Below are positions 1 to 64,000 of a stretch of DNA of 64,000 bases, piece after piece. Made by a program: the position numbers and the translations under genes. Numbering within the stretch: position 1 is the first letter of the stretch; every line of letters starts with the position of its first letter. The notes under the pieces were generated by a model. That model searched no databases, was not told the origin of the DNA, and saw nothing but the letters and a program-made list of their open reading frames with translations. Location of the stretch: positions 1-64,000 of the forward strand of contig JANQNT010000021.1 in NCBI GenBank assembly GCA_028279445.1. The letters are read 5' to 3'. Source of the stretch: Tepidamorphaceae bacterium. Its GTDB lineage: Bacteria; Pseudomonadota; Alphaproteobacteria; Rhizobiales; Tepidamorphaceae.

Positions 1-216
1 ATGGCTCGCGATCCCCTGTTCCAATGCCCATCTGTTCAAGACCCCATCTCATCGAAATCCGCCGACATCACACCCTCTTAAAGGGCATGATCCGATCCCG
101 GCATTTGTTCCGTCCATCGCCAGCCATCACCGCCACCAACCACGTTTCCGGTCTACATCCACATCACATCCGGTGCAGATTGCGGCGCAGAATCGGCAAG
201 GACAAATCAGGAACAT
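1..216 (-). other. Left-edge leader; possible start of a leftward gene
   Basis: No complete gene can be read here. On the minus strand one frame is open from an ATG at 52 (second ATG at 31) to the window edge, giving MRWGLEQMGIGTGDREP, too short to identify. On the plus strand only a 26-codon stretch from position 1 to a TAA at 79-81 is open. The SOS-type promoter at 217-268 points into this stretch, so a leftward SOS gene is expected to start here or just outside. In many alphaproteobacteria lexA and/or comEC lie next to moeA, but the visible residues do not resemble a LexA N-terminus. Identity is left open. Confidence 0.25.
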
Positions 217-268
217 TTACTACATGTTCCAGACTTGTTCCACAAGCCTAAATGTTCGGTTAATGTTC
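217..268 (-). promoter_or_regulatory. SOS promoter with two LexA boxes (GTTC-N7-GTTC)
   Basis: Two direct repeats match the alphaproteobacterial LexA box GTTC-N7-GTTC: 226-240 (spacer CAGACTT) and 254-268 (spacer GGTTAAT). Read leftward, TTGTGG at 245-240 and TAGTAA at 222-217 make a -35/-10 pair with a 17-bp spacer, and the first LexA box sits almost entirely inside that spacer. Bound LexA would therefore block RNA polymerase directly. The target gene lies to the left, at or beyond the window edge. Confidence 0.65.
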
Positions 269-285
269 GCCGGGTTTGTGACGGA

Positions 286-1515
286 TCAGCCGCGCGGCAG
301 CATCGCGATGACGCGGCACGTTTCGCCCTTGCCGGCAGCCGGCGCATGCGGTGGCCGCACGATGAGGACGTCGGCATGGGCAAGCGCGGCGAGCATGGAG
401 CTGTCCTGCCGCGGGAACGGCGTGGCCACCAGCGTACCGTCGTCAGCCGGTTCCAAACTGGCCCGCAAGTGGTCCTGCCGCGGACCGTTCGCGTCGACAT
501 CGGCGCCCAGTTGCGCGGTCATGGACGGTTCAACTGTTGCCTGCGCCAGCATGGCGCGCACCAGCGGCACCAGGAACAGTCGGGCACATACGAGTGCCGA
601 GACGGGATTGCCGGGCAGTCCGAGAAAGCGCGTCTGCCCACGGGTTCCCATCATCAATGGCTTGCCGGGGCGCATCGCGATCTTCCAGAAGCCAATCGCG
701 ACGCCAAGTTGGCCCAGTACATCCTGGACATGGTCGTGCTCACCGACCGAAGCGCCACCGGTGGTGACGACAACGTCGGCGCCGGCATCGATGGCCTGGC
801 GCAGCTTGCCGGCGATGGTGTCGGGGTTGTCCGGCGCGATGCCCAGATCCATCGGCGCGGCGCCCGCCGCCCGCAGCATGGCCGCCAGGCCGATATTGTT
901 GGACGCGATGATATCGTCCTCGCCGAGCGGCTCGCCCGGCAAACGCAGTTCGTCGCCGGTCGCCAGGATCGCGCAGACCGGCCGGCGCAGCACCGGAACC
1001 TGCGCGTGGCCCATGGACGCGGCAAGCGCGACGCCGGCCGGCGTCAGCGCGGCATGGGCGTCCAGCAGGCGCTGGCCCTCGCTGAAATCGAGCCCGCGCG
1101 GACGCACGAAGCGGCCGACCTCGGTCGCCGGCACCTTGACCAGATCGCCGTCACGCTCGGCGTTCTCCTGGATGACGATGGTGTCGGCGCCTTCCGGCAG
1201 CGGCGCCCCGGTGAAGATGCGCACGGCCTGACCGGCGCCAAGCGCGCCATCGAAACGGCGACCGGCGGCGGACTGGCCGATGACCGTCAGGGCCGTGTCG
1301 GATGCGACATCGGCGCCGCGCACCGCGTAGCCGTCCATCGCCGATGTGGGCCAGGGCGGCTGGGTGCGGGTCGCGGTCAGCGCTTCGGCAAGAATGCGTC
1401 CGCCGGCCTCGCCGACGGGACAGCTCTCGGCATCTGTCGGCTGCACGCCGTCCAGCACGCGGGCCAGGGCATCGGCGACCGGCAACAGGGGCCCGGCAGC
1501 CTTCATCTCAGTCAT
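286..1515 (-). CDS. moeA: Molybdopterin molybdenumtransferase MoeA
   Basis: Inserts molybdate into adenylylated molybdopterin in the last steps of molybdenum cofactor synthesis (cytoplasm). About 409 residues, the usual MoeA length. AMDGYAV (about 59-65), the MoCF-domain stretch [11 protein letters not shown] (about 251-261), PGKP (283-286) and LPGNPVS (300-306) are all present. An in-frame start upstream at 1557 would add 14 residues inside moaC; the ATG at 1515 is preferred because it gives a typical N-terminus and overlaps the moaC stop by 8 nt, which suggests translational coupling. It is the last gene of the ppiD-trp-moaC-moeA operon. Confidence 0.95.
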
Positions 1516-2002
1516 TTTCCGCGCGGAACCCGCCGGACTTGCCGCCGGATTTCTCAAGCAGGCGGACTCGTTCGATGGTCATGCCGCGATCGACGGCCTT
1601 GACCATGTCGTAGATCGTCAGACAGGCGATGGACGCAGCGGTAAGGGCTTCCATCTCGACGCCGGTCTGACCGGTGAGCTTGGCGCTCGCCACCACGCGG
1701 ATGGAACTCGTCGCTTGATCGGGTTCAAGATCGACGGCCACCTTGGAAAGCATCAGCGGGTGGCACAGCGGGATCAGCTCGTGGGTCTTCTTGGCCGCCA
1801 TGATGCCGGCAATGCGCGCGACCGCCAGCACATCGCCCTTCTTTGCTTCGCCCGACAGGATCAGCGCCAGCGTTTCCGGCTGCATGGTGATGCGGCCTTC
1901 GGCCACCGCGACACGCTCGGTCATGTCCTTGGCGCCGACATCGACCATCTGCGCCTTGCCGGAGGCATCCACATGGGTGAGGACGGGTTTGTCGTCGGCC
2001 AT
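1508..2002 (-). CDS. moaC: Cyclic pyranopterin monophosphate synthase MoaC
   Basis: Converts the MoaA product of GTP into cyclic pyranopterin monophosphate, the first stable molybdenum cofactor precursor. 164 residues, standard length. Diagnostic segments are [11 protein letters not shown] (73-83), GVEMEAL (114-120) and KSGGKSG (151-157), which form the active site in this family. It starts 6 nt after the trpC stop and overlaps moeA by 8 nt. Together with moeA it is a molybdenum cofactor pair appended to the tryptophan operon, a common alphaproteobacterial arrangement. Confidence 0.97.
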
Positions 2003-2008
2003 GGCGCT

Positions 2009-2827
2009 TCAACCGGCCAGGGCGCGGGTATCTTGCGCAGGCGCAAGAAGCGCGCGCGTGGCGGCTTCCACGTCGTCCTGCCGCATCAGGCTTTCGCCGA
2101 CCAGCAGGGTGTCGATGCCGGCGGCGGCGAGACGCGCCACATCGGCGGGCGTGAAGATGCCGCTTTCGCCGGCGACGATGCGGCCCTTGGGCACCATCGG
2201 CGCCAATCGCTCGCAGGTCTCAAGCGATGTTTCGAAACTGCGCAGGTCGCGGTTGTTGATACCGATCAGCGGCGAGGCGAGGGCCAGCGCGCGCTCAAGC
2301 TCGGCCTTGTCATGCACCTCGACCAGAACCGACAGATCCCAGCGCTGCGCCTCGGCCTCCAGCGCCCGCGCGGTGTCGTCGTCGACGCCGGCCATGATGA
2401 TCAGGATGCAATCGGCGCCCATCGCCCGCGTCTCGGCGACCTGGTAGGGCTCGTACAGGAAGTCCTTGCGCAGCACCGGCAGGGCCGTCGCCGCGCGTGC
2501 GGCGGCCAGGAACTCCGGAGACCCCTGAAACGAGGGCGCGTCGGTCAGCACTGACAGGCAGGCCGCGCCGCCGGCCTCGTAGGCGCGTGCCAGCGCCGGC
2601 GGATCAAAATCGGGCCGGATCAGCCCCTTCGACGGGCTCGCCTTCTTGATTTCCGCGATCAGCGCCGTCGCGCCGGCCTGGGTCCTGGCTTTCAATGCGC
2701 CGACAAAGTCGCGCACGGCGGGTGCCGACCGCGCGGCATCCTCCACGGCCGACAGCGGGCGCGCGGCCTTGGCGGCAGCGATTTCCTCGCGCTTGTAGCT
2801 CTCGATCCTGCGCAGAATGTCGGCCAT
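2009..2827 (-). CDS. trpC: Indole-3-glycerol phosphate synthase
   Basis: TIM-barrel enzyme closing the ring of carboxyphenylamino-deoxyribulose phosphate to indole-3-glycerol phosphate in tryptophan synthesis. 272 residues, the monofunctional length (no fused TrpF). The start [16 protein letters not shown] is typical, [11 protein letters not shown] (about 58-68) and LRKDFL (about 119-124) carry catalytic lysines, and GINNRDL is a further family signature. It lies 10 nt after trpD and 6 nt before moaC. trpF, trpB and trpA are not in this window. Confidence 0.97.
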
Positions 2828-2837
2828 GCTCGTTATC

Positions 2838-3851
2838 TCAGGCGTTGGTGGCCTTGACCAGCTTCTTCAACCGCTCGGCGGCGGCACCGCAATCGATCAG
2901 CTCGGCGGCCATTTCGACACCACTGGCAATATTGTCCGCCTTGCCGGCCACGACCAGGGCACCACCGGCATTCATCAGTACGATATCCCGGTAGGCGCAG
3001 CGCTCGCCATCGAGCACGCCGCGCAACGCGCGGGCATTGTGCTTCGCGTCGCCACCTTTCAGAAACTCCGGCGCGCTAAGCGTAATGCCGGCCTCTTCGG
3101 GGGAAATCTCGAAGGTCGTCACCGTGCCGTCTTCCAGCGAGGCGACCAGCGTCTTGCCGGTGGTGGTGATCTCATCCAGCCCGTCGCCGCCATGCACCAC
3201 CCAGACGCGTTCCAGGCCAAGCTGTTTGGCAACCTCGGCCACCGGCTCGACCCATTTCCTGGCGAAGACACCGATCAACTGGCGGCTGACGCCGGCCGGG
3301 TTCGACAGCGGCCCCAGCAGGTTGAAGATGGTGCGGGTGGCCAGTTCCATCCGTGTCGGACCGACGTGCTTCATGGCGGCGTGATGCGTCGGCGCGAACA
3401 TGAAGCCAAGGCCCGCCTGCTTGATCGCCCGGGCGATGTCCCTGGGGCCGATCTCGATATTGACACCAAGCGCACTCAGCACATCGGCGGCACCCGACTT
3501 CGACGACATCGCGCGGTTGCCGTGCTTGGCGACCGGAACGTCGGCGGCGGCAACCACGAAGGCAGCCGCGGTGGAAATGTTGTAGGTGCCGGCGCCGTCG
3601 CCCCCGGTGCCGACGATGTCGATGGCGTCGGGGGGCGCCTTCACGCGCTTCATCTTGTCGCGCATGGTCTGCACTGCGCCGGTGATCTCGTCGACGGTCT
3701 CGCCGCGCGCCCTCAGCGCCATCAGAAAGCCGCCGATCTGGCTGGGGGTGGCGTCCCCCGACATCATGATGTCGAAGGCGGCGCGCGCGTCATCCACCGA
3801 CAGGCTGGCCCCGTCGGCCACCTTGGCGATCATGTCTTTCATCGTCGTCAT
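2838..3851 (-). CDS. trpD: Anthranilate phosphoribosyltransferase
   Basis: Transfers phosphoribose from PRPP to anthranilate, the second step of tryptophan synthesis. About 337 residues from the ATG at 3851 ([14 protein letters not shown], the start seen in alphaproteobacterial TrpD). The PRPP-binding loop GTGGDG is at about 81-86. An in-frame GTG at 3896 overlaps the trpG stop (GTGA) and would add 15 residues; coupling through that GTG cannot be excluded because no clear ribosome binding site precedes 3851. Fourth gene of the trp block. Confidence 0.95.
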
Positions 3852-3892
3852 GGCAAACTCGATTAACGCAAGCAGGCCGCCATGACCAGCGA

Positions 3893-4474
3893 TCACGACT
3901 TGTGCGCCGCCACTATCCTTAAAAAGTTGCGGATCAGGTCGTGTCCGTGCTCCGAGGCGATGCTCTCGGGATGGAACTGGACGCCGTGCACCGGGTGTTC
4001 GCCATGCCGCAGGCCCATGATGGTGCCGTCCTCGGTGTGGGCATTGGCGCTGAGCTCATTGGGCAGGTTGTCCGGCGAAACGGTCAGCGAATGGTAGCGC
4101 GTCGCGGTGAAATGCTCCGGCAGGCCTTCGAAGACGCCGGTCGCGTCGTGCCGCACGGTGCTGGTCTTGCCGTGAAACAGCGCATCGGCGCGCACCACGC
4201 GGCCGCCATAGGCCTGACCGATGGCCTGATGACCAAGGCACACGCCAAGGATTGGCGTGGTCGCACCGGCTGCCTTGACCAGGTCGAGGCAGATGCCGGC
4301 CTCGTTGGGCGTGCAGGGTCCCGGCGACAGCACGATGCCATCCGGCCCGGCGGCCATCACCTCGTCGACGGTGATCTTGTCGTTGCGGTGAACCGCCACC
4401 TCGGCGCCCAGCTCGCCGATGTAATGCACCAGGTTCCAGGTGAAGCTGTCGTAGTTGTCGATCAGGACGATCAT
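3893..4474 (-). CDS. trpG: Anthranilate synthase glutamine amidotransferase subunit
   Basis: Supplies ammonia from glutamine to TrpE. 193 residues from [11 protein letters not shown], the standard start. The class-I amidotransferase triad is visible: the nucleophile Cys in GVCLGHQ (about 77-83) and His/Glu in FHPES near residues 167-171. The ATG overlaps the stop of the upstream membrane-protein gene (ATGA), so its translation is probably coupled to that gene. TrpG is separate from TrpE here, unlike the fused TrpEG of many rhizobia. Confidence 0.96.
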
Positions 4475-4998
4475 GACGCCGCACGTCCGCCGGCCGAACG
4501 TTCGAGCTGACCTGCCATCCAGCGGGTGACGCCGAGCATCGCGGCAATGGCGATCGGCGCCGCCGCCCAGCCGGTCTGAACGGTGGAGGCGAGGGTGAAC
4601 TGGAAGATCGATGAGAGCGGCGGCAACTGCGTGCCCTGCGCCACGAAGGCATCCTGGCCGACGAGCACGCCCAGCAGGTTGATCAGCACGAACATCAACG
4701 CCCACATGACGAAATTGGCCACTGGCACGGTCATGAACCCGGCCGCGACCGCGCCGGCATAGGACAGGCCGTGACGCTGGACGGCGAAGAACTGCCACAG
4801 CCAGCCGCCGACAAGCGCCGTGGCAATGGTGCCGGCGGCGCCGAGCAGCATGCCGAAGGACGTCGCCAGGCCGCTACCGATCGCGATGGCAGCAAACAGT
4901 GCCGCGCAGACCGCCAGCACGGAGGTCGCCAGGCGCCGGCCGCGCTGCCTGAGCTCAGGCGAGACGGCGTGATCGTCGTTGTCCGGCGTCATGGTCAT
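4471..4998 (-). CDS. Uncharacterised four-helix membrane protein between trpE and trpG
   Basis: About 175 residues from MTMTPDNDD. After a polar 27-residue N-terminus there are roughly four hydrophobic segments (about 28-48, 50-70, 80-110 and 130-155), so it is probably an inner-membrane protein. No catalytic motif is recognised. ATG at 4998 overlaps the trpE stop (ATGA) and its own stop overlaps the trpG ATG, so it is stitched translationally between the two anthranilate synthase subunits. That placement suggests co-expression with tryptophan synthesis; transport or membrane tethering are guesses only. Longer in-frame starts upstream lie inside trpE and are not preferred. Confidence 0.75.
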   Translation of the reverse strand: MTMTPDNDDHAVSPELRQRGRRLATSVLAVCAALFAAIAIGSGLATSFGMLLGAAGTIATALVGGWLWQFFAVQRHGLSYAGAVAAGFMTVPVANFVMWALMFVLINLLGVLVGQDAFVAQGTQLPPLSSIFQFTLASTVQTGWAAAPIAIAAMLGVTRWMAGQLERSAGGRAAS

Positions 4999-6512
4999 TG
5001 GCCCCGCCCGGCGGCGGCGGCGAACCGCACCGCTTCCTCGGCGGCGCGGAACAGCGCCTTGGCCTTGTTGACGCATTCGGCCTGTTCGGAGGCCGGCACC
5101 GAATCCGCGACGATGCCCGCACCCGCCTGCACGTACATGCGTCCATCGCGCACGATGGAGGTGCGCAGCACGATGCAGGTGTCCATCTCACCGTCGGCGG
5201 AGAAATAGCCGATGGCGCCGGCATAGATGCCGCGCTTTTCCTTCTCCAACTCGTCGATGATCTCCATCGCGCGGACCTTGGGCGCGCCTGAGACGGTTCC
5301 GGCGGGAAACCCGGCCACCAGCGCGCCGATCGGGTCGTGGCTGTCGTCGAGCTTGCCCTCGACGTTGGAGACGATGTGCATCACCTGACTGTAGTACTCC
5401 AGGAAGAACTGGTCGGTCACGCTGACAGTGCCGATCTCGCAGACGCGGCCGACATCGTTGCGCCCCAGATCGAGCAGCATCAGATGCTCGGCGCATTCCT
5501 TCGGGTCGGCAAGCAGTTCCTCGGCAAGCGCGGAATCCTCGGCCGGCGTGGCGCCGCGCGGGCGGGTGCCGGCGATGGGCCGGATGGTGACCGTGCCGTC
5601 GCGGACCCGCACCAGGATTTCCGGGCTGGAGCCGACGACGGCGAAATCCTCGTAGTCGAGATAATAGAGGAACGGCGCGGGATTGACCCGGCGCAGCGCC
5701 CGATAGAGCGCGAAGGGGGGCAGGGTGAAGGGACACTCGAAACGCTGGCTCAACACCACCTGGAAGATGTCGCCGGCGGCGATGTAGTCCTTCGCCGCGC
5801 GGACCATGTCCATGTACTCGTCCGCACTGGTGTTGGAGACCGGTTCACCGGCCGCGGCCGCGAGGTCTTCGTCGCTGGCGCCCTTGTGGACCGGACGGTC
5901 CAGTCCGTAGAGGACATCGTTGAGCCGGTCGATGGCCCGCGAGTAGGCCGCCTGCGCCGACAGTCCTTCGCGCGGCCGCACCGGTGTCACGACGATGATC
6001 TCGTCGCGCACCGCGTCGAACACCACGACGATGGTCGGACGCACGAGGATCGCGTCGGGCAGGCCGAGCGGATCGGGGTTCGGCTCGGCCAGTTCCTCCA
6101 TCAGCCGCACGGTGTCGTAGCCCAGATAGCCGAACACGCCGGCCGCCATCGGCGGCAGGTTCTGCGGCAGATCGATGCGGCTTTCGGAGATCAGCTCGCG
6201 CAACGCAGCCAGGGGCGGCGCGTCGCAGGGCTCGAAACCGTCCCGATCAGACAGGGCGTTGCGGTTGATCTCGGCGTCGTTGCCGCGGGCACGGAAGATG
6301 ACATCCGGATTGAGCCCGATGATCGAATAACGTCCGCGCACCGCGCCGCCTTCCACCGATTCCAGCAGGAAACTCAGCGGCCGGCCGGCTGACAGTTTCA
6401 GCATGGCCGAAACGGGGGTCTCCAGATCGGCGACGAGCCGGGTCGAGACCACCTGCGGGACGCGATCATCGTAGCGCCGCTCAAACGGCTCGAAGGCGGG
6501 CTCGACCTGCAT
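4995..6512 (-). CDS. trpE: Anthranilate synthase component I
   Basis: Makes anthranilate from chorismate using ammonia from TrpG. 505 residues, normal for stand-alone TrpE. LLES at 49-52 is the conserved tryptophan feedback-site motif, and the C-terminal chorismate-binding domain shows GTRPRGATPAED and LLDLGRNDVGRV (about 325-370). It follows ppiD by only 12 nt, leaving no room for a leader peptide or attenuator, so feedback inhibition or control at the ppiD promoter is more likely than classical trp attenuation. Confidence 0.97.
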   Translation of the reverse strand: MQVEPAFEPFERRYDDRVPQVVSTRLVADLETPVSAMLKLSAGRPLSFLLESVEGGAVRGRYSIIGLNPDVIFRARGNDAEINRNALSDRDGFEPCDAPPLAALRELISESRIDLPQNLPPMAAGVFGYLGYDTVRLMEELAEPNPDPLGLPDAILVRPTIVVVFDAVRDEIIVVTPVRPREGLSAQAAYSRAIDRLNDVLYGLDRPVHKGASDEDLAAAAGEPVSNTSADEYMDMVRAAKDYIAAGDIFQVVLSQRFECPFTLPPFALYRALRRVNPAPFLYYLDYEDFAVVGSSPEILVRVRDGTVTIRPIAGTRPRGATPAEDSALAEELLADPKECAEHLMLLDLGRNDVGRVCEIGTVSVTDQFFLEYYSQVMHIVSNVEGKLDDSHDPIGALVAGFPAGTVSGAPKVRAMEIIDELEKEKRGIYAGAIGYFSADGEMDTCIVLRTSIVRDGRMYVQAGAGIVADSVPASEQAECVNKAKALFRAAEEAVRFAAAAGRGQ

Positions 6513-6524
6513 GATCCGGTTCGC

Positions 6525-8429
6525 TCAGCGGTCCTGTCGCGGCGCGGCGCCGAGAATCTCGCTCAGGAGCTGCGGATTGACATTGACGCCGTAGGTATCG
6601 CGCAGGGCGGCAACGTACTGGCCGAGCAGATCGTTGCTCTGACCGAGCGCCAGACGGTCGTAGGTCGCCAGCGTCGCGTCATCGGCTGCATCATGCGGCG
6701 GTGTCGCGGCGCCGGTCATGACGAAGATGACCCGGTTCTCGGCGTTGTCGGCCTCGGCGAAGGCCGCCTCGCCCTGACGCAGCAGGAACAGCCGCTGCAC
6801 GGCGACAGCGCCGACCGGACCGGAGGTTTCGGCGCGCGTGATGGCGCCGACGCTGGTCACGCTGCGATCGAAGCGCGATGCAACGACTGTGATCGAATCG
6901 CCGGATTTCAGGCTATCGACGGCTTCCGCCGCGGTGCGGTCGAGCGCCCCGTCGATCTGTCCGGCCCGCCATGCCGCCACGACGTCGTCGCGCACCTCGT
7001 CGAGTGTACGTTCGCGTGCCGGCTCGATGCCCTGCACGTCGTACCAGATGAACACCGAACCGCGTAGCTGCAACGGATCGTTCTCGATCCCCACGTCACT
7101 CTGGAATGCCTCCCGCAGGATGCTGTCGCGCGCCGGCATAGCGGTCACCGGTGCGCCTTCCGGATCGTTGCCACGCGCATCGACCGCCGGGAAGATCTGG
7201 AGGGTCAGCCCCTTGGCGGTGGCGATCTCAGGCAGCGTCTCACCCGCCGCACGGGCATCCTCGATCTCGTCGTAAAGGTCGAGGACACGGTCTTCGCCGC
7301 GGCGGCGCTGGATGTCGGCGACAAGCGCGTCGCGGACATCCTCGAAGGCGGACTCAGAGCCCGCCTCGATGGCGGTCACGCTCACCAGCACGTTGCCGAA
7401 CTGACCCGCGATGACATCGCTGACGGCGCCTTCCTCAAGCGCGAAGGCCGCTTCGGCCACAGCCGGGTCCAGAATGTCCGCCCGGGCGACGGAGCCAAGC
7501 AAGGTCTCTTCCGGGCTCAGGCCGCGGGCCTCGGCGATGTCCTCGAAGCTCGCACCGGCACGGATCTGCTCCAGTGCTGCCTGCGCCTCAACCGCTTCGG
7601 CGAAGACGATCTGCTGCACGCTGCGCCGTTCCGGCACCTCGTAGCGGGCCTTGTCCTGCTCGTAGCGTTCGCGGGCTTCCTGCTCGCTGACCTCGATGGC
7701 GCTGCCGATGATCTGCGGATCGACGTTCAGCACCGCGATGGCACGGTATTCGGGCGCGGTGAACCGCGCCTTGTTGGCCTCGAAATAGGCTGTGAGCGTG
7801 GTGTCGTCGGGATCGCCCACCGGTTCCAGGCTGTCGTTGCCGATGACGAAGTAGTCCATGGACCGCGTTTCCGCGCCATAGGCATGGACCGCCTCCTGCA
7901 TGGCATCGGAGGGGGCAATGCCGGAGGTGGTGGCGTTGCCGATCACCTGGCGCAGCATCTCCAGGCGGCGATCCGCCACGAATCCGGCCTCGCTCATGCC
8001 GGTGGCGCGCAGCACCTGCTCGAAGTAGGCGCGGTCGAAAATGCCGCCGGGGGTGAGGAAACTCGGATCGGTGCGGATGGAATCGGCAATCGCCGCATCC
8101 GACATGCCAAGCCCCAGTTCGCGCGCCTTCTCGTTCAGGGCCGCTTCGGTGATCATGCGGCCGAGCACCTGGGCATCGATGCCCAGCGCGCGGGCCTCGT
8201 CGAGCGTCAGCGGACGGCCGATGCGCCGACCCACAAGCTGCATCTCGCCCTGCAACTCGTTACGGAAGACCTCGCCATGGATCTCGGTCTCGCCGACGGT
8301 GGCCAGCGCATCGCCGCGATAGCCGGTGAAGATGTCGGAGACACCCCAGACCGCAAAGCTGAACATAAGGACGCCAAGAAATATCTTGGTCACCCAGCTT
8401 CCCATGCTGCGCCGTAACGCATCCAACAT
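6525..8429 (-). CDS. ppiD: PpiD/SurA-type peptidyl-prolyl isomerase, membrane anchored
   Basis: Periplasmic folding factor held in the inner membrane. About 634 residues from MLDALRRSMGSWVTK, the typical PpiD start; the preceding in-frame extension to 8810 crosses the promoter region and is rejected. One transmembrane segment (about 15-30, FLGVLMFSFAVWGV), a SurA-like N-terminal chaperone region (about 30-200), a PpiC-type rotamase domain around 250-360, and a second degenerate parvulin-like C-terminal region. A ribosome binding site (GGAGAGG) lies about 13 nt upstream. First gene of the trp-mo operon and divergent from tpiA. Confidence 0.92.
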   Translation of the reverse strand: MLDALRRSMGSWVTKIFLGVLMFSFAVWGVSDIFTGYRGDALATVGETEIHGEVFRNELQGEMQLVGRRIGRPLTLDEARALGIDAQVLGRMITEAALNEKARELGLGMSDAAIADSIRTDPSFLTPGGIFDRAYFEQVLRATGMSEAGFVADRRLEMLRQVIGNATTSGIAPSDAMQEAVHAYGAETRSMDYFVIGNDSLEPVGDPDDTTLTAYFEANKARFTAPEYRAIAVLNVDPQIIGSAIEVSEQEARERYEQDKARYEVPERRSVQQIVFAEAVEAQAALEQIRAGASFEDIAEARGLSPEETLLGSVARADILDPAVAEAAFALEEGAVSDVIAGQFGNVLVSVTAIEAGSESAFEDVRDALVADIQRRRGEDRVLDLYDEIEDARAAGETLPEIATAKGLTLQIFPAVDARGNDPEGAPVTAMPARDSILREAFQSDVGIENDPLQLRGSVFIWYDVQGIEPARERTLDEVRDDVVAAWRAGQIDGALDRTAAEAVDSLKSGDSITVVASRFDRSVTSVGAITRAETSGPVGAVAVQRLFLLRQGEAAFAEADNAENRVIFVMTGAATPPHDAADDATLATYDRLALGQSNDLLGQYVAALRDTYGVNVNPQLLSEILGAAPRQDR

Positions 8430-8500
8430 GACGGGGGAACCTCTCCTGGAGTGAGTGACTTGGTGACGGTGACGCGCGGCGCGAACGGCCGGTCCCGAAC

Positions 8501-8525
8501 GGCGGCGCATCTTATGGGCGCCGCC
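8501..8525. repeat. GC-rich inverted repeat in the ppiD/tpiA divergent region
   Basis: Perfect 8-bp arms GGCGGCGC and GCGCCGCC flank a 9-nt loop. It lies 72-96 bp upstream of ppiD and about 104-128 bp upstream of tpiA. It could be an operator or a leader hairpin of ppiD; there is no T-tract, so it is not an intrinsic terminator. Confidence 0.45.
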
Positions 8526-8628
8526 CAAGCGCGACAAGCACCCACAGCGACACACGCATGGCAATTGCACAACAGGCCGGCAAACCGCTAAACGGGTCGC
8601 CACAGAACACGTTTTTGGAGTCGCTGAT

Positions 8629-9375
8629 ATGGTCAAGCCGCTGGTTGCCGGCAACTGGAAGATGAACGGGCTCACCGCCGACCTCGCCACCGTGCGCGAG
8701 ATTGCCGCAGGTGCCGATACGATAACCCGGCAGGCCGACATGATGCTGTGCCTGCCGGCCACGCTGGTCGCCCCCGGCGCCGAGGCGGCCGGGTCAAGCG
8801 CGCTGGCCATCGGCGGACAGGACTGTCACGCGGCGGTCAGCGGCGCCCACACAGGCGATGTGTCCGCCGGGATGTTGGGCGATGCGGGCGCCAGCGCCGT
8901 CATCGTCGGGCATTCGGAGCGCCGCCAGGACCATGGCGAGGATGATGCCACGGTGCTGGCCAAGGCCAGGGCCGCGCTCGCGGCGGACCTCACGGCGATT
9001 GTCTGTGTCGGGGAGACCGAGGCCGAGCGCCGCGCCGGCGATGCGGTGGCCCGCGTCGTGTCGCAATTGAATGGCTCGCTGCCGGACGAGGGCACCGCCG
9101 GCACCATGATCGTCGCCTACGAGCCGGTCTGGGCCATCGGCACCGGCCTGACGCCCACGCTCGACGATGTGGCCGAGATGCACGGCGCCATCCGCGCGCA
9201 TCTGGTGGCCCATTTCGGCACCGGCGAGCAAATGCGCATTCTCTATGGCGGTTCGGTGAAACCGGGCAATGCCGTTGAGCTGATGGGCGTTGCCGAGGTC
9301 AACGGGGCACTGGTCGGCGGGGCGAGCCTCAAGGCAGCCGATTTCCTCGGTATTGCGGATGCTTACCGCGCCTGA
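8629..9375 (+). CDS. tpiA: Triosephosphate isomerase
   Basis: Interconverts dihydroxyacetone phosphate and glyceraldehyde 3-phosphate in glycolysis. 248 residues, standard. GNWKMN (8-13) with catalytic Lys11, GHSERR with His95, [10 protein letters not shown] with Glu165, loop 6, and the phosphate-binding YGGSVK near the C-terminus are all intact. Preceded by TTTTTGGAGTCGCTGAT with a GGAG ribosome binding site. It is divergent from ppiD. Confidence 0.98.
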
Positions 9376-9553
9376 GGTACGCGACCGCGCTGATGCGGAC
9401 ACACCAACGCTCGCAATTGGGCTTGACGCAGCGGCCGGGCGGGTCCAATTGATTGCCTGAATCTCACTTTTCTTTCCCCGAATCCGGAACGCGTGCCAGG
9501 CAGCACGGCACGGAGTTCGTGGGCGCAAATCTCGTGGGCACGGGCTTTAAGCC

Positions 9554-9955
9554 ATGGAAACCGTCATCATCGTCATCCATCTGATGATCGTCGCCGCGCT
9601 GGTGACCCTCATCCTGCTGCAGAAGTCGGAAGGCGGCGCGCTGGGTATCGGCGGCGGCGGTGGCGGCGGCAACTTCATGTCGGGCAGGGGCACCGCCAAT
9701 GTGCTGACCCGGGCCACGACGCTGCTGGCCGCTGGCTTCTTCGCCACCTCGATCATCCTGACCATCCTCGCCAACCGTGGCGACAGCGGCTCGATCCTCG
9801 ATGCCGGCACGCCGGGCGCGCCAGGCGTGCAGGTTCCCGCGGTTCCGGGCGGCGCGACGACGACCGAGGAGCTGATGGAGCAGCTTCAGCCCGGCAGCGG
9901 TGGCGGCACGGACGACTCAGGGGAGTCCGGCCCGCAGGTGCCGATTTCCCAGTAA
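9554..9955 (+). CDS. secG: Protein-export membrane protein SecG
   Basis: Small subunit of the SecYEG translocon, inner membrane. 133 residues: hydrophobic helix 1 (about 4-22), the Gly-rich cytoplasmic loop GGGGGGGNFMSGRGTANVLTR typical of SecG (about 33-54), helix 2 (about 55-73), then a low-complexity Gly/Pro/Glu/Thr tail. It lies between tpiA and pyrG, the usual alphaproteobacterial position. The 178-bp gap before it contains a TTGACG that could be a -35 element and a CAATTGG/CCAATTG inverted repeat (about 9415-9452) of unknown role. Confidence 0.92.
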   Translation: METVIIVIHLMIVAALVTLILLQKSEGGALGIGGGGGGGNFMSGRGTANVLTRATTLLAAGFFATSIILTILANRGDSGSILDAGTPGAPGVQVPAVPGGATTTEELMEQLQPGSGGGTDDSGESGPQVPISQ

Positions 9956-10046
9956 GCCCGCCGGCAGCCGGCGCCAGGCGCGGTCAACGCAAACGGGCCT
10001 CACCGGATCACTCCTCAACAGAAATCGACGGCCGGGCGTTTTTTGA

Positions 10047-12582
<2,536 letters not shown>

Positions 12583-12655
12583 CACAGGGGCGATTTGCCT
12601 TTCACGCGTCATCGTGCCACGCAGGCATCCGAGCAGACCTGCCACGGATCAACCG

Positions 12656-13483
12656 ATGTCCAACACCGTCTCCGTCGGGGGCGTTTCGTTTGCCAATGAC
12701 ACGCCGTTCTCGCTGATCGCGGGGCCGTGCGCGCTGGAATCGCGCGACCACGCGCTCGATATCGCCTCCACGCTGAAGGAACTGACCGGCGAACTCGGCA
12801 TCGGCTTCGTCTTCAAGGCCTCCTTCGACAAGGCCAACCGCACCAGCCTCAAGGGCGCGCGCGGCGCGGGGCTGGACGCCGCGATGACCGTGTTCGCCGA
12901 GATCAAGGCGCGCCTCGACGTGCCGGTGACCACCGACGTGCACCTGCCCGAACACTGCGGTGAAGTGGCCGATGTGGTCGATCTGATCCAGATCCCCGCC
13001 TTCCTGTGCCGCCAGACGGACCTGTTGCTGGCCGCCGCTGCCACCGGCCGGCCGGTCAACATCAAGAAGGGTCAGTTTCTCGCGCCCTGGGACATGGCCA
13101 ACGTGGTCGCCAAGATCACCGACAGCGGCAACCCGGACGTGATCGTCACCGAGCGCGGCTCCAGCTTCGGCTACAACACGCTGGTGACGGATTTCCGCAG
13201 CCTTCCGCAGATGGCGGACAACGGCACGCCGGTGGTGTTCGACGCCACCCACTCGGTGCAGCAGCCGGGCGGACGCGGCGGCTCGTCGGGCGGCCAGCGC
13301 GAATTCGTGCCGGTGCTGGCGCGCGCGGCAGTCGCGGTCGGCGTGGCTGGTGTGTTCATCGAGACCCATGAGGACCCGGACAACGCTCCGTCGGACGGTC
13401 CCAACATGGTGCCGCTGGCGGATATGCGCGCCCTGCTGGAAACGCTGATGGCGTTCGACAAGGTCACCAAACGATCTTCTTAG
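12656..13483 (+). CDS. kdsA: 3-deoxy-8-phosphooctulonate synthase, metal-dependent type
   Basis: Condenses arabinose 5-phosphate with phosphoenolpyruvate to Kdo-8-phosphate for lipopolysaccharide. 275 residues from [15 protein letters not shown]; an upstream in-frame extension to 12476 lies in the VOC gene and is rejected. [10 protein letters not shown] and the C-terminal SDGPNMVPL are conserved. Residues [10 protein letters not shown] carry Cys where the metal-independent E. coli enzyme has Asn, placing this in the metal-dependent class. Its stop overlaps the stop of the convergent DUF1835 gene by 3 nt. Confidence 0.97.
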
Positions 13484-14472
13484 GCAGGCGCAACAAGCGT
13501 TTGGGCTGCTTCATCCCAGCGCCAAGGATCGTGCCCGCATGCGTGATACCCGCCGAACCAGCAATCGATACCGTTCTCGGTGACGAAATCGGCATGTCCC
13601 TCCAGCAGATCGCGGGCGTAAGGCGTCAGCGAGACGGTGCTTCGGACGAACTCGTCATAGCCCGGTTCACCCGGCTGGTCGCTGCCCTGCGGCATGGGCG
13701 GCAGACCGTCGACCGCCGGAATGCGCGTATCCGCCATCCGGTCAAGCAGTTCGAAGAAGCCCAGATCGCCGAGGAATGCCGCCGCTTCCATCCCCTGGGT
13801 ACGGCCGAAAAGGCGCCCGGCGGTCGTTGGTTCGTCCTTGAGCAGGCTCAGCGCGTTGCGTTGCGTGCGGCCAAGCCCACAGGTCGTATCAGGGAACTCG
13901 GCAAGGAAGCGGATCAAGGCCGCGCCCAGAAAGGCAAACGGTCCCGGTTCGGCGACATAGCGGTTGGCCAGTGCTCCAAGTTCCGCGCAGTCGGAACCGC
14001 GAAACGCGTTCCATGCGGCCACCGCGCGCTCGTGCATGTCCTCCGTCACCGGCTCGGTCCTGCCGGCAAACCGCAGCACCGTGTCGGGTGTCTGATGGCC
14101 GAGATAGTCGTCCGCCTGGACGAGGAATACGCCCTTATGTCGCCCGGCACTCGCCAGCGCATCCAGCATGTCGAGAAGTTGCAACTGGTCGTAGAGGTCG
14201 TGCTCGAGCCAGATTTCGATGCGCTCGAATTGTCCGTGGTCCCGAATCAGGTTCTCGCGCTCTTCAAACTCCTGAGCGACCTCGTCACGCGGCAGTCGGG
14301 CAAACGTGGCAACTTCGCCGATCCGGTCGGCGATGAAGTCCTCGCGCCGCTCGAAATGCGCCACGCGGCCGGCATGCAACACGTCCCGCCAAGGCTGAAT
14401 CGGATCGGCAATGCCGGCTTCGTGCAACAGTCCTTGGGCGCTGTCGCCATTGGTCAGGATCAGTCTCGACAC
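13480..14472 (-). CDS. DUF1835 domain protein
   Basis: 330 residues, starting [20 protein letters not shown], the DUF1835 opening, with [16 protein letters not shown] near residue 90, another signature of that family. Function is unknown. It contains several acidic/aromatic conserved clusters but no clear catalytic triad or membrane segment, so it is probably cytoplasmic. Convergent with kdsA (3-bp overlap) and divergent from eno, so monocistronic. Confidence 0.8.
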
Positions 14473-14586
14473 CGATTGGCTCCATCGTGGTTTCGTGGCC
14501 GCGGACTTGGCGATGCGCCGCCTCGATGGTAGGGCTCACACCCCGCCAGCACCGCGTGACACAAATCTCTGTCGAACAGCAACTAG

Positions 14587-15921
<1,335 letters not shown>

Positions 15922-16053
15922 GATTGCCGCAACGATCACACAGCCTCACAAGCGTGCGAGATCACGGCGAGTTTGCTTGCTCCGAGCCGAACTTGCGACA
16001 ATCTTGTTGCGAGCGGTGAGGTTCGCCGCATCGATATTCGCCCAACACGCAGC

Positions 16054-16073
16054 CGGCAGCAGGCCTGCTGCCG
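16054..16073. repeat. Perfect 20-bp palindrome in the bufA leader
   Basis: CGGCAGCAGGCCTGCTGCCG is a perfect palindrome ending 4 nt before the bufA ribosome binding site (AGGAG, 16078-16082). As DNA it fits a dimeric repressor site; as RNA it folds into an 8-bp stem with a 4-nt loop next to the Shine-Dalgarno. Either could control the bufferin operon. No known operator consensus is recognised. Confidence 0.6.
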
Positions 16074-16090
16074 CAACAGGAGCCTAGGAT

Positions 16091-16384
16091 ATGAACAAGA
16101 CCGTCCAAGCCGTCGCAGTCGCTGGTGCTGTCTCCGCAGCGCTTGCCATGACCGGTGTTGTCGATACCGCATCGGCCCAGGAGCGTGAGAAGTGCTATGG
16201 CGTTTCCCTGGCCGGCCAGAACGACTGCGCCGCCGGCGAAGGCACGTCCTGCGCGGGCACCTCGACCGTCGATTATCAGGGCAATGCCTGGAAGCTGGTT
16301 CCCAAGGGCACCTGCCTGACCATGGAACTGCCCGATGACCGCAAGGGTTCGCTGGAGCCGCTTGATCGCGACAACCCGGCCTGA
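16091..16384 (+). CDS. bufA: Bufferin-type RiPP precursor (DUF2282), BufA
   Basis: 97-residue precursor of a post-translationally modified copper-binding peptide. A Sec signal peptide (1-29, cleavage after TASA, before QERE) exports it to the periplasm. The mature part has exactly four cysteines at 35, 46, 54 and 75, in contexts EKCYG, QNDCA, TSCAG and KGTCL that match the bufferin-1/DUF2282 family. In described members some of these Cys become thiooxazole rings made by the MNIO enzyme. AGGAG ribosome binding site 8 nt upstream. It heads bufABCD; the next gene starts 43 nt later. Confidence 0.88.
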
Positions 16385-16426
16385 CCGGCGCGCAGCCGTT
16401 CCTGTGGTGACAGCGGGGATCACGCG

Positions 16427-17323
16427 ATGACCTGCTTTGCCGATACGCCAAGCACGATCCCGGCAGCGGCCGGGGTCGGGCTCAAGGGCCAGCATGTGGC
16501 CGACATTCTGGCCGCCGGCGAGGACGCAGATGCGCAGCCGGCGCGCTGGTTCGAGGTGCATGCGGAAAACTATATGGGCGCCGGTGGGCGCCCGCATGCC
16601 AACCTGACCGCGATTCGCGAACGCTTCCCGGTCTCCGTACACGGAGTGGGCCTGAGCATCGGCGCCGAACGTGGCCTCGATCCGGACCATGTGGCGCGCC
16701 TTGCCGAGGTCGTGAAGCGTTACGAACCGGGGCTGGTCTCCGAACACCTGGCCTGGTCGACGCACGACACCCATTACCTCAACGACCTGCTGCCCGTCCC
16801 CTACACGCAGGCGACGCTGGACCGCGTCGTGTCCCATATCGGCCACGTGCAGGACGCCTTGCAGCGGCCGATCCTGCTGGAAAACCCGTCGACCTATGTG
16901 CGCTTCGAGACCTCGACCATGAGCGAACTCGATTTTCTGGCGCAGATCGCCGAACGCTCAGGCTGCGGCCTGCTGCTGGACGTCAACAACGTCTTCGTGT
17001 CGGCGACCAATCACGGCTACAGCCCGGATGATTATCTCGACGCGTTTCCGCTCGATGCGGTGGGTGAAATCCACCTCGGCGGCCACGCCGAGGACGCCGA
17101 CGATCTGGGCGACCCGCTGCTGATCGACTCCCACGATCGCGAGGTGATCGATCCCGTCTGGACGCTCTATGAGCGCGTGGTGGCCAGGACCGGCCCCAGA
17201 CCGACCCTGATCGAGTGGGACAACGACGTGCCGGACTGGGCCACACTGGCCGACGAGGTTCGCCACGCCGCTACCGTCATCGCGCGAACCGCCGGGGAGG
17301 GAGGCGATGTCCGCGCCGCGTGA
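16427..17323 (+). CDS. bufB: MNIO-family RiPP-modifying enzyme (DUF692), BufB
   Basis: Multinuclear non-haem iron-dependent oxidase that oxidises cysteines of the BufA precursor. 298 residues, TIM-barrel family. Conserved metal/substrate motifs run in order: VHGVGLS (71-77), SEHLAW (105-110), LENPSTY (151-157), LLDVNNVF (183-190), GEIHLGGH (213-220), DSHDREV (234-240) and IEWDND (262-267). All expected His/Asp/Glu ligands appear present, so it should be active. The stop overlaps bufC by 17 nt. No signal peptide, so modification precedes export. Confidence 0.92.
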
Positions 17324-18083
17324 CGGCCTGGACGGCCGGCATGGCCAGGACGCCTTCGTCAGTGCCTTGCTGGAGCCCGAGGCGGCCGTCCCCGACGATA
17401 TCGCCCCCTTGCGCGACGGCACGCCGGCCAACAAGCGCTTCACGGTTTACCGCAACAATGTCGTCCTCAGCCTGACGGACAACCTGCGGGCGGCGTTCCC
17501 GACGGTCGCGGCACTGGTGGGCGATGCGTTCTTCAACGCCATGGCCGGCGTCTACGTGCGCGAACACCCGCCCACAACGCCGCTGATGATGGACTACGGC
17601 AGCGATTTCGCCATCTTCATCGAGGGCTTTCCGCCCTCCGCATCGGTGCCTTATCTGGCCGACATGGCGCGCCTTGAGGATGCCCGACGGCAGGCCTACC
17701 ACGCCGCCGACGCCGTACCGGCCCCACAGGCAGCGTTCCAGCGGCTGCAGGGCGCAGATGCCGAGGTGGCCCGGCTGGTGTTGCATCCGGCGGTGCGGCT
17801 GATCTCGTCGCGCTTTCCGGTCTTCTCCATCTGGCAGCGCCACCACGACGATGACGCGCGGGCGCTACCTGACGGCGGCGAAGACGTGCTCGTCGTGCGG
17901 CCGCAGCTCGACGTGGAGATGTATCTGCTGGGCGCCGGCGAGGCCCGCTTCATCGCGGCTCTCGGCCAAGGCAAGAGGCTCGGCGAAGCGGCCCGGGATG
18001 CCGGCCCGAACGATGGTTTCGATCTCGCCGCCGCAATCGCCCGATTGATCCGCGCGCAGGCAGTTTCGGCAATCGAGGTCTAG
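17307..18083 (+). CDS. bufC: BufC/HvfC family partner of the MNIO enzyme (DUF2063)
   Basis: 258 residues. The N-terminal half (about 12-110) is the DUF2063 fold formerly annotated as a putative DNA-binding domain, with [20 protein letters not shown] and the following [16 protein letters not shown] block. In MNIO clusters this protein acts with the DUF692 enzyme, probably binding the precursor. The C-terminal half is less conserved. It overlaps bufB by 17 nt and has a strong GGGGAGGGAGG ribosome binding region, so the two proteins are probably made together. Confidence 0.88.
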
Positions 18084-18173
18084 AAAACACCCGGTGGGCC
18101 GTGCGAGGCCCGCCAATCGCCTTGTCGCATCCACAAAAGCCACTTCATCGTCTCCATTGACAGGTCAAAGCGC

Positions 18174-18734
18174 ATGAACGCGATCATATCCCTCCACAAT
18201 TCGGTATTCGGCGCGCTTGAGAAGTCGGTCGCGCCCTGGCTGATGCCGAGCCTTGCGCGGCTGGTCTTCGCCGCCGTGCTGTTCCTCTATTACTGGAATG
18301 CTGCCACCACCAAGCTGGGCGAGGGCGCGCTCGGCTTCCTGTTTCCCTCCGATGGCGCCTATATCCAGATCTTCCCCAAGACCGTCGAGCAGTTGGGATA
18401 CGACACCTCGCAACTGGGTACGTTCCACTGGATTGTCGCGGTGGCGGGCACCTGGGCGGAGTTCCTGCTGCCGGTGCTGATCGTGCTGGGTCTGTTCACC
18501 CGGCTCGCCGCGCTCGGCATGATCGGCTTCGTGGTGGTGCAGAGCTGGGTCGATGTCGTCGGTCACGGGCTTGGCGACAAGGATATCGGCGCCTGGTTCG
18601 ACCGGATCCCGTCAGCGCTCATTCTCGACCAGCGCGCCTTCTGGGTGTTCGTGCTGCTCTACCTCGTGATGCGCGGCGCGGGTCCGTTGTCGATCGACGC
18701 TCTTCTCGGCAAGCGCAACACGGCGGCGCACTAG
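18174..18734 (+). CDS. bufD: DoxX family membrane protein, BufD
   Basis: 186 residues with four hydrophobic helices in the DoxX pattern (about 22-42, 85-110, 112-130 and 155-175). It follows bufC by 90 nt and is the fourth member of the described bufABCD layout, where a DoxX-like protein accompanies the RiPP genes; its biochemical role there is unclear. Its stop codon TAG is the first three bases of the dispersed repeat element at 18732. Confidence 0.85.
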   Translation: MNAIISLHNSVFGALEKSVAPWLMPSLARLVFAAVLFLYYWNAATTKLGEGALGFLFPSDGAYIQIFPKTVEQLGYDTSQLGTFHWIVAVAGTWAEFLLPVLIVLGLFTRLAALGMIGFVVVQSWVDVVGHGLGDKDIGAWFDRIPSALILDQRAFWVFVLLYLVMRGAGPLSIDALLGKRNTAAH

Positions 18735-18826
18735 ATCATCCTGCGATTTGATCGACCCAATCAAATCGCAGAGGGATGATCGCTTCTAACAGGTTAGAGC
18801 AACTTATCTGCGCCGATCCTGGCGCC
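18732..18826. repeat. Dispersed structured repeat, copy A (truncated)
   Basis: Starts TAGATCATCCTG and contains a 12-bp perfect stem (18741-18752 with 18760-18771, 7-nt loop) capped outside by ATCATC/GATGAT, followed by TTAGAGCAAC-TTATC-TGCGCC-GATCCT-GGCGC. It aligns over its whole length with copy B at 41292-41398. The stem bases differ between the copies but both stay paired. Copy A lacks the closing GTTGCTCTAA arm, so its second hairpin is incomplete. Its first three bases are the bufD stop codon. The hairpin may also end bufABCD transcription. Confidence 0.8.
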
Positions 18827-18905
18827 ATCGCTTAAGCAATCCTTCAGCAAACCGCGCCATTGATTGCCCGGGTGGTCCCTTGTGCGTGGAGGCGGATTGG
18901 CGGCG

Positions 18906-19220
18906 ATGGCGACGAGACGTACGGTTCGCTCGGGCAAGCGCAGCATCGTGCTGCCCGCTGCGGCGCTGCTCGTCACCGCTTATTTCAGTTGGCACGCCTA
19001 TCACGGCGCGCACGGCCTGCTGGCACGCGACGACCTGCAACGCGAAGAACTGCGGCTGTCGGCGGAACTCAAGGGGCTGGTCGCGCGGCGCGAAGCGCTG
19101 GAGCGCGATATCATGCTGTTGCGGCCCGACAGCCTCGATCCGGATTATCTGGAGCAGCGCGCCATCGAACTGCTCAACTTCACCCATCCCGACATTCGCG
19201 AGCTCAAGCCGGCGCGTTGA
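18906..19220 (+). CDS. ftsB: Septum formation initiator FtsB/DivIC family
   Basis: Divisome protein linking FtsL and FtsQ. 104 residues from MATRRTVRSGKRS: a basic cytoplasmic N-terminus, one transmembrane helix (about 14-32), then a coiled coil (about 40-75) and the family end motif DPDYLEQRAIELLNF. Starts further upstream (18864) would add 14 residues without a better ribosome binding site. The position just before pdhA is the usual one in alphaproteobacteria. Confidence 0.9.
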   Translation: MATRRTVRSGKRSIVLPAAALLVTAYFSWHAYHGAHGLLARDDLQREELRLSAELKGLVARREALERDIMLLRPDSLDPDYLEQRAIELLNFTHPDIRELKPAR

Positions 19221-19595
19221 AAAACGCCTCCCAACCGGTGATACTGCCGTGCAAGGAGCTATGCCCGGTCGGAAAAGTTGTGCTGCATGCTGTAATCAAG
19301 ATGGTTTAATCGAATTTCGGTTAACATACATATTGTTGTTCTAATACAATAAGTTAGTGCACACTGTCCGAAACTGCGCTATAGAATGATGTCAAAGGGG
19401 AGCGTGTAGGGAGTTATCGATCCGGCCGGCGCCGCAGGGGAGCCGGCCTCCTGAAACGCAGCAGGATCGCGCATGGCAGGCTAGGGCATCGATGTGCCTG
19501 GCGGGCCATGTCTCAAGATGCGGCCGCAGAACGGCCGCACGCCGCCGCCGGTCGCGCTCCGGTGCCGCGGCCATGCCGGGGAGGGACTTCGCGCC
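19221..19595 (+). promoter_or_regulatory. 375-bp non-coding region upstream of pdhA
   Basis: No convincing gene. An AT-rich stretch at about 19296-19390 probably holds the pdh promoter; it includes an inverted repeat TATTGT/ACAATA (19331-19336, 19346-19351) and a -10-like TATAGA near 19380. The rest would be a leader of about 200 nt, with a hairpin TGCGGCCG-CAGAA-CGGCCGCA (19519-19539) and a GGGGAGGG ribosome binding region (19578-19585) before pdhA. The promoter assignment is tentative. Confidence 0.45.
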
Positions 19596-20651
19596 ATGGC
19601 ATCTTCGCCGAAGACGGCTTCTCGCCGCGCGTCATCGCGCGGCACACGCTCACGCAAAAGCAACAGCAAGGCCAAGGCCGCGGCGCCCGCCGGGCTTCCG
19701 AAGGACGAGGAACTCGAAGCCTATCGGATGATGCTGCTGATCCGGCGCTTCGAGGAAAAGGCCGGCCAGATGTACGGCATGGGGCTGATCGGCGGCTTCT
19801 GCCACCTGTATATCGGCCAGGAGGCCGTCGTGACCGGCGTCCAGCTCGCCACGCGCGAGGGCGATCAGGTGATCACCAGCTACCGCGATCACGGCCACAT
19901 GCTCGCCTGCGGCATGGAGGCGCGCGGCGTCATGGCCGAGCTGACCGGACGCCAGGGCGGCTATTCCAAGGGCAAGGGCGGCTCGATGCACATGTTCTCC
20001 GTGGAGAAGGCCTTCTATGGCGGCCACGGCATCGTCGGCGCGCAGGTCTCGCTTGGCACCGGGCTTGCCTTCGCCAACCGCTACCGCGAGGACGGCAAGG
20101 TGTCGCTGACCTATCTCGGCGACGGCGCCATCAACCAGGGCCAGGTCTACGAGAGCTTCAACATGGCCAAGCTCTGGAACCTGCCGGTGGTCTACGTCAT
20201 CGAGAACAACAAGTACGGCATGGGCACCAGCATCAGCCGGGCCTCCTCCACCACGGACCTGTCGCAGCGCGGCGCCTCCTTCGACATCCCCGGCGATCAG
20301 GTCGACGGCATGGACGTGCGCGCGGTCAAGGCGGCCGCCGGGAAGGCGCTCGACTACGCGCGCAGCGGCAAGGGGCCGTTCATCCTGGAGATGCTGACCT
20401 ATCGCTATCGCGGCCACTCCATGTCCGATCCGGCGAAATACCGCTCCAAGGAAGAGGTGCAGAAGATGCGCCAGGAGCACGACCCGATCGAACAGGTGAA
20501 GGCGCGTCTACTCGGCGAGCACGGCCTGGAGGAGGACGACCTCAAGGCAGTCGACAAGGACATCCGCGCCATCGTCAACGAGGCCGCCGACTTCGCCCAG
20601 ATCGATCCGGAACCCGATCCGTCCGAACTGTGGACCGACGTCTACGCCTGA
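19596..20651 (+). CDS. pdhA: Pyruvate dehydrogenase E1 component, alpha subunit
   Basis: Thiamine-diphosphate half of E1, decarboxylating pyruvate. About 351 residues from MASSPKTASRRASS, with a basic, Ser/Lys-rich N-terminal extension. The TPP/Mg motif GDGAINQGQVYESFNMAKLW ends in the ENNKYGMGT stretch, and YRGHSMSDPAKYR is the conserved loop. Longer starts to 19494 run through the leader and are rejected in favour of the ATG with a close GGGGAGGG. First gene of pdhA-pdhB-(unknown)-pdhC-DUF465-lpd-lipA. Confidence 0.96.
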   Translation: MASSPKTASRRASSRGTRSRKSNSKAKAAAPAGLPKDEELEAYRMMLLIRRFEEKAGQMYGMGLIGGFCHLYIGQEAVVTGVQLATREGDQVITSYRDHGHMLACGMEARGVMAELTGRQGGYSKGKGGSMHMFSVEKAFYGGHGIVGAQVSLGTGLAFANRYREDGKVSLTYLGDGAINQGQVYESFNMAKLWNLPVVYVIENNKYGMGTSISRASSTTDLSQRGASFDIPGDQVDGMDVRAVKAAAGKALDYARSGKGPFILEMLTYRYRGHSMSDPAKYRSKEEVQKMRQEHDPIEQVKARLLGEHGLEEDDLKAVDKDIRAIVNEAADFAQIDPEPDPSELWTDVYA

Positions 20652-20690
20652 ACACCCCGCCCGATCAGCATTCGAGAAACGAGACAAACC

Positions 20691-22076
<1,386 letters not shown>

Positions 22077-22081
22077 GAACC

Positions 22082-22363
22082 ATGGACTGGCGACCGGGCT
22101 ACAAATGGAAGGACTTCGGATTTTCGACGCTGCGCCGCCCATTGCAGGTTGGAGCCGCGCTTGTCCGCATCAAGTTGACGTATCAGACACTGAGGACTTT
22201 CAACGGGTTACCGCAAGAAGCTGCAATAGACGCCAAGGCGGAGCTGGACAAGATCGACCATCACGTCCTGGCCGCTGCACGCCGGAAACTGAACGGGGTT
22301 GCCGAGCATGAGTTGCCGGACTTCCTGACCATAACGCTCGACGACCTTGAGCGGGAGAAATGA
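22082..22363 (+). CDS. Uncharacterised 93-residue protein inside the pdh operon
   Basis: Starts with ATG 5 nt after the pdhB stop and ends 4 nt before the pdhC ATG, so it is clearly embedded in the operon. [20 protein letters not shown] begins a basic, aromatic N-terminus; the middle is amphipathic and probably helical ([21 protein letters not shown]), ending in a short acidic tail ([10 protein letters not shown]). No membrane segment, signal peptide or known domain was recognised. It may be a small accessory factor of the complex; that is inference from position only. Confidence 0.65.
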
Positions 22364-22367
22364 GACG

Positions 22368-23699
22368 ATGCCGATCAACATCCTGATGCCCGCGCTGTCG
22401 CCCACCATGGAGGAGGGCACGCTTGCCAAATGGCACGTCAAGGAGGGCGACGAGGTCTCCGCCGGCGACGTGATCGCCGAGATCGAGACCGACAAGGCGA
22501 CGATGGAGGTGGAATCCATCGACGAGGGCACCGTCGGCAAAATCTTCATCGGCGAGGGTACCGCCAACGTAAAGGTCAACGAACTGATCGCCGTGCTGCT
22601 GGAGGACGGCGAGGACGCCGGTGCCATCTCGGACGCACCTGCCGCAGCGCCGGCGCCATCGGCCCAGGCCGCGCCATCTGCGGAGGCGGCACCCACACCT
22701 GCCGCAGCCCCGGCGCCAACTCCCGCGCCCGCTGCTGCCGCACCGGCGAGCAATGGCGCGCGCATCTTCGCTTCGCCGCTCGCCCGGCGCATCGCCAAGG
22801 ATGCCGGCATCGATATCGGGTCCATCGCCGGCTCCGGCCCGCACGGGCGCATCGTCAAGCGCGACGTGGACGCGGCAATCGCGTCGGGCGGAGCGCAGCC
22901 GGCATCTGCTGGCGCGACCGCGCCTCAGGCACCGGCCGCTGCGCCAGCCGCACCGATGGGTCCCTCGGACGAGCAGGTGCTCAAGATGTTCGAGGAGGGC
23001 ACCTACGAGGTCGTCCCGCATGATAACATGCGCAAGACCATCGCCCGGCGCCTGACCGAGGCGAAATCGACCATCCCGCACTTCTATCTGACGGTGGATT
23101 GCGCGTTGGACGCGCTGTTGAAGCTGCGCGGCGAGATCAACGCCGCCGCCCCCGTGGTGGATGAGAAGCCCGCCTACAAGGTTTCCGTCAACGACATGGT
23201 CATCAAGGCGCTGGCCAAGGCCCTGCGCGCGGTGCCGGACGCCAACGCGACCTGGACCGACGGTGGCATGCTGCTGCACGACAAGGTGGATGTTGGCGTC
23301 GCCGTCGCCATTCCCGGCGGGTTGATCACGCCGGTGATCCGCGACGCCGACCTCAAGCCCTTGTCGGTGATGTCGACCGAGATGAAGGACTACGCCAGGC
23401 GGGCCCGCGAGCGGAAGCTGCTGCCGCACGAATACCAGGGCGGCACGACGGCGGTGTCCAACCTCGGCATGTTCGGTATCAAGGATTTCTCCGCCGTCAT
23501 CAACCCGCCGCACGCGACGATTCTCGCCGTGGGCGCGGGCGAACAGCGCGCGGTGATCTGGGATGGCGCGGTCGCCGCCGCCACGGTCATGTCGGTGACG
23601 CTGTCGACGGACCACCGGGCCGTCGATGGCGCGCTCGGCGCGGAACTGCTCGCCGCCTTCAAGGGCTTCATCGAAGACCCGATGCGGATGCTGGTGTGA
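22368..23699 (+). CDS. pdhC: Pyruvate dehydrogenase E2, dihydrolipoyl acetyltransferase
   Basis: Core acetyltransferase of the complex. 443 residues: lipoyl domain (1-80, [10 protein letters not shown]), a long Ala/Pro linker, peripheral subunit-binding domain (about 132-168, [16 protein letters not shown]), a second linker, and the catalytic domain from about 215, ending with the active-site [16 protein letters not shown]. The start [12 protein letters not shown] is chosen over a longer in-frame start at 22347 that overlaps the preceding gene. Confidence 0.96.
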
Positions 23700-23754
23700 T
23701 GGCGCGCCGTTTGAGCCAGCGCAAATCGCACCACAGCCCCGCTCGCTAGGCTTG

Positions 23755-23775
23755 GCGTCATTGACGCTAAGCGTC
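23755..23775. repeat. Compact alternating inverted repeats before the DUF465 gene
   Basis: The motif GCGTC/GACGC occurs three times in 21 bp (GCGTCA-T-TGACGC then GACGCT-A-AGCGTC), giving two overlapping near-perfect palindromes 31 bp before the DUF465 ATG. It could be an operator for the lpd-lipA half of the operon or a small hairpin after pdhC. No T-tract follows. Confidence 0.4.
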
Positions 23776-23805
23776 ACGGACAGCACCAGACACGGAACAG
23801 GGACC

Positions 23806-24042
23806 ATGACGCACACGCCGCACGAGCTGCACGAAGAGTTTCCCGAGCACGCCGAGAAGCTGCACGAACTGAAGGTGAGCAACGCCCATTTCGCGCATCT
23901 CTCCGAGCAGTATCACGAGATCAACCGGGCCATTCACCGGGCCGAGAGCGAGGTGGAACCGACCGACGACCTGCATCTTGAGGACATGAAGAAGCAGCGG
24001 CTTCACCTGAAGGATCAGATCGCCGAGATGCTGCACGGCTGA
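23806..24042 (+). CDS. DUF465 (YdcH-like) small protein
   Basis: 78 residues, strongly charged and helical: HEEFPEHAEKLHELKVSNAHFAHL followed by YHEINRAIHRAE and a C-terminal helix ending KKQRLHLKDQIAEMLHG, the standard DUF465/YdcH pattern. Probably a short coiled-coil cytoplasmic protein of unknown function. It lies between pdhC and lpd; the in-frame extension to 23626 runs inside pdhC and is rejected. Confidence 0.85.
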   Translation: MTHTPHELHEEFPEHAEKLHELKVSNAHFAHLSEQYHEINRAIHRAESEVEPTDDLHLEDMKKQRLHLKDQIAEMLHG

Positions 24043-24081
24043 GGCCGGTAGCGCGCTTGCGTTCAGGAGTGGAAAAACGCC

Positions 24082-25521
24082 ATGGCTGACAGTTACGACG
24101 TGATCGTCATCGGTGCCGGGCCGGGGGGCTACGTCACCGCGATCCGGGCTGCCCAATTGGGGCTCAAGGTCGCCGTGGTGGAGCGCGAGCACCTGGGCGG
24201 CATCTGCCTCAACTGGGGCTGTATCCCCACCAAGGCGCTGCTGCGGTCTGCGGAAATCTACCACTACATGCAGCACGCCAAGGACTACGGCCTGTCGGTT
24301 CAGGGCGCGTCCTTCGATCCCGCAGCGGTGGTGAAGCGCTCGCGCGGCGTCTCCGGTCGGCTCAACGGTGGCGTCGGCATGCTTCTGAAGAAGAACAAGG
24401 TCGACGTGATCTGGGGCGAAGCCAGGATCACCAAGCCGGGCGAGGTGGTCGTGGCCAAGTCGGGCAAAGAGGCCATGCAGCCGCAACATCCCGAACCCAA
24501 GGGCGCGCTGGGCGCGGGCACCTACAAGGCCAAGCACATCATCATCGCGACCGGCGCGCGGCCGCGCGTCATTCCCGGCATCGAGCCCGACGGCAAGCAG
24601 ATCTGGACCTATTTCGAGGCCATGGTGCCGGACGGCATGCCGAAGTCGCTGCTGGTGATGGGATCGGGCGCCATCGGTATCGAATTCGCCAGCTTCTACC
24701 GCTCCATGGGCGCCGAGGTGACCGTGGTTGAGCTGCTGCCGCAGATCATGCCGGTGGAGGATGCGGAGATCGCCGGCCTTGCCCGCAAGCAGTTCGAGAA
24801 GCAGGGCATCAAGATCATGACCGGCGCCAAGGTCGCCAAGGTCGCCAAGTCGGCATCCGGCGTCACCGCGACGATCGAGACCGAGGACGGCAAGTCCCAG
24901 GACATCACGGCCGAGAAACTGATCTCGGCGGTGGGCGTCGTCGGCAATGTCGAGGGGCTCGGGCTGGAAGCGCTCGGGGTCAAGACCGACCGCGGCTGCA
25001 TCGTCGCCGACGGCTACGGCAAGACCAGCGTCGCCGGCATCTATGCCATCGGCGATGTCGCTGGCCCGCCGATGCTGGCCCACAAGGCCGAGCACGAGGG
25101 TGTCATCTGCGTGGAGAAGATCGCCGGTCTCGATGCCCACCCGATGGACAAGCTGAAGATTCCCGGTTGCACCTACTGCCACCCCCAGGTCGCCTCCGTG
25201 GGACTGACAGAGACGAAAGCCAAAGACGCCGGTTACGAGATCAAGGTCGGCCGCTTCCCGTTCGTGGGTAATGGCAAGGCGATCGCGCTCGGCGAACCCG
25301 ATGGCCTGATCAAGACCATCTTCGATGCCAAGACCGGTCAGCTTCTGGGCGCGCACATGGTCGGCGCGGAGGTCACCGAACTGATCCAGGGCTATGTCGT
25401 CGCCATGACGCTGGAGACCACCGAGGCGGAGTTGATGCACACGGTCTTCCCGCACCCGACGCTGTCGGAGATGATGCACGAGAGCGCTCTGGACGCCTAC
25501 GGCCGCGCCATCCATATCTAA
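24082..25521 (+). CDS. lpd: Dihydrolipoamide dehydrogenase (E3)
   Basis: Reoxidises lipoyl groups of the pyruvate dehydrogenase complex with FAD and NAD. 479 residues without an N-terminal lipoyl domain. FAD site [19 protein letters not shown] (about 10-28), redox disulfide [19 protein letters not shown] site [14 protein letters not shown], and the C-terminal His-Glu dyad region [15 protein letters not shown] are intact. Its position after pdhC marks it as the PDH-specific E3. Confidence 0.97.
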
Positions 25522-25565
25522 CGGTACACTTCAAGCCCCCGATTCGATCGCGAAGCACATCAACC

Positions 25566-26531
25566 ATGGTCACCGTCCTCGACACGCTGAACACCCCGCG
25601 CCCGCGCCATCCGGAGAAGGCGCACAAGCCGGACACGCCGGTGCTGCGCAAGCCCGACTGGATCCGCGTCAAGGCGCCGGGCTCGCCCGTCTATCGCGAG
25701 ACGATGGACATCGTGCGCGAGCACAAGCTGGTGACCGTGTGTGAGGAGGCCGGCTGCCCGAATATCGGCGAATGCTGGTCGCAGAAGCACGCGACCTTCA
25801 TGATCATGGGCGAGACCTGCACGCGGGCCTGCGCCTTCTGCAACGTGCGCACCGGCGTGCCGGACGCGCTCGATGACGACGAGCCGGCACGCGTCGCCGA
25901 TGCGGTGGAGAAACTCGGCCTCAAGCACGTGGTCATCACCTCCGTCGACCGTGACGATCTCGACGACGGCGGCGCGCTGCATTTCGCCCGGGTGATCGCG
26001 GCGATCCGCGAGATGAGCCCGCAGACCACGATCGAGGTGCTGACGCCGGACTTCCTGCGCAAGGAAGGCGCGCTGGAAGTGGTCGTCGAGGCCAGGCCCG
26101 ATGTCTTCAACCACAATCTGGAGACGGTGCCCTCGCTCTATCTGGCGGTGCGGCCGGGCGCGCGCTACTTCCATTCGCTACGGCTGCTGCAGCGGGTCAA
26201 GGAACTCGACGCGTCGATCTTTACCAAGTCCGGCATCATGGTGGGCCTGGGCGAAGAGCGTAACGAGGTGCTGCAACTGATGGACGACATGCGCAGCGCC
26301 GATGTGGACTTCATGACCATCGGCCAGTACCTGCAGCCGACCCGCAAGCACTTCCCCATCGACCGTTTCGTGACGCCGGACGAGTTCAAGGCCTTCGCCA
26401 CGGTGGCCTATGCCAAGGGCTTCCTGATGGTATCGTCGAGCCCGCTGACGCGCTCCTCGCATCACGCCGGCGACGACTTCGCCAAGTTGCGGGCCGCCCG
26501 CGAGAAACTGCTGTCCGGCGCCGCGGGCTAA
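25566..26531 (+). CDS. lipA: Lipoyl synthase
   Basis: Radical-SAM enzyme inserting two sulfurs into octanoyl groups on lipoyl domains, here serving PdhB and PdhC just upstream. 321 residues. The sacrificial auxiliary [4Fe-4S] cluster cysteines are in [12 protein letters not shown] and the radical-SAM cluster motif is CTRACAFC. The C-terminal [16 protein letters not shown] supplies the conserved Ser ligand region. It starts 44 nt after lpd. Confidence 0.97.
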
Positions 26532-26541
26532 TCTCCACTCC

Positions 26542-27006
26542 ATGAAACGCTTCGATACGCGCCGGCGGGTTGAGCACTCGGCCGGCGACATGTTCGCGCT
26601 CGTCGCCGACGTGGAGGCCTATCCGCAATTCGTGCCGCTGTGCACCGCGCTCAAGGTGATCCGCCACAGCGAGGATGCCGCCGGGCGACCGGTGGTGACC
26701 GCCGACATGACGGTCGCCTACAAGCTGATCCGCGAGACCTACCGTAGCCGCGTGACGCTGGACGAACCGGCGATGGCCATCGACGTCGTCAACATGGACG
26801 GGCCGTTCGAGCGGCTGGAGAACCACTGGCGGTTTCACGCCCTTGATGACACGTCCTGCGAGGTCGAGTTCCATCTGGTCTACGGATTCCGCAGCAAGAT
26901 GTTTGAGCGTGTCGCGGGGGTTGTCTTCGACCGGGCGTTCTCGCGCTTCGCGGATGCCTTCGAGACCCGCGCGGACGTGGTCTATGGGAAAGCGACAAGC
27001 GCCTAA
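26542..27006 (+). CDS. Coq10/RatA-like START-domain protein
   Basis: 154 residues of the polyketide cyclase/START fold (VEHSAGDMFALVADVEAYPQF, then YKLIRETYRSRVTLDEP and VEFHLVYGFRSKMFERVAG). The family includes ubiquinone-binding Coq10 and the E. coli protein named RatA. In alphaproteobacteria this gene beside lipA is usually taken as the Coq10-type ubiquinone chaperone. It follows lipA by 10 nt; its stop overlaps the convergent cinA by 4 nt. Confidence 0.85.
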   Translation: MKRFDTRRRVEHSAGDMFALVADVEAYPQFVPLCTALKVIRHSEDAAGRPVVTADMTVAYKLIRETYRSRVTLDEPAMAIDVVNMDGPFERLENHWRFHALDDTSCEVEFHLVYGFRSKMFERVAGVVFDRAFSRFADAFETRADVVYGKATSA

Positions 27007-27500
27007 GCGCCGGCTGCTTCCAGCAACAGCTTCAGCGCCACCCGCACGCTGAGCGAACGGATGTCCGCGCGGCTGATGTCGCCGAAGCGCCGTTCGGCAT
27101 GCGTCACCTGTCCCGATAGATCGGCGCAGGCGAAATGGACCAGACCGACCGGTTTCTCCGCCGTGCCGCCGCCGGGACCGGCGACGCCGGTGATGGCGAT
27201 CGCAAGATCGACGCCGGCCTGCGTCTGCGCGCCCGTGGCCATGGCCCGCGCCACCGCCTCGCTGACCGCGCCGTGGCGCTCGATCATCGATGCGGGTACG
27301 CCGAGCATCTCGCTCTTGGCGCGATTGGAATAGGTGACGAAGCCGCGCTCCACCACGTCCGAGGAACCGGCGATATCGGTCAGGGTCCCGGCGACAAGGC
27401 CACCTGTGCAGGATTCAGCCGTCGCCAGCATCAGGCCGCGCTCCCGGCAGGCATCCAGAACCGCCGCCGCCAGTTCGCCATGGGGGGACTGCGGCGTCAT
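27003..27500 (-). CDS. CinA C-terminal domain protein (nicotinamide mononucleotide deamidase type)
   Basis: 165 residues from MTPQSPHGELAAAVLDACRERG. TAESCTGGLVAGTLTDIAGSS and ITGVAGPGGGTAEKPVGLV are the hallmarks of the PncC/CinA C-terminal amidohydrolase, which recycles NMN in the NAD salvage cycle. It lacks the N-terminal MocF-like domain of full CinA. Its ATG overlaps the ispDF stop (ATGA), so the two are translated together. Confidence 0.92.
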   Translation of the reverse strand: MTPQSPHGELAAAVLDACRERGLMLATAESCTGGLVAGTLTDIAGSSDVVERGFVTYSNRAKSEMLGVPASMIERHGAVSEAVARAMATGAQTQAGVDLAIAITGVAGPGGGTAEKPVGLVHFACADLSGQVTHAERRFGDISRADIRSLSVRVALKLLLEAAGA

Positions 27501-28711
27501 GGCCGATCCTCCGGCGCGGGCAGTTGCACGGTCGCCAGCGCCATGACGGCGATACCTTCCCCGCGGCCGGTGAAACCGAGGCGTTCCGTCGTCGTCGCCT
27601 TGACCGAAATGCGCTCCCCGGCAACGCCGGTAATCCCGGCGATCCGCGCGCGGATGGCCTCGCGCCAGGGACCGATCTTCGGCGTTTCGCACATGACGGT
27701 CGCGTCGATCAGCATCACCGAGCCGCCCCGGGCGGCGAGCCTCGCCATCGCATCGGCGAGAAACACCGCCGAATCCGCACCCTTCCACGCGTCGTCACTG
27801 GGCGGGAAGTGGGTGCCGATATCGCCGTCGCCGATGGCGCCGAGGATCGCGTCGGTGATGGCGTGAAGCAGGACATCTGCGTCCGAATGGCCCGACAGCG
27901 CGGCATCGTGCGGGATAGTCACACCACCCAGGATCACGGCATCGCCCGGCACGAAACGATGCACGTCGAAACCCTGACCCGTGCGGGTCTCCAGGGCCCG
28001 GCCGCCGCGCAAGATCTGCTCGGCGCGGGCAAAGTCGTCTGCGACCGTGAGCTTGATGTTGTTCACGTCACCGGGCAACGCGGCGATCTCAAGCCCGTCC
28101 CAGGCCGCGATTGCCGCATCGTCGGTGAAACCGGTCTTGCCCGACTGGCCAGCGCGCCCATGCGCGTTAAGGATATCCGCGAACCGAAAGCCCTGCGGCG
28201 TCTGGGCCGCGCCAAGCGCATCGCGATCGAGCGTCCCGGTGACCTGTCCGGCATCGGTGCGCTTGATCGTGTCGGTGACGGGCAGCAGCGGGATGGCCCC
28301 GATGTGATTGTTCAGCGCATCGACGACCGCGTCGATGGTCGCGGAAGCAACCAATGGTCGGGCGCCGTCGTGAATGAGCACATTCGCCGGCGGTACCGGC
28401 TCAAGCGCCCGCAAGCCGGCCAGAACCGAGGCCTGGCGGCTCGCGCGGCCCATGACGAACGTGACGCGTTCGGGGTCGCATCGAAGCGCCTGCGCGCGGG
28501 GGCCGTCCTCCTCGCCGATCACGGTGACGATCCGGCCGATGGCCGGATGCGCGGCGAAGACCTCGATGCTGCGCTCCAGCACTGGCCGGCCGGCCAGCAA
28601 TCGATACTGCTTGGGCGTCGCGTCGGCCGCGCGGTCCGATGATTCGACGCGGCTGCCGCGGCCGGCGGCGACGATCACAACGGCTGTCTCGGGCAAGCTG
28701 GTCTCATCCAT
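27497..28711 (-). CDS. ispDF: Bifunctional IspD/IspF, MEP isoprenoid pathway
   Basis: 404 residues. The N-terminal IspD half (about 1-230: VVIVAAGRGSR, ATPKQYRLL, DGARPLV, TDTIKR) makes CDP-methylerythritol from CTP; the C-terminal IspF half (about 242-400: GQGFDVHRF, SGHSDADVLLHAITDAILGA, GDIGTHFPPSD) makes the cyclodiphosphate. Fusion of the non-consecutive steps is common in alphaproteobacteria. It runs opposite to dusB across a 192-bp divergent region. Confidence 0.96.
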   Translation of the reverse strand: MDETSLPETAVVIVAAGRGSRVESSDRAADATPKQYRLLAGRPVLERSIEVFAAHPAIGRIVTVIGEEDGPRAQALRCDPERVTFVMGRASRQASVLAGLRALEPVPPANVLIHDGARPLVASATIDAVVDALNNHIGAIPLLPVTDTIKRTDAGQVTGTLDRDALGAAQTPQGFRFADILNAHGRAGQSGKTGFTDDAAIAAWDGLEIAALPGDVNNIKLTVADDFARAEQILRGGRALETRTGQGFDVHRFVPGDAVILGGVTIPHDAALSGHSDADVLLHAITDAILGAIGDGDIGTHFPPSDDAWKGADSAVFLADAMARLAARGGSVMLIDATVMCETPKIGPWREAIRARIAGITGVAGERISVKATTTERLGFTGRGEGIAVMALATVQLPAPEDRP

Positions 28712-28821
28712 CGCCCTCCCTTAGCCGTATCGCACGAGGTTTCGAAGGAAAAACTGGGCTTGCCGGCCTGTCGCGCTATCTCGGCTCGCAGGCGGCGCGC
28801 GTTGCGTGGACCCGGAGACGC

Positions 28822-28884
28822 TTGCGAATGATCAAGTTTGATTATAATATGGGCAAGAAAATTATTGCACATTAATTGTGCAAT
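28822..28884 (+). promoter_or_regulatory. dusB-ntr promoter with NtrC-type palindrome
   Basis: A consensus -10 TATAAT (28843-28848) follows TTGCGA (28822-28827, 15-bp spacer; shifting one base gives 16). About 20 bp downstream is the palindrome ATTGCAC-ATTAATT-GTGCAAT (28864-28884), whose core TGCAC-N7-GTGCA has the 17-bp shape of an NtrC site. Lying just downstream of the predicted start, it would repress. It fits autoregulation of the dusB-ntrBC operon. Confidence 0.6.
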
Positions 28885-28903
28885 TTCGTTGGGGTCTACC
28901 GCG

Positions 28904-29932
28904 TTGATCCGAATTGGTTCGCATAACATCGCCGCCCGGGCGGTCCTGGCGCCGATGTCGGGGGTCACCGATGCGCCGTTCCGCCGCCTGGCCGTACGGC
29001 TTGGCGCTCCGCTGGTCGTCTCCGAGATGGTGGCCAGCGAGGCGCTGTGCGTTGAGAACCCGGCGATGGTGCTGAAATCGGAAGCCACGGGCGTCGGGCT
29101 CCACATGGTGCAGATCGCAGGACGCGAGACACGCTGGATGCGCGAGGCAGCCCGCCGGCTCGCCCGATCCGGCGCCGATATCATCGACATCAACATGGGC
29201 TGCCCGGCGCGCAAGGTCACCAACGGCTATTCCGGGTCGGCACTGATGCGCGATCCAGACCACGCACTCAACCTGATCGACGCAACGGTGGCCGGGGCAG
29301 GGGACGTGCCGGTCACGCTGAAGATGCGGCTTGGCTGGGATCACGACCATCTCAACGCAGCCGAAATCGCGCGCCGCGCCGTCGATGCCGGGGTGCAGGC
29401 GATCACCGTGCATGGGCGTACCCGCTGCCAGTTCTACAACGGCTCGGCCGACTGGGCGGCGGTTCGTGCGGTGCGCGAGGCGGTCGATGTGCCGCTCACC
29501 GTCAACGGCGATATCACCGACGCGGCCAGCGCGCGGCAGGCGCTGGCGCTGTCGGGCGCCGACATGGTGATGGTCGGGCGCGGCGCCTATGGCCGGCCAT
29601 GGCTGGTCCGGCAGATCGATGCCGAACTCTCCGGCGAGGCGGCCGTGCCGACACCGGACGCGGATGAGGTCATCGCGCTGGCCGGCGGGCACTACGACGA
29701 CATGCTGACCCAGTATGGCGTGGAGGTCGGCGTGCGCGCCGCCCGCAAGCACCTGGGCTGGTATCTCGACACCCTGTTCGGCGCTGATCGCGTCAAACGG
29801 GACCCGCGCTTTGCGGCGCGACGCAAGGCCATCATGACCGAATGCGCACCGGCGGCGGCGATGACGCGCTTCGCCGAGTGCATCGCCGCGACCACAGCCG
29901 ACAAACCCGTATCCGCGCAGGTGGCGGCATGA
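28904..29932 (+). CDS. dusB: tRNA-dihydrouridine synthase DusB (NifR3)
   Basis: FMN enzyme reducing uridines in tRNA. About 342 residues from a TTG at 28904 (translated [26 protein letters not shown]), 9 nt after GGGG; an in-frame TTG at 28838 is unlikely because it would translate through the NtrC-type palindrome and promoter. [21 protein letters not shown] with the catalytic Cys, and [12 protein letters not shown] are family signatures. The stop overlaps ntrB (ATGA). nifR3-ntrBC linkage is classic in alphaproteobacteria. Confidence 0.95.
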
Positions 29933-31089
29933 GCGGCGCCCTGGCGGCCGAGCAGACCGGCGATCCACCGGGCGGTTCGCCCCGCGCCATTCCAGAAGCC
30001 GTGCTCAACGCGCTGCCGCTGCCGACGGTCGTGGTGACCGGTGACGGCGCGATCGCCTTTGCCAATGACGCGGCTGAAGCCTTCTTCGAGACCAGCCGCG
30101 CCGTCCTGCATCGCAATCCGCTCGGCGCATTCGTGCCCTTCGGCAGCCCGCTTTTCGCGCTGATCGACCAGGTGCGCCGGCGCCATACGGTGGTGCACGA
30201 ATACAAGGTCGATCTGACCACGCCACGCTCCGACAGCGAGCGCGTCAGCGACATCTATGCAGCACCCTTGCGCGATTGGCCCGATGCGGTCGTCATCGTG
30301 CTGCAGCATCGTTCGATCGCCGACAAGCTCGACCGGCAACTGACCCATCGCGGCGCGGCGCGCAGCGTCACCGGTCTGGCCGCCATGATGGCGCACGAAA
30401 TCAAGAACCCGCTGTCGGGCATCCGCGGCGCGGCCCAATTGCTCGAGACGACGGTTCAGGAGCAGGACCGGGTGCTGACCCAACTGATCCGCGACGAGGC
30501 CGACCGCATCGTCAAGCTGGTCGACCGCATGGAGGTGTTTTCCGACGAGCGCCCCATCGAGCGCGAGCCGGTCAATATCCACTCGGTGCTGGAACACGTG
30601 CGGCGCATCGCGACGAGCGGGTTCGCCAGCCAGATCAGGTTCGTCGAGACCTACGATCCCTCGCTGCCGCCGGTGTGGGGCAATCGCGACCAGTTGGTCC
30701 AGGTGTTCCTCAACCTGGTGAAGAACGCCGCCGAGGCGATCGGAAGCAACACCGCCAACGGCGAGATCGAGCTGCTAACCGCGTTTCGTCCCGGCGTGCG
30801 GCTCAGCGTGCCGGGGACCTCGGAGCGGGTCACGCTGCCGCTGGAGTTCTGCGTGCGCGACAACGGTTCGGGCATCTCGCAGGAACTGCTGCCGCATCTG
30901 TTCGAGCCGTTCGTGACCACCAAGACGTCCGGATCGGGCCTCGGCCTGGCGCTGGTCGCCAAGATCATCGGCGACCATGGCGGCGTCATCGACTGTGAAT
31001 CGCAGAGCGGCGCAACCACCTTCCGCATCCTGATGCCGCGCTATGCCGGCGTCACCGAGGCCATGGAAGCTGCCGGAGAAGGGGCGTGA
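29929..31089 (+). CDS. ntrB: Nitrogen regulation sensor histidine kinase NtrB
   Basis: Cytoplasmic kinase/phosphatase for NtrC, controlled through PII. About 386 residues: N-terminal PAS domain (about 25-130), DHp helix with the phospho-His in [21 protein letters not shown] (about 155), and a HATPase domain with [23 protein letters not shown] and [15 protein letters not shown] overlaps the dusB stop and its stop overlaps ntrC (GTGA), so dusB-ntrB-ntrC are coupled. Confidence 0.96.
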
Positions 31090-32534
31090 CGATGGCCGAC
31101 GGAACCGTACTTGTCGCAGACGATGACGCGGCGATCCGCACGGTGATCAATCAGGCGCTGTCGCGGGCCGGCTATGCGGTGCGCGCCACCGGTGCCGCCA
31201 CCACGCTGTGGCGCTGGGCCTCGCAGGGGGAGGGCGACCTGATCATCACCGACGTGGTGATGCCGGACGAAAACGCCTTCGACCTGATCCCGCGTATCCG
31301 CCGGGCGCGTCCCGACCTTCCGGTCGTGGTGATGAGCGCGCAGAACACCTTCATGACGGCGATCAAGGCGTCCGAACTGGGCGCCTACGAGTATCTGCCC
31401 AAGCCCTTCGATCTCAATGAGCTTGTGGCGACCGTCGGGCGCGCGCTGTCGGCGCCGCGCGCCGCGCCGGCGCGCCCGGCCAATGACGAAGACGCTGACG
31501 GCATGCCGCTGGTCGGGCGCTCGCCGGCCATGCAGGAGATCTACCGGGTGCTGGCACGGCTGATGCAGACCGACCTGACGGTGATGATCAGCGGCGAGTC
31601 CGGCACCGGCAAGGAACTGGTCGCCAAGGCCCTGCACGACTACGGCAAGCGCGCCAAGGGGCCGTTCGTCGCCATCAACATGGCGGCGATCCCGCGCGAC
31701 CTGATCGAGGCCGAACTGTTCGGCCATGAACGCGGCGCCTTCACCGGGGCGCAGACGCGCGCGGCCGGGCGCTTCGAGCAGGCCGAGAGCGGCACCTTGT
31801 TCCTCGACGAAATCGGCGACATGCCGATGGATGCTCAGACGCGGCTGCTGCGCGTGCTGCAGCAGGGCGAGTACACCACCGTCGGCGGACGGGTGCCGAT
31901 CCGCACCGATGTGCGCATCGTGGCGGCCACCAACAAGGACCTGCGCCAGCTCATCCAGCAGGGCCTGTTCCGCGAGGATCTGTTCTACCGCCTCAACGTC
32001 GTGCCGCTGCGCCTGCCGCCCCTGCGCGAGCGCTCCGAGGACATTCCCGACCTGGTGCGCCACTTCTTCGCGCAGGTGGAACGTGAAGGACTGACCGCCA
32101 AGACCATCGAGGCGGCCGCGCTGGAACACATGAAGCGCTATTCGTGGCCGGGCAATGTGCGCGAGATCGAGAACCTGGTGCGCCGGCTGGCGGCGCTCTA
32201 CCCCCAGGATTCGATCACGCTTGGCATCATCGAACAGGAACTGGCCGCGGGCGACGCCGCGCCGACCGCCGAAAATGTTGTCGCAGACGATGGGCTATCG
32301 GCCTCAGTGGAACGTCACCTGAGCGGATATTTCAACGGTTTCGGCAACGACCTGCCGCCGCCGGGGCTCTATCACCGGGTGCTGCACGAAATCGAGATTC
32401 CGCTGATCAGCGCCGCGTTGACGTCGACCAACGGCAATCAGATTCGCGCCGCCGAACTGCTCGGCCTGAACCGCAATACCCTGCGCAAGAAGATACGCGA
32501 TCTTGAAATTCCGGTGATGCGCGGCCAACGCTGA
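31086..32534 (+). CDS. ntrC: Nitrogen regulator NtrC, sigma-54 activator
   Basis: 482 residues from GTG (ATG two codons later is an alternative). Receiver domain with phospho-Asp about 56 (TDVVMPDEN), AAA+ domain with Walker A GESGTGKE (about 168) and the sigma-54-contacting GAFTGA (about 217-222), and a Fis-type helix-turn-helix at the C-terminus ([16 protein letters not shown]). All activation elements are intact. The palindrome before dusB is a candidate target. Confidence 0.97.
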
Positions 32535-32654
32535 TGATTTGTGGCCACACCTGTGCCATATTCGCCACAATTAAGTCATGAAGGCCGGTGAAGAGTCGCC
32601 GCGAAGCGGTGTGACAGCACTGGTCCGGGCGCGCGTCCGCCGCCGCCGAGTGAC

Positions 32655-35075
32655 GTGTTTTTTGGGGCGCAGGCAGTGGCAGCGAATTCACAAGGGCAGG
32701 GCAAACCGGCCGCTGAAGGCAAGCCGGCGGCCAAAGGTGCCTCGCCCGGCAACAGCAAGCCGCCCGCCAGTGACAAGCAAACCCCCGGCAGCGCCGCGAC
32801 CCCGGTTCCCAATGGCGTGGAGCGGCCCACCGGGCTGAACCGCGTCATGCCGGTTGCCAGCGCGATCATCATTGTGCTGGCGATGATCTCCAGCATCGTC
32901 ACCTTCGCGATCTTCACCGGTCTCACACCGGTGAAGCCGGCGCGGTGGGTGATCACCGCCGCGGTCACCGTGAATTTCGTCATGGTGGCGATCCTCATCG
33001 CGTTCATCCTGCGCGAGATCTTCCGGCTGTGGTCGGCGCGCGCGCGCGGCAAGGCGGGATCGCGGCTTCACGTGCGGATCGTCACGCTGTTCTCCGTCGT
33101 CGCGGCGGTGCCGGCGATCCTGGTCGCCGTCGTCGCGGCGGTGACGCTCGACCAGGGGCTCGACCGCTGGTTCTCCGACCGCACCCGCGCCATCGTCCAG
33201 ACATCCATCTCCGTGGCGCAGTCCTACCTGCGCGAGCACGGGCAGGTGATCCGCGCCGATCTGCTGGCCATGGCCAACGACTTCGACCGCACCCGCCAGA
33301 TCCTGGTCATCGACGACCGGCGCATGCAGGATTTCCTCAATGCCCAGGCCAACGTGCGCGCCGTGCCGGCAGCCTATCTGCTGCGCGCCGACCGCACCGT
33401 CGTCTTCAAGGCACAAGGGCGCGGCGAGCGCGAATTCCTGCTGCCCCCGGCCAACGCGGTCGCGCAAGCCGCCGATGGCACGCCAATCGTCATCGCGCCC
33501 GGCGAGACCGACCAGGTGGGCGCGGTCATCAAGCTGAAGAACTACGACGATCTCTACCTCTACATCGCCCGTACGGTGGATCAGCAGGTGGTCTCCTACC
33601 TGCGCGACACGCAGGCCAATTTCTCCGAGTTCCAGCGCCTGGAGCAGGAGCGCTACGGTGTGCAACTGGCCTTCGCGCTGATCTATGTCGGGTTCGCACT
33701 GCTGCTGATGCTGTCGGCGATCCTGCTCGGCATCCGGTTCGCGGACCGGCTGGTCGCACCGATCCGCAGCCTGATCAGCGCGGCCGACCGCGTGGCCCAG
33801 GGCAAGTTCGACGTCACCGTGCCGATCAGCGAGAAGGCCGGTGACCTGGACATGCTCACCACGACCTTCAACACCATGACGGCGGAGGTGCGCTCGCAGC
33901 GCAACGAACTGCTGCGCGCCAACACCACGCTCGACGGCCGGCGGCGCTTCATGGAAGCCGTGCTGGCCGGTGTTACCGCCGGCGTCATCGGCGTGGGGCG
34001 CGACGGGCGCATCACGGTGATCAACCGCAGCGCCATCACGCTGTTGGGGCGCGGGCGGTTCGTCGGCCAGCCGATCACCGACGTGCTGCCGGAGATCTCG
34101 CGCATCATCGCGCATGCGGAGGCCCAGCCGCGCCGTATCGTGCGCAGCGAGATCACACTCAACCGGGACGACAAGGAGCGTACCATCGCCGTGCGCGTCG
34201 CCTCCGAGCAGGCCGATCCCAACGACCACTCGCTGGTGGTGACGCTGGACGACATCACCGATCTGGTCTCCGCCCAGCGCAGCGCTGCCTGGGCCGACGT
34301 GGCCCGGCGCATCGCCCACGAGATCAAGAACCCGCTGACGCCCATTCAGCTCTCCGCGGAGCGGCTGCGGCGCAAGTACGGCCACACCGTCGGGCGGGAT
34401 CGCGAGATTTTCGACCAGTGCATCGAGACGATCGTCCGCCAGGTTGGCGATATCGGCAGGATGGTCGACGAGTTCTCCAGCTTCGCGCGCATGCCCAAGC
34501 CGATCTTCTTCGATGAGGACATCGCCGATGTGGTGCGCCAGTCGGCGTTCCTGATGCGGGTGGGCAATCCCGGTATCGAGATCGTGGTCACCGGTACCGA
34601 CGAACCGCTGATCTGCCGCTTTGACCGCCGGCTGATCTCGCAGGGCCTCACCAACGTGATCAAGAACGCCACCGAGGCGGTCTCGGCGATCGACAACGAG
34701 GCGCGTGGCGGCGAGGGCGGGCGCATCGAGGTATCGCTGCAGGCCGGTGGCGCTTGGGTCGACATCCTCGTCACCGACAACGGGGTCGGCCTGCCGGCGG
34801 AAAACCGCGAGCGGCTGCTTGAGCCCTACATGACGACCCGCGAGAAGGGCACCGGGCTCGGCCTGGCCATCGTCTCGCGCATCATGGAAGAACACGGCGG
34901 CAACGTCACGCTGGGCGACGCGCCGGCTGTCGCCAGGGGCGGACGCGGCGCACAGGTGCGCATGCGGCTGAAGCGCGAATTGCAGGACGAAGACACCGCC
35001 GACATCACTCCACGACGCACGGCCGATCCAGCCAAGGATCGACCGATCCCGACCGCTTCATCGGCGGCGGAATAA
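32655..35075 (+). CDS. ntrY: Nitrogen/redox sensor histidine kinase NtrY
   Basis: 806 residues from a GTG. Ala/Pro/Lys-rich cytoplasmic start (about 1-60), transmembrane helices near 70-95 and 98-120 plus a third about 155-175, an extracytoplasmic region of about 160 residues, another helix about 335-360, HAMP, PAS (about 430-530), phospho-His in [15 protein letters not shown], and HATPase (NVIKNATEAVSAI, GTGLGLAIVSRI). It pairs with NtrX 34 nt downstream. The 120-bp gap after ntrC may hold a separate promoter. Confidence 0.95.
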   Translation: MFFGAQAVAANSQGQGKPAAEGKPAAKGASPGNSKPPASDKQTPGSAATPVPNGVERPTGLNRVMPVASAIIIVLAMISSIVTFAIFTGLTPVKPARWVITAAVTVNFVMVAILIAFILREIFRLWSARARGKAGSRLHVRIVTLFSVVAAVPAILVAVVAAVTLDQGLDRWFSDRTRAIVQTSISVAQSYLREHGQVIRADLLAMANDFDRTRQILVIDDRRMQDFLNAQANVRAVPAAYLLRADRTVVFKAQGRGEREFLLPPANAVAQAADGTPIVIAPGETDQVGAVIKLKNYDDLYLYIARTVDQQVVSYLRDTQANFSEFQRLEQERYGVQLAFALIYVGFALLLMLSAILLGIRFADRLVAPIRSLISAADRVAQGKFDVTVPISEKAGDLDMLTTTFNTMTAEVRSQRNELLRANTTLDGRRRFMEAVLAGVTAGVIGVGRDGRITVINRSAITLLGRGRFVGQPITDVLPEISRIIAHAEAQPRRIVRSEITLNRDDKERTIAVRVASEQADPNDHSLVVTLDDITDLVSAQRSAAWADVARRIAHEIKNPLTPIQLSAERLRRKYGHTVGRDREIFDQCIETIVRQVGDIGRMVDEFSSFARMPKPIFFDEDIADVVRQSAFLMRVGNPGIEIVVTGTDEPLICRFDRRLISQGLTNVIKNATEAVSAIDNEARGGEGGRIEVSLQAGGAWVDILVTDNGVGLPAENRERLLEPYMTTREKGTGLGLAIVSRIMEEHGGNVTLGDAPAVARGGRGAQVRMRLKRELQDEDTADITPRRTADPAKDRPIPTASSAAE

Positions 35076-35109
35076 CAAGGCGCAAGAAGTAACAGTTAGG
35101 GGCGCTGAC

Positions 35110-36474
35110 ATGGCCAAAGACATCCTTGTTGTCGACGACGAAGGCGATATCCGCGAGCTGGTCGCAGGGATCCTCGAGGACGAGGGCTACGATGTGCGTA
35201 CCGCCGGCGACAGCGATGGGGCGCTGGCCAGCATCGCCGAACGCAAGCCCTCGCTGGTGTTCCTCGACATCTGGCTGCAAGGCAGCCGCATGGACGGGCT
35301 GGAGGTGCTCGACGAGGTCAAGGCGCGCAACGGCGAATTGCCCGTGGTGATGATCTCCGGCCACGGCAACATCGAGACCGCCGTCACGGCAATCAAGGCC
35401 GGCGCCTACGACTTCATCGAGAAGCCCTTCCAGGCCGACCGGCTGGTACTGGTCGCCGAGCGGGCGCTGGAAGCCTCGCGGCTGCGCCGGGAGGTTCGCG
35501 ACCTGCGCGAACGCACCGCCGACAGCTACGAGTTGGTCGGCAGCTCCAGCGTCGTCAACCAGTTGCGCGCCACCATCGACCGGGTCGGGCCGACCAACAG
35601 CCGGGTGCTGGTGATGGGGCCTTCGGGCGCGGGCAAGGAACTCGCCGCGCGGCTGCTGCATGCGCGTTCGGCGCGCGCCAAGGGGCCTTTCGTCATCATC
35701 AACGCGGCGACGATCACGCCGGAGAACATGGAGCATGCGCTGTTCGGCGTCGAAGATGCCGGCAAGGTGAGCCGCATCGGCGCGCTGGAGGAGGCCCATG
35801 GCGGCACGCTGTTTGTCGACGAAATCGCCGATATGCCGCTGGAAACGCAGGGACGCATCCTGCGCGCCCTGACCGACCAGAGCTTCCAGCGGGTTGGCGG
35901 CGCGGGCCGTGTCCAGGTCGATGTGCGCATCGTCTCCTCCACCGCGCGCGACCTTGAAACGGAGGTTGCCGAGGGACGCTTCCGCCAGGACCTGTTTCAC
36001 CGCCTTGGCGTGGTGCCACTCCGGGTGCCGGCACTGGCGGAACGTCGCGAGGACGTGCCGTCGCTGATCGAGCACTTCATGAAGCAGATATCGAAATCCA
36101 CCGGCCTGGCCCTGCGGCTGGTCGGGGAGGACGCCATGGCCGTACTGCAGGCGCATGACTGGCCCGGCAACGTGCGCCAGTTGCGCAACAATGTGGAACG
36201 GCTGATGATTCTCACCGGCGGCGATCCGGACGCGGTGATCACCGCCGACATGCTGCCCAGCGAAGTCGGCGAAACGCTTCCCCCCGTGCCGGGAAGCGCG
36301 CGCGGCGACCAGCTCATGTCGCTGCCGCTGCGCGACGCGCGCGAGATCTTCGAGCGCGAATACCTCAACGCCCAGATCAACCGCTTCAGCGGCAATATCT
36401 CGCGCACCGCGGAGTTCATCGGCATGGAGCGCTCCGCCTTGCACCGCAAGCTGAAATCGCTGGGTATCGGCTGA
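35110..36474 (+). CDS. ntrX: Response regulator NtrX lacking the GAFTGA loop
   Basis: 454 residues: receiver (Asp53), AAA+ with Walker A GPSGAGKE (170-177) and FVDEIADMPLE, and a C-terminal Fis-type helix-turn-helix (FIGMERSALHRKLKSLG). Where NtrC has GAFTGA, NtrX reads FGVEDAGKVSRIGALEEA (about 212-229), so the sigma-54 contact loop is missing. As in other alphaproteobacterial NtrX proteins, it probably acts with the housekeeping sigma factor rather than as a sigma-54 activator. Confidence 0.95.
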   Translation: MAKDILVVDDEGDIRELVAGILEDEGYDVRTAGDSDGALASIAERKPSLVFLDIWLQGSRMDGLEVLDEVKARNGELPVVMISGHGNIETAVTAIKAGAYDFIEKPFQADRLVLVAERALEASRLRREVRDLRERTADSYELVGSSSVVNQLRATIDRVGPTNSRVLVMGPSGAGKELAARLLHARSARAKGPFVIINAATITPENMEHALFGVEDAGKVSRIGALEEAHGGTLFVDEIADMPLETQGRILRALTDQSFQRVGGAGRVQVDVRIVSSTARDLETEVAEGRFRQDLFHRLGVVPLRVPALAERREDVPSLIEHFMKQISKSTGLALRLVGEDAMAVLQAHDWPGNVRQLRNNVERLMILTGGDPDAVITADMLPSEVGETLPPVPGSARGDQLMSLPLRDAREIFEREYLNAQINRFSGNISRTAEFIGMERSALHRKLKSLGIG

Positions 36475-36610
36475 TCGGCAATCGCGCTTTTTGCACCGCG
36501 CCCTTTCTAAGCGGGCCGGCAACGGCTATAGACGCGCTCGCGGCGGGACGGGCGTGCGGACCGCGGCAGGATACTGAAATGCGCAAGCGCAACCAGCGCG
36601 GGGGCAGGGC

Positions 36611-37987
36611 ATGAAAGTCGTGATCTGCGGCGCCGGTCAGGTGGGTTTCGGCATCGCCGAACGGCTCGCCGCGGAAGACAACGATGTCTCCATCGTCGAT
36701 CTCTCGCCCAAGCTGATCCAGCAGATCAGTGAAATCCTCGACGTTCGCGGCATCGTCGGCCACGGCGCCCAGCCCGATGTGCTGGTGCAGGCAGGCATCG
36801 AGCAGGCCGACATGATCATCGCCGCCACGCTCTACGACGAAATCAACATGGTCGCCTGTCAGGTGGCCCATTCGCTGTTCAATGTGCCCACCAAGATCGC
36901 CCGGGTGCGGGCCCGCAGCTATCTGGCGCCGCACTGGCAGAACCTGTTTTCCAACGAGAACCTGCCGATCGACGTGATCATCTCGCCGGAAATCGAGGTG
37001 GGCGAGATGGTGCTGCGCCGCCTGGAGCTGCCGGGCGCCTCGGACACCATCTCCTTTGCCGACGGCGAGGCGGTGGTGGCCGGCGTCACCTGCGAAGCGG
37101 ACTGCCCGATCGTCGACACGCCGTTGAGCCAGCTCACCGAGCTGTTTCCCGATCTGCAATCGCTGATCGTCGGCATCTACCGCGACGGACAGCTCTTCGT
37201 GCCGCGCAGCTCCGATCACCTGCTGGTCGGGGACGTGGCCTATTTCGTCGCCGCCAGGGACCAGGTGCGGCGCACGCTTGGCATTTTCGGCCACGAGGAG
37301 CGCGAGGCCAGCCGGGTGGTCGTGGCGGGCGGCGGCAACATCGGCGTCTATGTCGCCCGTGCGCTGGAGGAACGCCAGCGCGGCGCCAAGATCAAGCTGA
37401 TCGAGGAATCGCGCGACCGCGCCATCGAGATTGCCGACTCGCTGCAACGTTCCGTCGTGCTGCATGGCAGCGCGCTGGACGAGGAGCTGCTGCGCGAGGC
37501 GGATACGCCGGAAGCCGACACGCTGCTGGCGGTCACCAATTCCGACGAGGTCAACATCCTGTCCTGCGTCATCGGCCGCCAGCTTGGCGCCGAGCGCACG
37601 CTGGCCCTCATCAACAACCGTGCCTATCCGGACCTGACCCGTTCGCTCGGCATCACCGCCCACGTCAACCCGCGCCAGATCACCATTTCCAAGATTCTCC
37701 AGCACGTGCGCCGCGGCCGCATCCGCGGGGTGCATTCGATCCAGAACGGGCGCGCCGAGATCATCGAGGCGGAGGCGCTGGAAACCTCGCCGCTGGTCGG
37801 CACGCCACTGCGCGACATCGCGCTCAGTGATGACATCCGCATCGGCGCCATCTATCGCGACGGCAAGCTGATCATTCCGCGTGGGGGCACGCAGATCAAC
37901 GAACACGACCGGGTGATCATCTTCGCCATGCAGAGCGCGGTGCGCAAAGTCGAGCAGATGTTCCGCGTATCGATCGAGTACTTCTGA
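36611..37987 (+). CDS. trkA: Trk potassium uptake regulatory protein TrkA
   Basis: Cytoplasmic NAD-binding gate of the Trk system. 458 residues arranged as two RCK-N/RCK-C pairs: the first Rossmann motif ICGAGQVGFGIAERLA (about 4-19), the second VVAGGGNIGVYVARALEE (about 237-254). Double-RCK architecture is the standard TrkA form. trkH starts 13 nt downstream. Linkage to ntrYX is conserved in alphaproteobacteria. Confidence 0.96.
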   Translation: MKVVICGAGQVGFGIAERLAAEDNDVSIVDLSPKLIQQISEILDVRGIVGHGAQPDVLVQAGIEQADMIIAATLYDEINMVACQVAHSLFNVPTKIARVRARSYLAPHWQNLFSNENLPIDVIISPEIEVGEMVLRRLELPGASDTISFADGEAVVAGVTCEADCPIVDTPLSQLTELFPDLQSLIVGIYRDGQLFVPRSSDHLLVGDVAYFVAARDQVRRTLGIFGHEEREASRVVVAGGGNIGVYVARALEERQRGAKIKLIEESRDRAIEIADSLQRSVVLHGSALDEELLREADTPEADTLLAVTNSDEVNILSCVIGRQLGAERTLALINNRAYPDLTRSLGITAHVNPRQITISKILQHVRRGRIRGVHSIQNGRAEIIEAEALETSPLVGTPLRDIALSDDIRIGAIYRDGKLIIPRGGTQINEHDRVIIFAMQSAVRKVEQMFRVSIEYF

Positions 37988-38000
37988 TCGCCGGCGAACC

Positions 38001-39440
38001 ATGATCGCGGTCGTCTATATCTTCTCGTTCTTCCTCGCCGCGCTGGGCGCGCTGCTGCTGATCGCCGGGGTGCTGTCGGGTGCCGCCGGCGAGACGGAGG
38101 TGGCCCCGGCGCTGTTCATCTCCGCCGCGCTGTGGATCTTCGTGGCCGGCGCCATCAACATGGCGCTGCGCGGGCGCGAACGCCGGCTGAAGCCACGCCA
38201 GCGGTTCCTGCTGGTCAGTCTGGTGTTCCTGGTACTGCCGGTGTTCGCCGCGGTCCCGATCTTGATCGCCGTACCGGATGCCGGTTTCGTCAATGCCTAC
38301 TTCGAGGCGGTCTCGGGGCTGACCACCACCGGCTGGAGCGCGCTGGGAGACACAGAGGCGCTTCCGCTGGGCATTGTGCTGTGGCGGGCCCAGTTGCAGT
38401 GGCTGGGCGGCGGCATCGTCCTGCTCGTCGTCATCTTCGTGCTGGCACCGGCGCGGGTCGGCGGCCTGCCGGACTCCCAGGCCGGTCCGCTTGACCATGT
38501 CGGCGCGTTCGAGCGGCAACGCCTGCTCTTTGCGCTATGGCGGGTGGTGCCACTCTATGTCGCATTCAGTTCGCTGTGCTTCGTGCTGCTGACCGTCACG
38601 GGAACGGCGCCCTTCGATGCCTTCGTGCTGGCTTCCGCGGCGGTCGCCACCAGCGCGTTTACTGCCCAGGCAGGGGAACTGGGCTCCTATGTCAACGATC
38701 CCGGCATCTGGATCATCACCGTGTTCAGCACTGTTTCGGCGGCCAGCTTCCTGTGGCTGCGGCGGCTGCTGCGGGCCAACAGAACCGCCCTGCAGCATCG
38801 CGAGAGCTTCTATCTGCTCGCCATCGTCATCGCTCTGGGGCTTGTGATGAGTCTGCTGATCTACAGCGGCACCGGCAGCGGCATCGGGGCAGCGCTTCGT
38901 GACGGGTTCTCGACTGCCGCCGCGGTGATCACCACCAGCGGGCTGGAGGCGCGGGCAGGGGGCATGCTGTCGCTGCCCTACGCGCTGCTGCTGATCCTCA
39001 TTCTGGTGGGCGGAGCCAGCTTCTCCACCGCCGGTGGCATCAAGATGTTCCGGGTCGGCGCCATGGCGGTGCAGTCGACGCGCGAGCTGGTGCGGCTGGT
39101 CTATCCGCACGCCATCCGCGCCGCACGGTTCGGCACGCAGGCCTACAACATCCAGATCATGAAGGCGATCTGGAGCCTGCTGTTCGCCGCGCTGGTGGCG
39201 GCCGGGCTGGGAGCGGCAGCGTTCGGGGTCGCCGGGTTGCCATTGGACCAGGCACTGCTTGGCGGTTTCGGCGCGGTCTCCAACATGGCCGTACCGCTGT
39301 CGCCGGAACCCAATACGACGCTGGCATTCGCCGCGATTCCCGACGGCGCCAAGCTTGTACTGTGCCTGATCATGGCCGCCGGACGTGTCGAATTGCTGAT
39401 TCTGCTCAGCGTCCTGTTTGCACCGCTTTGGCGGGGATAG
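38001..39440 (+). CDS. trkH: Trk potassium uptake membrane subunit TrkH
   Basis: 479 residues, about ten transmembrane helices. Four pore-loop repeats are visible, for example SGLTTTGWSAL, AVATSAFTAQAG, AAVITTSGLEARAGG and GAVSNMAVPLSPE; the second to fourth are less canonical than the first. A conserved GGASFSTAGGIKMFRV loop is present. It follows trkA with a 13-nt gap, so channel and gate are co-expressed. Confidence 0.93.
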   Translation: MIAVVYIFSFFLAALGALLLIAGVLSGAAGETEVAPALFISAALWIFVAGAINMALRGRERRLKPRQRFLLVSLVFLVLPVFAAVPILIAVPDAGFVNAYFEAVSGLTTTGWSALGDTEALPLGIVLWRAQLQWLGGGIVLLVVIFVLAPARVGGLPDSQAGPLDHVGAFERQRLLFALWRVVPLYVAFSSLCFVLLTVTGTAPFDAFVLASAAVATSAFTAQAGELGSYVNDPGIWIITVFSTVSAASFLWLRRLLRANRTALQHRESFYLLAIVIALGLVMSLLIYSGTGSGIGAALRDGFSTAAAVITTSGLEARAGGMLSLPYALLLILILVGGASFSTAGGIKMFRVGAMAVQSTRELVRLVYPHAIRAARFGTQAYNIQIMKAIWSLLFAALVAAGLGAAAFGVAGLPLDQALLGGFGAVSNMAVPLSPEPNTTLAFAAIPDGAKLVLCLIMAAGRVELLILLSVLFAPLWRG

Positions 39441-39605
39441 ACACCGACCTGCTATCCGGATTAGTGCTTAAGCCGTTTTTTCGGTGCAATGGGCTGTCGC
39501 TTCGCGTTACTGTCGCAACTATATTGATCACCAGGTGTCGCGCTGGCTTGACAGGCTGGCGGCTTCGAGGCCACGGGTGAGTCGTACGGGGTAAGGAAGA
39601 CAAAG

Positions 39606-39854
39606 ATGGCGGCTGAGAAAGCCCAGAACCTGCAAGATACGTTCCTCAATAACGTCCGTAAATCAAAGACACCGCTGACCATTTTCCTCGTCAACGGGGT
39701 GAAGCTGCAAGGCGTTGTGACCTGGTTTGACCAGTTTTGCGTGCTGCTGCGCCGCGACGGGCATTCGCAGCTCGTCTACAAGCACGCAATCTCCACCGTG
39801 ATGCCGAATCAGCCGATCCAGTTGTTCGACCCGTCCGAAGCCGAGTCCGAGTAG
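39606..39854 (+). CDS. hfq: RNA chaperone Hfq
   Basis: 82 residues. [39 protein letters not shown] is split between Sm1 and the start of Sm2, and [10 protein letters not shown] is the conserved Sm2 motif. Short acidic C-terminal tail, typical of alphaproteobacteria. Post-transcriptional regulator partnering small RNAs. The 165 bp upstream contain a TTGACA (about 39547) that could be a -35 element, without a clear -10. hflX follows 13 nt later. Confidence 0.97.
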
Positions 39855-39867
39855 CCCGGAAGGCCCT

Positions 39868-41253
39868 GTGCGCACGCGCGACGCCAAACGGGCATCCGGA
39901 GTAGCCGAGCATGGCGACGGCATGGACGGGGAGGAACGTGCGGCTGCGCGCGCCCTGGTGATCGTCCCGACATTTTCGCAAGCCGAGACCGCAGGCGCGC
40001 AGCGTGACGGCGAAGCGCGCCTGGCCGAGGCCGTCGGACTGGCCCGGGCGATCGATCTGGAGGTCGTCGACGCGGGGCTCGTCACCATCAAGACGCCCCG
40101 GCCGGCAACCCTGATCGGCGGCGGCAAGGTCGAGGACATCGCCGCGCAGGCGCGTATGCTCGATGTCGGCCTGGTGATCGTTGATGCGGCGCTCACGCCG
40201 ATCCAGCAGCGCAATCTGGAGACCGCCTGGTCGGCCAAGGTGATCGACCGCACCGGCCTGATCCTGGAGATTTTCGGACGCCGGGCGCAGACCCGCGAGG
40301 GCCGACTGCAGGTGGAACTGGCGCATCTGACCTACCAGAAGAGCCGTTTGGTGCGCTCCTGGACCCACCTGGAGCGCCAGCGCGGCGGCTTCGGGTTCCT
40401 CGGCGGGCCGGGCGAGACGCAGATCGAGGCGGACCGACGCATCATCCAGCAGCGCATCGCGCGTATCCGCCGCGACCTCGATTCTGTACGCAAACACCGT
40501 CGGCTGCACCGCAGCGGGCGGGCGCGCATTCCTTATCCGGCGGTCGCGCTGGTCGGCTATACGAACGCCGGCAAGTCGACGCTGTTCAACCGGCTGACCG
40601 AGGCGTCCGTCGAGGCACGCGACATGCTGTTCGCGACGCTCGATCCGACCGTGCGCTCGATCGGACTGCCGCATGGGCGCGAGGTGACACTGTCGGATAC
40701 GGTGGGGTTCATCTCCGATCTGCCGACCGACCTAGTGGCCGCCTTCCGCGCCACGCTGGAGGAGGTGACGGAAGCCGATCTGATCCTGCACGTGCGCGAC
40801 ATCAGCCACGTCGACAGCGCCGCCCAGGCCGCCGACGTGCATCAGGTGCTGGAAGCGCTGGGCTTAAGCGCTGCGCCCGGCAATCTGGTCGAAGTGTGGA
40901 ACAAGCTCGATCTGGTGCCGGAAGCAGATCGTGAGGTGCTAACCGCACGTCTGTCCTCATTTGGGGACGCGCCCGCGCCGATTGCCGTCTCAGCACTGAC
41001 AGGCGAGGGGATCGATGACCTTCTCGCCGCGATCGAGACCTGGTTTGCCAGCGACAGCACGACCCGGCAGGTCGATCTCGACGCGGCCGATGGCGCGGCC
41101 CTCAACTGGCTTTACGAGAATTGCGAAGTTCTGACGCGCGGCGAGCCCGACGAGGCGGGACTGATCCCGCTCAGCGTGCGCGTGCCGTCGGCGCGCCTTG
41201 CCGCCTTCGAACAGCGTTTCGGCGAGCGCGGAAACGACGAGGCGGCCGAGTAG
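39868..41253 (+). CDS. hflX: GTPase HflX
   Basis: Ribosome-associated GTPase that splits stalled ribosomes. 461 residues from a GTG; an ATG 18 codons in (MDGEERAAA) is an alternative. N-terminal HflX domain with GGGKVEDIAAQA and KVIDRTGLILEIFGRRAQTREG, coiled-coil linker GGPGETQIEADRR, then the G domain with GYTNAGKSTLFN, DTVGFISDLP and NKLDLV. Its downstream end is separated from convergent mazG by structured repeat copy B. Confidence 0.95.
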   Translation: MRTRDAKRASGVAEHGDGMDGEERAAARALVIVPTFSQAETAGAQRDGEARLAEAVGLARAIDLEVVDAGLVTIKTPRPATLIGGGKVEDIAAQARMLDVGLVIVDAALTPIQQRNLETAWSAKVIDRTGLILEIFGRRAQTREGRLQVELAHLTYQKSRLVRSWTHLERQRGGFGFLGGPGETQIEADRRIIQQRIARIRRDLDSVRKHRRLHRSGRARIPYPAVALVGYTNAGKSTLFNRLTEASVEARDMLFATLDPTVRSIGLPHGREVTLSDTVGFISDLPTDLVAAFRATLEEVTEADLILHVRDISHVDSAAQAADVHQVLEALGLSAAPGNLVEVWNKLDLVPEADREVLTARLSSFGDAPAPIAVSALTGEGIDDLLAAIETWFASDSTTRQVDLDAADGAALNWLYENCEVLTRGEPDEAGLIPLSVRVPSARLAAFEQRFGERGNDEAAE

Positions 41254-41291
41254 GGTGCTGCTCCAGGCATAACCGGCGCGAAAATGGGGCT

Positions 41292-41398
41292 TAGATCATC
41301 CTGTGTTTGGGTTGAAACAACCCAAACACAGAAAAGATAATCGATTCTAAGAGTTTAGAGCAACTTATCTGCGCCGATCCAGGCGCAGGTTGCTCTAA
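41292..41398. repeat. Dispersed structured repeat, copy B (complete)
   Basis: Full-length version of the element at 18732. Hairpin 1: CTGTGTTTGGGTT (41301-41313) pairs perfectly with 41319-41331 over a 5-nt loop, extended by ATCATC/GATAAT. Hairpin 2: TTAGAGCAAC (41355-41364) pairs with GTTGCTCTAA (41389-41398), enclosing TGCGCC-GATCCA-GGCGCA. It lies between convergent hflX and mazG, can terminate both, and its end overlaps the mazG stop codon (41395-41397). Confidence 0.85.
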
Positions 41399-42231
41399 GT
41401 CGCGGATTTGGCGTTTGCCGCCGCCTTGGCTTCGTCCCATAGCGCGTCCATGCGTTCCAGCCCCGCATCGTCCAGCGCGATACCGCTTTCGGCCAGACGC
41501 GCCTCCACATGGGCAAAGCGCCGGCGCACCTTGGTATTGGTCGCGCGCAACGCCGTTTCCGGATCGATGCCGGCCTTGCGCGCCACGTTGACCAGGGAAA
41601 ACAGCGCGTCGCCGATCTCTTCGACCAGACGGGCCTGATCCTCGTGCGCATCGGCGAGCGCGGCGTCCATCTCGGCGAGTTCCTCGTCGAGTTTCGCGCG
41701 CGCCCCAGCGACATCGGGCCAATCGAATCCGGTTTTTGCGGCCTTTTTCTGCAGTTTCAGCGCCTGGGACAGGGCGGGCAGGGTGCGCGGCACCTCCTCC
41801 AGCAGCGAGGCGGGCGCTTCGGCAATGCCCCGCGCTGCCTTACGTTCAGCCCGCGCGGCCTTCTCAGCGGCCTTGATCTCCTCCCAAGTGACGCGAACGG
41901 CCTCGGTATCGTCGGCCTCGCCGCCGGCGAAGACATGCGGATGCCGCCGCACCATCTTGTCGTGAATCGCCGCGACCACATCGCCGAAGGCGAAGTGGCC
42001 GGCTTCCTGCGCCATGCGGGCATGGAACACCACCTGCAGCAGCAGGTCGCCCAGTTCATCCTTCAGGTCATCCAGATCGCCGCGTTCAATCGCATCAGCG
42101 ACCTCGTAGGCTTCCTCGATGGTGTACGGCACGATGCTCGCGAAGGTCTGCTGGACATCCCACGGACAGCCGCTGTGCGGATCGCGCAGCGCCGCCATCA
42201 CATCGAGCAGGTCCTCGATCGCCCGCGCCAT
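41395..42231 (-). CDS. mazG: Nucleoside triphosphate pyrophosphohydrolase MazG
   Basis: House-cleaning all-alpha NTP pyrophosphatase. 278 residues from MARAIEDLLDVMAALRD, with GGGAG 9 nt upstream; longer in-frame starts to 42345 lie in the AT-rich leader. The N-terminal catalytic module shows GCPWDVQQTFASI, EEAYEVADAI and DLKDELGDLLLQVVFHARMA with the EExxE...ExxD metal ligands, and a second MazG module (about 165-250, KLDEELAEMDAAL, EIGDALFSLVNVARKAG) follows. Confidence 0.95.
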   Translation of the reverse strand: MARAIEDLLDVMAALRDPHSGCPWDVQQTFASIVPYTIEEAYEVADAIERGDLDDLKDELGDLLLQVVFHARMAQEAGHFAFGDVVAAIHDKMVRRHPHVFAGGEADDTEAVRVTWEEIKAAEKAARAERKAARGIAEAPASLLEEVPRTLPALSQALKLQKKAAKTGFDWPDVAGARAKLDEELAEMDAALADAHEDQARLVEEIGDALFSLVNVARKAGIDPETALRATNTKVRRRFAHVEARLAESGIALDDAGLERMDALWDEAKAAANAKSAT

Positions 42232-42339
42232 GATCCAAGCTCCCATTTGAGGTCGATTGTTTGCGAGGGGATAGCCCATGGCGTGATGGTGGGCAAACGG
42301 GCTGGATCGGGGGAACGTCCGTGGCGGCGTCAGTGCCTT

Positions 42340-42500
42340 TTCCATATACCGCCGGTATTCTTGGGTATATTTGTCGCGTAATATATATTATGGAACTTAT
42401 ATGGTATCTGCGTGGTGGAAGTGCTGGCGAGCTCTCCACCGCGTCATGCGCCACGTATGATCAGTATTATCCCATCTATTTCAATTTCTTCCGCCAGCTA
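42340..42500. other. AT-rich island in the mazG leader
   Basis: The 279 bp between the PhnP-like gene and mazG include about 160 bp of sequence much richer in A+T than the surroundings, with a 12-bp palindrome TAATATATATTA (42379-42390). Short open frames cross it on both strands but none has a convincing start, codon pattern or homology. It most likely holds the mazG promoter; a small RNA or remnant insertion cannot be excluded. Confidence 0.4.
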
Positions 42501-42510
42501 TTTCATGTGA

Positions 42511-43311
42511 TCACCGGGCGGCCTCAACTCGTAGCATGTCGTGTGCGACACCGACATTGTCCGGCAGCTCCGCGCTCAACGTGGCATGGTCGAGATCGAC
42601 ATGCAGGTTGGTCAGGATGGCGCGACGCGGCTTCATCCGGTCGATCCAGCCAAGAGCCTGTTCGACGTTGAAATGGCTGACATGCTCGGTGTAGCGCAGC
42701 GCATCGACGATCCATGTGTCGAGGCCTTCAAGCAGCGCGACGCTGCTTTCGGGAATGTCGCTGACATCGGGCATGTAGGCAATGTCGCCAAAGCGGAAGC
42801 CAAGTGCCGGCGTCGGCCCGTGCTGCACTGGTATCGGCACGGCGGCGACGGTACCGCCGTCACCGGTGATCGAAATCGTCTCGCTGCTGCTGAAACGGTT
42901 CAGCTCCAGGATTGGCGGATAGATCGAGCCGTCCGGCGTTTCGAAACAATAGCCGAAGCGCGTCGTCAGCGTGCGGCTGGTGGCCTCGTCCGCATGGACC
43001 GGAATGCGCCGCCGCTGGCGGATCACCAGCGGGCGCAGATCGTCGATGCCATGGGTGTGGTCGGCATGATCGTGGGTATAGATGACCGCATCGAGGGCCG
43101 GAATCTTCGCGTCCAGAAGCTGGCTGCGCAGATCGGGCGACGTGTCGATCAGCACGCGCGTCGCGACGGGCCCGTCAAAGCGCTCGACCGCCAGCGAGCA
43201 GCGTCGGCGCCGGTTCCTGGGATTATCGGGGTCGCAGGCGCCCCAATCGCCACCGATGCGCGGCACGCCGCCCGACGAACCGCAGCCAAGGATGGTGACG
43301 CGCAGGCTCAT
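42511..43311 (-). CDS. PhnP-like metallo-beta-lactamase-fold hydrolase
   Basis: 266 residues from MSLRVTILGCGSSGGVPRIGGDWG, the typical opening of the RNase Z/PhnP-like group. Metal ligands in THDHADHTHGIDDLRPL (about 80-96), and downstream His/Asp in QHGP, DVSDIPESS and HVDLDH. Probably a phosphodiesterase; substrate unknown. It starts 8 nt after the tatD stop and is the last gene of the dacC-to-tatD block on this strand. Confidence 0.88.
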   Translation of the reverse strand: MSLRVTILGCGSSGGVPRIGGDWGACDPDNPRNRRRRCSLAVERFDGPVATRVLIDTSPDLRSQLLDAKIPALDAVIYTHDHADHTHGIDDLRPLVIRQRRRIPVHADEATSRTLTTRFGYCFETPDGSIYPPILELNRFSSSETISITGDGGTVAAVPIPVQHGPTPALGFRFGDIAYMPDVSDIPESSVALLEGLDTWIVDALRYTEHVSHFNVEQALGWIDRMKPRRAILTNLHVDLDHATLSAELPDNVGVAHDMLRVEAAR

Positions 43312-43318
43312 GACGCGC

Positions 43319-44143
43319 TCACGCGGCGATGTCGCCCGTGCCGGCGACGCTGCCGATGGCGTCTGCCGGAATCCTGTCGAACAGGCGCAGCACGTTCGCG
43401 GTCGTCTGCGCGGCCAGTTCGGCAAGCGGCACGCCGCGCGCCTCAGCCACCACGGACGCGGTATCGGCGACGAACGCCGGCTCGTTGCGTCTGCCGCGAT
43501 TGGGAACCGGGGCCAGATACGGCGCGTCGGTCTCCACCAGGATGCGATCTGCCGGCAGTTCGGCAGCAAGCGCGCGCAGTTCCTCTGAGCGCTTGAAGGT
43601 CACGATGCCGGAAAACGACACATAGAGCCCGATGGCAATGCCGCGATGAGCAAGCCGCGGATGCGACGAAAAACAGTGCAGCACGGCCGTGAAGGCGCCA
43701 TTTCGCATCTCGTCTTCGAGAATGTCGGCGGTATCGTCCTCAGCATCGCGCGAATGGATCACCAGCGGCAGGCCGGTTTGCCGCGCGGCCTCGATATGCT
43801 TGCGAAAACCGGCCGCCTGAACGTCACGCGGCGAGTTGTCGTAGTGATAGTCGAGCCCCGCCTCACCGATCGCCACGACTTTCCCGTGCTCGGCCGCCGT
43901 CAGGATGTCGTCCAGCGGCACGTCGTCTTCCTCGGCGGCATTGTGTGGATGCGTGCCGACGGAACAGAACACATCCGTGTGCCTCTCGGCGATCGCCAGC
44001 ACCGGCGCCAACTTGCGCACGCGGGTGTTGATGGTGATGAAGCCGCCGATGCCGCGGGCGCGTGCACGATCGAGCATTGCGTCGCGATCCGCGTCGAAAT
44101 CGGCGAAGTCGAGATGGCAATGGCTGTCGATGAGATGCGCCAT
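43319..44143 (-). CDS. tatD: TatD family metal-dependent deoxyribonuclease
   Basis: 274 residues. LIDSHCHLDFADFDADR at the N-terminus gives the HxH metal pair; VAIGEAGLDYHY supplies the Glu, LVIHSRDAEDD and VLHCFSSHP the later His ligands, and ETDAPYLAPVP the terminal Asp. Family members are 3'-5' DNases/hydrolases. Only 8 nt from metG and from the downstream hydrolase, so an operon member. Confidence 0.94.
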   Translation of the reverse strand: MAHLIDSHCHLDFADFDADRDAMLDRARARGIGGFITINTRVRKLAPVLAIAERHTDVFCSVGTHPHNAAEEDDVPLDDILTAAEHGKVVAIGEAGLDYHYDNSPRDVQAAGFRKHIEAARQTGLPLVIHSRDAEDDTADILEDEMRNGAFTAVLHCFSSHPRLAHRGIAIGLYVSFSGIVTFKRSEELRALAAELPADRILVETDAPYLAPVPNRGRRNEPAFVADTASVVAEARGVPLAELAAQTTANVLRLFDRIPADAIGSVAGTGDIAA

Positions 44144-44151
44144 GGCCGGTA

Positions 44152-45702
44152 TCAGTCCTCGTCCGCGCTCTCGTCGACGTAACGGGGAAACACGGGCGAC
44201 GGCGCGGGCAGTTCGGTGCCGGGAACGAGCGCTGCCTGCCGCACGCGGAACATCCGCTTGTCGTCTTCAACAGCCAGCAGATCCAGCAGCCTGCCGGCCC
44301 CGTCGGGAATGAACGGCTGGGCCGCGACCGCCGCGACCCTCAGCACCTCGGCGGTGGTGTACAGCACGGTCGCCATCCGTTCCGGATCGGTTTTCTTCAA
44401 CGCCCACGGCTCCTGGGCCGCAAAATAGCGGTTGGCCTCGGCCACGACGCGCCAGATCGCCGCGATGGCCCTGTGGATCTGGAAGCCGTCCAGCGCCTCG
44501 CGCATCGTGTTCAGGATGCCGTAGGCCGCATCCAGCAGCGCCTGGTCCTCATCGTGAAACGCACCATACTGCGGCACCTGACCGGTGCAGTTCTTGGCGA
44601 TCATCGACAGCGAGCGCTGCGCCAGATTGCCCAGATCGTTGGCCAGATCGGCATTGATGCGCTGCACGATGGCCTCGTGGGAGTAATTGCCGTCCTGGCC
44701 GAAAGGCACCTCGCGCAGGAAGAAATAGCGCATCTGGTCGACGCCGTAGTGTTCCGACAGTGCGAAGGGGTCGACGACATTGCCGACCGACTTCGACATC
44801 TTCTCACCCTTGTTGAACAGGAATCCGTGCGCGAACACGTGCTTCGGCAGCGCGATGCCGGCCGACATCAGGAAGGCCGGCCAGTAGATGGCGTGAAAGC
44901 GCACGATGTCCTTGCCGATGACATGCAGGTCGGCGGGCCAGTAGCGCTTGAACGCCTCATCGTCGGTGTCCGGGTAGCCCACACCCGTGATGTAGTTGGT
45001 CAGCGCATCGACCCACACATACATGACGTGGCCCGGCGCATCGGGCACCGGCACGCCCCAGTCGAAGGTGGTGCGCGAGATCGACAGGTCCTGCAGCCCG
45101 CCCTCGACGAACCTGCGAACCTCGTTCATGCGCTCGCGCGGCAGCACGAAATCCGAGTGTTCCGCGTAGTGCTTGAGCAGCGGTTCCTGATAGGCCGAGA
45201 GGCGAAAGAAGTAGGTTTCCTCCTCGACCCATTCGACCGGGGTTCCCTGCGGCGAGAGCTTCTCGGCGCCCTCCCCGACCACCAGTTCGCTGGCGTCGTA
45301 ATAGGCCTCGTCGCGCACCGAGTACCAGCCGGAATAGGTGCTCAGATAGATGTCGTCGTTGGCGGCCATGCGCCGCCAGATTTCCTGGCTGGCGCGGTGG
45401 TGGCGCTCCTCGCGGGTGCGGATGAAATCGTCGTTGGAGCAGCCCAGCACCCGGCACATCTCCTCGAAACGCGGGGTGTTGCGGTCAGCGAGTTCCTCCG
45501 GCGTCAAGCCCTGGTCGCGGGCGGTCTGCATCATCTTGATGCCGTGCTCGTCGGTCCCGGTCAGGAAGAACACGTCGTGGCCGTCGAGCCGCTTGAAGCG
45601 GGCCAGCGCGTCGGTGGCGATCGCCTCGTAGGCATGGCCGATATGCGGCACGCCGTTGGGATAGGAGATCGCCGTGGTCAGGTAGTATCTCGGCCGCGCC
45701 AT
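44152..45702 (-). CDS. metG: Methionyl-tRNA synthetase
   Basis: 516 residues, the short bacterial form without a C-terminal tRNA-binding (Trbp111) domain. The HIGH motif is in [15 protein letters not shown] (about 17-31) and KMSKS in [17 protein letters not shown] (about 300). The connective peptide lacks the four-Cys zinc knuckle, as in the metG2-like alphaproteobacterial type. Located between holB and tatD in conserved order. Confidence 0.96.
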
Positions 45703-45751
45703 GCGGTGGATGCCTCTTGAGCGAGCGTGACTGATGTGCGTGCGTTAGAAA

Positions 45752-46816
45752 TCAGCGCGCGCGATCAAAGGCAAGCGCCAACTCGCCGAAGGCGCTGATC
45801 AGCGTGCAGCCACGATCGAGATTGAACACATCGGCGTCGCGTTTGAGTGCGGCGAGCTTCGGCCAGGCCTGGGCAATCGCGACGGCGCGCGCCTGCTGTT
45901 CGGGGTGTCCGGTCTGCCGCGCCGCGCCGGTCGCGGCGCGATCGAGCATCACCTCGACCAGTCCGAACACCGCATCGAATGCCTCGCGCCCATCACGGGC
46001 GGCGACCTTCGCGGCGAGCTTGCCGAGCGCGGCCTGATCGATCCCCGGCAAGCCACCCAGCAGCGTATCGGTGGTCGCCAGCGGCTCGGCGAGCCCCGCG
46101 TCGGCCACGTCCAGCGCCCGCAAGACGCTGCCGCCGATCCAGGCCTGCACGTCTCCGGAGAGATTGTCCGGCATCGTGCCCCCGGCTGCTGCGACCGCGC
46201 TCGCGAGATCATGTGGCTGCAGCGGCGCAAGGCGTATCTGGCGGCAGCGTGAACGGATCGTCGCCGGCAGACGGCCCGCAACCTCGCAGATCAGGATCAG
46301 GACGGCCTTTTGCGGCGGCTCCTCGAGCAGCTTCAGGAGTGCATTGGCAGCCCCGGTGGTCATGTCGTCCGCGCGGTCGACGATGCCGACGCGGTACCCC
46401 CCCTCGCCCCCCAGCCCACCACTGGCGGTCCGGGCGAAGAACGCCACCAGACGGCGCACCGTATCGACGGAAATCGCGCGCGTGACGGTCTCGCTGTCAT
46501 CGCCGTCGAGCGCCAGCAGATCCGGGTGGGCGCCTGCCGCGAGCTGCCGGAAGGTCGGGCTTTGCGGGTCGTCGGCGGCAGCGCCGGCCTTGCCGGACAG
46601 CAATCTGCGCGCCATTGCGTAAGCAAGCGTCGCCTTGCCGATGCCGCGCGGACCGACCAGCAGAAGCCCGTGATGCAGGCCACCGGAGCCGCACTCGGTC
46701 TCCAGCGCACTCAAGGTGTCGCCATGGCCGATCACCTGCGCGACGGTGCGCGGGTGCGGCCAGCGCCGTTCCGTTTCCGTGCCTTTGTCGCTGGCCGAAG
46801 CCGCCCGCCGCGCCAC
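45752..46816 (-). CDS. holB: DNA polymerase III delta' subunit
   Basis: Clamp-loader subunit. 354 residues: AAA+ domain with Walker-A-like GPRGIGKATLAYAMARRLL (about 54-72), sensor region VGIVDRADDMTTGAANALLKLLEEPP, and a helical C-terminal collar. The zinc-binding Cys cluster of E. coli HolB is not evident. The start lies 2 nt after the tmk stop, so the genes are effectively contiguous. Confidence 0.93.
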   Translation of the reverse strand: MARRAASASDKGTETERRWPHPRTVAQVIGHGDTLSALETECGSGGLHHGLLLVGPRGIGKATLAYAMARRLLSGKAGAAADDPQSPTFRQLAAGAHPDLLALDGDDSETVTRAISVDTVRRLVAFFARTASGGLGGEGGYRVGIVDRADDMTTGAANALLKLLEEPPQKAVLILICEVAGRLPATIRSRCRQIRLAPLQPHDLASAVAAAGGTMPDNLSGDVQAWIGGSVLRALDVADAGLAEPLATTDTLLGGLPGIDQAALGKLAAKVAARDGREAFDAVFGLVEVMLDRAATGAARQTGHPEQQARAVAIAQAWPKLAALKRDADVFNLDRGCTLISAFGELALAFDRAR

Positions 46817-46818
46817 GT

Positions 46819-47457
46819 TCAGCCCTCCCCGCCCGGTTGAAGGCGCGCCGCCACCGCGTTCCAGATTTCATCAGCGATCTCTTCGGGCGTCCGCTGCGCG
46901 TCGATCAGCACGCAGCGCTCCGGGTCGTTGCGCGCAATCGTCCGGAACGCCGCATGGATCGCCTCATGAAAGGCCATATCCGCGCTCTCGAAACGATCGG
47001 CGCTGTCGGGATTGCGTTCAACGGCGCGTTTGAGGCCCTCCCTGGGGTCGATGTCGAGAATGATGGTGAGATCGGGCCAGGTGTCCGCGATCACCGCGCG
47101 TTCCAGGGCGCGAATGAGGTCCGGCGCCACCTCGCCGGCATGTTCCTGGTAGGCGCGGGTTGAGTCCAGGAAGCGGTCGCAGATCACCCACTCGCCATGC
47201 GACAGCGCGGGACGGATGGTGGTTTGCAGGTGGTCGCCGCGGGCGATGTAGAGCAGCAGGGTCTCGGTCACCGGGCCGAGCCGCTCCACGGCACCGGACA
47301 GGATCATCTGACGAACCTGCTCGGCGGTCGGCGAACCGCCGGGCTCGCGCGTCTGGCAGACGTCGATGCCGCGCGCGCGCAGGGCGTCGGCGAGCAGGCG
47401 CGATTGCGTGCTCTTGCCGCTTCCCTCGCCACCCTCGAAGGTGATGAAGCGGCTCAT
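46819..47457 (-). CDS. tmk: Thymidylate kinase
   Basis: Phosphorylates dTMP to dTDP. 212 residues. P-loop FEGGEGSGKSTQSRLLADAL (about 7-26), the DRFLDSTRAYQEHAGEV stretch, and DIDPREGLKRAVERN lid region. GEGSGKS matches the E. coli-like type with acidic P-loop residue. It follows dacC by 27 nt and precedes holB by 2 nt. Confidence 0.96.
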   Translation of the reverse strand: MSRFITFEGGEGSGKSTQSRLLADALRARGIDVCQTREPGGSPTAEQVRQMILSGAVERLGPVTETLLLYIARGDHLQTTIRPALSHGEWVICDRFLDSTRAYQEHAGEVAPDLIRALERAVIADTWPDLTIILDIDPREGLKRAVERNPDSADRFESADMAFHEAIHAAFRTIARNDPERCVLIDAQRTPEEIADEIWNAVAARLQPGGEG

Positions 47458-47484
47458 GGAGCGGACCCGTCAGAAAGCCGGACG

Positions 47485-48735
47485 TCAGAAGATGCCGCGC
47501 CAGACCTGCCTGAGCATGGCGAGCGCCGCATCGAGGGCGCGGGCATGCAGCGGTCCGACCGCAACGTCTTCTTGTGCATAGAGGGGTGCATCCAGCAGCA
47601 GCGTATCGCCATCGAAGACGCGGAGCGAGGCGATCTGCGCGCCCTTGTCGATGGGCGCGTCCACAGGTCCCTGATAGACGATTCGGGCACGCAAATCCGG
47701 GCGTGAGCCCTTCGGCACCATGAGCTGGATGGAATCGCGCCCGGCCACCGGAACGCGGCCGACCTCGCCACCGAACACCCGCACCGAACCGACCGCCTCG
47801 TCATCGTCGAACAGGACCGCTTTCTCAAAGGCGCGGAAGCCCCACAACAGAAGCCGGCGCGCCTCTTCCTCGCGGTCGCGCGCGCTGGCCATTCCGTTCA
47901 GCACCACGATCAGCCGGCGCCCGTTCTGCACCGCCGATCCGACAAGGCCGAAGCCGGCCTCGCTGGTATATCCCGTCTTCAGCCCGTCTGCGCCGATGTT
48001 GATGCGCAGCAGAGGATTGCGGTTGCGCTGACGCACGCCTCCCCAGGTGAATTCCGACTGGGCATAGTAGGGATAATAGGTCGGGTGATTGCGGATGATG
48101 TGCAGGGCGAGCTTGTAGAGATCGCGCGGCGTGACGAGCATGTCCGGGTCGGGCAAGCCGGTCGAATTGGTGAAGTTGGAGCCGGTCAGGCCGATCTCGT
48201 CGGCCAGCGCGTTCATCATTCGCGCAAAGCCCTGCTCGGAGCCGGCGATCCCCTCGGCAAGCGCGATCGAGGCGTCGTTGCCCGACTGCACGATGACACC
48301 CTGAATGAGATCGACGAGGGTGACCCGCGAGCCGACGCGCGCGAACATGGTCGAGCCGCCGGACCCCGCGCCGCCGCGCCGCCAGGCATCCTCGGAGATC
48401 AGGAACTCATCGCTCAGCGACAGCCTGCCCTGATCGAGCTGCTGGAACACCACGGCCATGGTCATCAGCTTGGCCATGCTGGAGGGCTGCATGGGTTCGG
48501 TGCCCTGCTTGTCGAGCAGTACCGAACCGGTCTCCACATCGACCAGATAGGCGAACGGCGCCTTGGAGTCGAAGCCCTGAGCCGCCGCGTCGCGACTGCT
48601 GCCAGGGATGACGCCACCGAATACTATAAATCCGAGAGTTGTAATAATAACAAAATGATACGTCGATTTTCGCAACGCAAATAGTAAAGAATACAACATG
48701 GAAACGCCCAATGCACCGTTCAGCGGATGCATCAT
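47485..48735 (-). CDS. dacC: D-alanyl-D-alanine carboxypeptidase (PBP5/6 type)
   Basis: Trims the terminal D-Ala of peptidoglycan pentapeptides. Up to 416 residues; starts at 48735, 48732 or 48699 are possible. Signal sequence (hydrophobic about 27-45), then the transpeptidase motifs SSMAK (85-89), SGN (151-153) and KTG (about 250), a PBP5 C-terminal beta domain, and an amphipathic C-terminal helix (ALDAALAMLRQVWRGIF) for membrane attachment. The first ~45 codons are unusually AT-rich with rare ATA codons. Confidence 0.92.
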   Translation of the reverse strand: MMHPLNGALGVSMLYSLLFALRKSTYHFVIITTLGFIVFGGVIPGSSRDAAAQGFDSKAPFAYLVDVETGSVLLDKQGTEPMQPSSMAKLMTMAVVFQQLDQGRLSLSDEFLISEDAWRRGGAGSGGSTMFARVGSRVTLVDLIQGVIVQSGNDASIALAEGIAGSEQGFARMMNALADEIGLTGSNFTNSTGLPDPDMLVTPRDLYKLALHIIRNHPTYYPYYAQSEFTWGGVRQRNRNPLLRINIGADGLKTGYTSEAGFGLVGSAVQNGRRLIVVLNGMASARDREEEARRLLLWGFRAFEKAVLFDDDEAVGSVRVFGGEVGRVPVAGRDSIQLMVPKGSRPDLRARIVYQGPVDAPIDKGAQIASLRVFDGDTLLLDAPLYAQEDVAVGPLHARALDAALAMLRQVWRGIF

Positions 48736-48783
48736 CTGCTCGTGGCCTCAGGTCTACGCACCCGGTGGCTGATGCCGCCGGAC

Positions 48784-48821
48784 CCCCGTGCGGGGAACTG
48801 CTAGAGCAAAACACGCTCTAG
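48784..48821. repeat. Two small hairpins between rlpA and dacC
   Basis: CCCCG-TG-CGGGG (48784-48795) is followed by CTAGAGC-AAAACAC-GCTCTAG (48801-48821). The second shares the TAGAGC/GCTCTA arms with the outer stem of the dispersed repeat's second hairpin, so it may be a relic of that element or an rlpA terminator without a T-tract. Confidence 0.45.
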
Positions 48822-48872
48822 TGACCCGACTGTGCCACAGATTGGCGTGACATCAAGGTGTGTGATGGTGAC

Positions 48873-49721
48873 TTATCGATCCGCGGTGCGTGCTGGATCG
48901 TTGGCGATCGTCTGCAACGTCGCGCGCAGGGACAGATTGTCGGGCGTATCGGCACGCTCGAAGGCTGCAAATGCGTCCGCGACGCGGTTGTCGCTGGCCG
49001 CCCAGTCCGGCGTGAATCCGGATGCCCAGCCGATGCGCGGCATCAGCCCGCCAAGCGAGAACACGCTTCGCGCCCGCGCGTTGCGTGTCGGTTGGGTGTT
49101 GACGGCAACCTGGGTGTCCTGCGGCAGCGGTGTGCTGCGGCCGGCTTCCGCATAGGTCGTCGTCAGCCAGGTGTCATCGCCTTCCAGCGGTGCCCGGCCA
49201 ACGTACTGCACGCGCACCTTGGCGGTACCCTGCTGTTTGAAATCCAGCACCTTGGCGACGCGCGCCGACAGATCGATCTCCCGGTCGCGGGCAAACGGAC
49301 CACGGTCGTTGATGCGCACCACCACGGAGCGGCCGTTGGTGAGGTTGGTGACGCGGGCATAGGTCGGCATCGGCAATGTGGGATGCGCCGCCGACAGCGC
49401 GTTCATGTCGAACACTTCTCCGTTTGCGGTGCGGCGACCGTGAAAGGCATCGCCATACCAGGAGGCCACGCCGACGCGATCATAGGAGGTGTCTTCGCGC
49501 GGGTAGTACCATTCGCCGGCGATCTTGTAGGGCCGCCCGACCTTGTAGACCCCTCCCCCGCGCGGGACCGGCTTGCCGCTGTCGACGACACGCGGGCTCG
49601 CGGAAACGCCGTATTGCGGATCGACCGAGGAGCCGCCCGGCATCGAACTGCAGGCGGAAAGCAGCAGCGCCCCGGCCGCGACCACGCCGGTCGCCCGCCA
49701 GTTGCGCTTTTCGCGGAGCAT
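48873..49721 (-). CDS. rlpA: Septal ring lytic transglycosylase RlpA, lipoprotein
   Basis: About 282 residues from MLREKRNWRATG, which gives a clean lipoprotein signal with lipobox LLSAC; longer in-frame starts to 49778 exist. The double-psi beta-barrel RlpA domain is clear: VGVASWYGDAFHGRRTANGEVFDMNALSAAHPTLP and VVVRINDRGPFARDREIDLS (split here). No C-terminal SPOR domain is seen. Acts on denuded peptidoglycan at the division septum. A CtrA-type site lies about 130 bp upstream. Confidence 0.92.
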   Translation of the reverse strand: MLREKRNWRATGVVAAGALLLSACSSMPGGSSVDPQYGVSASPRVVDSGKPVPRGGGVYKVGRPYKIAGEWYYPREDTSYDRVGVASWYGDAFHGRRTANGEVFDMNALSAAHPTLPMPTYARVTNLTNGRSVVVRINDRGPFARDREIDLSARVAKVLDFKQQGTAKVRVQYVGRAPLEGDDTWLTTTYAEAGRSTPLPQDTQVAVNTQPTRNARARSVFSLGGLMPRIGWASGFTPDWAASDNRVADAFAAFERADTPDNLSLRATLQTIANDPARTADR

Positions 49722-49850
49722 TGCCTTTGTCAACCGCAGTCCCAAAACCGTCCGCCCCATTGCCCACCTTCGGCGCAAACCCGGTTCGTCGCGCCGGATC
49801 GCAAACTTACCGATTTCTGTAATGGTGCCAATAAAATCCCGGCCATCTCG

Positions 49851-49865
49851 TTAACCGACCGTTAA
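49851..49865 (-). promoter_or_regulatory. CtrA-type site TTAA-N7-TTAA
   Basis: TTAA (49851-49854), CCGACCG, TTAA (49862-49865) is an exact match to the full alphaproteobacterial CtrA consensus. It lies 130 bp upstream of the rlpA start. Cell-cycle control of a septal enzyme would be expected biology. Confidence 0.5.
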
Positions 49866-49987
49866 TTCCCCCAGCGCCGCATCACTCGGGTCAACGCAGC
49901 GTTGCCCATGCAGCGAGCAGGTCGCGGCGCGCACCATGCGCAACATTGCGGCGACAAGATGAACATCGCCGGCCATCGCTGGCGGTG

Positions 49988-50245
49988 TCAGTCGTCGTCT
50001 TTCTCCGGCAACAGCATGACGCCGCCGACGATCGCCGCCGTGCCGAAGGTGATGGCCAGCCCGCCGAACAGCAGGAAGACCGCAACGAAGGCATAGTCGC
50101 TGCCGTGCAGTAGCTCGGCCAGATTGGCCGTGTTGGTGGCGAGGACGATGGCCGCCAGGATGCAGCCGCCGAGCGCCCCCACGAGACCGTTGACGACAAA
50201 CAGCCGCAACAGCGGGTTTTCTCTGATCAATTGCAGGAATGCCAT
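49988..50245 (-). CDS. Small two-helix membrane protein
   Basis: 85 residues from MAFLQLIRENPLLRLF (an ATG at 50281 would add 12 residues and cross a palindrome). Two hydrophobic helices (about 14-36 and 47-72) and a short acidic end LLPEKDDD. No family recognised. It lies 122 bp beyond the lrp stop on the same strand, with an 18-bp palindrome just before it. Confidence 0.6.
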   Translation of the reverse strand: MAFLQLIRENPLLRLFVVNGLVGALGGCILAAIVLATNTANLAELLHGSDYAFVAVFLLFGGLAITFGTAAIVGGVMLLPEKDDD

Positions 50246-50256
50246 TTCGATCCAGC

Positions 50257-50274
50257 CTAGGGTCCTGACCCTAG
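50257..50274. repeat. 18-bp palindrome CTAGGGTC-CT-GACCCTAG
   Basis: Perfect 8-bp arms separated by CT, 12 bp before the preferred start of the small membrane protein and 93 bp after the lrp stop. It fits a repressor site or an lrp terminator hairpin; the 2-nt loop favours DNA binding. No T-tract. Confidence 0.5.
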
Positions 50275-50367
50275 CACTCATGCAGCGCGTCTGCGTATGC
50301 GTTCCAGCGCAAACCTGCTGTGCAGTATCGTCACGCAGTATCGCCGCATTCGCTGTAGCCGATACGG

Positions 50368-50856
50368 TCAGATCGGCAGGGCGGATGTCTGCTTCATGGT
50401 CTCCATCGACAGGCTGGAGGAGACGTTGTGGAGGCTGATGCGCGACACCAGTTCCTTGTAGAACGCGTCGAAGTCGCGCGTCGAAGGCACCTGCACCTTC
50501 AACAGATAGTCGACCTCGCCGGCCAGGCGATGCGCCTCGGTGATCTGCGGCAGTTCCTGCACCACCTTGTTGAACGCATCGAGCCAGCCATCCTCGTGCT
50601 GCGCGGTGCGCACCGCGATGAAGAAGGTCTCGGTCAGCCCGACCTTGGCGGCGTCCAACTGCACCGTATGGCGGGTGATGACACCGTTTTGCTGCAGCCG
50701 CTGAATGCGGTTCCAGACCGCCGTCTTCGACAGGCCCGCCTTCTGCGCCATGCGCTCCAGCGACAGCGAGGAATCGGCCTGCAACAGGCGCAGGATGGCA
50801 AGATCGGTGGCATCGAGGTTGTCGGACGTTCTGCTGCGGTCGCGTTGTGCGGTCAT
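50368..50856 (-). CDS. Lrp/AsnC family transcriptional regulator
   Basis: 162 residues. N-terminal helix-turn-helix (LDATDLAILRLLQADSS, then LERMAQKAGLSKTAVWNRIQRL), and a C-terminal RAM ligand-binding domain (AHRLAGEVDYLLKVQVPST). Divergent from the cysH operon with a 149-bp intergenic region containing two Lrp-like sites, so it is the obvious candidate controller of the sulfur genes and itself. The effector is unknown; a sulfur amino acid is plausible. Confidence 0.92.
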   Translation of the reverse strand: MTAQRDRSRTSDNLDATDLAILRLLQADSSLSLERMAQKAGLSKTAVWNRIQRLQQNGVITRHTVQLDAAKVGLTETFFIAVRTAQHEDGWLDAFNKVVQELPQITEAHRLAGEVDYLLKVQVPSTRDFDAFYKELVSRISLHNVSSSLSMETMKQTSALPI

Positions 50857-50879
50857 TTGTTCATCCCGGATGACGTTGA

Positions 50880-50936
50880 CTGAAAAATTTTCCTCAAAAC
50901 GCTCCTGTGAATTGCTTTGTACAGAATATTATCCCA
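50880..50936. promoter_or_regulatory. Two Lrp-like operator sites
   Basis: Compared with the 15-bp E. coli Lrp consensus YAGHAWATTWTDCTR, 50922-50936 (CAGAATATTATCCCA) matches 13 of 15 positions and 50880-50894 matches 11 of 15. Their starts are 42 bp apart, about four helical turns, which suits cooperative Lrp binding. They lie between the divergent regulator and cysH. Confidence 0.5.
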
Positions 50937-51005
50937 ACTTTCCAGCCGAACATCCCCATTCGTTCCAGATTCCACCCATTTGTCGTGGTTGACCAAGCGA
51001 TTTCC

Positions 51006-51719
51006 ATGTTGTCCGCCGATCACCTCCAAGCCCGCTACGGCCACCTGTCCGGCGCCGATCTGCTGCGCCCGGTGCTGGAGGAGCGTATTGCCGGTCCGGT
51101 GGCGCTGACCTCCTCGTTCGGCGCCGATTCAGCCGTGCTGCTGCACATGGCCGCCAGCATCGATCCGGATGTGCCGGTGATCTTTCTGGACACCGGCAAG
51201 CTGTTCCCCGAAACGCTCGACTACCGGGAGGAGCTCACCGCTCGCCTCGGCCTGACCGACGTGCGCACGCACGGCCCCGCCGCCCCGGACCTGCGCGGGC
51301 GCGACCCGGACGGCCGGCTGCATCGCGAAGACCCCGACGGCTGCTGCGCCATGCGCAAGACCGAGCCGCTCGACCGGGCGCTGACGGACTTCCAGTCCTG
51401 GATCAACGGGCGCAAGCGGTTCCAGAACGCGACCCGCGCCGACGTGCCGAAGTTCGAGCAGCAGGACCAGCGCATCAAGATCAATCCGCTGGCGGAGTTC
51501 ACGGCCGGCGACATCGAGGCGTACCGCCGCGCCCACGACCTGCCGGCACACCCGCTGGTGGCCGACGGCTACCTCTCCATCGGCTGCCTGCCCTGCACCA
51601 CGCCGGTGAAGCCCGGCGAGGATGCCCGCGCGGGGCGCTGGCGCGGCCGCGAGAAGACCGAATGCGGCATTCACTTCACCGCCAGCGGCGAACTCGTTCG
51701 CCTCGAACGAGGCGCCTGA
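51006..51719 (+). CDS. cysH: Adenylylsulfate (APS) reductase, CysH family with Fe-S cluster
   Basis: Reduces activated sulfate to sulfite in assimilation. 237 residues from MLSADHLQARYGH. The paired cysteines in DGCCAMRK and the CxxC in IGCLPCTTPV are the four Cys that bind [4Fe-4S] in APS reductases and are missing from PAPS reductases; the catalytic Cys is in TECGIH near the C-terminus. It heads cysH-cysG-DUF2849-cysI-DUF934. In-frame codons upstream to 50907 cross the operator and are rejected. Confidence 0.93.
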   Translation: MLSADHLQARYGHLSGADLLRPVLEERIAGPVALTSSFGADSAVLLHMAASIDPDVPVIFLDTGKLFPETLDYREELTARLGLTDVRTHGPAAPDLRGRDPDGRLHREDPDGCCAMRKTEPLDRALTDFQSWINGRKRFQNATRADVPKFEQQDQRIKINPLAEFTAGDIEAYRRAHDLPAHPLVADGYLSIGCLPCTTPVKPGEDARAGRWRGREKTECGIHFTASGELVRLERGA

Positions 51720-51777
51720 GCGATGGCCTCGATACCGCACAACACCGACAGCACCCTCCCCCATACGGACTGAACCA

Positions 51778-53202
51778 ATGCGTCACTTCCCGATCTTTGT
51801 CGATTTGCACGGCCAGCGTGTCGCGGTTTCCGGCGCTGGCGAAACGGCGGCCGCCAAACTGCGTCTGCTGCTGAAAACCCAAGCCGACATTCACGTCTAC
51901 GGCGACGACGCGCACGAGGTGGTGCGCGGCTGGGCCAACGACGCACGGTTGACGCTGCACGAACGTGCCATCGCGGCGGACGATGTCGCCGGCGCGCGCC
52001 TCGTCTACGGCGCCAACGACGACGATCCGCACGAAGACGCCCGTGTCGCCGATCTGGCACGCGCGGCGGGCGTGCTGGTCAATCTCGTCGACAATCTCGA
52101 CGGGTCGCAGTTCATCACGCCGGCAATCGTCGATCGCGATCCCGTCACCGTGGCGATCGGCACCGAGGGCGCCGCGCCGGTGCTGGCGCGCCGCATCAAG
52201 GCGCAGATCGAGACCATGCTGCCGGCGACGCTCGGCGTTCTGGCGCAGGCCGCGGCGGCGTTCCGCGACACGGTCGAGGCGCATCTGCCCATGGGCCGGC
52301 TGCGGCGGGTGTTCTGGAGCGCCTATTTCGACGGTAACGGCGAACGCGCGCTGGAGAAAGACGGCGAGGCCGGACTTGCCGCGCACCTGAAAGGTGCGCT
52401 AGACCGGCTGCTTGCCAACGACAACGAGACATCCGGCCGGGTCGATCTCGTCGGCGCAGGCCCCGGTGATCCCGAACTGCTGACGCTGAAGGCGCGCACG
52501 CGCCTGCACGAGGCCGACGTGGTGCTCTACGACCGGCTGGTCGATCCGCGCGTGCTGGAGCTTGCGCGCCGCGAGGCGGTGCTGATCGAGGTCGGCAAGA
52601 CGGCCTTTGGCGAAAGCTGGAAGCAGGACGACATCAACGCCGAGATGGTGCGCCATGCCCGCGACGGCCATCACGTGGTGCGGTTGAAATCGGGCGATCC
52701 GCTGGTCTTCGGCCGCGCCGATGAAGAGATGGACGCGCTTGAGGGCGCCGGCATTCCCTTCGCCGTCGTGCCCGGTATCACCTCGGCGGTGGCGGCGGCC
52801 GCGCAGGCGCGCGTCTCGCTGACGCGGCGCGGACGCAACAGCGAACTACGCTTCATCACCGCCCACGACGCGAAGGGCTTCGCCGAGCACGAGTGGCGCA
52901 CGCTTGCCTCCGGCCGCACGGCGGCGGCCGTCTACATGGGCGTCAAGGCCGCGCGCTTCCTGCAGGGGCGGCTGCTGATCCACGGCGGCGCCCGCGATCT
53001 TGCGGTGACCGTGGTCGAGAACATCTCCCGTACGGACGAAAGGCGCGTCGACACAACGCTCGGGCGCCTTGCCGAGGACATGGATGACGCCGGCATCAGG
53101 GGACCGGCGATCCTGCTGGTCGGCCTGGCTGCTCGCAGCACCGCTGCTCGGGGCATGACAGAGTCAATCGCAACGCCACGCATCGCGGCCTCGGCGTCGT
53201 AA
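51778..53202 (+). CDS. cysG: Siroheme synthase CysG
   Basis: Makes the siroheme needed by CysI downstream. 474 residues from MRHFPIFVDLHGQ: N-terminal precorrin-2 dehydrogenase/ferrochelatase Rossmann domain (VSGAGETAAAKLRLLL), dimerisation region, then uroporphyrinogen-III methyltransferase (VGAGPGDPELLTLKA, LKSGDPLVFGRADEE). Trifunctional like E. coli CysG. The in-frame extension to 51622 overlaps cysH and is rejected. Confidence 0.95.
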   Translation: MRHFPIFVDLHGQRVAVSGAGETAAAKLRLLLKTQADIHVYGDDAHEVVRGWANDARLTLHERAIAADDVAGARLVYGANDDDPHEDARVADLARAAGVLVNLVDNLDGSQFITPAIVDRDPVTVAIGTEGAAPVLARRIKAQIETMLPATLGVLAQAAAAFRDTVEAHLPMGRLRRVFWSAYFDGNGERALEKDGEAGLAAHLKGALDRLLANDNETSGRVDLVGAGPGDPELLTLKARTRLHEADVVLYDRLVDPRVLELARREAVLIEVGKTAFGESWKQDDINAEMVRHARDGHHVVRLKSGDPLVFGRADEEMDALEGAGIPFAVVPGITSAVAAAAQARVSLTRRGRNSELRFITAHDAKGFAEHEWRTLASGRTAAAVYMGVKAARFLQGRLLIHGGARDLAVTVVENISRTDERRVDTTLGRLAEDMDDAGIRGPAILLVGLAARSTAARGMTESIATPRIAASAS

Positions 53203-53233
53203 GACCAAGCCGTACCCGGAGAGGACACAACCC

Positions 53234-53563
53234 ATGCCCAAGAAGCCGTTCGTCCCCAAGGTGGTCTCCGCCAACGAGCTGCACAGCGGCGAGACGATCT
53301 ATCTCACCGCATCCGGCTGGTCGCCGGACATCGCCGCCGCCGTCATCGGCTTCAACGCGGTTGCCGCCGAAGGCCTGCTGCAACGCGCGCTGACCGAGCC
53401 GCACCTGGCCGTCGGTCCCTATCTCATCGATGTCGCGCTGAGCGACGATGGCCACCCCGAACCGGTCAGGCTGCGCGAGCGCATGCGCATCAACGGCCCC
53501 AGTGTCGGCGCGCTGAACGGACCGCCGCCGGTATCCGCCCGTTCGCGCAGCGCGGCCGCCTGA
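53234..53563 (+). CDS. DUF2849 protein of the sulfite-reduction operon
   Basis: 109 residues. VVSANELHSGETIYLTASG followed by AVAAEGLLQRALTE is the DUF2849 pattern, a family commonly placed between cysG and cysI in alphaproteobacteria. Function unknown; no membrane segment or signal peptide. It lies 31 nt after cysG and 13 nt before cysI, so a role in sulfite reduction or siroheme handling is inferred from context. Confidence 0.82.
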   Translation: MPKKPFVPKVVSANELHSGETIYLTASGWSPDIAAAVIGFNAVAAEGLLQRALTEPHLAVGPYLIDVALSDDGHPEPVRLRERMRINGPSVGALNGPPPVSARSRSAAA

Positions 53564-53576
53564 AGGATCCCCGCAG

Positions 53577-55238
53577 ATGTATATGTATCGCTATGACGAA
53601 TTCGATCGGCAGATGGTCCGCGCCCGGGTCGCGGAGTTCCGCAGCCAGATCGAGCGGCGCATCTCAGGCGCGCTGACCGAGGACGAATTCAAGCCGCTGA
53701 GGCTGATGAACGGTCTCTATCTGCAACTGCACGCCTACATGCTGCGGGTGGCCATTCCCTACGGCCAGCTCTCATCGCGACAGTTGCGTACACTTGCCGA
53801 CATCGCCGACAAGTACGACCGTGGCTACGGTCATCTGACCACGCGTCAGAACATCCAGTACAACTGGCCGAAGCTGAGCGAGGTCGCCGACATTCTCGAC
53901 GATCTGGCCGGCGTCGAGATGCACGCCATCCAGACATCGGGCAACTGCATCCGCAACGTCACCAGCGATCCCTTCGCCGGTGTCGCGGCGGACGAACTGG
54001 AGGACCCGCGGCCAACGGCGGAACTGATGCGCCAGTGGTCGACGTTCCATCCGGAATTCTCGTTCCTGCCGCGCAAGTTCAAGATCGCCATCACCGGCTC
54101 GCCGAACGACCGCGCGGCCGTCTTCTTCCACGACATCGGCCTGCGCATGGTGCGCGGCGCGAACGGCGCGCCAGGCTATGAGGTCATCGTCGGCGGCGGC
54201 CAGGGGCGCACGCCGATGATCGGCAAGGTGGTGCGCGACTACCTGCCGCGCGGCGAGTTGCTCGGCTATCTGGAAGCGATCATGCGGGTCTACAACCTGC
54301 ACGGCCGGCGCGACAACAAATACAAGGCGCGCATCAAGATCCTGGTGCACGAGCTTGGCCTCGAACAGTTCAAGGCCGAAGTGGAGGCCGAATACACCCG
54401 CAAGCCGCAGACCGATGTGGCGCTCAGCGAAGCCGAGCTTGCCCGTATCAGCGCCTACTTCGCCCTACCCGACTACGATGCCCTGCCCGAGCGCTCCGAA
54501 ACCTTCGAGACCGCGCGAGCGTCCGATCCGGCCTTTGCCCAGTGGGCCGGGCGCAACCTGTTCACCCATAAGCAGCCCGGCTACGCGGCGGTGACGATCA
54601 CCGTGAAGCGCGTCAGCGGAGAGCCTGGCGACGTGACATCGCATGACATGCGCGCGGTCGCCGATCTGGCCGACACTTACTCCTTCGGCGGCATCCGCGT
54701 GACGCACGAGCAGAACCTGGTGCTCGCCGACGTGCGCAAGGACGACCTGTACGATCTCTGGAAGGGGCTGGTCGTCGCGGGCCTTGCCGATGCCAACAAG
54801 GGGCTGATCAGCGACATCATCGCCTGCCCGGGCATGGATTACTGCGCGCTGGCAACCGCGCGCTCCATCCCCATCGCCCAGGCTATCTCGACGCGGTTTG
54901 CCGACACCAGGCGGCAGGAGGAGATCGGCCCGCTGGCCATCAAGATTTCCGGCTGCATCAACGCCTGCGGCCACCATCATGTCGGCCATATCGGCATTCT
55001 GGGTCTGGAGAAGGCCGGTGAGGAGTTCTACCAGATCACGCTTGGCGGCGATGCGACGCAGACCGCGGCGATCGGCGAGCGCGCGGGGCCTGGCTTTTCC
55101 GCCGACGGGGTAACGGACGCCATCGAGCGCATCGTGGAGCACTATCTCGATGTGCGCGACGACGGCGAGACCTTCCTGGAAACCTGCCGCCGGCTCGGGC
55201 CGGAGACCTTCAAGGAGGCGCTTTATGCCGATCATTAG
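53577..55238 (+). CDS. cysI: Sulfite reductase hemoprotein (nitrite/sulfite reductase family)
   Basis: Six-electron reduction of sulfite to sulfide at siroheme coupled to [4Fe-4S]. 553 residues with duplicated ferredoxin-like and catalytic halves (GHLTTRQNIQYNW and GGIRVTHEQNLVLADV). The cluster cysteines are in IACPGMDYCALATAR and ISGCINACGHHHVG. A flavoprotein partner cysJ is not seen, so ferredoxin or another donor probably supplies electrons. DUF934 overlaps its end by 14 nt. Confidence 0.94.
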   Translation: MYMYRYDEFDRQMVRARVAEFRSQIERRISGALTEDEFKPLRLMNGLYLQLHAYMLRVAIPYGQLSSRQLRTLADIADKYDRGYGHLTTRQNIQYNWPKLSEVADILDDLAGVEMHAIQTSGNCIRNVTSDPFAGVAADELEDPRPTAELMRQWSTFHPEFSFLPRKFKIAITGSPNDRAAVFFHDIGLRMVRGANGAPGYEVIVGGGQGRTPMIGKVVRDYLPRGELLGYLEAIMRVYNLHGRRDNKYKARIKILVHELGLEQFKAEVEAEYTRKPQTDVALSEAELARISAYFALPDYDALPERSETFETARASDPAFAQWAGRNLFTHKQPGYAAVTITVKRVSGEPGDVTSHDMRAVADLADTYSFGGIRVTHEQNLVLADVRKDDLYDLWKGLVVAGLADANKGLISDIIACPGMDYCALATARSIPIAQAISTRFADTRRQEEIGPLAIKISGCINACGHHHVGHIGILGLEKAGEEFYQITLGGDATQTAAIGERAGPGFSADGVTDAIERIVEHYLDVRDDGETFLETCRRLGPETFKEALYADH

Positions 55239-55737
55239 GCACGGCTCGGCGGTGGCCGACGACTGGACGCTGATCGGGCCGGAAGACGCAGACGCGGCCC
55301 TGTCCGACGGCGACGTGATCGTGCCGCTGGCACGCCTCGATGATGCGCTGGCGGTTGAACGCAACGGCCGTGTCGGAGTCGATATCGGCAACGACGCGGA
55401 CACCGGAACGCTGCAGGGCCTCGTCGGCCGGGTGGACCTGATCCAGATCGATTTTCCAAGCTTTGCCGACGGGCGCGGTTTCTCGCTCGCCAAGCGGCTG
55501 CGCAATCTGGGCTTTGAGGGCGTTTTGCGGGCGCATGGACCGCTGATCGCCGATCAGGCGGCGTTCGCGGAATCCTGCGGTTTCGACGAGATCGCGATCG
55601 ACGATCTTCACGCCGCCCGCCAGGCGGCCGAGCACTTCGCGGAGATCAGGTCCGTCTTCGCCACCACCTATCAGGAGGGTCTGGAGCCGGCGGGCGCCAA
55701 GCGCTCGATCCTGTCGGCGCGCCACGCGGCAGGCTGA
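55225..55737 (+). CDS. DUF934 family protein
   Basis: 170 residues from MPIIRHGSAVADDWTLIGPED. LIQIDFPSFADGRGFSLAKRLR and the AAFAESCGFDEIAI segment identify DUF934, the usual last gene of alphaproteobacterial cysI operons. No metal or cofactor motif is obvious. Overlap with cysI (14 nt) argues for tight co-expression, possibly an assembly or electron-transfer accessory of CysI. Confidence 0.88.
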   Translation: MPIIRHGSAVADDWTLIGPEDADAALSDGDVIVPLARLDDALAVERNGRVGVDIGNDADTGTLQGLVGRVDLIQIDFPSFADGRGFSLAKRLRNLGFEGVLRAHGPLIADQAAFAESCGFDEIAIDDLHAARQAAEHFAEIRSVFATTYQEGLEPAGAKRSILSARHAAG

Positions 55738-55762
55738 ATCGGGGCTGGTTCCCGGTGCCGGT

Positions 55763-56632
55763 CTATCCGGCCAGCAGGTTCTTCCAGCCCCGCATCGACC
55801 AGAGCTGGCAATAGATCATCGCCAGCGCGCCACTCCTGCGCAGCGCCAGGAATGTCTCGTCATCGAGTTCGTTGAGCTTGCGTTCGTCGACGATCAGGAA
55901 GCCGGTGATGCGCGACTTGCGCTTGTCGGGCAAGGTGACTTCGACATTCTGCGACGCCAGCACGCCGGCTTTGGCGATCTGCGCGAACAGCTTCCTTGAG
56001 CGTTCCGCCTCGCGGTTGAACACGAGGCAGAAATTGAGGGCCTGCTCCGCTGTCTTGCTGGCCTTGCCGCCTTCGTAGAGCGGTTTGCCATCGCTGCGCG
56101 ACAGCCGGTCGCTCGATGGATCGACACCCAGGCTCAACACCTCCCGTTCCCGATCCTCGATCAGGACGAAGGGATAACGGCGCACATAGGCCGGCACATA
56201 GGTGTTGGCGCGCCAGGTCCCGTCCTCGGTGACGAAGGCATTCTTGCCGTTGGTGTGGCCGGTGACCGCATAGGCCTGGGGGTTGGCGCCGTTGCCGCCG
56301 AAAACGATGGGGTAATGCGTCGCCGCCTGGGGAAACTCCGCCGCCGTCAACACCACCGCGCTGGCGGATCGGGCGAACTCCGCATTGTCGGAAGGGATCA
56401 GGCGCAGATCGCCGTGTTCCTTGACGTTGAGCGGGGTCGCCGCGCCATAGAACAGCGGCAACCCGGTGGCCGGCGACTGCCCCTGGGCGTCGTTTTTCGG
56501 CGCCGGCTGCGTGGCGCGGCCAGCAGCGGCTTTCGCCTTGTCGGGCGCATTGCCGGGCTTGCGCGCCGGCCCCACCCGGCGAACTCGCTTGCCGGCTGCC
56601 GGCTTCGCCTTGCGTTTCACATTCTCGGCCAT
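55763..56632 (-). CDS. SapC family protein
   Basis: 289 residues from MAENVKRKAKPAAGKRVRR. The first ~55 residues are a Lys/Ala/Pro-rich disordered tail; the rest matches the SapC family (LFYGAATPLNVKEHGDLRL, RRYPFVLIED, SLGVDPSSDRLS). The name comes from an S-layer-associated gene, but function is not established; the basic tail could bind nucleic acid or cell wall. It is 29 nt downstream of the acyl-CoA dehydrogenase and may share its transcript. Convergent with the cys operon. Confidence 0.8.
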   Translation of the reverse strand: MAENVKRKAKPAAGKRVRRVGPARKPGNAPDKAKAAAGRATQPAPKNDAQGQSPATGLPLFYGAATPLNVKEHGDLRLIPSDNAEFARSASAVVLTAAEFPQAATHYPIVFGGNGANPQAYAVTGHTNGKNAFVTEDGTWRANTYVPAYVRRYPFVLIEDREREVLSLGVDPSSDRLSRSDGKPLYEGGKASKTAEQALNFCLVFNREAERSRKLFAQIAKAGVLASQNVEVTLPDKRKSRITGFLIVDERKLNELDDETFLALRRSGALAMIYCQLWSMRGWKNLLAG

Positions 56633-56661
56633 GATGCCCCCTTCGATCACCACCGCATCGA

Positions 56662-57858
56662 TCAATAGCTGCGCGGTAAGCCCAGCACATGCTGACCAAG
56701 ATAGGCCAGGATCATGTTCTTGGAAATCGGCGCGGTCTGATAGAGACGCGCCTCGCGCCACTTGCGCTCGATACCGTAGTCGCGGGCGAAGGCGAAACCG
56801 CCGAACGTCTGCATGCAGGCTTCCGCCGCGTTCCATGAGGCATCGGCCGCCAGCAGCTTGGCCATGTTGGCTTCCGCAGCCGGCGTCTCGCCGGCCTCGT
56901 AGAACGCTGCCGCTCTGGCGACCATCAGTTCGGCGGCCATGGTGTCCGCATAGGCCCTGGCAATGGGAAACTGCACCGCCTGATTGGCACCGATCGGTCG
57001 GCCGAAGACAGTCCTTTCGCCAGCGTACTCGCGGGCCCTGTCGACAAAGAACCGGGCATCGCCCAGGCATTCGTAGGCGATCAGGATGCGTTCCGCGTTC
57101 ATGCTGTCGACGATGTAGCGAAAGCCCCGGCCCTCCTCGCCGATCAGCGCATCGGCAGGAATCTCCAGATCGTCGAAGAACACCTCGCAGGCGTTGTGGT
57201 TGATCATCGCGTCGATCTTGCGGATGTCCATGTGTCGCCCGCGCGCCTCGCGCATGTCGACGAGGAAGACCGACAGGCCGTCGGAACGCCTGGTCACCTG
57301 GTCGGCCGGCGTGGTGCGCGCCAGCAGGAGCATAAGGTCGGACTCCAGCGCCCGGCTGGTCCACACCTTCTGGCCGTTGATCAGGTACGTGTCATGCGCC
57401 GTCCGCTCGGCCCTGGTCTTGAGCTGGGTGGTATCGCTGCCGGTTGTCGGTTCGGTGACACCGAAGGCCTGCAGGCGCAGCGCTCCGGACGCGATCTGCG
57501 GCAGGTAGCGCTGCTTCTGGGCGTCCGATCCGTGCCGCAGCACGGTACCCATGGTGTACATCTGGGCGTGGCAGGCGGCCGCGTTGCAGCCGCACGCGTG
57601 GATCGTCTCGAGCACCGCGCCGGCCGCCGACAACGGCAGCCCCGAACCACCGTAGCTTTCAGGGATCAGCGCGGCCAGGAAGCCGGATTCGGTGAGCGCG
57701 CGGACAAATGCCGTTGGATAGGCGTCGTCGCGCTCCAGAGCGACCCAATAATCGTTGGGAAACTCCGCGCATAGCCGCGTCACCGCCTCGCGGATATCGC
57801 CCCAGGGGCGCTCCAGCGGGATGGAACGAGGCGCGGATTGGCTGTCGGTGGCGGTCAT
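56662..57858 (-). CDS. Acyl-CoA dehydrogenase
   Basis: 398 residues of the FAD-dependent acyl-CoA dehydrogenase family: N-terminal helical domain, YTMGTVLRHGSDAQKQRYLP, AFGVTEPTTGSDTTQLKTRA and INGQKVWTSRA in the middle, and the C-terminal FAD/catalytic region with MQTFGGFAFARDYGIERKWRE. Specific substrate is not readable. Divergent from a FAS1-type hotdog hydratase (170 bp apart), which suggests a two-step dehydrogenation/hydration of one CoA ester. Confidence 0.9.
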   Translation of the reverse strand: MTATDSQSAPRSIPLERPWGDIREAVTRLCAEFPNDYWVALERDDAYPTAFVRALTESGFLAALIPESYGGSGLPLSAAGAVLETIHACGCNAAACHAQMYTMGTVLRHGSDAQKQRYLPQIASGALRLQAFGVTEPTTGSDTTQLKTRAERTAHDTYLINGQKVWTSRALESDLMLLLARTTPADQVTRRSDGLSVFLVDMREARGRHMDIRKIDAMINHNACEVFFDDLEIPADALIGEEGRGFRYIVDSMNAERILIAYECLGDARFFVDRAREYAGERTVFGRPIGANQAVQFPIARAYADTMAAELMVARAAAFYEAGETPAAEANMAKLLAADASWNAAEACMQTFGGFAFARDYGIERKWREARLYQTAPISKNMILAYLGQHVLGLPRSY

Positions 57859-58027
57859 CTGAGGGAACCTGAAGCTGTTGCCCGGTTAGCGATCGGCGCG
57901 CCTTGCGGCATCGCCTGCTTGACCGGAGACAAAAAGTCCGCGACCAGAATATCGGCGTGCGGACCGGTGTCGAGACACGGTGTGTCAGGACACGGCACGC
58001 AGCCCAAGACCGATCGGGATGCCAGGG

Positions 58028-58882
58028 ATGGATGCAACGCTTGACGAGACGACGCTGGCGCAGTGGATCGGCCGCAGCGAGAGCGTCACCCAGCGCATCG
58101 ACCCGCGCAACGCGCGCCTGATGCAGGTGACGCTTGACCGCGAGGCGAGCCTGACCGAGGGCGACCCCCTCCCCGACTTCTGGCACTACATCTACTTCAA
58201 CCCGGAAGTGCCGGCCTCGCGCCTGAAGGAAGACGGCCACGAGACGCTCGGGCGCTTCCTGCCGCCGGTTGCGCTGCCGCGGCGCATGTGGGCCGGCGGG
58301 CGGGTCGAGGTGACACGCCCCTTGCGCCTCGGCGAGACGGCGACCAAGACCTCGACCATCGGCGATGTCACCTTGAAGCAGGGCCGCACTGGCAAGCTGT
58401 GCTTCGTCACCGTGAACCACGAAATCCGCGCGGGCGACGAACTCTGCCTCACCGAGCGCCAGGACGTGGTCTATCGCGAGGAAGCCGATCCGAACACGCC
58501 CAAGCCACCGGGCAGGCCGGCGCCGGATACCGCCGATTGGTCGCGCACGATCGAACCCGATTCCGTGCTGCTGTTTCGCTATTCGGCGCTGCTGTTCTAT
58601 GCCCACCGCATCCACTACGACGCGGACTACACGCGCGATGCGGAACACTATCCGGGCCTGGTCGTACACGGACCGTTGACGGCCACTTTGCTGATTGCAT
58701 CAGCAGTTGAAGAAAATCGTACAATTAATTTGAAATCATACGGTATTCGCGCGCGTAACCCGCTTTTTGTAACGGCGCCGTTCAAGGTCGAAGGTCGCCG
58801 GGACGGCAACCGCGTGCAGACCTGGGCGCGCGCGCCCGACGACACGATCGCCATGTCCGTCGATCTTGAATTTGCCGACTAA
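58028..58882 (+). CDS. FAS1/HTD2-type hotdog (MaoC-like) acyl-CoA hydratase
   Basis: About 284 residues from MDATLDETTLAQWIGRSE. Tandem hotdog arrangement: N-terminal FAS1-DH-like domain (about 10-140, FLPPVALPRRMWAGGRVEV) and C-terminal MaoC-like domain with LFRYSALLFYAHRIHYD and LVVHGPLTATLL, the catalytic HTD2/mesaconyl-CoA-hydratase type motif. The codons at about 58690-58770 are strikingly AT-rich without breaking the frame. Probably works with the divergent acyl-CoA dehydrogenase; mesaconyl-CoA hydration is one option. Confidence 0.85.
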   Translation: MDATLDETTLAQWIGRSESVTQRIDPRNARLMQVTLDREASLTEGDPLPDFWHYIYFNPEVPASRLKEDGHETLGRFLPPVALPRRMWAGGRVEVTRPLRLGETATKTSTIGDVTLKQGRTGKLCFVTVNHEIRAGDELCLTERQDVVYREEADPNTPKPPGRPAPDTADWSRTIEPDSVLLFRYSALLFYAHRIHYDADYTRDAEHYPGLVVHGPLTATLLIASAVEENRTINLKSYGIRARNPLFVTAPFKVEGRRDGNRVQTWARAPDDTIAMSVDLEFAD

Positions 58883-58900
58883 GCGTCACTGACCGGCCCG

Positions 58901-58944
58901 CCGTCAACGCTCTGTCACAGAGCGGATAACCAGCCGTCATCTGC
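58901..58944 (+). promoter_or_regulatory. PHO box: four tandem 11-bp units
   Basis: Four heptamers begin exactly every 11 bp: CCGTCAA (58901), CTGTCAC (58912), CGGATAA (58923) and CCGTCAT (58934). The repeat pattern CTGTCAT-N4 is the PhoB recognition array; three of four units fit well. A -10-like CACTAT follows at 58957-58962. It precedes the alkaline phosphatase ATG by about 80 bp, so phosphate-starvation induction is expected. Confidence 0.65.
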
Positions 58945-59022
58945 CGCCGGCATAAACACTATCACGTAGGTATGGCCGGGGGGCGTATCGCCTACGCTTC
59001 GCAAAGACAGGAGCCGTTCGAC

Positions 59023-60375
59023 ATGATCCGCAGACCGACCCGCATGCCAGTCACATCCGCTTTCGCATTTGCCTCGGGCCTTGCGCTTGCGGCCGCGTTG
59101 TCCCTGCCCGCCACGACGTCTGCCGAAGCGCAGGAAACACCCACCGGCAACGTGATCTTCTTCCATCCCGACGGCACCGGCCTCAATCACTGGGGCGCGG
59201 CGCGCATGCACATCGTCGGCCCGGACGGCGAACTGAACTGGGACAAGCTGCCGGGCATGGGCGTCTATACCGGCCATATGGCCGACCGCCTGACCGGCAC
59301 CTCGCACGGCGGCGCGACGGTGCACGCCTATGGCGTCAAGGTGGTCAATGATTCCTTCGGCCTGAATGGCACCGAGGAGATCACCGCCGCTTCCGGCAAG
59401 ACCATGTCCATCGCCGAGGAAGCGATGGCGGCGGGCAAGGCGGTCGGGCTGATCCAGTCCGGTCACATCGCCGAGCCGGGCACCGCGGTGTTCGTCGCCT
59501 CGCAGCCCAAACGCGCCGAGCGCGAGCAGATCGCCGAACAGGTGATCGAATCCGGCGCCCAGGTGATCATGGCCGGCGGCGAGCGCTATCTGCTGCCCGA
59601 AGGCGTCGAAGGCCGGCATGGCCCCGGTGAGCGCAAGATCGACCAGAAGAACCTGATCGAGCGCGCCAGGGAGCTTGGCTACACGGTCGTCTACACCCGC
59701 GACGAACTGATGGCGATCGACCCCGCCCAGACCGACAAGCTGCTCGGCGTGTTCGCCCACAGCCACACGTTCAACGACCAGGAGGCGGAGCGCAACATCA
59801 TCGACGGCGTACCGACCTATTGGGAGCACGCCCCGAGCATCGCCGAGATGACCCAAGTCGCCCTGCAGATCCTGTCGCGCGACGAAGACGGTTTCTTCGC
59901 CGTCATCGAGGAGGAAGGCACCGACAACATCGCCAACAACATGAATGCGGGCGGAACGCTGGAGGCGCTGCGCCGGGCCGATGAGGCGGTCGGCGTCATC
60001 AACGCGTTTCTGGAAGGCCGCAACGACACGATGTTGATCATGGCTGCCGATTCCGACGCCGGCGGACTGCAGGTCGTGTCCGGCTCGCTTGCGAAGAAGG
60101 GCAAGCCGGTGGCGGCCAGCACCAATGGCGGCGGCCGGCTGTTCGGCCAGCAAGGCGCGTTCGGCGACGTGTTCATGTCGGCGCCCGATGCCAACGGCGT
60201 GTCGCATCCCTTCGGCATCGCGTTCGTCGGCTACAACGACGTCGCCGGAGGCATCCTGGTGCGCACCGCCGGCCTCAATGCCGAACTGGTCGAACCGCTG
60301 ATGGACAACACCGATGTCTACGCCCTGATGTACCGCACATTGTTCGGTGAGATTCCCGCGAACCTGTCGCAGTAG
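59023..60375 (+). CDS. Alkaline phosphatase family protein with atypical metal site
   Basis: 450 residues from MIRRPTRMPV with CAGGAG upstream; signal peptide about 1-36 (cleavage in SAEAQE), so periplasmic. The fold order is that of PF00245: IFFHPDGTG (Asp50), TGTSHGGATVHAYG (candidate nucleophile Ser94), IEEEGTDNIANNMNAGG (about 295-311), MAADSDAGG (about 340-348) and DNTDVYAL (428-435). The three zinc-ligand histidines of E. coli PhoA appear replaced (Met/Asn, Ser and Asn). It may use other metals or be a distinct subfamily; the PHO box upstream supports a phosphate role. Confidence 0.85.
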   Translation: MIRRPTRMPVTSAFAFASGLALAAALSLPATTSAEAQETPTGNVIFFHPDGTGLNHWGAARMHIVGPDGELNWDKLPGMGVYTGHMADRLTGTSHGGATVHAYGVKVVNDSFGLNGTEEITAASGKTMSIAEEAMAAGKAVGLIQSGHIAEPGTAVFVASQPKRAEREQIAEQVIESGAQVIMAGGERYLLPEGVEGRHGPGERKIDQKNLIERARELGYTVVYTRDELMAIDPAQTDKLLGVFAHSHTFNDQEAERNIIDGVPTYWEHAPSIAEMTQVALQILSRDEDGFFAVIEEEGTDNIANNMNAGGTLEALRRADEAVGVINAFLEGRNDTMLIMAADSDAGGLQVVSGSLAKKGKPVAASTNGGGRLFGQQGAFGDVFMSAPDANGVSHPFGIAFVGYNDVAGGILVRTAGLNAELVEPLMDNTDVYALMYRTLFGEIPANLSQ

Positions 60376-60410
60376 CGCGGCATATCGGGCACCGTCAGGA
60401 CTGATGAAAT

Positions 60411-60449
60411 GCCGCGCCGGCGAAGACCCGCCGGCGCGGCTTTTGTTTT
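60411..60449 (+). terminator. Intrinsic terminator of the alkaline phosphatase gene
   Basis: GCCGCGCCGGC (60411-60421) pairs perfectly with 60430-60440 around an 8-nt loop, followed by TTTTGTTTT. It is the cleanest rho-independent terminator in the window, 36 bp after the stop and just before the convergent membrane-anchor gene. Confidence 0.9.
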
Positions 60450-60450
60450 C

Positions 60451-61221
60451 TCAGGGCGCGACCATGCGGGAATAGTCACCACGGGTGCGCAAGGTGAAGG
60501 TCACCGGCGCGTCGGTGCGGTTGCGCCAGAACCATCCGTGATTGCCGTCGAAGGCGGCGATCAGCACCCCGGACTGTCCGGGCACGCCGCGCCCCTGCTC
60601 ATAGGTGATGCGTTGGCCGCCGCCGTCGCCATGGGTGTCGTAGTTCAGGATCGATCCGTTGGCGGTCCATTCGAACGCCGCGCGGGCGCCTTCCGCCATC
60701 ACCAACTTGATCTCGATGCCCTGCGTCGGAGCCAGCGTATAGCTCACCTCGTCGCGCCATTGCGGTTGCGCTGGCTGAGCCGGCGTCGACGCTGGGGCCG
60801 CGGCGACCGGCTCGCGCGGTTCCAACGGCTGCTCCTGGGTGTCAGGAACGGACGCTTGCGGTGCGGCAACGCCAAGGGCAGCGGCGATGCCGGCAACCTG
60901 CCGTTCCAGCGATTCAAGCCGCGCGATGAGCGCGGGATCGGCGGAGACCCGTTCGGCAGCCGCCTGGGCCGCGAGGACGGCGTCCTCCTCGGCGGCTTCC
61001 GCGTAGAGCTGCTGCTTGATCTCGCCCATCTGGGTGAGACCCGTCACGCGGCCGAACCCGGTCGGGTCGACACCGTATTCCGCCGGCAGCCAGAACAGCA
61101 CCAGGATCGTCAGCGCTGCGGCCATCGCACCCAGCGTCGCCCATGTGAGCCCGCCGGATGTGGCCCTGACGCCCCGGATGTGTCCGGCGCCGGCCGTCTT
61201 TGCATGAGATTGGTTGGTCAT
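60451..61221 (-). CDS. Transmembrane anchor protein of the HupE cassette
   Basis: 256 residues from MTNQSHAKTAGAGH. One N-terminal transmembrane helix (about 25-45), a coiled-coil stretch (about 68-115), an Ala/Pro-rich linker (about 118-150) and a C-terminal beta-type domain (WRDEVSYTLAPTQGIEIKLVMAEGARAAFEWT split here, then GNHGWFWRNRTDAPVTFTLRTRGDYSRM). It resembles proteins annotated only as transmembrane anchors next to hupE/ureJ genes. ATG overlaps the hupE stop (ATGA). The external domain could bind a metal carrier. Confidence 0.75.
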   Translation of the reverse strand: MTNQSHAKTAGAGHIRGVRATSGGLTWATLGAMAAALTILVLFWLPAEYGVDPTGFGRVTGLTQMGEIKQQLYAEAAEEDAVLAAQAAAERVSADPALIARLESLERQVAGIAAALGVAAPQASVPDTQEQPLEPREPVAAAPASTPAQPAQPQWRDEVSYTLAPTQGIEIKLVMAEGARAAFEWTANGSILNYDTHGDGGGQRITYEQGRGVPGQSGVLIAAFDGNHGWFWRNRTDAPVTFTLRTRGDYSRMVAP

Positions 61222-61970
61222 AGTGAAGCTCCCGCCGCCTCGGCGGCCACGAAATAGCCGGTCATCTGCAGCCCCATCAGGGCAAAACCGGCGGTCATCA
61301 TCAGGACGTTCACGGCATAAGCCTGCCGCGCGAAGGATGGCGTGGTCCGCCAATGGCGCATCACGACGAGAATTGCCGCCAGGGCCAGCAGTTGCCCCAC
61401 CTCGACGCCGACGTTGAAGGCGATGAGGTTCGGCCACAGGCCGTCGGGCGAGATGTCGTAGTCGATGATCCTGGAGGCGAGGCCGAAGCCATGCAGGAAG
61501 CCGAAGACGAGCGTTGCCGCCTTGGTGGAGGGCTGGAAGCCGAACCACAGCCGGAACGCGCCGAGGTTGTCGAGCGCCTTGTAGACCACCGAAAAGCCGA
61601 TGATGGCGTCGATGATGTAGCTCGAAATGCCGAAGTCGAACGCCACGCCGAGCAGCATCGTGGTGGAGTGCCCGATGGCAAACAGCGAGACGTAGGTGGC
61701 GATCTGCTTCATCCCGTAGAGGAAGAAGATGACGCCGAACAGGAACAGGAGATGGTCGTATCCCGTCACCATGTGCTTGGCGCCGAGATAGACGAATGCG
61801 ATGAGATGAACGCCGGTGACTTCCTGGATATAGCCCTTGTCGCCAAGCGTCACGGCATGGGCGAAAACGGTCTCCACCCAGGCGAGAAAAAGCGCGACGG
61901 CGAGCAGGAGTACGCACGCGTGGCGCGTGCCGAACCCCCGCCCGCGCGGCGCGGCCGGTAAGAATGTCAT
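61218..61970 (-). CDS. HupE/UreJ-type membrane protein (predicted metal transporter)
   Basis: 250 residues: signal-like first helix with AHA end (about 15-38), then about six transmembrane helices. Conserved polar signature GAKHMVTGYDHLLFLFGV (His and Asp within a helix, about 64-81), AIGHSTTMLLG, and FGFLHGFGLASRI are typical of HupE/UreJ family 2, linked to nickel/cobalt or other divalent metal uptake. It sits between a His-rich small protein (54 nt upstream) and the anchor protein, with ATGA coupling to the latter. Confidence 0.85.
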   Translation of the reverse strand: MTFLPAAPRGRGFGTRHACVLLLAVALFLAWVETVFAHAVTLGDKGYIQEVTGVHLIAFVYLGAKHMVTGYDHLLFLFGVIFFLYGMKQIATYVSLFAIGHSTTMLLGVAFDFGISSYIIDAIIGFSVVYKALDNLGAFRLWFGFQPSTKAATLVFGFLHGFGLASRIIDYDISPDGLWPNLIAFNVGVEVGQLLALAAILVVMRHWRTTPSFARQAYAVNVLMMTAGFALMGLQMTGYFVAAEAAGASL

Positions 61971-62024
61971 GTGATGATCCTTGTCTGAACGGTCTGGTGA
62001 TCGGTCGATGAGACCAGGTGTCGT

Positions 62025-62432
62025 TCAGACGCGGCGTGGTGGGCGCCTCGGTCCGTCGGGCGTCAGGTTGCGAAAGACGTCGCTGACCGCTGAACGCGCC
62101 GTATCGGCAAGCGGCCTGAGCGTGCTCGCCGCCCGGTACAGCACGGCATGAAGCTGGTGGTCGTGGTCGGCGGGATTGTGCCCTCCGGACACGCCGCCAT
62201 GGTGGCCATGCCCGGCGTCGTCGCTGTGACCATGAGCGTGGTCGTGGCCATGCTCATGACCGTGATCGTGAAAATCGATCTGTGCGGTGACCTCGGCGGT
62301 CAGCGCGCCGGCAGCGGGGCCGTGCGTCAGGAAGACGACAAGGGGCGTAACGACGAGCGCAAGGGCGGTCGCCAGCGCGACCATACGCTGTACGATCCGG
62401 GACGTCCTGCGATGACGGCGCGTCGTGCCCAT
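62025..62432 (-). CDS. His-rich metal-binding small protein
   Basis: 135 residues: basic N-terminus, one hydrophobic helix (about 18-36) acting as signal or anchor, then 15 histidines within residues 55-95 (FHDHGHEHGHDHAHGHS and following), and a basic tail. Such His arrays bind Ni, Zn, Co or Cu. It is first in the transcript with hupE and the anchor gene, so it may collect metal in the periplasm for HupE. No known family was recognised beyond the His tract. Confidence 0.75.
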   Translation of the reverse strand: MGTTRRHRRTSRIVQRMVALATALALVVTPLVVFLTHGPAAGALTAEVTAQIDFHDHGHEHGHDHAHGHSDDAGHGHHGGVSGGHNPADHDHQLHAVLYRAASTLRPLADTARSAVSDVFRNLTPDGPRRPPRRV

Positions 62433-62499
62433 GCACTGCGGTCTTTATAGTATTGCGGTGAGCCCTAGGCTGCATCGACAGTCAGGATTTGGAGCGTGG

Positions 62500-62594
62500 T
62501 ATGCGCCAAAATCGTTCAGTTCAAGGCGCAAAGCCGACGCAAGGGTCATCCCTTGCTAGGATTTGCAACGCCGAAATGGGCGATTTTGGCCATA
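62500..62594. repeat. 95-bp multi-tier inverted repeat
   Basis: Nested arms fold the whole stretch: TATG/CATA and GCCAAAATCG (62505-62514) with CGATTTTGGC (62581-62590); GGCG and CAAA (62525-62532) with TTTG and CGCC (62562-62572, CAA bulge); and an apical GCAAGGG-TCAT-CCCTTGC (62539-62556). It lies in the 252-bp gap between the His-rich gene and tetR. Probably a palindromic dispersed element or structured RNA; it differs from the 18732/41292 family. Confidence 0.7.
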
Positions 62595-62684
62595 TCCCTG
62601 CGGGACGCGCGTGTTTATGACATATGTGCTTCACCGTGCAACCCATCGCCGCGCATCACGGCGACGCACCGCGACCGCCCGGTT

Positions 62685-63299
62685 TCAGCCATTCCGCACG
62701 GCGGCGAAGATGAAGCCCTTCAGTCCGCCGATCATCTTGCCCATCGGAACCTCGCCAAGGACGCTGCGATAGGCGCTGGCATCGATCAGTTCGATGATCA
62801 TCAATGAGGCTTCGTCCGCGTCGAGGTCCGCCCGCAGATCGCCTTCGGAGACACCGCGCGCGACGACCAAGGCCAGTGCCGTTGCCAGATCATTGCGATT
62901 GGCCAGGAACAAGGTGCCGATGTCCGGCTTGCGGATGGCTTCGCTGCTGATCTCGATGGTCAGAACGATGTTCTCCGGCGTGGCCAGATAGGCCGCATAG
63001 GCGGTTACGAACCTGTCCAGGACGTCCAGCGGCGCCGACGGATCCGCCAGCAGCTTGAAAAAAGCGTCCAGTTCGGAGCGCTCCAGCGCGGCAATCTCCG
63101 CCAGCACATCGTGCTTGCCGGCGAAGTGATTGTAGAGATTGCCCAGGCTGACGCCGGCCTGCCTGGCGATGTCGCGCACGCCGGTCTGGTGATAGCCGTT
63201 CTCGATGAAGCATATCATCGCGGCTTCCAGAATGGTCTGCCGCCGCCGCGCAGCCGCCTTGTCGCGCTTCGTTGCCGGACTCCCCTGCTCGTCTGCCAC
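62685..63299 (-). CDS. TetR/AcrR family repressor
   Basis: About 204 residues from a GTG at 63299 (translated MADEQGSPATKRDKAAARRR), preceded by AAGGGA 9 nt upstream. An ATG at 63335 is rejected because it falls inside the promoter/operator. N-terminal helix-turn-helix (ILEAAMICFIENGYHQTGVR, then IARQAGVSLGNLYNHFAGKHD), and a helical ligand domain. Divergent from an efflux membrane-fusion gene, the standard pump-repressor layout. Confidence 0.85.
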   Translation of the reverse strand: MADEQGSPATKRDKAAARRRQTILEAAMICFIENGYHQTGVRDIARQAGVSLGNLYNHFAGKHDVLAEIAALERSELDAFFKLLADPSAPLDVLDRFVTAYAAYLATPENIVLTIEISSEAIRKPDIGTLFLANRNDLATALALVVARGVSEGDLRADLDADEASLMIIELIDASAYRSVLGEVPMGKMIGGLKGFIFAAVRNG

Positions 63300-63321
63300 G
63301 TCTTCGATTCCCTTATTGAAC

Positions 63322-63364
63322 GAACGATCGTTCATAATATATAACACAATATCCGACCCGGCAA
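63322..63364 (-). promoter_or_regulatory. tetR promoter and palindromic operator
   Basis: Read leftward, TTGCCG (63364-63359) and TATATT (63341-63336) are spaced by 17 bp. GAACGATCGTTC (63322-63333), a perfect 12-bp palindrome, covers the expected transcription start. This is a textbook autorepression layout for a TetR protein and could also control the divergent pump gene. Confidence 0.65.
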
Positions 63365-63455
63365 GGTTCGGAGCACCGACCGGCGAGAGGCTTATCGACC
63401 AGCAATGGGCGCATGGCCGGGTCGGTTGGAAAGCAGGCAGCCAGACGAGGTTCCA

Positions 63456-64000
63456 ATGGACGACGCAGAAACCCGGCAGACAGCCAGGCCACAGCGGCGA
63501 TGGCTCTGGATCGCCCTCTCCCTGGCGATGCTGACCGCCGTGCTCGTCCTGGTGTCGGAGACCGAGGATACCGCCAATGTGACGGTCGCCGAGGCGCCGT
63601 CACCTGCGCCGACAGTCACGGTGCTGGAGGTGTTGCCATCCGATGCGGCCGCCACGGTGACTGCATTCGCCGAACTGCGACCGCGATGGGACGCGGAGAT
63701 CCGCGCCGCCGTCCCTGGTCGCATCACGGTCGTGCACGATGCTGCGCTGGCGGGAGAACGCGTCGATGCCGGCACGCTGCTGTTCTCGATCGAGAAGACG
63801 CGGTACCGGACCGCGGTTGCGGCGGCCGAGCTGCGTGTCGAGGAGGCCAGGCTCGGGTTGTGGCGCGCGGAAAACGCAGTGGCGCTAGCGCGCCGGGAAT
63901 TCGAGCGCGCCGGAACCAAGCCGCCCAACGAGCTTGCCCTGCGCCTGCCGGACTTGCGGATCGCGGAACGCACGGCGGTTTCCGCCGCCGCGCAACTCGA
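63456..64000 (+). CDS. Efflux membrane-fusion (HlyD/RND periplasmic adaptor) protein, partial
   Basis: Starts MDDAETRQTARPQRRW after GAGG; cut by the window end after about 181 residues. One N-terminal transmembrane helix (about 17-34, WIALSLAMLTAVLVLVS), then the adaptor barrel-sandwich start (WDAEIRAAVPGRITVVHDAALAGERVDAGTLLF read as beta strands) and the first helix of the alpha-hairpin. Presumably followed by an RND pump gene outside the window. Regulated by the divergent TetR protein. Confidence 0.85.
   Translation, partial: MDDAETRQTARPQRRWLWIALSLAMLTAVLVLVSETEDTANVTVAEAPSPAPTVTVLEVLPSDAAATVTAFAELRPRWDAEIRAAVPGRITVVHDAALAGERVDAGTLLFSIEKTRYRTAVAAAELRVEEARLGLWRAENAVALARREFERAGTKPPNELALRLPDLRIAERTAVSAAAQL

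Follow-up and report, generated by a model that had tools for sequence, protein, structure and literature searches.

Assignment of a four-gene operon from a Tepidamorphaceae bacterium to the Buf1-type bufferins, with candidate elements for its control

The four genes bufA-bufB-bufC-bufD at 16091-18734, read from the forward strand of the analysed 64,000-nucleotide stretch of DNA (hereafter the window), very probably constitute a Buf1-type bufferin biosynthetic operon with a DUF2282 precursor, a reading to which we assign a probability of roughly 0.93. The operon is ordinary: it represents a further copy of a system already described rather than a new kind. It matches the published Buf1 (DUF2282) clusters in gene content, gene order, protein families, metal ligands and Cys pattern (PMC12452194), in agreement with a preliminary description of this DNA that had likened the layout to bufferin copper RiPPs. 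The interval given there, 16054-18734, ended at the right position, but what begins at 16054 is a palindrome of the leader, not a gene. The features discussed below are the following.

15936..15979, + strand: 44-bp conserved upstream element, a possible operator, from alignment to the eno-bufA gap of the sister genus
16054..16073, no strand: 20-bp perfect palindrome in the bufA leader, CGGCAGCAGGCCTGCTGCCG, from a palindrome search
16091..16384, + strand: bufA1, Buf1 bufferin precursor (DUF2282) of 97 aa, from PF10048
16427..17323, + strand: bufB, MNIO bufferin maturase, from NF050167 and mapped ligands
17307..18083, + strand: bufC, DUF2063 and RRE-like partner protein, from PF09836 and an AlphaFold2 model
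18174..18734, + strand: bufD, DoxX-family membrane protein, from PF07681

Precursor, maturase and partner protein

All four Pfam families (DUF2282, MbnB_TglH_ChrH, DUF2063 and DoxX) exceeded their curated cutoffs, and chance is ruled out because the E-values were 1e-24 to 1e-106 for bufA, bufB and bufC and 4e-8 for bufD. The DUF2282 gene and the MNIO gene each occur in one copy in the whole genome, and the order bufABC(D) is kept in about 100 alphaproteobacterial loci.

BufA matched PF10048 with 90.5 bits (cutoff 22.4). As the preliminary description had noted, the precursor holds four Cys residues; there are exactly four in its 97 aa, at positions 35, 46, 54 and 75, giving a spacing of 11-8-21. 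Judged by eye, the N-terminus has Lys3, a hydrophobic stretch at about residues 5-24 and ASA at 27-29, with a putative cleavage site after ASA at about residue 29. The four Cys are invariant columns in an alignment of 36 sequences, in which the BufA core is not divergent. The expectation that the Cys spacing of this copy would be informative was not borne out: of the 108 precursors compared from related loci, a set that contains a few duplicates, 97 share the spacing 11-8-21, a further six keep it with extra Cys, and five have 11-7-21. Since its spacing is the commonest one, BufA adds no new variation, and with Buf1 precursors known in thousands it adds little. The predicted BufA model was moderately confident (pLDDT 75), and a fold search with it returned no meaningful match.

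BufB scored 356 bits against PF05114 (MbnB_TglH_ChrH) and 382.3 bits against the NCBIfam BufB model NF050167, passing the cutoff of 310. We mapped its ligands by phmmer alignment to VcMbnB (7dz9), taking the metal ligands of the latter from PMC8888699. His91, Glu135, Asp165, Asn168, His194, Asp209, His211 and Glu238 of VcMbnB correspond to His107, Glu152, Asp185, Asn188, His216, Asp234, His236 and Glu263 of BufB, and the catalytic base Asp240 corresponds to Asp265; the counterpart of His55, His72, was assigned by the VHG motif. The claim that the MNIO enzyme carries all ligand motifs thus stands, with a counterpart found for every tri-iron ligand and for the catalytic Asp.

The bufC gene overlaps bufB by 17 nt (17307-17323), as first described, and the overlap is likewise 17 nt at the sister-genus locus L033. 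The AlphaFold2 model of BufC (pLDDT 94.7) matched chain A of the TglHI holoenzyme (8hi7_A) and the Neisseria DUF2063 protein NGO1945 (3dee) in a fold search, and more weakly MbnC (7dz9_C) and the RRE protein TbiB1. The predicted model agrees with the domain fusion described for bufferin partners (PMC12452194), in which DUF2063 is joined to an RRE-type domain. A sequence-profile search with BufC against the PDB gave no match, though the fold search succeeded.

In Buf1, the two central Cys are reported to be modified and the outer two to be disulphide-bonded (PMC12452194). By homology, the same roles would fall to the Cys residues of the present BufA, and we infer the thiooxazole chemistry and the copper function of this copy from the literature. 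BufC would use its RRE-like domain to bind the BufA precursor while this is still in the cytoplasm and to present it to BufB, a multi-iron oxygenase, which would convert the central Cys46 and Cys54 to thiooxazoles. Following the published order of export, the putative Sec signal peptide would then carry the modified BufA to the periplasm, where a disulphide between Cys35 and Cys75 would form and the peptide would bind excess copper, the ligand reported in the literature. BufD probably assists at the membrane, as the literature on DoxX suggests. The genes, their families, the metal ligands, the invariant Cys and the predicted fold of BufC are the parts of this scheme seen here.

Ligand and product class

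That this bufferin operon deals chiefly with something other than copper, be it as ligand or as stress (for example gold, cadmium or another soft metal), is a reading that we consider improbable. Relatives in Caulobacter respond to chromate and cadmium (PMC3511200), relatives known as the GIG operon respond to gold as well as copper (PMC5413113), and the present genome has a separate copper cassette on another contig, with CueR and CopA together. Against this stand the direct copper chelation, growth benefit and copper buffering reported for DUF2282 bufferins (PMC12452194), as well as the undiverged BufA core. That the operon makes another MNIO product (Buf2, oxazolin/EGKCG, methanobactin or pearlin) is very unlikely indeed: the enzyme family is shared and BufB has weaker matches to the HvfB (243.6, cutoff 360), MbnB (43, cutoff 325), ApyH and ChrH models, but none reaches its cutoff, and the precursor is a DUF2282 protein without EGKCG repeats that scores 19.9 bits against NF050166 for Buf2 (cutoff 60) and has four Cys, not six or twelve.

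Bufferins, oxazolin, fontiphorin and gonophorin make up the captophorin class, in characterised members of which an MNIO enzyme with its PME1 partner installs 5-thiooxazole (PMC13097082). The present operon shares with this class the MNIO enzyme and the PME1 (DUF2063-RRE) partner, whereas its precursor belongs to the DUF2282 group and not to the Lys-Cys (EGKCG) or Cys-Lys groups. The operon CC3254-CC3257 of Caulobacter vibrioides has the same precursor, MNIO, DUF2063 and DoxX families, the four conserved Cys and a signal peptide, which in the present BufA is putative and was recognised by eye. It differs in its control, since the present genome has no NrsF and no sigma-F-like promoter was found upstream of bufA, and in its surroundings, the present operon lying between eno and ftsB.

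Control region

The Caulobacter operon is controlled by sigma-F and the anti-sigma factor NrsF (PMC3511200). NrsF had no match in the present genome, which is 99.6% complete, nor in any of eight genomes of its family. It was found in 15 of 61 relatives' genomes, in several of them a few kb from the MNIO gene, and 46 of the 61 were without it. Upstream of bufA, the sigma-F promoter pattern GTAAC-N15-18-CGAA/CGTC had no site at up to two mismatches. From these searches, sigma-F/NrsF control of the operon appears to be absent. A search of the window for a sigma-70-type promoter found none. There was also no CueR-type box upstream of bufA by a simple pattern that likewise found none at the CopA-CueR locus, which makes this a weak test.

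Two elements precede bufA. The 44-bp element at 15936-15979 aligned locally to the eno-bufA gap of L033 with a score of 57, compared with 30 for the best of 500 random pairs. It occurs once in the genome with up to three mismatches allowed, and among the other compared loci it was found solely in copies of the window and L033 loci. The element could be an operator; it could also be a leftover of eno 3' signals. The second element, the palindrome at 16054-16073, is the longest perfect palindrome of the window and ends 17 nt upstream of the start codon of bufA. It is unique in the genome, where the next best site has three mismatches, and was not found at L033. We tentatively suggest, while regarding it as the less probable outcome, that the operon, lacking sigma-F/NrsF control, answers to another regulator whose site would be the 44-bp element, the leader palindrome or both, and that its DoxX gene is an exchangeable module. 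For metal sensing in the NrsF-less relatives (46 of 61), the 44-bp element offers a concrete place to look. When the surroundings of 80 related loci were inspected, we recognised no adjacent regulator gene; the genes that recur there looked housekeeping- or stress-like by eye.

Upstream motifs were also seen at other loci. The motif TCACGCnnnCGTGAnGCACGGGCnCGTGAATGG lies about 100-137 nt upstream of bufA in 32 loci, mostly of Rhodobacterales (including L055, L080, L081 and L084), and scores 25-49 against a shuffled maximum of 4.9, scores that include the training sites of the matrix; it is a possible operator, with no regulator gene recognised nearby. The 44-bp element and the Rhodobacterales motif are alike by eye (CTCAC...TCACGG), but the matrix scores the window at -7.1 while shuffles reach 4.9, and because of this failure we do not claim a tie between the two. 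Elements resembling CTGTAACATTCCAGCGCTGGAACCTGTAACA occur about 240 nt upstream of bufA in L060, L093, L104 and others, TGTAAC recurring in them at intervals of about 22 nt; they resemble response-regulator boxes.

Genomic setting and the DoxX gene

The local order is kdsA, a DUF1835-like gene on the opposite strand, eno, bufABCD, ftsB (DivIC family) and pdhA. The DUF1835-like protein, encoded at 13480-14472 on the minus strand, scored 22.3 bits, just above the cutoff of 21.1. The nearest BufB outside the own genome, with 75% identity, is that of L033, a locus of the Rhodobiaceae MAG HKST-UBA55 from a sister genus. L033 has the order kdsA, eno, bufA, bufB, bufC, DoxX, ftsB and pdhA and the 44-bp element in common with the window, and differs by its DoxX subtype and by being without the 20-bp palindrome. 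The same surrounding order suggests that the place of the operon between eno and ftsB is probably older than the split of the two genera.

The fourth gene does code for a DoxX protein, as proposed, BufD scoring 34 bits against PF07681 (cutoff 23.6). Its gene is less tightly coupled to the others, with 90 nt separating it from bufC. This gap contains a GC-rich hairpin at 18093-18114, in a region whose overall folding does not exceed that of shuffled sequences (z -0.5), and the hairpin may partly separate the expression of bufD. L033 has a DoxX gene in the same place (6701-7222; PF07681, 48 bits) of another subtype. Of 102 loci with a DoxX gene, 77 fit best to the subtype of the window and 25 to that of L033, counting near-duplicates as well as copies of the window. 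In a quick FastTree tree, BufD of the window falls among 37 mostly Rhodobacterales sequences with a support of 100, whereas in a separate tree BufB is placed with that of L033 (97/82) and apart from the Rhodobacterales group (96/86). The simplest reading of this discordance is an exchange of bufD, held with moderate confidence because the tree was a quick one and one genome stands behind it. With the rest of the locus conserved, the change of DoxX subtype suggests an interchangeable fourth gene.

An Rfam search of the window gave no match. A long hairpin follows bufD at 18734-18783 (z -4.2) and represents one instance of a dispersed palindromic repeat (roughly GATCATCCTGnGATTTGATnGnnnCAATCAAATCnCAGnnnGATGATC) found three or more times in the genome, with two further copies lying at G000:C3:86628-86675 and G000:C27:161391-161438 (L138, L139).

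Follow-up and report, generated by a model that had tools for sequence, protein, structure and literature searches.

A dispersed two-hairpin repeat, probably of RIME / Bru-RS type, in a Tepidamorphaceae genome, with element ends that coincide with the stop codons of neighbouring genes

Two copies of the element and their neighbouring genes

The window, which is the whole stretch of 64,000 nucleotides of Tepidamorphaceae DNA that was analysed, carries two copies (A and B) of an element of approximately 108 bp that consists of two hairpins, one at each end, each of them having a 7-bp outer stem, an A-rich bulge of 3–4 nt and an inner stem. The two copies reported in an earlier note on this DNA are both present, with their extents amended to 18732-18836 and 41291-41398, and copy A does begin at the bufD stop codon as claimed there, TAG at 18732-18734 being the left end of the element. 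The features are listed in window coordinates.

18174..18734, + strand: untruncated bufD-like (DoxX/HvfX-type) gene lying upstream of copy A (HvfX model match below cut-off)
18732..18836, + strand: copy A, left end intact and right hairpin decayed (covariance-model place C17:18731-18836, E = 1.1e-13)
18732..18734, + strand: left-end TA of copy A and first element base G, forming the bufD stop codon TAG
18734..18740, + strand: copy A, hairpin 1, 5′ arm of the outer stem, GATCATC
18741..18771, + strand: copy A, hairpin 1, inner stem-loop with a perfect 12-bp stem
18772..18774, + strand: copy A, hairpin 1, 3-nt bulge AGG (from sequence and alignment)
18775..18781, + strand: copy A, hairpin 1, 3′ arm of the outer stem, GATGATC
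18794..18836, + strand: decayed hairpin 2 of copy A, which retains its 5′ arm but not the outer 3′ arm; no hairpin detected
41291..41398, + strand: copy B, complete (covariance-model E = 5.0e-23)
41294..41342, + strand: copy B, hairpin 1, 7-bp outer stem (one mismatch) and 14-bp inner stem
41332-41335: copy B, bulge of hairpin 1, AAAA
41358..41395, + strand: copy B, hairpin 2, outer stem GAGCAAC/GTTGCTC and inner stem CTGCGCC/GGCGCAG
41365-41368: copy B, bulge of hairpin 2, TTAT
41395..41397, − strand: mazG stop codon TAG, made by the right end of copy B (mazG named by profile match)

The left half of the full layout reads C-TA-[GATCATC-CTG...CAG-AAAA-GATGATC]-spacer and the right half [TTA-GAGCAAC-TTAT-CTGCGCC...GGCGCAG-GTTGCTC]-TA-G. 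Both halves are the same object read inward from its own end, with the bulge on the far arm between outer and inner stems; the outer stems of the two hairpins differ (GATCATC, GAGCAAC) while their geometry is identical. The left flank TAGATCATC is the 5′ arm of the 7-bp outer stem of hairpin 1, TTAGAGCAACTTATCTGCGCC is the 5′ arm of the second hairpin, and the element ends are TAGATCATCCTG and TAGAGCAACCTG. The stems had been described as different in sequence yet fully paired in both copies; this holds for the inner stems, of 12 bp in A and 14 bp in B and each perfect, but is slightly too strong for the outer stem of hairpin 1 in copy B, where GATCATC is matched with GATAATC at the cost of one mismatch. 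From the alignment, copies A and B appear to belong to different subfamilies, copy A being like L001, L004 and L038.

The gene upstream of copy A closes a Bufferin-type cluster at 16091-18734, in which a BufB maturase scores above the NCBIfam cut-off, matches to BufA2, HvfC and HvfX are sub-threshold and the name bufD is given by context. When genome contigs were scanned for bufD, the homologues found were of bufD alone and mostly from Rhodobacteraceae, the closest belonging to Boseongicola and other members of that family.

Copies across the genome

The 21-base core of the element occurs twice in the window, against an expectation of zero. With as many as three mismatches allowed, it is present at 44 places across the 3.41-Mb genome; the reversed control pattern occurs nowhere. 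A covariance model was built on an alignment (A1) of 38 of the 44 core places, leaving out L014, L018 (the other arm of L011), L020, L034, L043 and L044, and found 45 distinct places at E <= 1.4e-10; the same search returned 121 rows at E <= 1, those beyond the 45 places used being antisense, partial or weak. The genome-wide search that the earlier note had called for thus finds further copies, at 44 places by the core and 45 by the model. None of the 45 lies inside a gene called by our codon-usage script, and 5 of the 43 with both neighbours called sit between divergent genes.

A survey of hairpins covered the 45 copies of the host genome, 22 of genome G044, 13 of G078 and 23 others, omitting L130, L197 and L202. 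Among the 45, an outer stem of 7 bp is combined with a bulge of 3–4 nt in hairpin 1 of 36 copies, and with a bulge of 4 nt in hairpin 2 of 35. Two copies, L041 and L042 (G000:C2 100140 and C19 499832), have flanks in common and so lie within a larger repeated unit; in place of CTAG they end in CAAG and CTGT.

Related elements in other genomes and on plasmids

Matches at E <= 0.001 were found in 22 of 101 genomes (the host and 100 relatives), and at E <= 1e-5 in 9 of 289 genomes drawn across the class, the host being included in both counts. The best outside genome of the class-wide set is G345, of another order, with 13 matches; its highest score is 105 bits, whereas the host's own order gives 85.7 bits at best. 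This difference suggests horizontal spread, which is probable, copies such as L252:1376-1482 of G345 being closer than any in the own order.

The form of the element in G044 matches 131 plasmid records, mostly of Sinorhizobium, and that in G029 matches 393, mostly of Rhizobium, whereas the window copy has a single partial match, on a Methylovirgula plasmid. In the collection used, the matched Sinorhizobium and Rhizobium records carry no RIME annotation. Some G044 loci (L148, L203-L209) form a subfamily starting with ATAG, in which flanks are common to several copies, indicating that these are embedded in a longer repeat. A comparison of L224 with L232 (S. meliloti pSymB and SM11) shows that many S. 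meliloti strains carry an additional stretch of approximately 400 bases, located roughly 750 bases downstream of the element.

Filled and empty insertion sites

Four pairs of filled and empty sites were recovered, all for related elements on plasmids and none for the window's own copies. In the first, S. meliloti 1021 pSymB is filled (TCTC-CTAG-ATCACG...CCGCT-CTAG-GGCC) and S. kummerowiae and Sinorhizobium sp. K101 are empty (TCTC-CTAG-GGCC). In the second, R. beringeri TP37 is filled and R. leguminosarum BIHB 1217 has an empty CTAG, while three more relatives are without the left half only. The third is filled in R. leguminosarum WSM1689 and R. ruizarguesonis NZLR24, and empty in WSM1455 (CTAG), 248 (CTAG) and RCAM1365 (CTAA); the fourth is filled in Rhizobium sp. 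N324, and empty in BT03 (TTAG) and the more diverged NZLR1 (CTAC). TA is present on both sides at the filled sites. Insertion at CTAG-like (YTAR) sites that leaves TA on both sides is thus shown for related plasmid elements. Since all four empty sites are CTAG-like, the same data would also accommodate a 4-bp duplication of CTAG, or insertion beside CTAG with no duplication.

In the host genome 25 of the 45 copies have CTAG at both ends. The outer bases vary as Y..R, copy B reading T TA ... TA A, and in G078 the left end is TTAG in three cases and the right end TAA in several. For L242, which has CTAT at its right end, no relative with the same flanks was found and hence no empty site. In L228, L229 and L235, compared with L223, the left hairpin is gone, apparently through a deletion between two occurrences of CCTGTTC, one in the flank and the other in the hairpin.

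Stop codons at element ends

That copy A supplies the bufD stop codon, its left end being the TAG, was the earlier note's observation, and it proves to be general: in 18 of the 45 copies, nine on each side, the stop of a neighbouring gene is exactly the end of the element, the end of copy B being that of mazG. This placement follows from the CTAG target. Among CTAG sites elsewhere in the examined stretches, leaving out other element copies, 12 of 47 in noncoding DNA are at stops, so that any preference for stop codons beyond the target is not significant (18/45 against 12/47, p = 0.18); when all cases are taken the count is 12 of 55 (p = 0.078). Moreover, an insertion upstream of a stop gives an in-frame TAG one third of the time, and therefore not all 18 are necessarily insertions into stop codons.

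Two of the filled and empty pairs record such insertions. At the third, a glycerol-3-phosphate dehydrogenase ending in ...RPASG has the stop TAA in empty RCAM1365 and TAG in filled WSM1689, the stop being shifted in the other two empty relatives by an upstream frame difference. At the fourth, the gene concerned encodes an acyltransferase and lies on the opposite strand, beside the other element end; its product terminates in ...EKRRA, and its stop is TAA where the site is empty (BT03) and TAG where it is filled (N324). Insertion into a stop codon with regeneration of TAG is thus shown at two loci of related Rhizobium elements. Because TA is kept on both sides and typical element ends begin with G, either end can replace a stop codon, and insertion into a stop that leaves TAG at the same codon explains the bufD stop, and likewise that of mazG at copy B; we infer that both arose in this manner. 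The bufD product is not truncated, 20 homologues of 180-194 aa (read from 20 of 80 loci) ending in the same region. A search of the literature, outside the founding papers on RIME (1995) and Bru-RS (1994), returned nothing on the regeneration of stop codons by such repeats.

At L027 (G000:C3, ~2470-2524, equal to C3 41951-42005) the 3′ end of an EamA-like gene, named as a transporter by its look, runs into what is left of a right hairpin; the encoded protein finishes in RRSRRRLL, and the right end of the element serves as its TAG stop.

Paired changes in the stems

Of the cells in the alignment of 38 copies, 97.3% are paired. Neither outcome that the earlier note named as refuting it, a lack of further copies or unpaired stems in them, was observed. 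Two-sided changes occur in 12 of 37 pairs, eight of these among the 13 inner-stem pairs of hairpin 1. None of 500 shuffles reached any of the five measures, and slid versions of the structure were 32-40% paired, a comparison in which the unslid structure has an advantage because it was derived from the consensus. Copies A and B differ at 5 of 14 inner-stem pair positions, counted from the bulge end, of which four are two-sided and paired and the fifth (position 13) is C-A and unpaired in copy A.

The earlier note took these differences as the signature of selection on structure. The two-sided paired changes do exceed the controls, but selection is one reading of them among others. Arm-to-arm template switching, by which the changes would be mainly mutational, is a tentative but serious possibility: perfect palindromes have replaced the bulged form in hairpin 1 of L035, in hairpin 2 of L011 and in L152 of G086, the bulge being erased or mirrored, as would result from the template-switching mechanism described in PMC8794818. 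Most copies keep the bulge in spite of this pressure, which implies that it is needed in the copies that move, and template switching carries no account of dispersal; it complements transposition rather than replacing it. Paired stem changes, which are usually taken as proof of a functional RNA, can come from template switching in mobile hairpins.

An orthologous pair of copies also bears on selection. L253 (G362) was examined in G266 for an empty site, where the ortholog (L257) instead retains a decayed copy; 72 of 94 bases agree inside the element against 1068 of 1201 in the flanks (p = 0.0013 for inside against outside, at one locus), so that this copy has diverged faster than its surroundings. 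On visual inspection of the alignment, one two-sided inner-stem pair change is kept and the outer stem has decayed.

Possible roles in RNA

Single-strand folding is strong (z = -4.4 for copy A and -9.9 for copy B), which would allow effects on RNA. The earlier suggestion of a terminator or RNA processing site finds no support: no terminator-like site, in the sense of a GC-rich hairpin followed by a T run, is present at copy A or copy B, and Rfam gave no matches in the window at the gathering score. An intrinsic terminator was rejected on the first of these grounds. That the element is a functional RNA in place, with stems selected because hairpins at 3′ ends terminate, protect or process mRNAs, is improbable, even though covariation beyond the controls, the strength of folding and the scarcity of copies between divergent genes (5 of 43) would suit it, and repeat regions of S. 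meliloti, REP elements included, are transcribed (PMC2873474). Copy A is without its right hairpin, the orthologous copy changed faster than its flanks, and the CTAG target accounts for the position of copies close to gene ends.

Affinities and a proposed mechanism of spread

We assign the element, with a probability of roughly 0.8, to the non-autonomous mobile elements (MITEs) of RIME / Bru-RS type. The dispersed mobile repeat with a conserved stem that the earlier note envisaged is borne out by the 45 genomic places, the four filled and empty comparisons (of related elements) and covariation above shuffled and slid controls. The element is filed with the RIME and Bru-RS palindromes because the same layout recurs in the order and the class, and two of these forms have matches among repeats on plasmids of Sinorhizobium and Rhizobium. 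RIMEs are reportedly the Rhizobium-specific intergenic mosaic elements of Osteras et al. in 1995; they are near 108 bp in length and comprise two palindromes. The copies of the G044 form on S. meliloti pSymB, of which strain 1021 has 13, we take to be the RIMEs of that paper. Like them, our element is a dispersed, intergenic, palindromic repeat of 108 bp with two hairpins, at 45 places of which none is inside a called gene; the window subfamily differs in having other stems and in hitting one plasmid record, partially. The TA-duplicating MITEs Correia/NEMIS, RUP and ERIC are likewise of ~100-130 bp, duplicate TA, lie near gene ends and have no coding capacity, but they occur in other bacteria, and two separate terminal bulged hairpins mark the present element.

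Annotated RIMEs are among the intergenic repeats of S. meliloti (PMC2573895), Bru-RS1 and Bru-RS2 of Brucella are palindromic elements of 103 and 106 bp (PMC10800456), and Bru-RS is associated with IS711, an insertion sequence (IS) that duplicates TA in YTAR (PMC2266754); the likeness to Bru-RS1 and Bru-RS2, one of description, lies in size, palindromes and a TA/YTAR-linked IS. Two papers call the function of rhizobial palindromic repeats unknown or obscure (PMC2573895, PMC2873474). Empty sites, a TA/YTAR target and regeneration of stops offer a simple mechanical account of how such repeats are sited and spread with little harm. Set against the MITE assignment are the failure of the searches to reveal a transposase with matching ends, the CTAG-like nature of all four empty sites, none of which belongs to the window's own copies, and the compensated pair kept by L253 and L257, which selection would also explain.

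Under this assignment the element would insert at YTAR and leave TA on both sides. Since its ends read TA-G inward from either side, a TAA or TAG stop hit by such an insertion would be replaced, in frame, by TAG for the adjoining gene. The element would have been mobilised in trans, the likeliest mover being an IS5-family DDE transposase that duplicates TA and whose source in the host genome would now be missing or decayed. Hairpin geometry may be kept because moving copies need it, aided by template switching between arms, and copies would decay after landing. A wider claim, which we consider doubtful, is that these elements form an alphaproteobacterial mobile class whose ends are recognised through hairpin geometry (7-bp outer stem, 4-nt A-rich bulge) and not through the sequence of the stems, which would drift by template switching; TA-G ends together with a YTAR target would make insertion into TAA or TAG harmless from either side; were it true, such a class would have a built-in safe harbour in TAA and TAG stop codons.

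Candidate transposases

The genome was searched by profile, and no transposase with ends matching those of the element was found. At the search threshold it contains neither a Y1 transposase, although Y1_Tnp was matched in 5 of 14 control genomes, nor an IS630 transposase, so that origins from RAYT/REPIN and from an IS630 parent (an IS630-derived MITE) were both rejected. An element akin to REPINs, which a RAYT (IS200/IS605-type tyrosine transposase) would carry in single-stranded form to sites beside CTAG with no target duplication, would share the pair of inverted bulged hairpins and the terminal tetranucleotide of REP/REPIN, and the CTAG empty sites are by themselves compatible with it. It is nevertheless very unlikely: the Y1_Tnp that it would call for is absent here, the ends are CTAG-like and lack the GTAG tag of the REP definition (PMC3733652), and the outer bases vary as YTAR.

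Two DUF4096 (IS5-type) matches are present. One is a 417-bp relic (L237:1377-1795, G000:C19) with CTAG on both sides and inverted ends GGCTCAGGAC, which suggests that an IS5-type IS using TA/CTAG was once active here, with different ends; the other lies beside a DDE_Tnp_1 stretch with an internal stop. An IS5-type parent in this genome was rejected, as the ends of the relic differ from those of the element and the other match is next to the interrupted DDE_Tnp_1.

Among the plasmid records, an IS5-family IS starts exactly on the right-end TA of the element in three, both of its ends being seen in R. ruizarguesonis TP42 and Methylovirgula HY1 and the near end only in Rhizobium BT03. An IS that lands on the element is not thereby one that moves it; their common target makes the role of mover plausible. 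Such landings resemble IS711 with Bru-RS in Brucella and the targeting of REP sequences by ISs in S. meliloti, as described in PMC2266754 and PMC1525189, respectively.
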